A stretch of DNA of 27,241 nucleotides, taken from a virus. The stretch is from the IMG/VR virus record IMGVR_UViG_3300042380_000417, positions 1-27,241 of that record, one strand, 5' to 3'. A model generated the notes under the pieces. That model searched no databases, was not told the origin of the DNA, and saw nothing but the letters and a program-made list of their open reading frames with translations. Shown here piece by piece: positions 1 through 27,241 of this stretch (position 1 is its first letter; each line of letters opens with the position of its first letter). The translations under genes were made by a program, and so were the position numbers.

Positions 1-173
1 TAAAACTCAATATGGGTCCCGGCGGCCCGGATACCTCTCTTAAGGGTTTTCCAAAGCTCCTCGTTAAAGGAATCCCGATCCCAGACGACAAATTCCGGGT
101 TTTCGACCCGCCCGTCGATCACCAGGATAAGGGCGTAACATCGGTTCGGCATTTTCGCCAACATAGCTTGCAT
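1..173 (-). CDS. Hypothetical protein, 3' end outside the window
   Basis: This frame is open from an ATG at 171-173 to the left edge, giving about 57 residues. It begins MQAMLAKMPNRCYALILVID and continues with GRVENPEFVVWDRDSFNEEL, a composition that looks like a small soluble alpha/beta protein. It lies 29 nt downstream of the preceding gene's stop codon, in the same orientation. I do not recognise the family. Alternative ATG codons at residues 4 and 8 mean the exact start is uncertain. The C-terminus is outside the window. Confidence 0.55.
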   Translation of the reverse strand, partial: MQAMLAKMPNRCYALILVIDGRVENPEFVVWDRDSFNEELWKTLKRGIRAAGTHIEF

Positions 174-202
174 AGCTATCGGCGCCTTGGCGGGGGTTAG
201 TC

Positions 203-454
203 TCAAGGCAGCTTCCCTTCCTTAAGCTTAAGGGTTCGGTCGTGGTAATACCAACCCGACCCAGGGACGTAAGCCCGGACCGTGGCGGTAAGGTCGTCGC
301 CGATAACGCGGACAAGGACGGTAACGTCCTCGGTTTCGAGATCGTGGTCGAAAGGGCGTTGGCCCTTAAGGTCCTCGACGACGTTAACGATTAGGTTGTC
401 GGCCCAGGCGTTAAACCCAAGGCGCTGGATATGGTTTGAGTCGGGATCGGTCAT
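203..454 (-). CDS. Hypothetical protein (83 aa)
   Basis: A small acidic protein with alternating hydrophobic segments (NLIVNVVEDLK, EDVTVLVRVIGDDLTATVRAYV) that suggest a mainly beta fold. No catalytic motif or family signature is visible. The ATG overlaps the stop codon of the upstream gene as ATGA at 451-454, which supports both boundaries and implies translational coupling. It belongs to a run of small coupled genes following the ERF gene, a typical place for early phage accessory proteins. Function unknown. Confidence 0.65.
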   Translation of the reverse strand: MTDPDSNHIQRLGFNAWADNLIVNVVEDLKGQRPFDHDLETEDVTVLVRVIGDDLTATVRAYVPGSGWYYHDRTLKLKEGKLP

Positions 455-771
455 ACGTCGTTACCCTTTAGTCCGTCGCGGGTTTCCGTCCATTCTGAAA
501 TCGCATCGTTACGCTCCTCGGGGGAAACGGCGTTACGATGCCGGAGGCAATACCATAGGCCGTCGCCAGCTTCCCGGAGGGCGGCGATCATATGGCGCTG
601 CGCCTCGACCTCGGCCTTTAATTGTTCGTTTGGGATAATTGTGCGGGTCGTAAAATCCATTAGCCTATCGGCCTCGGCCTTAAGGCGGGCGTAATCCTCG
701 TAAAGGACGTATTCGCCTTTATCGTTATCCTGGACCGATACGACGATGCGGTATCGATTAGGATTAATCAT
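451..771 (-). CDS. Hypothetical coiled-coil phage protein (106 aa)
   Basis: The protein contains the stretch GEYVLYEDYARLKAEADRLM, a pattern I associate with many small phage proteins of unknown role (beta turn, then helix). A helical middle (residues about 28-70) looks coiled-coil. The frame is open to position 801, but I chose the ATG at 769-771 because it overlaps the upstream stop as ATGA, the same arrangement as its neighbours. No enzymatic motif is visible. Function unknown. Confidence 0.65.
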   Translation of the reverse strand: MINPNRYRIVVSVQDNDKGEYVLYEDYARLKAEADRLMDFTTRTIIPNEQLKAEVEAQRHMIAALREAGDGLWYCLRHRNAVSPEERNDAISEWTETRDGLKGNDV

Positions 772-992
772 CCTCGGCCCCCGTTTCCGATAACAACCCA
801 ATCCGGACCGCCCTCTTTCTTAATGCGTTCTACCTCGGCGATTAGGCGTTTGTTTTCCTGCTTAAGGCGTTCGATCCTCATTTGGTAGGCGTTAAGCTTT
901 CGGGCGATCTCGACGGTTGCCTCCTCGACGGTGCAACCGATCCGGTTTCCGTTTTCGTAAACGAAATTACCAAGCGCCTGGTATCTGCTCAT
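768..992 (-). CDS. Small coiled-coil hypothetical protein (74 aa)
   Basis: The N-terminal third (MSRYQALGNFVYENGNRIGC) is followed by a strongly helical, charged segment (residues about 27-60, AYQMRIERLKQENKRLIAEV) with heptad-like spacing, so oligomerisation is likely. Both ends overlap neighbours as ATGA (768-771 and 989-992), placing it in a translationally coupled chain. No family recognised and no catalytic residues evident. Confidence 0.6.
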   Translation of the reverse strand: MSRYQALGNFVYENGNRIGCTVEEATVEIARKLNAYQMRIERLKQENKRLIAEVERIKKEGGPDWVVIGNGGRG

Positions 993-1189
993 CCTCGGCC
1001 CCCGTTCCTCCAGGCGTTGGTCGGTTTGGCCGTCGCGGGCTTAAGGGGGAGGCCGCAACGTCGGGCGGCGTGGTATACCGAATTCGTCCGGACGCCCATC
1101 GCCTGGGCGGCCTTACGGGCGATAATGTTTTGTTCGTACGCCATATAGGCGGCGGCCTTGGCGGCACCGTGGGGGGCGCGGTTACTCAT
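989..1189 (-). CDS. Small putative helix-turn-helix protein (66 aa)
   Basis: Residues about 24-48 (IARKAAQAMGVRTNSVYHAA and following) read like a helix-turn-helix: helix, MGV turn, recognition helix, then a basic RRCGL segment. The protein is basic overall, fitting a DNA-binding role. It overlaps the ERF gene's stop as ATGA at 1186-1189 and the next gene at 989-992. It could regulate early genes or be a DNA-binding accessory to recombination. The HTH call rests on visual pattern only. Confidence 0.55.
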   Translation of the reverse strand: MSNRAPHGAAKAAAYMAYEQNIIARKAAQAMGVRTNSVYHAARRCGLPLKPATAKPTNAWRNGGRG

Positions 1190-1785
1190 TTGATTGCCTT
1201 AAGGAATTGGGGTTTATTGCCCAAGATCATATCGACCTTGTCCTTGGGAAGCTCGGCGAGGTCCTGGGCGGTTTCCGGCAGCCATTTCTTGGCGACTAGG
1301 TACGAATGCGCTCTCTCGGCCTCGACCGCGGTAAGGAAAGAATACCAGGGGGCGTTAGGAGCTGCGGGGGCGGCCTTGGGTTGTTTCGACGCGGAGGCGC
1401 CGTCGTCGTCAAGGTCCGTACTTACGCAACAGGCCGTTTGTATGCTTTGGCGCCGGACATAAGTTAGTCCGGAACCGATCTGCTGCGGGGTAAGCCCGTC
1501 GGCCTTAAACATAAGCTTACCGGCGTCGAATACCGACCCGTCGATATGCAGAAAATGGGTATGGACCCCGACGCGGCCCTCCTCGGATACCAGGACCTGG
1601 CGCAAGGCGAACCCGTGGCGATGCAGGATCGGTTTGATTGCGTCCAGGAGGACGTCGAGCGAAACGTACCGGGCGGTAAAGTTTGCCTTAACCGTCTTAT
1701 TGGCGGCGACGTTTTGGAGGTCGCGGATTGCGTTGACCAGGGCCGAGGCGGCGCTGGATTGGGGGTTATTGTTATCGGGTTGCAT
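1186..1785 (-). CDS. erf: ERF-family single-strand DNA annealing protein
   Basis: ERF proteins anneal complementary single strands during phage recombination or genome circularisation. The 199-residue protein shows the family hallmarks: an N-terminal helical part, then TYVRRQSIQTACC (residues about 108-120) followed by an acidic DLDDDGA (124-130), matching the ERF pattern of an aromatic-Arg-Arg segment followed by DDDG. The C-terminus (about 145-199) is a separate basic/helical domain after an Ala/Pro-rich linker, as in P22 Erf. It lies 6 nt downstream of a RuvC-like resolvase gene, so the two probably act in one recombination pathway. ATG start at 1783-1785. Confidence 0.85.
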   Translation of the reverse strand: MQPDNNNPQSSAASALVNAIRDLQNVAANKTVKANFTARYVSLDVLLDAIKPILHRHGFALRQVLVSEEGRVGVHTHFLHIDGSVFDAGKLMFKADGLTPQQIGSGLTYVRRQSIQTACCVSTDLDDDGASASKQPKAAPAAPNAPWYSFLTAVEAERAHSYLVAKKWLPETAQDLAELPKDKVDMILGNKPQFLKAIK

Positions 1786-1791
1786 AGGAAA

Positions 1792-2274
1792 TTAGATCAA
1801 ACGCCTTGCGGCCAGGTGGTAGATAAGGAGGGCGTCGGCGTTCCAAAGGGTTACCGGATGATCGGGGAACAGCTCCTCGGCCTTTTGCTTTAGGCGGTTT
1901 TTAAAGGAGGTTTTGGATTCCCCGTAATCCTTTTTAATCCCGATCTTGGATTGCCAGGTTTGCGGGGCGACGAGGTTAACTTTCCAACCGATCACCAGGC
2001 CGGAGTAACGAATCCCGCCGATTTGCTCGAAAAGCTTTCCAATGGTATCGGACGAAACCGGCCCCCAACCGCCTTTCGACGGGTTTTCCAAATGCAGCTC
2101 AATCAAGGACGATTTGATTGCGAGGGATCGGATTAGGTCGGCGATATCGGACGCGGTAGGCGGCATCTTGGCGACGTGGACCCGGCCAGATTCAGACCAA
2201 ACAAAAGCGCCATTAACCCCAGGGTCCACCGCGATAAGGATAGGGTCGTCGATTTGCGTCGGTCCTTTGGGCAT
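1792..2274 (-). CDS. RuvC-like Holliday junction resolvase
   Basis: The protein (about 160 residues) has the RNase H-like acidic residues of the RuvC superfamily: ILIAVDPGVNGAFVW near the N-terminus (first Asp), LIELHLENP (Glu) in the middle, and LWNADALLIYHLAARRL near the C-terminus (last acidic residue before a helix). Such phage enzymes resolve branched DNA before packaging or during recombination. The frame is open to a TTG at 2310, but I prefer the ATG at 2272-2274, which removes an overlap with the lysozyme-like gene and starts just ahead of the first beta strand. The neighbouring ERF gene supports the role. Confidence 0.75.
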   Translation of the reverse strand: MPKGPTQIDDPILIAVDPGVNGAFVWSESGRVHVAKMPPTASDIADLIRSLAIKSSLIELHLENPSKGGWGPVSSDTIGKLFEQIGGIRYSGLVIGWKVNLVAPQTWQSKIGIKKDYGESKTSFKNRLKQKAEELFPDHPVTLWNADALLIYHLAARRLI

Positions 2275-2293
2275 TAAGGGAAACCTCGGGCTG

Positions 2294-2731
2294 CTAACGT
2301 CGCCTTGCAAAATATAAATTACTTACCCGGAGGCCGTAATCGTTAGGACGAAACCCTCGGTTTCTGGCGCCTTGAAACCCGAGATTCCAGACGGTCGCAA
2401 GCTGGGCCGGGGTAGGGGAAGGGACGCCATAGCGGGCGAACCGATCCCGACAGACGCGGAGGAATGCCGAGGCGATCTTATCCTGGGCCTTGGGATTACC
2501 CCATTCCGACCGAGGTATCGTCGGTTTGTTATTATGGCGCAGCCAATCATTCGCCTCGGCCCAGGCCCGTTCCCCCATTTGGTATTTGCCCAAGGAACGC
2601 CCCCGGTCGCCGACCGCATAAGGATCGTTTCCGGTTTCGACCAGGGCGACGGCCTCCAGAAGCTTGGCGTCCTCGGAAGCCCGCGACCAGGCGGCAAAGG
2701 TTGAGAGGAGGATCGTAAGGAGGCGGCGCAT
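2294..2731 (-). CDS. Lysozyme-like/transglycosylase domain protein, candidate endolysin
   Basis: The N-terminus (MRRLLTILLSTFAAWSRA) is a short basic then hydrophobic segment compatible with a signal or signal-arrest peptide. It is followed by LLEAVALVETGNDPYAVGDR, resembling the catalytic-Glu region (around E32) of SLT/lysozyme-like folds, and by GRSLGKYQM, the conserved Gly/Tyr-Gln segment. The later WNLGFQGARNRG resembles the end of this fold. It would cleave peptidoglycan glycan strands. At 145 aa it is about lysozyme-sized. The start overlaps the upstream stop at 2731 (TAATG). It lies about 4 kb from the holin/spanin cluster, so it could be the lytic endolysin or a virion-associated lysin. 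Confidence 0.7.
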   Translation of the reverse strand: MRRLLTILLSTFAAWSRASEDAKLLEAVALVETGNDPYAVGDRGRSLGKYQMGERAWAEANDWLRHNNKPTIPRSEWGNPKAQDKIASAFLRVCRDRFARYGVPSPTPAQLATVWNLGFQGARNRGFRPNDYGLRVSNLYFARRR

Positions 2732-3039
2732 TATTTTTCGACGGGTCGGGGGACGATTGAGAAGGAAAGGAGGCGGTTATTGAATCGGTAGGAATACATT
2801 AGCCCGACCCAACCCCCCGCCGCAACGTAAGGGGAGAATTCGACCGAGGTCGCCCCGGCCTCCTCCATTTCCTTTTTGTAATCCTTACAGATCAACCTTG
2901 CCAAGGGTAGGCCCGCCTTGGGCGATATGATATCGCCGGTAAGGACGCGGTAATTTACGCAGACAAAGGCGTAACAAAGTTTCGCCAGGACCTTGGTTAC
3001 GGCCCCCTCGTCGCGGTCGAAAAGGTCGGGCTGAATCAT
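2731..3039 (-). CDS. Hypothetical protein (102 aa)
   Basis: Begins MIQPDLFDRDEGAVTKVLAK and has a hydrophobic/aromatic core (LCYAFVCVNYRVL, YVAAGGWVGLMYSYRFNNRL) suggesting a small globular alpha/beta protein. I recognise no family. It is linked to both neighbours by one-base TAATG overlaps (3039 and 2731), so it should be translated with the lysozyme-like gene. Function unknown. Confidence 0.6.
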   Translation of the reverse strand: MIQPDLFDRDEGAVTKVLAKLCYAFVCVNYRVLTGDIISPKAGLPLARLICKDYKKEMEEAGATSVEFSPYVAAGGWVGLMYSYRFNNRLLSFSIVPRPVEK

Positions 3040-3281
3040 TATTCTGGGGGGCGTCGGTTGACGATCTCGGACAGGCGTTCGATACCGTCGTTAAGCTCCT
3101 CGATACGTTTGTCCTGGCGACGGATAATACGGGCGTCTAGGTCGGCAATCATTTCCATATAACGGAGGTTGCGCCGGAGGTATCGGACGTACGACCAAGG
3201 GAACATCCACCAGAGGGCGGGGAGGGGTTCGGTTCGGATCGGTTCCAGCATAGCGGGGGGGTGGGCCAGGGGGTTGGGCAT
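3039..3281 (-). CDS. Small protein with C-terminal coiled coil (80 aa)
   Basis: The first 30 residues are Pro-rich and aromatic (LPALWWMFPWSYVRYLRRNL), resembling a membrane-interfacial or weak membrane-anchoring helix followed by positive charges. The rest (about 40-75, DLDARIIRRQDKRIEELNDG) is a charged coiled coil. A membrane-proximal helix plus coiled coil recalls spanin or holin-accessory proteins, but the hydrophobic segment is short and broken by Pro and charge, so I do not assign it. TAATG overlap with the downstream gene at 3039. Confidence 0.5.
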   Translation of the reverse strand: MPNPLAHPPAMLEPIRTEPLPALWWMFPWSYVRYLRRNLRYMEMIADLDARIIRRQDKRIEELNDGIERLSEIVNRRPPE

Positions 3282-3303
3282 ATTGGTAGGCGGGGGAGGT
3301 TGG

Positions 3304-3564
3304 TTATCGGATACGGTTAACGGTATAACGTCGGACGTTGCGCCATTTGATACGGGCGACGGCCAGGTAATTGCGGAGGGTGTTAACGGAAAGGCCGAGG
3401 GCGGTCGCCGCGTCTACTTGGGTTTTTTCGGCGGCGTTAAGGGCGATAAGCTGCGGGAGGACGGCCTCGATATTCTTGGCCCGGTAATCGCAAATCGGTT
3501 TGGTTAGTTTGATCTGCTTATATTCCCCCGCGTTAAGGCGGGTAATGGTAGGGAGTTTGCCCAT
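3304..3564 (-). CDS. Putative HTH DNA-binding protein (86 aa)
   Basis: A helix-turn-helix is readable at residues about 46-72: KTQVDAATALGLSVNTLRNY, with the Ala-Thr-Ala-Leu-Gly-Leu turn and a following recognition helix LRNYLAVARIKW. The flanks are basic. It is a plausible small transcriptional regulator. It lies immediately downstream (16 nt) of the methyltransferase gene, so it may be co-expressed with it and act as a control protein, though that link is inferred only from position. Confidence 0.6.
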   Translation of the reverse strand: MGKLPTITRLNAGEYKQIKLTKPICDYRAKNIEAVLPQLIALNAAEKTQVDAATALGLSVNTLRNYLAVARIKWRNVRRYTVNRIR

Positions 3565-3580
3565 ATAGGTAGGGGGTGGA

Positions 3581-5299
3581 TTAGGGTTTGGGTTGTTCGG
3601 GTTTGGTTTGGGAAATGAGTTTATCGACCTCGGCGATGCGCTGCCCGACCCAGGCCATTACGGGGACGGCCATAGAATTGCCGCAAGCTTTGTAACGCGG
3701 GCCGTCGGGGCATTCCGAGGCGGGTTTGCCTTTCCAGGGGATACGGGAATACCCCTTGGGGAACCCCTGGAGGGCCTCGCATTCCTCCGGCGTTAGACGA
3801 CGGACGGCCATAGCTTGCGAGGGATTAAATACCCCGCCGACGTGCTGGATTCCCGTCCTTGCGGCGTTTATCGTCTGAGCCGTATCTGATACGGTTTGGT
3901 TAAATGCGTCAAACGCCACGGGGTACGCAACGTGCGGGGCTTGGTCGCCCGCGTCGCATTTGATGGTCGGAAACGCCTCGGTCGAGGGATCGGCACCGGC
4001 CCGACGGACCAGGTTGCCAGGTTGGAATGCGATGGGTTGAGGTTGTACGACGAGGGCCTCGGCCTCGGTCCGTTCGTTACCCGTCCGCGAAAAAGGCGGG
4101 CCGCTGCTGGTGATTGTCGGGGCGACGTCGGCGCAGAAAGGTTTGGAGGGTTCGACGATTGCGTGCGTCGTGCGGGTATCGCCGAGATCAAAAAGGTTAA
4201 GGGTATTCGCCTTATCGGCCTCGACCCAGGTTTCGTCGTCCTGGTCCGACGATGCCCGTTTAGCTTTGCGGTAAGGAACCCCGACGGCGTGGGGGCCTTT
4301 GGAAATAAGGGTATCCATAGTCTCGGTCGCCTCGATATGCGGTTCGTATTGGGCGTTAACCCCTTGGTTAAAAGCAGCCCGATCTATAACGATGGGGGTA
4401 CCTCGACCCGTCCCGTCCTCGGTCGCCCCCTTGTTGCAGGAGGCGGTTAGGGCGTGCGCCGTCGAACCTGTGGCGCATACAATCGGCGTACCTCGACCCG
4501 TCCCATCCTCGGACCCGCGAGGCGAGGCCGTCAAGGTATGGGTCGTTTCGCCGGTGGCGCAGACGGGTTGCAGGACCGCAGGGAAACGGTTTTTGTCCGG
4601 CATCGTCTGGCCCTTGGAAAGGACCGCGTCTAGGGTCTGGCTTGTTTGTCCTCCGTCCCACCAGCAACCCCTTGGGTCGCCTGGACCAGGGCCGCCTTGA
4701 GGGCCGGAGGCAATTCCTTCCCCCTTCTTTCGGCCCTTCTTAATATCCCTGCGCAAGCTTTCTGGCTCAAAAAGAACCGCCGCGGCAGGTCGCCAATCTC
4801 CAAGATATCCGACAAGTATGCATCGGCGGCGTCGCTGCGGGACTCCGAAGTATTCAGCATTAAGCGTTCGGTAGGCGATATGATACCCGAGTTTAGCCAA
4901 CGTCCCGACAAAGGCGGCGAAATCGGACCCTCCGGGCTTTCCGGCTGAATAGACGCCTGGCACGTTTTCCCAGACAATCCAGCGGGGGAGAAGCTTTCCA
5001 ATAAGGCCAGCATATGCGAGGGCGACTCGACCGCGAGGATCGTCGAGGCCCAATCGTTTGCCCGCAACTGACCAGGCTTGGCAAGGGGTTCCTCCGACCA
5101 CAAGGTCGATTGAACCACGGTCGAGGGGCCATTCGTCGTATTTAGTGAGGTCGCCATAATTAGGGATTTGGGGGTATCGGTATTGGAGTATTGCTTTGGG
5201 AAATTCCTCGATCTCGGAAAAGGCGACGGGGGTCCAGCCAAGGGGGTGCCAGGCGACGGTTGCGGCCTCCATTCCGGAGCAGACGGATATGTAACGCAT
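3581..5299 (-). CDS. DNA (cytosine-5)-methyltransferase with repeat-rich insertion
   Basis: Transfers a methyl group from S-adenosylmethionine to C5 of cytosine. Motifs occur in canonical order: motif I ISVCSGMEAATVAW (4-17), motif IV GGTPCQAWSVAG with catalytic Cys73, motif VI WENVPG (110-115), motif VIII VPQRRRR (153-159), motif IX RRLTPEECEALQGFP (500-514) and motif X KACGNSMAVP (537-546). At 572 aa it is longer than typical 330-400 aa phage or bacterial enzymes. The extra length sits between motifs VIII and IX (about 185-495), where the target-recognition domain belongs, and is built of degenerate Thr-Leu-Thr repeats including two near-identical 30-residue units ending EDGTGRGTPIV. No restriction enzyme gene is adjacent, so it is probably an orphan protective methyltransferase. 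ATG at 5297-5299. Confidence 0.93.
   Translation of the reverse strand: MRYISVCSGMEAATVAWHPLGWTPVAFSEIEEFPKAILQYRYPQIPNYGDLTKYDEWPLDRGSIDLVVGGTPCQAWSVAGKRLGLDDPRGRVALAYAGLIGKLLPRWIVWENVPGVYSAGKPGGSDFAAFVGTLAKLGYHIAYRTLNAEYFGVPQRRRRCILVGYLGDWRPAAAVLFEPESLRRDIKKGRKKGEGIASGPQGGPGPGDPRGCWWDGGQTSQTLDAVLSKGQTMPDKNRFPAVLQPVCATGETTHTLTASPRGSEDGTGRGTPIVCATGSTAHALTASCNKGATEDGTGRGTPIVIDRAAFNQGVNAQYEPHIEATETMDTLISKGPHAVGVPYRKAKRASSDQDDETWVEADKANTLNLFDLGDTRTTHAIVEPSKPFCADVAPTITSSGPPFSRTGNERTEAEALVVQPQPIAFQPGNLVRRAGADPSTEAFPTIKCDAGDQAPHVAYPVAFDAFNQTVSDTAQTINAARTGIQHVGGVFNPSQAMAVRRLTPEECEALQGFPKGYSRIPWKGKPASECPDGPRYKACGNSMAVPVMAWVGQRIAEVDKLISQTKPEQPKP
4395..4508 (-). repeat. Tandem repeat inside methyltransferase target-recognition region
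   Basis: Two copies of a segment about 90 bp apart share an almost unchanged core (on the plus strand GTACCTCGACCCGTCCC, then TCCTCGG). They encode two successive 30-residue units, CATGETTHTLTAS...EDGTGRGTPIV and CATGSTAHALTAS...EDGTGRGTPIV (residues about 247-304). The nucleotide identity suggests a fairly recent duplication or gene conversion. Confidence 0.8.
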
Positions 5300-5321
5300 A
5301 GGTTGTTAAGGTATGATTTGG

Positions 5322-5379
5322 AAAGGACGAGGCGCAGGGGCGATTTGAAAATCAACCCCCGACGCCCCGCCTGTCCTTT
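5322..5379 (-). promoter_or_regulatory. Long imperfect hairpin upstream of the methyltransferase
   Basis: The outer arms AAAGGAC (5322-5328) and GTCCTTT (5373-5379) are exactly complementary. Inside them GGCG pairs with CGCC, GGGG with CCCC, and TTGA with TCAA around an AAA/TTT loop. The element fills the gap between a small membrane-protein gene (stop at 5383) and the methyltransferase ATG at 5299, ending 22 nt upstream of that ATG. In the minus-strand transcript it would fold into a leader structure. It could be an attenuator, an operator or a translation control element. There is no T-run characteristic of a simple intrinsic terminator. Confidence 0.5.
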
Positions 5380-5382
5380 GGG

Positions 5383-5490
5383 TTAGTCGAAAAGCTTGGC
5401 GACCCCGATTACGAGGATGACCAGCAGGACGGGCAGGAGGGCCACGTCCAAGAATTCGCGGAGGTCCGCGTCGGTAAATCCGAGAGGCAT
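5383..5490 (-). CDS. Small single-pass membrane protein (35 aa)
   Basis: From the ATG at 5488-5490 the reading frame is MPLGFTDADLREFLDVALLP followed by VLLVILVIGVAKLFD, then TAA. The hydrophobic stretch (residues about 14-31) is long enough for one membrane span, preceded by acidic residues and followed by Lys. It fills an otherwise empty 213-base gap and lies in the direction of all other genes. No family recognised. A minor holin-like or membrane-accessory role is possible but unproven. Confidence 0.55.
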   Translation of the reverse strand: MPLGFTDADLREFLDVALLPVLLVILVIGVAKLFD

Positions 5491-5511
5491 TTTGGTATGA
5501 TCGGTTAGGGG

Positions 5512-5838
5512 TTAGGCGGTTTGGGATTCGTCGATAAAGAGATACTTGAGGCCGTCCGATCCCTTAACCTCGACGGTGCGCCCCTTATGGAGTTTCTTTT
5601 CGCGGGCATAGCACGACGGGCCGTACGTCTCGGGCCTCCAGCCGCAACCGGCGTACCCCGTAAGGGCGTCGGCGTTGGGGTCGGTATGCGGTACGTTCCG
5701 TTCCGCACAATAGGCGATAAAGGCGGTATGACTCATCCAAGAGTAACCATCGTGGCTAACGATATAATGGGCCTTGGACAGTTTGACGTCCTTCCCGCAG
5801 CAATAGCAGGGGAAGGTCGTTTCGTATGGGACAGGCAT
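5512..5838 (-). CDS. Hypothetical protein with N-terminal CxCC cysteine cluster (108 aa)
   Basis: The start is set by the ATG at 5836-5838 (MPVPYETTFPCYCCGKDVKL). The in-frame extension further upstream is antisense-like sequence overlapping another gene. Cysteines near residues 11-14 and later Cys44, Cys65 and Cys76, with several His residues, suggest zinc binding. The middle (HYIVSHDGYSWMSHTAFIAY) is aromatic. No catalytic motif identified. It lies between the 181-aa gene and the small membrane protein in the same transcription direction. Function unknown. Confidence 0.65.
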   Translation of the reverse strand: MPVPYETTFPCYCCGKDVKLSKAHYIVSHDGYSWMSHTAFIAYCAERNVPHTDPNADALTGYAGCGWRPETYGPSCYAREKKLHKGRTVEVKGSDGLKYLFIDESQTA

Positions 5839-5872
5839 ATAGTTAGTAGAGTCGGGTTGTGATCGGTTGGGA

Positions 5873-6418
5873 TTAAGCAGCGAAATGGGCGAGGATTTCG
5901 GCGTCCGACATATCGGAAACGAACCGCAGGAAATCGGGCTTTGCCTTGATGCCGTCGGTATACTTCTGGCGGTTGAGGTCGGTAACGGCCCCCTTGCGGA
6001 ACGCCCGATATTCGCCGGATTTGGCGTCCTTGGTAAGGTAGGCGAGGCATTCGACGCCCGCCTTGCGCATCTTCTTAAGGAGTTTCTCCTGGCCCTTCTT
6101 TTTGTCCTCGATCTCGACGAGGATATCGACGACGTCGGCAGCCGAGAGTCGCTTGCCGTACTGATTGAGGAAACCCCAACCGTACTCCTCGGGTTCAAGG
6201 GAGGAGGCAATCGAATCGACGACGGCCTCGGCGTCCTTGTTAGAGTAATGGAGGAACGTCGAACCACCGTGGCCCTCGTTAGAGGCGACGGCGACGGGCT
6301 TGCCGTCGAGCAGGAGCGTTGCGGTGAAGCAGATCGTCTCCTCGCTCATCCAGCGGACGGTTTTGAATCCCTTGAGGGACAGGCGGGGGACGGTGGTTTT
6401 GGTGGCGGGCTTGCTCAT
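5873..6418 (-). CDS. Conserved-looking hypothetical phage protein (181 aa)
   Basis: The N-terminal half has alternating beta-type segments (LKGFKTVRWMSEETICFTAT, LLLDGKPVAVASNEGHGGST), a layout I have seen in small phage proteins of unknown function (Ser-Glu-Glu-Thr then GxGG). The C-terminal half is helical and Lys-rich (EDKKKGQEKLLKKMRKAGVE). No enzymatic residues can be assigned. It follows the 69-aa gene and precedes the Cys-cluster protein. The ATG at 6416-6418 lies directly after a run of A residues and a repeated CCCAAA tract in the minus strand, with no clear Shine-Dalgarno sequence. Confidence 0.7.
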   Translation of the reverse strand: MSKPATKTTVPRLSLKGFKTVRWMSEETICFTATLLLDGKPVAVASNEGHGGSTFLHYSNKDAEAVVDSIASSLEPEEYGWGFLNQYGKRLSAADVVDILVEIEDKKKGQEKLLKKMRKAGVECLAYLTKDAKSGEYRAFRKGAVTDLNRQKYTDGIKAKPDFLRFVSDMSDAEILAHFAA

Positions 6419-6424
6419 TTTTTT

Positions 6425-6450
6425 GGTTTGGGTTTGGGTTTGGGTTGGGG
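6425..6450 (+). repeat. GGTTTGGG tandem tract with G-quadruplex potential
   Basis: The plus strand carries GG, then three GGG tracts separated by TTT, then GGGG after TT, immediately upstream of the 181-aa gene's ATG. Consecutive G-tracts with 2-3 nt loops fit the standard quadruplex pattern on the non-template (plus) strand. The minus-strand transcript would carry C-rich CCCAAA repeats. It is a simple-sequence tract in a 35-base intergenic gap. Confidence 0.6.
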
Positions 6451-6453
6451 AGA

Positions 6454-6663
6454 TTAGACGGCGTGGGTCTGGTTAAAATGGTTAATGCAATCGAGAAGGC
6501 CGTTGGCGGACCCAAGCTTATGGGCCTTGCGGTATTCGATCAAGGCGAGGTCGAGGGCCTTTTCGGTTTCCTTGCGATTGACCGGCGTGGACGCCTGGTA
6601 GGCGTTGAACGCAGCGAGGAATGCGTTGGCGGTTGCGATCTGTTTTTCGTTAGGGTTGGGCAT
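6454..6663 (-). CDS. Hypothetical small helical protein (69 aa)
   Basis: A small, probably all-helical soluble protein (IATANAFLAAFNAYQASTPV, KALDLALIEYRKAHKLGSAN) with no recognisable motif. It is the first gene downstream of the only clearly promoter-like intergenic region in this part of the window (6664-6812), so it probably heads an operon continuing through the 181-aa protein. Function unknown. Confidence 0.65.
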   Translation of the reverse strand: MPNPNEKQIATANAFLAAFNAYQASTPVNRKETEKALDLALIEYRKAHKLGSANGLLDCINHFNQTHAV

Positions 6664-6812
6664 AGGATTTATTTGGTACTCCTCTTTTATGGGGAATGAT
6701 TTTCATTCTGACAAGGGTAATTTTCAAAATAATTTGATGGGGTAAAACCATAAAGAAACCCCAACAAAATCGAACATTCCAGGCGACCTCGCCCGGGCCT
6801 CCTCCTATATAG
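6664..6812. other. AT-rich intergenic region between lysis and accessory modules
   Basis: This 149-base gap has no convincing ORF. It contains the promoter-like sequence and dyad described at 6686-6714 and A/T-rich tracts at about 6720-6770. It separates the lysis cassette from the downstream accessory genes and is the most natural operon boundary in the left third of the window. Confidence 0.6.
6686..6714 (-). promoter_or_regulatory. Promoter-like sequence with perfect dyad in the spacer
   Basis: On the minus strand, TTGTCA (6709-6714, five of six bases of the -35 consensus) is followed after exactly 17 nt by CATAAA (6686-6691, four of six of TATAAT). The spacer contains the perfect inverted repeat GAATGA-AAA-TCATTC (6694-6708), positioned where a bound repressor would block RNA polymerase. 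The surroundings are markedly AT-richer than the rest of the window. It would drive the 69-aa gene (ATG at 6663) and those downstream. Confidence 0.5.
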
Positions 6813-7136
6813 TTACCCGCCTCGACCCCGCCAGATTCGGAAACCGACCGCCCCGCCGACCATAGCGCAACCGACGGCGAGGGCCATTCCCAGATCGCGG
6901 CAAGTACGCAACGCCAGGGTCGCCGTCGTTAATTGTCTCTCCAGCTTTGCGTCGTCTGATTTCAAACCCGCGTCGGTGATAAGGAGGACCATCGTCTGCG
7001 ACGATGCGAACCCGTCGAGGACGTACGAACAAATCCAAGACGTCGTTACGGCGACGACCGCAGCAGAAACGACGACGACGCAGACGACGACCAACAGGTT
7101 TCGATCACCGTTTCTTTTTTGCTCCTCGTTTCGCAT
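6813..7136 (-). CDS. Membrane protein of the lysis cassette (107 aa, two predicted spans)
   Basis: A charged N-terminus (MRNEEQKRNGDRN) precedes a strongly hydrophobic segment (about 14-36, LLVVVCVVVVSAAVVAVTTS). A polar loop with a helical Lys/Glu region follows, then a second span (about 82-100, LGMALAVGCAMVGGAVGF) ending in Arg residues. It overlaps the end of the holin gene by 32 nt, so the two are probably co-translated. A holin/antiholin partner is possible. I cannot identify a family. ATG at 7134-7136. Confidence 0.6.
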   Translation of the reverse strand: MRNEEQKRNGDRNLLVVVCVVVVSAAVVAVTTSWICSYVLDGFASSQTMVLLITDAGLKSDDAKLERQLTTATLALRTCRDLGMALAVGCAMVGGAVGFRIWRGRGG

Positions 7137-7482
7137 TCGGATTTTTCGTCGTCTTAATTCCGACCGCCTTGCCGACCTCGGCCTCGGCTCGTTTCTTTAT
7201 TGCCCGTAGCAATGCGTCCAAACATTCCGGGGCCGCGTAACCCGCTGCGCCGACGACCGAATATCGCAAGGGTACCGAGGCGATACTTTCCTGGGCGTAG
7301 AATCCGACGAATAGGGCGGTGATCGCCGCGGCGAGAATTCGACGGGCGACCCATCCAGGCGATACGGGAGTTTCGGAAAGGAGGAGGCGACCGGCCATCG
7401 CCAACGCCCCGAGGACCGATGCGACCAAACCGTCGCGGACCTCCTGGGGGACCTCCTCGGGATTGACGGGCGAGGCGCTCAA
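7105..7482 (-). CDS. Holin (LydA/phage_holin_3-like)
   Basis: The 125-residue protein has three hydrophobic segments (about 18-36, 46-64 and 74-92) separated by short loops and ends in a highly basic tail (GIKTTKNPNAKRGAKKKR), the classical holin layout. The central pattern VLGALAMAGRLLLSE, GWVARRILAAAITALFVGFY and VVGAAGYAAPECLDALLRAI resembles LydA-type holins as I recall them. It would form inner-membrane lesions that release or activate the endolysin. It overlaps the HExxH protein by ATGA (7479-7482), and the lipoprotein next to that looks like a spanin. Confidence 0.72.
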   Translation of the reverse strand: MSASPVNPEEVPQEVRDGLVASVLGALAMAGRLLLSETPVSPGWVARRILAAAITALFVGFYAQESIASVPLRYSVVGAAGYAAPECLDALLRAIKKRAEAEVGKAVGIKTTKNPNAKRGAKKKR

Positions 7483-7766
7483 GTAATGCGAGGGGGTTTG
7501 GCGTTAGCTTCTAAAAGGACCTGGCGGTAATTCTGGGACCAAAGGACGTCGCGGATATACTTGCCCGCTGCATCTACTTTAGACTCCGGCAGATCGGGGC
7601 CGAAAAACAAATGGACGGCCTCGTGGATAAGGACCTCCAATTTTCGCTTGGCCCCAAGGCGGGGGTCGATTTCCACGGTCGGTGAGGTCGGGTCGTAATG
7701 ACATTGGCCCCAGGCACGTTCCCGCCCGAGCTTTCGGGTTATAACTTTAGGGCGTCGGGGAGGCAT
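7479..7766 (-). CDS. Small HExxH metalloprotease-like protein (95 aa)
   Basis: The zinc-protease signature HEAVH is seen at residues 48-52 (LEVLIHEAVHLFFGPDLPES), preceded by a strand (TVEIDPRLGAKRKLEVLIHE) and followed by a helix with acidic residues that could supply the third ligand. The layout resembles minimal SprT-like or ImmA/IrrE-like domains, but at 95 aa it is much shorter than most. It sits between the holin and the lipoprotein, overlapping both genes. It might process a virion or envelope protein or a host regulator. Substrate unknown. ATG at 7764-7766. Confidence 0.65.
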   Translation of the reverse strand: MPPRRPKVITRKLGRERAWGQCHYDPTSPTVEIDPRLGAKRKLEVLIHEAVHLFFGPDLPESKVDAAGKYIRDVLWSQNYRQVLLEANAKPPRIT

Positions 7767-8544
7767 CGTCGGAAGGGGGAACCCCCTTGGCTGCGTTGAG
7801 ATCGCGGACGTAATCGTAAAGGCGCCATAGGCCCAACCCGCCCGCCCCCGCTAGGGTAAGCCCCGCAACCCAAGGGAAGTACGTCGAACCATATACAAAG
7901 GGGACCGACCCGCATAGGACCCCGCATAGGAGGATTACCCCGCCGACGCGGAAACCGACAAAGGCCGAGGCGACCGCCCCCAGGACCGCCAACGCGGCGC
8001 CGGTTAGACTCCAGATATTCCGGGACGATTCGGCCTCGATCTTACGGATTTTCTCGTCGGCCTCGGTTTGGACGGCCTTAACCTTTGCCTCCAGCTGGTT
8101 AACCTTGGTAAGGGCGGCGGCCAGGTCCGAGGCGTTGCGCTTGGATTGGGCCTCGGCGGCTTTCCAATCTGCGTCGATCTTGGCGAGGAATTCCTTGGCA
8201 AAGGACGCCTGGTCGCGGTACGCCTTTTCGCCATCCTTGGCTGCGGCACGTTGGCGGGCAAACGCCAGATCGCCCTCGGAGGGGACCGGGAGGTATGAGA
8301 GGGCCAGCTTACCCTCGGCCTCGACGACCTTGGGGTTTTCCTTATTCTCGACCGCAACGGTTACCGCGGCGGCGACCCTACTGTCGGCCTTGTCGATCTT
8401 CTCGCCGACCGTCTGGAGGGCGCCTTGGGATACCGCGGGCTGGACGACGACGGGTTCCTGGGCGGGTTCCTTGTTCGACCGGCAACCCAAGAGGAGGGCC
8501 AAGACGAACGGAGGTAGGCAAACGCGGGCGACGTTAATTAGCAT
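7747..8544 (-). CDS. Lipoprotein with coiled coil and C-terminal membrane spans, u-spanin candidate
   Basis: The N-terminus MLINVARVCLPPFVLALLLG is a lipoprotein signal peptide ending at a lipobox (LLGC, Cys21). After a Pro/Val linker, residues about 40-175 form a long helical, charged, coiled-coil-like ectodomain (LTKVNQLEAKVKAVQTEADE). Residues about 177-241 hold three hydrophobic segments, followed by a short polar tail. An outer-membrane lipid anchor plus coiled coil plus C-terminal inner-membrane anchor is the architecture of unimolecular spanins, which fuse the two membranes in the last step of lysis. At 265 aa with several spans it is larger than known u-spanins such as T1 gp11. Located in the lysis cassette upstream of HExxH and holin genes. 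Confidence 0.62.
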   Translation of the reverse strand: MLINVARVCLPPFVLALLLGCRSNKEPAQEPVVVQPAVSQGALQTVGEKIDKADSRVAAAVTVAVENKENPKVVEAEGKLALSYLPVPSEGDLAFARQRAAAKDGEKAYRDQASFAKEFLAKIDADWKAAEAQSKRNASDLAAALTKVNQLEAKVKAVQTEADEKIRKIEAESSRNIWSLTGAALAVLGAVASAFVGFRVGGVILLCGVLCGSVPFVYGSTYFPWVAGLTLAGAGGLGLWRLYDYVRDLNAAKGVPPSDDASPTP

Positions 8545-8554
8545 AAGGGTAATT

Positions 8555-8564
8555 AACGCGGGAG
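8555..8564 (-). promoter_or_regulatory. Degenerate copy of the start-associated repeat
   Basis: The plus-strand sequence AACGCGGGAG matches ten consecutive bases of the 15-bp repeat CAACGCGGGAGTCAA but diverges afterwards. It lies 10 nt upstream of the lipoprotein ATG at 8544, the same relative position as the full copies. Treated as a weak relative. Confidence 0.4.
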
Positions 8565-8579
8565 GCGTCTGGAGATCGG

Positions 8580-8720
8580 TTAACGTCCCTTAAGGATATC
8601 CAGCAGCTTGCGGCCCTTGGATTCCAGGGAATCGGAGGCCGCCTTATGCTTTCGCATAATTAGCAGACCCGTGACCAGGCCGGCGACGAAGCCGATGGCG
8701 ATGCAGATGAGGTAGGTCAT
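8580..8720 (-). CDS. Small N-terminally anchored membrane protein (46 aa)
   Basis: The frame reads MTYLICIAIGFVAGLVTGLL, then IMRKHKAASDSLESKGRKLL and DILKGR, followed by TAA at 8580-8582. A single membrane span (residues 2-22) is followed by a basic helical cytoplasmic tail. The ATG overlaps the tail fibre stop as TAATG (8720-8722), the coupling style of this genome, which supports it strongly despite its size. It opens the lysis cassette. It could be a pinholin- or antiholin-like peptide, which is inference from position and topology. Confidence 0.65.
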   Translation of the reverse strand: MTYLICIAIGFVAGLVTGLLIMRKHKAASDSLESKGRKLLDILKGR

Positions 8721-10876
8721 TAGATACTAATTTGTTGGACGTAAAAGTCGGAGTTATCGCCGCCCCCAGCAAACGCCATACGAACATCATAAGTAGCGCC
8801 TGTAGGCAGACCGGCTTGCCAATAATAATCGTCGGTCGTAACAGTTGTTCCAGAACCGCTAATTATTGCGTTACAAGTAATGGTTTCATAAGTCGGAAAC
8901 CCAACCGAGGACGCAGTAACAACAACGTTTGTAATGCCGCTACCGTAAAGCATTAACCCGAGCGTGTTTTGGTTTGTAATGTTAAACGTAAAATAAGTTT
9001 TATCCGGGCCGCCAGAGCTGTTAGCGACAAAGTTAGAACAAGCCGCCGCCACGCAGGAACCAACGGATATTACAGTTGCCTTGTTCGTACTGATTCCTGG
9101 CGGGCCAGGAGGAACAGCCGCCGTTGTCTGCGTTGTGCCGTCGCCAAACATAATACCGTTAGTATCAACCTTGAGCGCCGCAGTTGCATCGGGGGCGACG
9201 CCAATGCCAACCTTACCAAACTGATCGACGGCAAACCTTGTTGCGTCTGGCGTCGTGCTGTCCTCAACCTCGATGGCGTTGGCGGTTCCGAGCTGAGTGA
9301 CACGCAGGGCGGCGGTCGATGAAGAGGTCGTGTTAATCACCATCTGCCCGGTAAAGGTGTTGAACTGATTTAGGACGGGGACGTTGAAATTAATACCTCC
9401 GGCCCGGTAGGTTAATTTAGGGGAGGCAGCATTAGAAACCCAGACGTCCCCGTTTGTAGCAGACGCAGGCGCAGAATCGCATTGCCCGCCGAGGTTAAAG
9501 CTGGGGCTTGCGGCATTAATCGTCGCCAGGTTAATCTTGCCGGTAAACGTCGCCCCCGAAAGGTTTGCCTTACCCGCAGCCGACGAGATCGTAAAGTACG
9601 TCGAGGCGGCGCTTGCCTGGGTTAGGTACGTCGAGGCCGCGGTCGAGGCGAGGAGGTACGGCGCTAGGGCCGAGCTGGTAATAAAACCCGCCGGGTTGGT
9701 CTGGAGGTAATAGGTAGACGCCGCGGTCGCCGTATTAAGCTTGGTATCGAGCTGCTCCTGGAGGTCCAGCTGCGACGAAATTGTCCCGGTTATCGAACCC
9801 CAGGCGACCGTCTGCGCCGGGACCGTACCCCCGACATTAACGACCCAAGAGGAATACGTCCCCGATCCGGTATGGTGATTGACGTTAACGACCAAGATAC
9901 CCGTTGCGGTATTGTACGACGTAACCACCGCGTGCATATGGTTATTGGAGTCGTACGAAATCGTTACGTCCTGGGTCGGGGTATAGGAAAGGCCGGTTTG
10001 GACCGCAAAGGTTTTGGCGCCGTTGGAAACGGTGTTCGGCGTCGTCGAGCTGGTAAGGTAACGATCCCCTGGGATAATGGTCGTCCAGGTTGAGGCATAA
10101 TCGACGTTGCTCGATTTGGTAAGGACCTGGGCCGTATTACCACCGGCGGGGAGGCCGCGGGCGATTACCGCGTACGTCGCCGCTGCGTTGGTAATCGTAA
10201 GGTAAGGCGCCAGGAGGGACGTATTAAAGGCCGTAACCTGGATCGAGGCGTCCGGGAATCGGATACCGGTTCCAGGGACCTCTAGGACGAGGCCGTTGGT
10301 AAGATCGAGGTAATTGCCGCCGTTGGGTCCGTTAAGGTAAACGGAGGACGGTTCCAGCCCGGAGGAAAACGGGGCCTCGGACGTATAAACCGCGGCGAAC
10401 GTCGGGTCGTTTTGTTCGCCTAAGCCGAGGTTGGCGCGGGCGACTAAGGGGTCGGCGATACCCGCCAGGTTTCCGGCCTTGGACAGGTAATCGGCCATTC
10501 CCGAGAGGGTCTGGTACGTCGCCGAGGCCGTCGAGGAAAGGAGGTAGGGGGCGAGGGCCGAGCTGGTAATAAATCCGTCCGGGTTGGACTTAAGATAATA
10601 CGTCGATCCCGCGGTCGAAACGTCGAGCTTAAGGGATAGCGCCGCCGAGAGGTCGAGCTGATTGGCAATGTCCCCGGTGATCTGGCCCCAAATCGCCGAA
10701 TCGTCCTGGGGGGTAATCCAATGGGTATTATAATCGGCGCTATCGATTTTCGCCAAAATCTGGCCCGCAGCCCCGCCGACAGGTACGCCAGGTCCGGAAG
10801 GACCAGGAACGCCCAGGGCGGTAATAATCGTCCCCGCGGGTTCGGAATACTGAATCGTCGTCGTAAGGGTTGCCAT
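8720..10876 (-). CDS. Tail fibre / receptor-binding protein (718 aa)
   Basis: A long Ser/Thr/Ala-rich repetitive protein typical of phage tail fibres. Near the N-terminus is a short collagen-like stretch (GVPGPSGPGVPVGG), then repeats of the form ITSSALAPYLL-S/T-AS-TY (at least two long and several partial copies) and a GSGTYSSWVVNVGG element seen in fibre domains. Toward the C-terminus, FAVDQFGKVGIGVAPDATAA resembles the beta-helical shaft-to-tip region, followed by PPGPPG and a terminal globular domain of about 100 residues. I chose the ATG at 10874-10876 because it forms TAATG with the upstream gene; the longer open frame is an antisense-free extension into that gene. It should mediate host recognition. 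Confidence 0.85.
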   Translation of the reverse strand: MATLTTTIQYSEPAGTIITALGVPGPSGPGVPVGGAAGQILAKIDSADYNTHWITPQDDSAIWGQITGDIANQLDLSAALSLKLDVSTAGSTYYLKSNPDGFITSSALAPYLLSSTASATYQTLSGMADYLSKAGNLAGIADPLVARANLGLGEQNDPTFAAVYTSEAPFSSGLEPSSVYLNGPNGGNYLDLTNGLVLEVPGTGIRFPDASIQVTAFNTSLLAPYLTITNAAATYAVIARGLPAGGNTAQVLTKSSNVDYASTWTTIIPGDRYLTSSTTPNTVSNGAKTFAVQTGLSYTPTQDVTISYDSNNHMHAVVTSYNTATGILVVNVNHHTGSGTYSSWVVNVGGTVPAQTVAWGSITGTISSQLDLQEQLDTKLNTATAASTYYLQTNPAGFITSSALAPYLLASTAASTYLTQASAASTYFTISSAAGKANLSGATFTGKINLATINAASPSFNLGGQCDSAPASATNGDVWVSNAASPKLTYRAGGINFNVPVLNQFNTFTGQMVINTTSSSTAALRVTQLGTANAIEVEDSTTPDATRFAVDQFGKVGIGVAPDATAALKVDTNGIMFGDGTTQTTAAVPPGPPGISTNKATVISVGSCVAAACSNFVANSSGGPDKTYFTFNITNQNTLGLMLYGSGITNVVVTASSVGFPTYETITCNAIISGSGTTVTTDDYYWQAGLPTGATYDVRMAFAGGGDNSDFYVQQISI

Positions 10877-11190
10877 TAGAGGGTAATCTGGGGATCGATT
10901 GTAAACCGGGCCGTCGTGGAATAGAATACGACCCCATTTTCGAGGCATTTGTAATCCAGCGCCGCGGTGCCGACCGCCCATTCCGAGGTATCGCCGGTAT
11001 AAAGGATGTTAAAGGACAGGTTCCCCGGCAGGATCGAAACGACTAGGGGGTAACGGGTTTCCCGATGGTCCATTACCGAACAAAGGACGGTAACGCCAGA
11101 AAGGTCCGAGGGGTCGCCAGCTCCTGGGGTATAAGTTACCGAGGCCGCAAAGGTGCTGCCGCGTTTCCAAGATACCGTCGGGGACGCCAT
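10876..11190 (-). CDS. Small beta-rich virion protein upstream of tail fibre (104 aa)
   Basis: The sequence MASPTVSWKRGSTFAASVTY, followed by DLSGVTVLCSVMDHRETRYP, is a beta-sandwich-like pattern (Trp-Lys-Arg-Gly-x-Thr-Phe, then Asp-Leu-Ser/Thr-Gly) seen in small phage proteins next to tail fibres, including the N-terminal domains of some baseplate proteins. It is probably a fibre-attachment or adaptor protein. It is the first gene after a full copy of the 15-bp start-associated repeat (4 nt upstream of the ATG) and is coupled to the fibre by TAATG. Confidence 0.6.
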   Translation of the reverse strand: MASPTVSWKRGSTFAASVTYTPGAGDPSDLSGVTVLCSVMDHRETRYPLVVSILPGNLSFNILYTGDTSEWAVGTAALDYKCLENGVVFYSTTARFTIDPQITL

Positions 11191-11194
11191 AGAC

Positions 11195-11209
11195 CAACGC
11201 GGGAGTCAA
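11195..11209 (-). promoter_or_regulatory. 15-bp start-associated repeat, copy 1
   Basis: Exact CAACGCGGGAGTCAA on the plus strand (TTGACTCCCGCGTTG on the coding strand). It ends 4 nt upstream of the ATG of the small beta-rich virion gene (start 11190) and lies in the gap after the stop of the 311-aa gene at 11220. Its position and orientation relative to the ATG match the copies at 17628 and 22503. Confidence 0.85.
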
Positions 11210-11219
11210 ACCCCCTAAG

Positions 11220-12155
11220 TTAGGCGGGAGGGGTAACCGAGGTAACGCAAATATCGTTAATAAAGGTAACGAAATTACCCTCGTTTAGGGGGATTTCGAT
11301 CTCCTCGGATTCTAGGGTATCCCCAATCGTAATTTCCCATTCTGCGGAACCGGCCTGGTCGTAAGGCCCTTCCGGCATTTCCCCCGAGGCGCCTTGCCAA
11401 TCCCATTCGTCCCCCTGGACGGTTTTGTTTGGCTGCATATCAATCTGCGCCTTGGCAAAAAATACCGTCCCCTTGATAACCGTACCCTCATTCCAGCAGC
11501 ATTCGCCGATTAGGAGGGTTACCTTAAAGCTTTGGGTCTGGCGGTAGGTCGTCGTCGCCTGGGCAAAGGGGTAAAACTCATATTCGCCGGATTCCTCGTT
11601 ATAGACGCGGGATTGGAAGTTTTGGGCCTCAAAATCGATTGAGAAAGGTTGGTATTTAATGTTAGGGTCTAAGGGTACCGGAATCCCGAAAATAGCCCCA
11701 GGAGGGAAGCAGAACGGCCCCCCGTTTAAGGACAGATCGTACGGGGTTTCTGATTCCAGACGCGGGTAAACTAAGTAATCGATTTCTAGTCCGTCCCCGT
11801 CGATATCGTCGGTTTGGGTCGAACCGTTCGGGTTCGGCGCCGGTTCGTATAGGGGAGGGCCAGGGTTATATTGGCTCGTCCAATTTGTCGGATAGGACTG
11901 AGTAAAGGCCGGGTTACCGTTTAAATATTTAATCCCTAGGTAACCAGGTTCGACGCCCTCCGCAGGGGTGACGACCGCAATAAAATCGGGGCCGTACTCT
12001 GGGTAATACCATTGGTAGGCGACAAAATCCGGTTGGCGCGGTTGGAGCAAACCCGTAACGACGTCTGATCCAAAAATCGAACCGCCTAGGGGTTGCGTCC
12101 CGTTATCCTTACCAAGTAAGACGTAAGGGACCCCGATTTTAAGGGGTAGGGCCAT
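11220..12155 (-). CDS. Distal tail / minor structural protein (311 aa)
   Basis: Begins MALPLKIGVPYVLLGKDNGT and is rich in aromatic residues, Pro, Asn and acidic residues, with alternating beta segments (TYRQTQSFKVTLLIGECCWN). A calcium-type acidic loop TDDIDGDGLEIDYL appears mid-protein and could bind metal. No family recognised. Its position between tape-measure-proximal genes and the fibre suggests a distal tail or baseplate component. The ATG (12153-12155) immediately follows the upstream TAA with no gap. Function inferred from position. Confidence 0.6.
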   Translation of the reverse strand: MALPLKIGVPYVLLGKDNGTQPLGGSIFGSDVVTGLLQPRQPDFVAYQWYYPEYGPDFIAVVTPAEGVEPGYLGIKYLNGNPAFTQSYPTNWTSQYNPGPPLYEPAPNPNGSTQTDDIDGDGLEIDYLVYPRLESETPYDLSLNGGPFCFPPGAIFGIPVPLDPNIKYQPFSIDFEAQNFQSRVYNEESGEYEFYPFAQATTTYRQTQSFKVTLLIGECCWNEGTVIKGTVFFAKAQIDMQPNKTVQGDEWDWQGASGEMPEGPYDQAGSAEWEITIGDTLESEEIEIPLNEGNFVTFINDICVTSVTPPA

Positions 12156-12854
12156 TTATACGGCGCTCCACCAATAAGTCGCCGCGTTTGTCCCGCAGCG
12201 GAACCGTTCCGACCATAGGGAGTTACAACCGATTAGCTTGGTAATGATAAACCTCTCGGAATAGGCGGGCGGGTCCGATCCTGGAATAAGCTCCTTAATC
12301 CCGCCGACGATGCCGACCAGGATATACGAATAATCGTTATCGTCTACGCGGTCGGCGGCCTCGCGGACGCGGATTGAGGGGTATCCTTCCCCGGAAACCG
12401 ATGGGTATTGCGCTTCCGTCGATCCCGATTTCGGGGTATTCCCGCAACGGATATAAATAAAGTTTTCCTTTAGGGTCGTCGTAAGGCCGCCCGAGAAAAC
12501 CTGGATTTCGGGGGGCGGGTCCTTAGTAAGCAGCTCGCCGTCGTCCGATTTAACGACCAGGTTGTTAACCATTCCTGGGGCGATATTGATATAATAGGAC
12601 CCGTCCGTATTGTGGACGTTATAGATCGAGAAGGGGCAAAGGTTACCCCCGACCGGGGTATCCTCCAGCTGGCCCGCGATAATGCCGCCGCCCGCAGTAT
12701 AGGATACCGACGGCCCGTAACCCGTAAAGGGTTGGGGTAGCGCCGCCTGGATACCGGCGGCCAGATCGTTAAGCTGTTTTGCGTAGATCGGCGAACCGGC
12801 CTCGAAACGGGTATTAAACCGCGACCCGGTTCCGTTAAATCCGGCGTCATTCAT
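12156..12854 (-). CDS. Minor tail protein (232 aa)
   Basis: The N-terminus FNTRFEAGSPIYAKQLNDLA is a pattern I associate with phage minor tail/fibre-associated proteins. It is followed by Gly- and Tyr-rich beta segments (YGPSVSYTAGGGIIAGQLED) and ends with aromatic residues (AATYWWSAV). No enzymatic motif. It is followed without a gap by the 311-aa gene and preceded within 2 nt by the 285-aa gene, consistent with a tail tip operon. Confidence 0.6.
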   Translation of the reverse strand: MNDAGFNGTGSRFNTRFEAGSPIYAKQLNDLAAGIQAALPQPFTGYGPSVSYTAGGGIIAGQLEDTPVGGNLCPFSIYNVHNTDGSYYINIAPGMVNNLVVKSDDGELLTKDPPPEIQVFSGGLTTTLKENFIYIRCGNTPKSGSTEAQYPSVSGEGYPSIRVREAADRVDDNDYSYILVGIVGGIKELIPGSDPPAYSERFIITKLIGCNSLWSERFRCGTNAATYWWSAV

Positions 12855-12855
12855 A

Positions 12856-13713
12856 TTAAAGGATATTAGAAGCTAGTCCGTAAATGTCTTTATCCCAACC
12901 GATCTCGCCGCCGACCATAATATCGTACGTTACTTTAATGGCCGCCGGGTTGTCGGGGTTGCCGATGCATTCCGCGTTTGCCGCCGAAAGTAGGGCGTAA
13001 TTTTGGTCTACGGATTCCAGCGCCCCCGTAATATCGTCGATAACCAAGGCGTCTACATCGTCGTTAGTCAGGCGCTTACCGACGTTTTGGAGGAACGCCG
13101 CCGCCTTGGACGATTGTCCTGGCCCAAGGAAAATCTGGCCTCGGACGGTCGCTAGGGGGGCCAAGTATTGCCGGATACCCGCCTTAATGTTTACCTCCCC
13201 GTCGGTACGCAGCCCGAAACCCCTAAAGGTCCAAGTCGCATAGGGATCGGTCGATTGGACGAAAATCGGTTTATTGTTAACGACCAAATTGGACGGAGGG
13301 TAACCCGCAAGGACAACGCCGCCCGCGGAGGAATTTGTAACTTTGGTAAAATTAGGGTGCGCCTCGATTGGCTGCGCCGTGGAGGTCGCAATCCCGGTAA
13401 TCTGGGGCTTGGTATATCCAGACGGAGGACGGACGCCCATATAATCGACGACCAGGGTTGCGACGCCGCCCTTGCCGTACGACGCGGAAACCTTGTAAGA
13501 CTTCATTTCAAACCCAAGGTTATACTGATAATCCTCGCCGTCGGCAAAGGACGCCAGATAGGCGCCGAGGTTGGCGTCCGTAGAGTCTACGGTAAAACTA
13601 AGCTGGGCCTGGGCGAGGCCGAAACCGTCCACGGTTACCGATCCAATCGGCAAAGGCGTGGCGACCGCCAGGTTATCTCCGTAATCTTTCCGCGTAATGG
13701 AGGGGTTAGGCAT
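12856..13713 (-). CDS. Putative tail tip or tail tube-related virion protein (285 aa)
   Basis: A beta-rich protein: VTVDGFGLAQAQLSFTVDST and ATLVVDYMGV near the N-terminus, then a central portion with IFVQSTDPYATWTFRGFGLR and a C-terminal IKVTYDIMVGGEIGWDKDIY. I recognise no family. It directly follows the tape measure (3-nt gap), where distal tail protein genes usually lie. It could alternatively be the tube protein, which is otherwise not obvious in this module. ATG at 13711-13713. Confidence 0.55.
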   Translation of the reverse strand: MPNPSITRKDYGDNLAVATPLPIGSVTVDGFGLAQAQLSFTVDSTDANLGAYLASFADGEDYQYNLGFEMKSYKVSASYGKGGVATLVVDYMGVRPPSGYTKPQITGIATSTAQPIEAHPNFTKVTNSSAGGVVLAGYPPSNLVVNNKPIFVQSTDPYATWTFRGFGLRTDGEVNIKAGIRQYLAPLATVRGQIFLGPGQSSKAAAFLQNVGKRLTNDDVDALVIDDITGALESVDQNYALLSAANAECIGNPDNPAAIKVTYDIMVGGEIGWDKDIYGLASNIL

Positions 13714-13716
13714 AAA

Positions 13717-14955
13717 TTACTTGGCGACGTTCGGAGCCGTGGAGCCGGTTTTGGCGTCGGCCTCGGCGGCCAGCTTGCCGGTATTATTGGCGGTTTCCTG
13801 CATTGCGGTTAGCATACTTGCCTGGATTGTTCCAGATAGCACCGAGGAAATGTCCCCGCCCCCGAGCGCCTGGAGGGAGGAGGAGGTTAGTAATTCCTTA
13901 ACCAAGGGGATTTCGAGGCCCGCCTTTTTCTCGGTCGGCGCTGCCTCCATCTTTTTAACCTGGAGCGCAAGGTATTTGGCAAGCTCCTTCATATAGGCGG
14001 TCGTATCCTCGTCTTGGCCTTTCCAAGTAGATCGATACTTGGCAAAATCGGCCGCGGCCTTGATTGCGGGAAGGAATCCCTCCAACTGACTAACGACCTG
14101 GTTTGCGTCCGAGGACGCCTGTTGGGCGATGGTACCTCCACCCGACGGTTTTCCGGTGGATGCGCCAATCCAATTTGTTTCAAAGGCGTTTTTTTCTACG
14201 TCGGAAATAGCTCCTTCTGCTTGCTGCTCAGTAAAGAAATTAGCGTATCCGGCCAAAGGTTTATCGTAAAAAATTTCCTTAAGGACCCTTTGGAAATGCT
14301 CGATCTTCGCCTGGACCTCAGATAACCTGGTAATCGATTCCCGGGACATCGTCCCCATAGATTTGGTAAACGCCTCCAGGGATTCGCGGCCGTTTTTAAA
14401 GATCGCCGTAAGCTCCTTCCCTCGGATACCGAAAAGATTCATCGCCCTTTCACCGACCAGGCCCTCGTAACCCGTTTTATCGTATGCGTCGGCCAAGCGC
14501 CCCAGGACCTCGATTGCAGAGATATTGCCGGAATTGATCTCCTTCTGCGTAAACCCGAATTGCTTTAGGATCGAGACATACGTCTGATTACCCTTGGCGG
14601 CCTCTGATCGGACCTTGTTAAAGTAATTGGTCGTCCGAGCGACGGTTTCCATAGATACCCCGACCTCCTTGCCATACTTGGCAAGCTGCTGGAATTGGGC
14701 GTCCCCGTTTCCCCCGAACCGTTTAAGGGTTAAATCCATTTCGCGGAAGTATTGGAGCGCCTCGGCGGCCCCCTTTACGAAATTGCTAAAAATATTCGAT
14801 AGGGCCAGGGAGGAGAGGATACTTGCCTCGGTCGATTTCTTAAAATCGTTAAACCAGGCCGTAAGAGAGGCCCCGGCCTTGGACGTTGCCTCCGATGCGC
14901 CCTTAGAAACGTCGGTGAAATCCCCGCCAAATTTAACTTTAACGTCGTCGGACAT
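13717..14955 (-). CDS. Short tape measure protein (412 aa)
   Basis: A largely helical Ala/Ser/Lys-rich protein: ASEATSKAGASLTAWFNDFK, a hydrophobic helix (SSLALSNIFSNFVKGAAEAL), then a domain with YFNKVRSEAAKG and ALNLFGIRGKEL-like segments (AMNLFGIRGKELTAIFKNGR). This last element is common in tape measure proteins. It sets tail length and helps eject DNA. At 412 aa it is short for the class and contains no visible peptidase or lysozyme domain. It follows the probable assembly protein by 3 nt and precedes the tip genes. ATG at 14953-14955. Confidence 0.72.
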   Translation of the reverse strand: MSDDVKVKFGGDFTDVSKGASEATSKAGASLTAWFNDFKKSTEASILSSLALSNIFSNFVKGAAEALQYFREMDLTLKRFGGNGDAQFQQLAKYGKEVGVSMETVARTTNYFNKVRSEAAKGNQTYVSILKQFGFTQKEINSGNISAIEVLGRLADAYDKTGYEGLVGERAMNLFGIRGKELTAIFKNGRESLEAFTKSMGTMSRESITRLSEVQAKIEHFQRVLKEIFYDKPLAGYANFFTEQQAEGAISDVEKNAFETNWIGASTGKPSGGGTIAQQASSDANQVVSQLEGFLPAIKAAADFAKYRSTWKGQDEDTTAYMKELAKYLALQVKKMEAAPTEKKAGLEIPLVKELLTSSSLQALGGGDISSVLSGTIQASMLTAMQETANNTGKLAAEADAKTGSTAPNVAK

Positions 14956-14958
14956 AAA

Positions 14959-15555
14959 TTAATTTTTGCGATCTCCTGGATTGGAGGCGGCAAGCTTGGC
15001 GGCCTCTTCGGCCTTGTACCGTTCCATAGCTTCCCATTCCTTGTCGGAAACGACCTCGACCTTAGCGCCCGAGGCGATGGTATTGGCAACGTGCAGCCAG
15101 ACGGCCTCGGCCTCCGGCATCGTCCACGCCTCGGTTAGGGTACAACCGTTGCGGGTTAGATTGGCGACAATCGCCAGGGGCCAGGGGACGCCGCCAGATC
15201 GGGCCTCCGATTCCTCCTTAACCCAGAAACGAGGCCAAAGGGATTGCGCCTCCATATATGCGGCGAGCTTTGCGGCCTCTTGGGAAAGGACCGTATTGGA
15301 AAACGTCAACCGGCCTAACCACCAGGATTCGCGGAGGGTATGCGGACGCCGGATTTGCTCCAGGTCGTGCGTCGATAGGATACGGACCGCGGCAATCATA
15401 TGCTTTGCCGTAAGGGGTTCCGACGTATTGAGGATCGGCGAATCGATTGCCTCTAGGGCGACGCGGTGCCGGAGGCAAAACGGAAGCAAACGAACCCCGC
15501 AGACCAGGATTTCCGGTCGCAGGATTGTTGCGGCCTGTGTCCAACGGGAGGCCAC
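14959..15555 (-). CDS. Putative tail assembly protein upstream of tape measure (198 aa)
   Basis: This gene occupies the tail-assembly chaperone slot, just ahead of the tape measure. It is helical, with a middle segment WWLGRLTFSNTVLSQEAAKL and a C-terminal MPEAEAVWLHVANTIASGAK, followed by a charged, Ala/Lys-rich helix. The MPEAEAVWLH pattern resembles the Ala/His-rich helix of phage tail assembly proteins. The start is GTG (15553-15555); the next in-frame ATG is far inside. I found no convincing slippery heptamer that would give a longer fused product. Confidence 0.5.
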   Translation of the reverse strand: MASRWTQAATILRPEILVCGVRLLPFCLRHRVALEAIDSPILNTSEPLTAKHMIAAVRILSTHDLEQIRRPHTLRESWWLGRLTFSNTVLSQEAAKLAAYMEAQSLWPRFWVKEESEARSGGVPWPLAIVANLTRNGCTLTEAWTMPEAEAVWLHVANTIASGAKVEVVSDKEWEAMERYKAEEAAKLAASNPGDRKN

Positions 15556-15573
15556 GGGCGAGATATTTGCCGA

Positions 15574-15912
15574 TTAGGCGATTTCCTGGTATTTAACCAG
15601 CTTCATAGTAACCTTACGAAAGGCGTTATTAGCGCCGTCATTCGTAACGCCCTTGATGATATAAACGACCCCGTCGTAAGTAAATTGATCTCCGGCCTCC
15701 GGAACCGAGCCGCCCGTCTTAAGGACGCCGGACATCGTGGTTTCCAGGCGCTGGTCGTCCAGGCGGTCGGTAATAACGCGGCCCGTCTCGTCCATAACCT
15801 CGACGTCGAGGGCGGGTTTCTGGTCAACGGAATCCGTCTGGATCGTAACGAAAATACCGGAATCGAGGACCCCGAAAACGTGGGAAACGCCGTAAGTTTG
15901 AGGGAGGGCCAT
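15574..15912 (-). CDS. Small beta-rich virion protein, tail tube candidate (112 aa)
   Basis: The sequence alternates hydrophobic and polar residues (VFGVLDSGIFVTIQTDSVDQ, ALDVEVMDETGRVITDRLDD, QFTYDGVVYIIKGVTNDGAN), suggesting a small beta barrel or sandwich. It lies between the tail-terminator-like gene and the assembly protein, where the tail tube gene usually sits, and is headed by a full start-associated repeat, as other structural transcription units are. At 112 aa it would be small for a tube protein. Family not recognised. Confidence 0.55.
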   Translation of the reverse strand: MALPQTYGVSHVFGVLDSGIFVTIQTDSVDQKPALDVEVMDETGRVITDRLDDQRLETTMSGVLKTGGSVPEAGDQFTYDGVVYIIKGVTNDGANNAFRKVTMKLVKYQEIA

Positions 15913-15933
15913 AAGGTTGGTCGGTTGTTAAGG

Positions 15934-15948
15934 CAACGCGGGAGTCAA
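15934..15948 (-). promoter_or_regulatory. 15-bp start-associated repeat, copy 2
   Basis: Exact CAACGCGGGAGTCAA on the plus strand. Its TGA (plus TCA at 15945-15947) is the stop codon of the upstream tail-terminator-like gene, and it lies 21 nt upstream of the ATG at 15912. It bridges the end of one gene and the start of the next. Confidence 0.85.
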
Positions 15949-16382
15949 GTAAGCGGGGGGTAAGCCGCAATAAGGGTATATTCGATAATATTGCCGTACC
16001 GGCGATCTGCAACGCCCTCGTCGTCCGAGACGACCCAAGCTGCGTATAGGCTACCCTGGGTCCAAGCTGCGGTTAGCCCCGCGACGTCCTGCATAATCCC
16101 CTGGACGGCCTCGACCCGTTCCCGGTGCTGCGCCAGGGTCGAATCGTCGGCAGACGAATAGACGTAGATTTTAAAGGTAAGCTCGAAATTGCCCAAGGGG
16201 TTCCCCCCAAGGTCGGGGTGGGCGCGGGCGCTTTCTGCGTGGAGGATGATAAGGGGGACCGAACGGATTTCGTCCGTTTGGCCCGCGTTGATCTCAACGC
16301 CGGGGAGGTATGCGGCGTTAGTATTGAACCAGGCAAGGACCGATTGCTCGGCGACGGTTCGGATTCCGTAGAGGGTGGGCAT
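15945..16382 (-). CDS. Tail terminator / tail completion-like protein (145 aa)
   Basis: An alpha/beta protein of the right size and position for tail completion proteins (lambda gpU / DUF3168-like): N-terminal helix TVAEQSVLAWFNTNAAYLPG, strand SVPLIILHAESARAH, then FELTFKIYVYSSADDSTLAQ (strand and loop) and HRERVEAVQGIMQDVAGL helix, ending with RYGNIIEYTLIAAYPP. These proteins cap the tail tube and join it to the head. The stop codon lies inside start-associated repeat copy 2. ATG at 16380-16382, 3 nt after the upstream stop. Confidence 0.65.
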   Translation of the reverse strand: MPTLYGIRTVAEQSVLAWFNTNAAYLPGVEINAGQTDEIRSVPLIILHAESARAHPDLGGNPLGNFELTFKIYVYSSADDSTLAQHRERVEAVQGIMQDVAGLTAAWTQGSLYAAWVVSDDEGVADRRYGNIIEYTLIAAYPPLT

Positions 16383-16385
16383 AAA

Positions 16386-17282
16386 TCAAAAAAACTTGGC
16401 GGTTCGGACGGTTTTGCCTTGGGCCGAGGCGGCCCATAGGGGAATCTTTTGCTTATTCAGCTCTGCGGCCATTTTAACCCGCATAGCATAAGCCCGATGC
16501 GAGATTGCAAGGCGTACAAATTTATCGTTTCCGGCCTTTTTCCCAATCTTATTTCCGACGGTAACCTCGGGCATTTTGGGTTGTCCGACCTTATCCAAGG
16601 CGATTGCGTTAGATCGTCCCTCCTCCTGCTTTGCCCAGGCGGGCGCCTTAATCTTACCCTTAATCCCGACGCCGGAATAATAATAGGCCGATTTAAGGGT
16701 ACCGACGTCTTTCTGGTGCAGCTTAATATAGCGTTCGATATCCTTGTCCTTTGCGACGATTGCAAAGGGTTCCTTTGCGTTTCGGGCGTTAGCATTAAGG
16801 GAGCCGCGTCCGTTATCGTTACGGGCGCCGCGGTGAATCCTGCCCATCGTACCCAGGTCGCCGGGTTCGACAAAGGTTAGGCCGGAGGATCGGGCGTACT
16901 TTTCTTGGAAAAGCTGCCAACGGATTGCCTTTCCTTTGCCTTGGACCCGTTCGCCCTTGCGCTTGGTCCACATTTTAAAAACGTCGTACCGACCAACCGA
17001 GGCAATCTGTTCCTTGGTCGCCAGCTCTAGGGGACGAAAGATTTTGCGGATTGAATTCTTAACATTCTCATTCCCGGAGGTTTTAGCTTGGCCGGTGGCG
17101 CCAGACCCAGGGGATTTCCCCCCGAAAGGCCGGGAATAAGCGATCATATCCTGGCAAAATAGGCCCGCCTGGTCGCGGACGACCTCGCCCAAGCTTTTGC
17201 CCATTACCAAAGCAAAATCGTGCAAATGATCGATTAGCGCCGAGGCGTCGATCTGGATGTTTTTTCGGGCCGTCGTCGCCAT
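16386..17282 (-). CDS. Putative gpZ/HK97 gp10-like head-tail joining or minor tail protein (298 aa)
   Basis: A very basic protein with an N-terminal helix (IDASALIDHLHDFALVMGKS) followed by a Lys/Arg/Gly-rich middle (MWTKRKGERVQGKGKAIRW, RGARNDNGRG). Its C-terminal helix LAISHRAYAMRVKMAAELNK resembles the end of gpZ/HK97 gp10-type tail proteins. Position between the head connector and the tail terminator fits. The assignment is by position and composition, not a diagnostic motif. It overlaps the connector stop by one base (TAATG at 17282). Confidence 0.55.
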   Translation of the reverse strand: MATTARKNIQIDASALIDHLHDFALVMGKSLGEVVRDQAGLFCQDMIAYSRPFGGKSPGSGATGQAKTSGNENVKNSIRKIFRPLELATKEQIASVGRYDVFKMWTKRKGERVQGKGKAIRWQLFQEKYARSSGLTFVEPGDLGTMGRIHRGARNDNGRGSLNANARNAKEPFAIVAKDKDIERYIKLHQKDVGTLKSAYYYSGVGIKGKIKAPAWAKQEEGRSNAIALDKVGQPKMPEVTVGNKIGKKAGNDKFVRLAISHRAYAMRVKMAAELNKQKIPLWAASAQGKTVRTAKFF

Positions 17283-17623
17283 TAGGCAGGACCGGCGGCG
17301 CCCTCGACGCGGACGATAACCCAGGCCGAGGGAGGACGGTCGTTAATGGCGACAATCCGGTAATTAAGGCCGTTATAGCTCACCAGGTTACCGTAAGCGA
17401 TAAGACCAGGGTGGAGATTGGCGTCCGTCTTAAGGAATTTAACGTCGAACGCAGTAGTATTAAGGAAACCGCCGGTTTCGAGGTTTTGCTGGACCATAGG
17501 CGGCCCCATAAGGACGTTAAAGGCGGTAGCTGCGCCCGATCCGCGTCGAACCGTTACGGCCTTGGGAATCTCCGCAAGGATTTCGGCGGCGTCTGCCGCC
17601 CATTCTGCGTCGAATAGGCCCAT
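17282..17623 (-). CDS. Head-tail connector / stopper-like protein (113 aa)
   Basis: A small protein with an N-terminal helix (AEWAADAAEILAEIPKAVTV) and then a beta-rich part (NTTAFDVKFLKTDANLHPGL, LVSYNGLNYRIVAINDRPPS) ending with VIVRVEGAAG. This is the size and order expected of head completion/stopper proteins (lambda gpFII type), which close the portal after packaging and receive the tail. It is the first gene after the capsid terminator and has a start-associated repeat 4 nt before its ATG (17621-17623). Confidence 0.6.
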   Translation of the reverse strand: MGLFDAEWAADAAEILAEIPKAVTVRRGSGAATAFNVLMGPPMVQQNLETGGFLNTTAFDVKFLKTDANLHPGLIAYGNLVSYNGLNYRIVAINDRPPSAWVIVRVEGAAGPA

Positions 17624-17627
17624 ACCG

Positions 17628-17642
17628 CAACGCGGGAGTCAA
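17628..17642 (-). promoter_or_regulatory. 15-bp start-associated repeat, copy 3
   Basis: Exact CAACGCGGGAGTCAA. The identity with copy 5 extends to 25 bp, including the ATG and its preceding CGGT. On the coding strand CCGC-GTT-GCGG just before ATG could form a small hairpin. It stands 41 nt downstream of a strong terminator, so it should begin an independent unit. Confidence 0.88.
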
Positions 17643-17683
17643 AAGCCCGCTACGGACCTCCTGGAGGGGTCTACGGGGGCGCC

Positions 17684-17713
17684 AAAAGAAAAGGCCCCCG
17701 ATCTGGGGGCCTT
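17684..17713 (-). terminator. Rho-independent terminator after the major capsid gene
   Basis: On the minus strand a perfect 9-bp stem AAGGCCCCC / GGGGGCCTT (17705-17713 and 17691-17699) with a 5-nt AGATC loop is followed by TTCTTTT (17684-17690). It starts 25 nt after the capsid stop codon. A strong GC stem followed by a U-rich tract is the textbook intrinsic terminator and would limit read-through from the abundant capsid message into the connector and tail genes. Confidence 0.88.
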
Positions 17714-17738
17714 GTCGTCGGACCTTAACCCTTTCGGA

Positions 17739-18659
17739 TTAGAGGTCGGTAATGACGATGCGGAGGGCGGCGCCAGGGTTACCGACAGAATTGCCGGTAA
17801 TCCAAGAGGCCGAGATATTCGACAGGCCCTTGGTCCAATCGTACCAGCTGCGGAGCGCAAAGGCGAAACCGCTATCCGGGTCCTGGACGGTGAGCTGCTC
17901 GCCGCCGCCCGTCGTCGGGGCAGCAGGGACGCGGGTAACGATAACGTGGCCCTCGCGGCAGGAGGCGATGCCCGCCAGGTCCTCGGTAAAGGTCGTACCA
18001 GAGGTCGGCCAACCGGCGTATTCATAAATATCGATCCCGTGGAGGCGGCCAACCTTACCGTCGCGGACGACGGAGGTATCGCCAATCGAGAGATACTGAG
18101 CGACGGTCGGGTCCTGGAGGAGCTGTCCAAAGGCGTCCGGCACCAGCAGCATAGCGCGGTCGGCGAACGGGAGGTTACCCTTGGTCATATTGGTAGCGAC
18201 ACCGGCGACGGCCTGGCGGTTGAAATTAGCAGCAAGGCCGGAATAACCGACCTTGGCGTAATTGGCCGCGGTCGTCTGGGCGATCACAGAATCGAAAAGA
18301 CTCTTAACCGTGGCGTTCGCCATAGGGGCGATAAAGACGCGGCGCAGCATATCGAGCGAGATCGTGGCGACCTCGGTATCGGTAAAGGCGGCGGCGACGT
18401 ACTTATGGTCGGCCAGGGTAATAGCGACGTCGGTAGAGACGGCGTTTTCCGGGACGAAACCGGTAGCAGACGAATAGGTCGAGGCCGTAAAGCTATTGCT
18501 ATAACGGGTATGGACGACCTGACCCTTTTCGGCGACGTAGGCGCTGAAATCGGTCGTGACGATCTTATTGAGAGGGGCAAGGACCGGGACGAGCGTGCGG
18601 AGCGTTTCGGCTGCGACAAACTGCGGGGCCAAACCCTGGTTGAGGACGGAGTTGGACAT
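17739..18659 (-). CDS. Major capsid protein (306 aa, P22-coat-like)
   Basis: The protein has the order and composition of a phage coat: N-terminal helix and E-loop-like region (EKGQVVHTRYSNSFTASTYS), DVAITLADHKYVAAAFTDTE strand-helix, long central helix MANATVKSLFDSVIAQTTAA, and a P-domain region with LPFADRAMLLVPDAFGQLLQ and HGIDIYEYAGWP. I judge it closest to the P22 gp5-like family of HK97-fold proteins. It lies directly downstream of protease and scaffold genes and upstream of a strong terminator, as expected for a highly expressed coat. ATG at 18657-18659. Confidence 0.82.
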   Translation of the reverse strand: MSNSVLNQGLAPQFVAAETLRTLVPVLAPLNKIVTTDFSAYVAEKGQVVHTRYSNSFTASTYSSATGFVPENAVSTDVAITLADHKYVAAAFTDTEVATISLDMLRRVFIAPMANATVKSLFDSVIAQTTAANYAKVGYSGLAANFNRQAVAGVATNMTKGNLPFADRAMLLVPDAFGQLLQDPTVAQYLSIGDTSVVRDGKVGRLHGIDIYEYAGWPTSGTTFTEDLAGIASCREGHVIVTRVPAAPTTGGGEQLTVQDPDSGFAFALRSWYDWTKGLSNISASWITGNSVGNPGAALRIVITDL

Positions 18660-18690
18660 ATTAGTTTAGGATGAGATTAGGGGTAAAGGG

Positions 18691-19152
18691 TTACTTAATG
18701 CCCAAATGGGCGACAATCGCGGCCCGGTGCTTATTGTAAAAAGCTACCTTTTCGGACGGATTGGAGATCGAACAATATTCAGACCAAACCTCGGCGCTGG
18801 ATTTAGCGACGACGTTATCGGCCGGGGAGATTTCTGCGGGGGCAACGCCAACCGCGGAGGCGATCTTGGCGGCAACCTTACCGGCAGATTCGATTTGGCC
18901 GACGGCCTGGGCCTTAAGCTCGTTAGAGGCGGCCAGGGCCTTGGTAAGCTCCTCGACCTTGGCGGCCAGGGTGTCTCGCTCGGCAGCAAGGCCGGAAACC
19001 GCGGCAAACTTTTCCGAAAGATCGGAAAGCTCGGCGGCCTGGGCCTCGATTTTCGCCTTGGACGCGGAAAGCGCCTGGGCGTTGGATTCGGCCTCGGACG
19101 ATTTGGCGCCGAATGCGGCCTTGAGGGCCTTAAGGGATTGCTCCAGGGTCAT
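18691..19152 (-). CDS. Coiled-coil scaffolding protein candidate (153 aa)
   Basis: Residues about 1-100 form a long Ala/Glu/Lys-rich coiled coil (ALSASKAKIEAQAAELSDLS, TLAAKVEELTKALAASNELK). The rest is a compact C-terminal domain (SEVWSEYCSI-like region, EKVAFYNKHRAAIVAHLGIK) with basic residues. Scaffolding proteins that direct coat assembly are typically helical with a basic, coat-binding C-terminus, and this gene sits immediately before the coat. The ATG at 19150-19152 is chosen over a long upstream extension that lies antisense-like within the protease gene. A start-associated repeat lies 17 nt upstream. Confidence 0.65.
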   Translation of the reverse strand: MTLEQSLKALKAAFGAKSSEAESNAQALSASKAKIEAQAAELSDLSEKFAAVSGLAAERDTLAAKVEELTKALAASNELKAQAVGQIESAGKVAAKIASAVGVAPAEISPADNVVAKSSAEVWSEYCSISNPSEKVAFYNKHRAAIVAHLGIK

Positions 19153-19169
19153 ACGGTAAGCGATTAGTC

Positions 19170-19184
19170 CAACGCGGGAGTCAA
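19170..19184 (-). promoter_or_regulatory. 15-bp start-associated repeat, copy 4
   Basis: Exact CAACGCGGGAGTCAA. The TGA within it (plus TCA at 19181-19183) is the stop codon of the protease gene, and the scaffold ATG follows 17 nt after the repeat. It therefore joins the protease and scaffold/capsid units. Confidence 0.86.
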
Positions 19185-20623
19185 GCGATCCCCCGGGAAC
19201 GGTTACGGGCGCCCTTCTTTTCCGGCTCCTCGTCGGTATCGACGGCCTTGTCGCCGGTGTCAGATTCCTCCTCGGCCTTTTCCTTGGCGTCGTCGTTATC
19301 CTCCTCGGCCTTGGGGTCCTCCTCGTCCTTTTCCTCGGATTCGGGCTTTTCGTCGTCGTCCTCGGATTCGGGGTCTTTCTTTTCGTCGTCCTCGCCGTCC
19401 TCGGCCTTGGGGTCCTCCTCGGAATCCTCCGCGTCGGGCTGCTTTTCGTCGTCCTCGGATTCGGGCTTTTCCTCCTCGTCGTTAGATTCGGGCTTTTCCT
19501 CGCCCTCCTCCTTGTCGTCCTCGGAAACAGGCTCGTCGGGCTTTTCCTCGTCGTCCTGGTCCTCGTCGTTAGACTTCTTAAGCTTCTTACCCTTCTTGGG
19601 CATCGGTTCCGATCCGTCCTTTTCCTCCTCCTCGGGGGTTTTCTCGGCCTTGGCGACAAGGGCGTGGAGGCCGCCAGGGATACCCTTGAGGGCGCGGGCG
19701 GCAGCAAGGCGGGACATACCCTCATCCTCGCCAGGGTCGCGGTAGGCGGCGCTAGAATTGGCACCGGCGTCGTTTGCCTCGTCGGCCTCGATCTGGGCGG
19801 CGACCTCGGCGTCCAGGGTCTGCATAAGCTCGTCGAAACCGTTGGTTAGCGCCGTAACAAAACCCTTTTCGGCGGCCTTTTTGCCGGAAAAAGCTTGGCC
19901 GTTCATATCGTCGTCCTGGACGAATTCGCGGACGAGCTTAACGTCGGCCTTAAAATTGTCGGCGATTTCGATAACCTCGGCCTGGAGCTGGTCCCGCTGC
20001 GATTTGGAGAGGGACGTACCCGGAACCCCGAGGCCCTTAAGATCGCCGGATCGGATGACGTCAACCGCGACGCCCTCCTGGGCAAAGGCCGCAGACATAT
20101 CGTTATAAACGATATAACAACCGACGTTGGCGACCGAGGACGACGGGGTTGCGTAGAATTCCGACGCCTGGGAAGCTAGCCAATAGGCCGCCGAGCAGCA
20201 ATCCCCGGAGGTAAAGGAGATCGTGCGCTTGGAGCATTCGCGGATACGCTTGGCAAGCTCCGGAACCCCGACCGACGTGCCGCCAGGGGAATCGACGTCC
20301 AGGATAATGGTCGTAATCGCCGGGTCCCGTTCGCATTCCTCCAGCATTTCCTCCACGTCCTCCAGATCGCAAGCGCCGCAAGCCGCGTCCAGGTCGGACA
20401 GGTTGCGACCAATTACGCCCTTAATCGGCAGGACCGCAAAGGGGGGGAATTTCTCTAGGGACGCCTTGGCGCCGAATACGGCCTCCAGCATATCCGACAT
20501 ATCGGACGCCTTGGCGGCGAGGGGGAGCTGGAAAGAGGCGCAGCGTTCCAGGAACGCCTTGGCAAGGGTCGGTTGGATAAGGACCGGACGGTTGGATCGA
20601 ATATCGTTAGACAGATTACGCAT
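19181..20623 (-). CDS. S49-type prohead protease with long acidic C-terminal tail (480 aa)
   Basis: Residues about 60-275 form a signal-peptide-peptidase A/ClpP-fold protease: TTIILDVDSPGGTSVGVPEL (oxyanion loop), catalytic Ser144 in CCSAAYWLASQASEFYATPS, and Lys196 (SGDLKGLGVPG), a Ser-Lys spacing of 52 residues that matches SppA/SohB-type dyads. This family (lambda gpC-like) cleaves scaffold and portal or coat proteins during maturation. Residues about 328-470 are an extremely acidic tail built of EKPES-DDEE-type repeats, probably intrinsically disordered and possibly an internal scaffold-like or ion-shielding domain. Stop codon lies in start-associated repeat copy 4. Confidence 0.82.
   Translation of the reverse strand: MRNLSNDIRSNRPVLIQPTLAKAFLERCASFQLPLAAKASDMSDMLEAVFGAKASLEKFPPFAVLPIKGVIGRNLSDLDAACGACDLEDVEEMLEECERDPAITTIILDVDSPGGTSVGVPELAKRIRECSKRTISFTSGDCCSAAYWLASQASEFYATPSSSVANVGCYIVYNDMSAAFAQEGVAVDVIRSGDLKGLGVPGTSLSKSQRDQLQAEVIEIADNFKADVKLVREFVQDDDMNGQAFSGKKAAEKGFVTALTNGFDELMQTLDAEVAAQIEADEANDAGANSSAAYRDPGEDEGMSRLAAARALKGIPGGLHALVAKAEKTPEEEEKDGSEPMPKKGKKLKKSNDEDQDDEEKPDEPVSEDDKEEGEEKPESNDEEEKPESEDDEKQPDAEDSEEDPKAEDGEDDEKKDPESEDDDEKPESEEKDEEDPKAEEDNDDAKEKAEEESDTGDKAVDTDEEPEKKGARNRSRGIA
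19240..19630 (-). repeat. Low-complexity coding repeats for the acidic tail
   Basis: The plus strand shows many imperfect copies of CTCGGATTCGGGCTTTTC-like units interspersed with TCGTCGTCC, coding Glu/Asp/Ser/Lys/Pro repeats on the minus strand. Similar but unequal units suggest slippage or unequal recombination. The opposite strand has a Ser-rich open frame only as a by-product. Confidence 0.7.
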
Positions 20624-20635
20624 AAAAGTAGGGGA

Positions 20636-22222
20636 TTAGGAGGGTTCCCCGTTAAACAGGGGTTGGAAATCGGTAGACTCCGGGCCAGGGGTTCCCCCGG
20701 ACGCGGCAGCCTGGTTAATATCGGCCAAAGGAGTATTGGCCGGAGCGAAGATCGACGACGGGGGGACCCCGAATTCCGTTGCGGTATCGTTAATAAGCTT
20801 GGCGTCGGCAGCTCGGCGCCGGACCTCCTGGCGGTAATCCATACCAAGCTCGGCGTAATGGTCGCTTAACGTCTTAAGGCCGGTCGTAATATCGGCCAGG
20901 TTGGCGGCGGCCTCGCGGCCCGCATCTACGGAAATCCGGCGCGGGGTAACCCAATTAACCTTATTCCAATTATCGTTTGCCGGAAGCTCGCCTCGGGCAA
21001 TCGCGGTACCGATAACGTATCCATAGATCGGGTTAAGCGCCCTATGGATTAGCATATCCTGGCGGGAATTAACCGTACGCTCAGTTTTAGCCACGACCAA
21101 CCGGGTTGCGCTGCCGCCCGATTTAGTGGGATCGCCACTAAAGGCCCAGGGTAGGAAACCGGCGCAGGAATCCTTTTCGAGGTATTCAATCGCGGAAACG
21201 GTATTCGGCGACGGGCGGCCCGATTCGACCATTTTAAGGTCCTCGCCAGGAGCTAGGGCGACGGTTTTGCCGCCGATAAAGGCGCCTACCTCCTCCGGGT
21301 TTTGGTAAACCTGGTTAGGGTAATCTTGGGGACGCATACCAAACGCCTCGAAATCAGACGAGGACCCGTCGAATTGCGGGTTTTCGCGGGTGATCGTGCG
21401 TACTACGTCCGCCCCTACTTTCATAGCGACCTTTTCCAAGGAGAGGATTTCGAGGATATCAATCAAGTTATTAATCGAATGCTGGAGGGGACTATACGCC
21501 CGAGCGCCGGAGGAGCTTTCGGGGTGGTAGACGTGCAGCATAGAATTGGCCGAAACATTGCGGGCCGTACCGTCGGATCGGATAACATTATACCCCACAA
21601 CGGCCCCAAATTTATTAAATACGATACCGTCCCAAACCCCATCAACCTGTCCCTGGGCGGTCGAGGAGGCCCCGACGCGGTGGGATTCGATAAGCTGGAT
21701 TAAAGGGGTTCCCGACGAGCTAAACGTCTTAAGGACGAAAATTTCCCCGTCGATATCGACCCGGCGGGACATTAAAAGCTGCGCCTCCCAGAAATTAAAA
21801 CGGCCGGTGATCTCGCAAGGTTTGTTTGCCCAATCGAAAAAGTAAGAATCGTAAAGGGCGTCGATCTGGGCGTCGCCGGTTGCGGCCTGGGCGCGGATAC
21901 CCGAACCGACCGCATAAAGGGCCATATCGGCAATAAGCTGCCGGACAAGACCCGCGTTAACCGCCAACCAACGCATTTTCCGCGTTAGCTCCTGGCGGTC
22001 GAACGTCGTCATTACCCGCTTCTGGTCGGCGGGCCAGGGCGTATTAACCCATTGGCGCTTATTGCTATACTTGGCGCCCTCAAATTGCGAGAAAATGCCC
22101 GATCCCCCACCGGCGCCGCCGTAGCTTTTCGCCTTTAGGCCCTTGCGCTTGGCGTATGCCTTGACGTCGCGGACCGCCTTGCGGACCTTTTTGAGGGGGT
22201 TTTCCTTGTTATTCTGGGCCAT
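20636..22222 (-). CDS. Portal protein (lambda gpB family)
   Basis: At 528 aa it has the usual portal length. After a basic N-terminus (KENPLKKVRKAVRDVKAYAK) and a Gly linker, LTRKMRWLAVNAGLVRQLIA and DALYDSYFFDWANKPCEITG match the clip/stem-proximal region of lambda-type portals. FNFWEAQLLMSRRVDIDGEI and MLHVYHPESSSGARAYSPLQ are conserved core segments. The C-terminal crown region is followed by a flexible tail. The dodecamer forms the DNA entry and exit pore and docks the terminase. It lies between the gpW-like gene and the protease gene, the lambda W-B-C order. ATG at 22220-22222. Confidence 0.87.
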   Translation of the reverse strand: MAQNNKENPLKKVRKAVRDVKAYAKRKGLKAKSYGGAGGGSGIFSQFEGAKYSNKRQWVNTPWPADQKRVMTTFDRQELTRKMRWLAVNAGLVRQLIADMALYAVGSGIRAQAATGDAQIDALYDSYFFDWANKPCEITGRFNFWEAQLLMSRRVDIDGEIFVLKTFSSSGTPLIQLIESHRVGASSTAQGQVDGVWDGIVFNKFGAVVGYNVIRSDGTARNVSANSMLHVYHPESSSGARAYSPLQHSINNLIDILEILSLEKVAMKVGADVVRTITRENPQFDGSSSDFEAFGMRPQDYPNQVYQNPEEVGAFIGGKTVALAPGEDLKMVESGRPSPNTVSAIEYLEKDSCAGFLPWAFSGDPTKSGGSATRLVVAKTERTVNSRQDMLIHRALNPIYGYVIGTAIARGELPANDNWNKVNWVTPRRISVDAGREAAANLADITTGLKTLSDHYAELGMDYRQEVRRRAADAKLINDTATEFGVPPSSIFAPANTPLADINQAAASGGTPGPESTDFQPLFNGEPS

Positions 22223-22231
22223 AGATCGAAA

Positions 22232-22498
22232 TTAAAGGCCCCGGAAATTCCAAAGGCCGTTATAAACGCGGACGCGGTCGATCCCGCCGTATTGCTGCGG
22301 GTCCTTGATTTGGAGGGCGTACCGGCATTCGACCAGGACCTGGGAAACCTCCATCGGCCAATCCTTGCTTACGCTCGTCCCGGAATCGGAATAGCTCATA
22401 AGGACACGGCCCGAGGCCAGGTTTTCGTATGCTTTATCGACCAGGGCCTCGATTCGGGCCTGGGAAAGAATAAGGAAACAACCCGTCGGACGTGCCAT
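22232..22498 (-). CDS. gpW-like head-tail connector (88 aa)
   Basis: A small helical protein (CFLILSQARIEALVDKAYEN, VSKDWPMEVSQVLVECRYAL) located between the large terminase and the portal, exactly the position of lambda W. Lambda gpW fills the portal bottom for head completion. Size (88 aa versus about 68) and helix-strand-helix pattern agree, but sequence similarity is not diagnostic by eye. A start-associated repeat ends 4 nt upstream of the ATG (22496-22498). Confidence 0.6.
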   Translation of the reverse strand: MARPTGCFLILSQARIEALVDKAYENLASGRVLMSYSDSGTSVSKDWPMEVSQVLVECRYALQIKDPQQYGGIDRVRVYNGLWNFRGL

Positions 22499-22502
22499 AC
22501 CG

Positions 22503-22517
22503 CAACGCGGGAGTCAA
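22503..22517 (-). promoter_or_regulatory. 15-bp start-associated repeat, copy 5
   Basis: Exact CAACGCGGGAGTCAA, 4 nt from the ATG at 22498. The identity with copy 3 extends over 25 bp from the start codon through the repeat. It heads the gpW-portal-protease unit. Confidence 0.88.
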
Positions 22518-22599
22518 AAAACGGACGATCCCCGCAACCTATGCGATGCGAGGACCGTTGCCACCCCCGCGAACAAGCCCGAACGTAAGAGGCGCAAAA

Positions 22600-22629
22600 G
22601 AAATCTCCCCGATTTCCTCGATTTGTCAA
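22600..22629 (-). promoter_or_regulatory. Possible promoter element with dyad, terminase-gpW gap
   Basis: On the minus strand a perfect -35 hexamer TTGACA (22624-22629) stands upstream of the inverted repeat GAAATC-GGGGA-GATTTC (22600-22616), which is followed by TTTT. The hexamer at 17-nt spacing (AGATTT) is a poor -10. It may be a promoter with an operator, or a weak terminator after the terminase gene (stop at 22657). Confidence 0.3.
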
Positions 22630-22656
22630 TACGCCTAGGGACAGGTTGTCCACGGT

Positions 22657-24489
22657 TCAACCCTCCTGGGGCGTTTCCTCCTCGGGTACCGGCTCCTCCG
22701 CCAGCTGCGCCGCCTTGCCGATCAGACGCCACGCCATAGCGGGGAGGGTAATGATAACCTCGCAATCCCAAAAATGGTTCGGCCTCCGGTCAATCTGCTC
22801 CCAAACCGGACGCCCGCCCGTCTTAACCTCGCGGCGCTCAGATTGCATTTGCTTAAGGTATTCCTCCGGGGCGTCCTCGGCATAGGTATTTAAACCCTTA
22901 CGGATAAGCATACTTAGGGTATCCTTTGTACGCAGATTAGAGAAATAAAACCGTTTGCATCGCTTTTGCCCAACGGCCTCGACGACCGGCGTCGAATACG
23001 CCCGCATTTCGATCTTATTCCCCATCGGGGTACGGATTTTCCAGGGGAATTCGTTACGTTGGTCGCCGCGGGTCGCCGTCCAACCGTGGGCAGCGCACGC
23101 CATAAGGGCGTCGTCGGGCTTATAACCCGAATCCAGGAATACGTTAGCAGGGTGTACCTCGTTACGTTTCGCCAGGTCCACAAGCTCCGCAATCGTAAGG
23201 CAGAAACCGCAGCCGACCAAACGAGATCGCCCATCGCCGGAAAATGCTCGGACAACCCAATAAAACCCGTTTTGCTGGAAATCGACGCCCATAAACCGCA
23301 TACGGACGAAATCCGGCGCCGACCGCATATCCTGGGTAAGGTCCCGGCCTTGCCTGGGTTTGCCCATTACGAACCCGCCCTCGTCGTCCCAAACCTCCCC
23401 GAGCTTGTATTTCCCTTCCGCGGCACCGATCTGGATTTCGTCGGCCTCCTCCTTGTACGTCCGGGCTAGGCGCTGCATAAGGAAATCCCGGCGCTTACTG
23501 TTATCCCCATTCTCGTTATAATGCCTTGCCGCCTCGATACATTCGACCGCAAGCTCGCCCCAGGACAGACCAAGCTCCTGGGCGCATAGGGCGTTCCAAT
23601 GGTACCCGCGTCGGGAGGCGTCGGGATTCTGGGCGACGTAACGCCCGGTTAAGTTAAGATCGGTACGGACCGAAACCCGGTCGGGGAAATGGACCTTGCA
23701 ACCCTTGCATTGGTACGTCGTCCCCTTCTTAACCGCGTTGAGGTCCCAACCCGTCGATTTCTTGGCGTCCTTTGGAAAGATAACCTGTTCCCATTCGTAA
23801 CCCTGCGCCGTCCCGCAGCTCGGGCAGACCCAGGTCCAGACCCGTTGATCGGTTCCAGACCACCAGAACGCCCATTCCCCGCCGTCTAGTCCGGCCTGGG
23901 AAACGAATACGACCTTACTCCGGGCCTTGTTCGCCGATACGCGGCGCTCGGCCCTCGCCAACGCCCCAGGGTCCCAACGCCAAACCTCGTCGCCGAACAA
24001 ATACCGGATCGAACGCCCGTGGAGGTTGGAATCGTTTTTGGCCCCCAGGACCCAACAGGGGTTCGACGCAAAGTTAATAACCCCCTCCTTGGGGATACCG
24101 GCGGGAAGCTGCGCCCGCGTCGGTTCGCATACGTTCCATACGCGGGATAAACGAGACTCCAGGTAATCCTTTCCGTTACGGTCGATATCCGTAAGGATAA
24201 GGGTAGGCCCGGGATCGTTTACCGGGATAATGCAGGACGCCCCCTCAATCAAAAGGGATTTCCCAAGCTGGACCGCGGCCTGGACGCCCATTTCCTGGAC
24301 CTCTGGATCGAATATCGCCTCCAGGGGTTCCCGCAGCCAGGGCGCCGTCGAGATCGAGAAACCCCCGCCATTACCGCGGGCCGAATACGGGATACGGGTT
24401 AGGAAATGCTCCAGGAATTCAACCGGGCGCCGGTAAGGGTTGGGCGCTAGTATGCGCCGCATATCCCTCTCGAAACTGTCAGTTTTCAT
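22657..24489 (-). CDS. Large terminase subunit, GpA family (610 aa)
   Basis: The ATPase domain has a Walker A variant QAAVQLGKSLL (70-80) and Walker B IRYLFGDEVW (161-170). A zinc-binding insertion follows (CPSCG at 222-226 and CKGC at 261-264), typical of GpA terminases. The nuclease domain shows MGVDFQQNGFYWVV (Asp403), NVFLDSGYKPDD (Asp453) and a late HFWDCEVI acidic position. The enzyme cuts concatemers and drives DNA into the prohead. The length matches lambda gpA (about 640 aa). It overlaps the small subunit gene by 11 nt. An AGGAGGAGG tract lies upstream, a rare clear Shine-Dalgarno match here. ATG at 24487-24489. Confidence 0.92.
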   Translation of the reverse strand: MKTDSFERDMRRILAPNPYRRPVEFLEHFLTRIPYSARGNGGGFSISTAPWLREPLEAIFDPEVQEMGVQAAVQLGKSLLIEGASCIIPVNDPGPTLILTDIDRNGKDYLESRLSRVWNVCEPTRAQLPAGIPKEGVINFASNPCWVLGAKNDSNLHGRSIRYLFGDEVWRWDPGALARAERRVSANKARSKVVFVSQAGLDGGEWAFWWSGTDQRVWTWVCPSCGTAQGYEWEQVIFPKDAKKSTGWDLNAVKKGTTYQCKGCKVHFPDRVSVRTDLNLTGRYVAQNPDASRRGYHWNALCAQELGLSWGELAVECIEAARHYNENGDNSKRRDFLMQRLARTYKEEADEIQIGAAEGKYKLGEVWDDEGGFVMGKPRQGRDLTQDMRSAPDFVRMRFMGVDFQQNGFYWVVRAFSGDGRSRLVGCGFCLTIAELVDLAKRNEVHPANVFLDSGYKPDDALMACAAHGWTATRGDQRNEFPWKIRTPMGNKIEMRAYSTPVVEAVGQKRCKRFYFSNLRTKDTLSMLIRKGLNTYAEDAPEEYLKQMQSERREVKTGGRPVWEQIDRRPNHFWDCEVIITLPAMAWRLIGKAAQLAEEPVPEEETPQEG

Positions 24490-25153
24490 CGGGTTCCTCC
24501 TCCTGGGGTAAGCTATCGAAATCTGGCCGATCCCCCTGGACCTGGGCGTCGAGCGCCTCGTCGATTACCGCGTCGGCGCTACCGGCCCATTTAGCCAAGA
24601 GGGCGTTAACCTTTTCGTCGATAACCTTATACGCCTTACCCTGGTTATCCGGGTTAACCTGGTTTGCTATGGAATTGGCGAGGGATAGCATATCCGATTT
24701 AATCTCGGCGATAACCCGCCCAAACCTCTCGATTGCTGCCGAGGTTTTAATCAGCTCCTTGGATTCGATCTTTCGGGCTAGGGATTCCCGTTCCAGCTTA
24801 ACCAAGGTTTGGACGATTGATTGGTACGTCGTATACAGTTTGGGCGCCTGGGTATCCCCGGCGTTACGGGCCGCGATGTAAGCTTGGCGGGCCGCCTCCT
24901 TAAGCTCCCGGTGCCGGACGACGGTATCCTCGAAATCTAGATCGGGCGAGACGTCGTCGGGGTTAACGACGATTGCCGCCCGTTGCTCGACGCCCCCGCG
25001 TTGCCCGCGAAGTAATCTGGCGTGCCTCCAGGATTCTGCGGCCTCCAGGGAATCGACCGGCATACCCTGGCGAATAAGCGCAGCAGCTCGGGCGACGGTA
25101 AAACCGAAATGCGCCGCGATTTGTTTATTTGAAAGTTTTACGCCGTCCGTCAT
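24479..25153 (-). CDS. Small terminase subunit (224 aa)
   Basis: An N-terminal winged/helix-turn-helix motif LSNKQIAAHFGFTVARAAAL (7-26) is followed by a helical oligomerisation domain (ELKEAARQAYIAARNAGDTQ, IERFGRVIAEIKSDMLSLAN) and an acidic tail. This layout and the position immediately before the large subunit, with 11-nt overlap, fit the DNA-recognition subunit of the packaging motor (Nu1-like role). Residues about 50-55 are basic (RLLRGQRGG). ATG at 25151-25153, 12 nt after the upstream gene. Confidence 0.75.
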   Translation of the reverse strand: MTDGVKLSNKQIAAHFGFTVARAAALIRQGMPVDSLEAAESWRHARLLRGQRGGVEQRAAIVVNPDDVSPDLDFEDTVVRHRELKEAARQAYIAARNAGDTQAPKLYTTYQSIVQTLVKLERESLARKIESKELIKTSAAIERFGRVIAEIKSDMLSLANSIANQVNPDNQGKAYKVIDEKVNALLAKWAGSADAVIDEALDAQVQGDRPDFDSLPQEEEPDEN

Positions 25154-25165
25154 TTAAAAAATCAA

Positions 25166-25966
25166 TTAGGTTTGGCCGATTTGGCGGGTATCCCCTTTCC
25201 CCAATGGAAAACTGCGTTTTTCTGTCACTTTTTTCCGGGGTCGCGCCCGCATTTCGTCATTACCCGTCATATAAATAGATTCCTTACCGGGGGTATGGGG
25301 GGTACAAACCCTAGAAATTCGGGGTTTTCCCTCGTTTTTCGGGGGTAACTCTGCGCCCATATGATCGACGCGGGCCTGTCGGACCAGGTAGGCAACCCGC
25401 ATCGTCCGGACCTCGTCCTCGGGTCGCATAAACCGGGAAGGAGGCAGCCCCATACGGCGCAATAGCTTCCGACATTGGAGAGATACCGCGGACCTGGTTA
25501 GGTTGTGGGCCTTTGCCAGCTCGGACATACGGGGCGGGCGGCCCTCCCCGACGACGATGCGGATAACGTCGGCCTTAAGGCGCATCGCAGGATCGGTCGA
25601 GGCGTCCAGACCATCTAGGAGAAACTCCAGCATTGCCCGCAACCGGAAGGAGGCGAGGTCCAGCTGCTCGATACGCGGGTCTAAGGAGGCCAGGGTAACC
25701 TCCTCGGCCTGGGCAACCTCCTCGGCAGCTGAAGGGGTAAGGGTCTTAAGGTTACCCTGCTTACCCTGGCGGTTAAAGGTATTCTGCTCCTCCGATCTGC
25801 TAAAATCAAAATGCCCGTCGTTTACGCGGGACCTATCCGGGCGCTTATCCCCGGTAAGGTCGGACGGGTCGAATAGCTTACGGGCGATAAGCAGACGACG
25901 GTCCTGGGGCGTAAGAGATCGCCACCAGGCCGCATATTGGGCCGGAATGTTTACCTGTTTGGTCAA
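25166..25966 (-). CDS. Putative HTH transcriptional regulator (266 aa)
   Basis: Residues about 148-176 (MSELAKAHNLTRSAVSLQCR, then KLLRRMGLP) form a good helix-turn-helix of the sigma-region-4/MarR-like style, preceded by a helical domain. The N-terminus PAQYAAWWRSLTPQDRRLLI looks genuinely coded. The C-terminal 65 residues are basic and Pro-rich. There is no ATG: the start is TTG at 25964-25966, or the product could begin elsewhere. Position just upstream of terminase suggests a late regulator or packaging-linked DNA-binding protein. It might be the factor that acts at the start-associated repeats; this is speculation. Confidence 0.65.
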   Translation of the reverse strand: MTKQVNIPAQYAAWWRSLTPQDRRLLIARKLFDPSDLTGDKRPDRSRVNDGHFDFSRSEEQNTFNRQGKQGNLKTLTPSAAEEVAQAEEVTLASLDPRIEQLDLASFRLRAMLEFLLDGLDASTDPAMRLKADVIRIVVGEGRPPRMSELAKAHNLTRSAVSLQCRKLLRRMGLPPSRFMRPEDEVRTMRVAYLVRQARVDHMGAELPPKNEGKPRISRVCTPHTPGKESIYMTGNDEMRARPRKKVTEKRSFPLGKGDTRQIGQT

Positions 25967-25984
25967 CGGGGGTATATTCGCACA

Positions 25985-26347
25985 TTATTCACAATCCGCA
26001 ATCGGGGCTTTGGTATGATTTATCCACGCCCCAAGGAATGGGTCGAACGTAAGGTACCCTAATCGACGTACGCGGTTAACGACGGATTTGGGGTTTAGGT
26101 TTGGCGCTATGGCGTCGATCTGCTGCCGGAATTCGTCTGGGGACAGGGTATCGGGCCAGGAGGTAAGGATATCGCGGAGGGCCAGGTTGCGCCTGTGGCG
26201 TTTGTCTGCTGCTATCTTGGTCGCCGTCTTTCGTATCTGTTCCATTCGGTCGGGTTGTTCGGCCCATAGCGTTTTCCAGCGTTTTAGGGTCTGCATACGC
26301 CGGAGCTGGGCGGTTGTTAACCGATGCGGTCGGAATTGTCTGCCCAT
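25985..26347 (-). CDS. Small basic putative regulator (120 aa)
   Basis: A basic helical protein: LTTAQLRRMQTLKRWKTLWA, KTATKIAADKRHRRNLALRD, followed by an acidic helix and SVVNRVRRLGYLTFDPFLGA. The C-terminal SVVNRVRRLGYL resembles a recognition helix. The open frame runs to 26398, but I chose the ATG at 26345-26347, where a degenerate relative of the start-associated repeat (AACGCGGG at 26354) precedes it, as at other genes. The stop overlaps the next upstream-looking ATG (TAATG) at 25985. Function unknown. Confidence 0.55.
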   Translation of the reverse strand: MGRQFRPHRLTTAQLRRMQTLKRWKTLWAEQPDRMEQIRKTATKIAADKRHRRNLALRDILTSWPDTLSPDEFRQQIDAIAPNLNPKSVVNRVRRLGYLTFDPFLGAWINHTKAPIADCE

Positions 26348-26353
26348 AGGGTT

Positions 26354-26361
26354 AACGCGGG
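26354..26361 (-). promoter_or_regulatory. Degenerate start-associated repeat upstream of small regulator
   Basis: AACGCGGG matches eight bases of the 15-bp repeat and then diverges. It lies 6 nt upstream of the ATG at 26347. Weak similarity; listed because of its position. Confidence 0.3.
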
Positions 26362-26418
26362 GTTGGTAGGGTTGAAATGAAATCGACCCCCGACCCAAAG
26401 GGAGGGTGGGAGATTTCT

Positions 26419-26438
26419 ATATCCCCTTTAGGGGATAT
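26419..26438. promoter_or_regulatory. 20-bp perfect palindrome, candidate operator
   Basis: ATATCCCCTTTAGGGGATAT has 8-bp perfect arms around a TTTA centre. It lies in the 164-base gap between the RepA-like gene and the small regulator. Neither side is followed by a T-run, so it is more likely a protein-binding site than a terminator. Confidence 0.5.
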
Positions 26439-26468
26439 TACGGAAGTATGCCTGGAAATATACCGCAA

Positions 26469-26499
26469 GGGAAAGGGGGTCTGGAGGGGGTGTCTGGGG
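26469..26499 (+). other. G-quadruplex-type motif
   Basis: The plus strand has GGG, GGGGG, GGGGG and GGGG tracts with loops of 3, 6 and 5 nt, meeting the simple quadruplex rule. It follows the stop of the RepA-like gene and precedes the palindrome (in transcription order). The corresponding minus strand is C-rich. Confidence 0.5.
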
Positions 26500-26511
26500 C
26501 GACGGAAGGGT

Positions 26512-27241
26512 TTACCTCTCGAAAGCCCGTGGCGACCCCTTGGCGGGCTTGGAATCGGCCTTGGCGTTGGGATCGTCGGGCGGGCTGGACCTTTCCCAAC
26601 GGATAACGCCGCGGGTTGGGGAATGACGGACGTAGATATCCCCGGCGTAATCGCCTAGGTCGTCCCGCATACCCGAACGGTTGCGGCGCTTGGTTAGGGA
26701 AAACTTAAAGATCGGTTCCTCCCCTGGGCAGCGTTGGAGGACGGCGACCTCTCTTACATAGTTTACGATCTCGGAATGGCCGCCCCCGCTATATGCGAGG
26801 TCCGCGGAGGTTTGTCCTGCGGTATCCTTGGCCGACCTAGGTTTGGTCGTATGGTGGACGGCGACGAGGACGGCCCCAGATTCGGAAAGGATGGTATCGA
26901 CGCCTTGCCGAAAGAAATTGGTAACCTCCTGTTGATCGGTTACCTGGATACCGGCAAACGCCATAAGGGGGTCGCAAACCACGACGTCCGCGGCGTGGAG
27001 CTTTACTAGGCGCCGCATTTCGTCGAGGAAATCGGGGCCGGTTACGCCCTTGAGGCGGTATATATGCAGATTATCGCGGAGGGTCTGCATTTCCGGAGGA
27101 TGCAGCATAAGGCCGTCGGTAATGTCGATTAGGGCCTCCCCGACGTCCCCAAAATCATTCTCGTTTTGCAGAAAAACGACCCGTAAAGGGCGTTTTGCCT
27201 CGATCCCGAAAAACCCGCCTTGGCGCTTAGTCGCCAGGGTA
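26512..27241 (-). CDS. RepA-like replicative ATPase, 5' end outside the window
   Basis: The frame continues without stop from the window edge to the stop codon at 26512, about 242 residues. The visible part has GIEAKRPLRVVFLQNENDFG (strand and switch Glu region), VVVCDPLMAFAG (Walker B-like) and VLVAVHHTTK (HH-Thr-Lys sensor), as in RepA/RecA-fold hexameric ATPases that open or unwind DNA for replication. YSGGGHSEIVNYVREV follows. The Walker A loop would lie upstream, beyond the window. The C-terminal 35 residues are a charged Pro-rich tail. The RecA-fold class is secure; the exact family is inferred. Confidence 0.75.
   Translation of the reverse strand, partial: TLATKRQGGFFGIEAKRPLRVVFLQNENDFGDVGEALIDITDGLMLHPPEMQTLRDNLHIYRLKGVTGPDFLDEMRRLVKLHAADVVVCDPLMAFAGIQVTDQQEVTNFFRQGVDTILSESGAVLVAVHHTTKPRSAKDTAGQTSADLAYSGGGHSEIVNYVREVAVLQRCPGEEPIFKFSLTKRRNRSGMRDDLGDYAGDIYVRHSPTRGVIRWERSSPPDDPNAKADSKPAKGSPRAFER

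Follow-up and report, generated by a model that had tools for sequence, protein, structure and literature searches.

A family of helical phage lipoproteins with three predicted C-terminal membrane spans and a probable spanin-like role in lysis

Unimolecular spanins (u-spanins) are described with one C-terminal TMD in an N-out/C-in orientation (PMC7830690 Table 1; one TMD also in PMC6139136), and all 58 known u-spanins are without periplasmic Cys (Kongari et al. 2018, PMC6139136). The periplasmic domain of this class is described as mainly beta, and its mechanism as unsolved. In two-component spanins, disulfide-linked dimers are usual. The part of the i-spanin could be played by a type I inner-membrane protein or by an inner-membrane lipoprotein (Kongari et al., PMC6139136). 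We found no spanin with several membrane spans described in the open-access literature. Here, a lipoprotein gene was compared with these systems; it comes from a viral contig in IMG/VR that is 27,241 bases long and encodes a portal and a GpA-type terminase. This contig was analyzed over its whole length and is referred to below as the window.

The open reading frame occupies positions 7747..8544, exactly where the first-pass annotation had placed it, except that it is read from the minus strand, the opposite strand being rich in stops over this stretch. Assigned from the reading frame and its family, the product is a spanin-like lipoprotein of 265 aa (P0001). It begins with a 20-residue signal sequence (8485-8544; minus strand, as are all window features below) and the lipobox LLGC with Cys21 (8482..8493), followed by a linker with proline, then a helical part, and finally three hydrophobic segments near the C-terminus at residues ~178-197, 200-218 and 224-242. 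Both Cys21 and the three hydrophobic segments had been proposed from the sequence, and both held up.

The window protein used alone as a query retrieved one near-identical copy and one protein of 71-72% identity. Loci were collected with the neighboring holin as a query, which gave 80 loci, and with an alignment-based search, from which the best 80 of 336 matched stretches were taken. A profile built from 27 family members (A2) revealed lipoprotein homologues in 153 of the 160 loci examined. The family consists of 98 distinct proteins, which fall into 37 groups when an identity of 85% is applied, and the most distant pairs are 27% identical; the lipoprotein thus represents a widespread uncharacterized family and is not a one-off. 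Foldseek searches of BFVD with the predicted model returned two Caudovirales proteins, A0A6J5MZD0 (E 3.7e-14, 43% identity) and A0A6J5MD62 (E 5.6e-5), which very probably belong to this family; both are annotated as uncharacterized only, and no function has been proposed for either. In L007 (1821-2561) and L034 (5053-5757), a clearly different three-span domain of the GQYLRA type stands behind a similar head, which suggests that C-terminal modules have been exchanged by recombination in some members.

Homology searches covered Pfam, PHROG, NCBIfam, PADLOC, and PDB sequences. Matches to DUF6438, SH3_and_anchor (TIGR04211), LeoBC, and holin superfamily III were rejected as weak matches of coiled-coil or membrane composition only; those to holin superfamily III (PF07332) were found in 11 of the 27 members, sub-threshold and far below the curated cut-off. 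PHROG gave no significant spanin match for the window protein, and homology to the PHROG 'Rz-like spanin' was likewise rejected, the weak matches probably reflecting coiled-coil composition. Three different family members used as queries against 50,697 phage records retrieved no relative.

A lipobox-type Cys is present in all 144 members with an intact N-terminus (143 recognized by pattern, one by eye). Its forms are mostly LTGC, LAGC or MAGC, with GAGC in L089, the member read by eye, and a strict PROSITE-type lipoprotein pattern is matched by 80 of the 98 distinct proteins, most misses being due to a Cys at -4. We infer that the protein is lipidated at this Cys and sorted to the outer membrane. 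Position +2 in the family N-termini is occupied by S, K, A, T, G or R. Asp, which at this position classically retains E. coli lipoproteins in the inner membrane, does not occur there; sorting rules in Verrucomicrobiota may differ. Periplasmic Cys is absent, as mature residues 2-120 are without Cys in 98 of 98 proteins. Among the family loci within L002-L160, a GTG rather than an ATG start is apparent in 61 of the 98 distinct members, so that automatic gene callers may misplace the start and hide the signal sequence.

To describe the predicted fold, AlphaFold was applied to A2 (mean pLDDT 80, pTM 0.42), giving helices at residues 40-66, 71-84, 90-101, 105-195, 198-217, and 223-252; the same helix series was obtained for L034 (34% identity, pLDDT 82). 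Foldseek against the PDB with the model gave no match at E <= 0.001. According to the models, the periplasmic part would consist of a small helical head and a helix of ~90 residues running straight into span 1. The head (residues 40-101; 8242..8427), defined by the model and family conservation, contains the majority of the near-invariant positions (G47, D51, D54, P71, V74, E77, A81, L85, P86, and R99), and the long helix up to the membrane (residues 105-177; 8014..8232), which continues without a break into span 1, is predicted to form a coiled coil. A coiled-coil ectodomain of ~130 residues, as first annotated, is therefore roughly right in length and wrong as a single piece, since a three-helix head precedes the continuous helix 105-195. 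The hydrophobic period over the long helix averages 3.55 residues in 37 family representatives; in the window sequence taken by itself, such periodicity is marginal (shuffle p = 0.057). The long helix has exactly two lengths in the family, 58 and 69 residues, which differ by an 11-residue (hendecad) step, so the coiled-coil register would be kept.

Three hydrophobic stretches stand out in the family average. Family hydrophobicity, the model, and the charge pattern place span 1 at residues 178-197 (7954..8013), span 2 at 200-218 (7891..7947), and span 3 at 224-242 (7819..7875), after which a predicted cytoplasmic tail follows (7750-7818). Position 199, in the short, predicted cytoplasmic turn that joins spans 1 and 2, is R or K in 98% of aligned members (R199 in the window). 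In the family average, the loop that joins spans 2 and 3 has no positive residue and usually Asp219, with R/K at 245-247 in the tail. Taken singly, each of the 98 proteins fits an N-out, three-span, C-in charge pattern, with a positive loop 1, a loop 2 without positive residues, a positive tail, and at most one charge per span. Structure and topology prediction, which had been suggested as a check, thus gives a consistent answer, the two AlphaFold models and the charge pattern agreeing on three spans. Three spans in a protein of 265 residues had been called unusual, and they are so when set against the single TMD of the literature; within the family, three spans are the rule.

The spans are conserved to about the same degree as the head and more strongly than the long helix; G201, G212, P215, and F223 are nearly invariant. 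Based on this conservation, the three-span domain may do more than anchor the protein, although hydrophobic segments have a narrower alphabet. It is conceivable, if fairly unlikely, that the domain is itself membrane-active, being either holin-like or a hairpin that promotes fusion, and is joined to a helical tether in the periplasm; if true, one protein would couple an inner-membrane lesion or fusion to outer-membrane disruption.

Read along the minus strand, the genes encode, in order, a tail fibre, a 46-aa one-span protein, the lipoprotein, a 95-aa HExxH protein, the holin, and a 107-aa two-span protein. The 46-aa protein (8580..8720), located in the interval between tail fibre and lipoprotein, has one hydrophobic N-terminal segment and counterparts in L003 and L089. 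The gene of the HExxH protein (7479..7766; M78/SprT-like, below cut-offs) overlaps the 3' end of the lipoprotein gene. The holin (7105..7482) is of the superfamily III type (phrog_6384, E 7.7e-6), and the gene after and overlapping it (6813..7136; conserved in L003) encodes the 107-aa protein with two hydrophobic segments, possibly an antiholin or a second holin. Linkage was counted in those 130 family loci whose sequence extends 1.5 kb or more downstream: the HExxH gene was linked in 124 and the holin in 122. Six holin loci are without the lipoprotein, and in these the holin lies within 609 bases of the contig start. A small metallopeptidase-like HExxH protein is a conserved part of this lysis cassette. 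In L018 (4997-6004), the lipoprotein and HExxH genes are fused in one frame of 335 residues, possibly by an assembly error; as the HExxH partner has no apparent signal sequence, the fusion is in keeping with a lipoprotein C-terminus in the cytoplasm.

The candidate endolysin is an exported SLT-type lysozyme/transglycosylase (2294..2731), assigned through its family A3: a relative hits Pfam SLT (E 3e-6), and among PDB sequences the family hits E. coli EmtA (E 9e-5). This enzyme is encoded downstream of the lipoprotein gene in 66 loci, at a distance of about 2.1-5.7 kb (~5 kb in the window). In L034 and L040, a Cys ends the signal sequence of the lysozyme, and these enzymes could themselves be lipoproteins. 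A scan of both strands of the window found no lipoprotein-like ORF other than the gene at 7747-8544; together with the lipobox-type Cys in all 144 intact N-termini, this puts the motif beyond a chance occurrence. The same kind of scan of 117 relatives found the family gene in 114, and its two other, isolated cases were the lysozyme; a second lipoprotein that might be an o-spanin was found neither in the window nor recurrently in the 117 relatives. Two further genes of the window drew attention: a cytosine DNA methyltransferase of 572 aa (3581-5299) whose conserved halves are separated by a repeated stretch of the 'HTLTAS...GTGRGTPIV' type, and a serine-peptidase-like head gene (18691-20623) with a long acidic D/E/K-rich tail, which is overlapped out of frame by the next ORF, possibly a frameshift or a nested scaffold.

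Among one-per-species bacterial genomes, the only match was a phage contig that had been binned with a MAG of the Opitutae (Verrucomicrobiota); this contig has the gene order of the window and no visible integration. The best terminase match among isolated phages was Verrucomicrobia phage P8625, which has a Puniceicoccales host, at 24% identity; no lipoprotein counterpart was present among the translated genes of P8625. The host probably belongs to Verrucomicrobiota (Opitutae), and the MAG contig and the terminase match point, weakly, to a likely diderm host. A survey of 388 Verrucomicrobiota genomes gave a match only in the same Opitutae MAG, which indicates that, for the most part, these phages do not show up as prophages.

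The first-pass annotation had recognized in this protein the architecture of a u-spanin beside lysis genes. In part, the family bears this out: it combines a lipobox Cys, a C-terminal N-out/C-in anchor, and no periplasmic Cys with a lysis-cassette position linked to the holin, no rival spanin was seen, and the probable diderm host fits. In other respects the family departs from known u-spanins: all members have three spans in place of a single TMD, the ectodomain is all-helical in two models and not mainly beta, and no homology to T1 gp11 was detected by BLASTP or profile. The candidate endolysin, about 2-6 kb downstream and not adjacent, also counts against a u-spanin. On balance, we consider the lipoprotein to be probably a unimolecular spanin-like lysis protein by function and topology, with a probability of about 0.72. 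Such a protein would span the periplasm with its linker, helical head, and long helix, the latter entering a three-span inner-membrane domain with a cytoplasmic C-terminus. Peptidoglycan would trap the copies until the exported SLT-type enzyme degrades it; freed copies could then cluster via the coiled coil and draw or fold both membranes together, leading to fusion or rupture.

Some phage lipoproteins, such as T5 Llp, act in exclusion, and such a precedent invites the thought of a late lipoprotein, in the inner membrane or bridging the envelope, that would protect the membrane or block the DNA entry of other phages (superinfection exclusion). The sequence holds nothing contrary to this role, which we nevertheless regard as unlikely given the strict holin linkage and the late position between tail fibre and holin, and because it would leave these phages without a visible spanin. 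To our knowledge, a three-span anchor and a long helix are not among the features of small exclusion lipoproteins, from which this family differs in both; the PADLOC match, moreover, is weak (E 0.0019) and located in the helix. The tail fibre gene that precedes could suggest a virion or assembly component, yet the signal sequence and lipobox found in every intact member would export the protein from virion assembly, and the conserved linkage is on the holin side, which makes this explanation highly improbable.

Two other readings stay closer to lysis. Since outer-membrane sorting is a prediction and an inner-membrane lipoprotein is allowed as an i-spanin (PMC6139136), the protein could be an i-spanin-like half with a separate outer-membrane partner from the phage or the host. 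We find this quite unlikely: the window has no other lipoprotein-like ORF and the relatives no recurrent one, Asp at +2 is absent, and the periplasmic part offers no Cys for the disulfide dimers usual in two-component spanins. Even a little less probable, in our opinion, is a hybrid of spanin and holin, in which the three-span domain makes or regulates membrane lesions and is coupled to the periplasmic tether. Three spans in N-out/C-in orientation are reminiscent of class I holins, and the conservation of the spans points the same way, as would the PF07332 matches, which are a hint and not evidence, being far under the curated cut-off; a separate holin gene, however, is close by in nearly all loci.

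If the u-spanin-like reading is right, a lysis function would be assigned to environmental phage proteins that are now merely uncharacterized, and annotation rules that expect a single C-terminal span would miss such proteins. The family would also allow a direct test of which features a one-chain spanin needs.

Compared with T1 gp11, the lipoprotein shares an N-terminal lipobox (LSGC in T1), a C-terminal anchor with a positive cytoplasmic tail, the lack of periplasmic Cys, and a single gene near the holin; Ser at +2 is found in gp11 and in about half of the family, with Arg in the window copy. Similarity to gp11 was detected neither by BLASTP nor by profile. The T1 protein has 133 aa, one span, and an ectodomain described as beta-rich, in contrast to ~240-265 aa, three spans, and an all-helical ectodomain in the family, and the T1 order of holin, endolysin, and spanin differs from that of lipoprotein, HExxH protein, and holin, with the candidate endolysin about 2-6 kb further. 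Because the single span, the beta-rich ectodomain, and the similarity to gp11 are all lacking, the family is outside the described u-spanin families, the 12 besides that of gp11 being set apart by description only. It also departs from two-component spanins, which have separate i-spanin and o-spanin genes, as no second lipoprotein-like ORF was found in the window, nor a recurrent one in the relatives. With lambda Rz/Rz1 it shares a helical, coiled-coil-forming periplasmic part (Rz) and a lipoprotein end (Rz1); unlike in lambda, periplasmic Cys is absent, no embedded or second lipoprotein gene was found, and both ends are in one chain, with the inner-membrane anchor at the C-terminus and not at the N-terminus. 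If the proposed function is true, the family would represent an independent solution to the u-spanin task, with the same ends joined by a helical rod and a polytopic, well-conserved inner-membrane domain.
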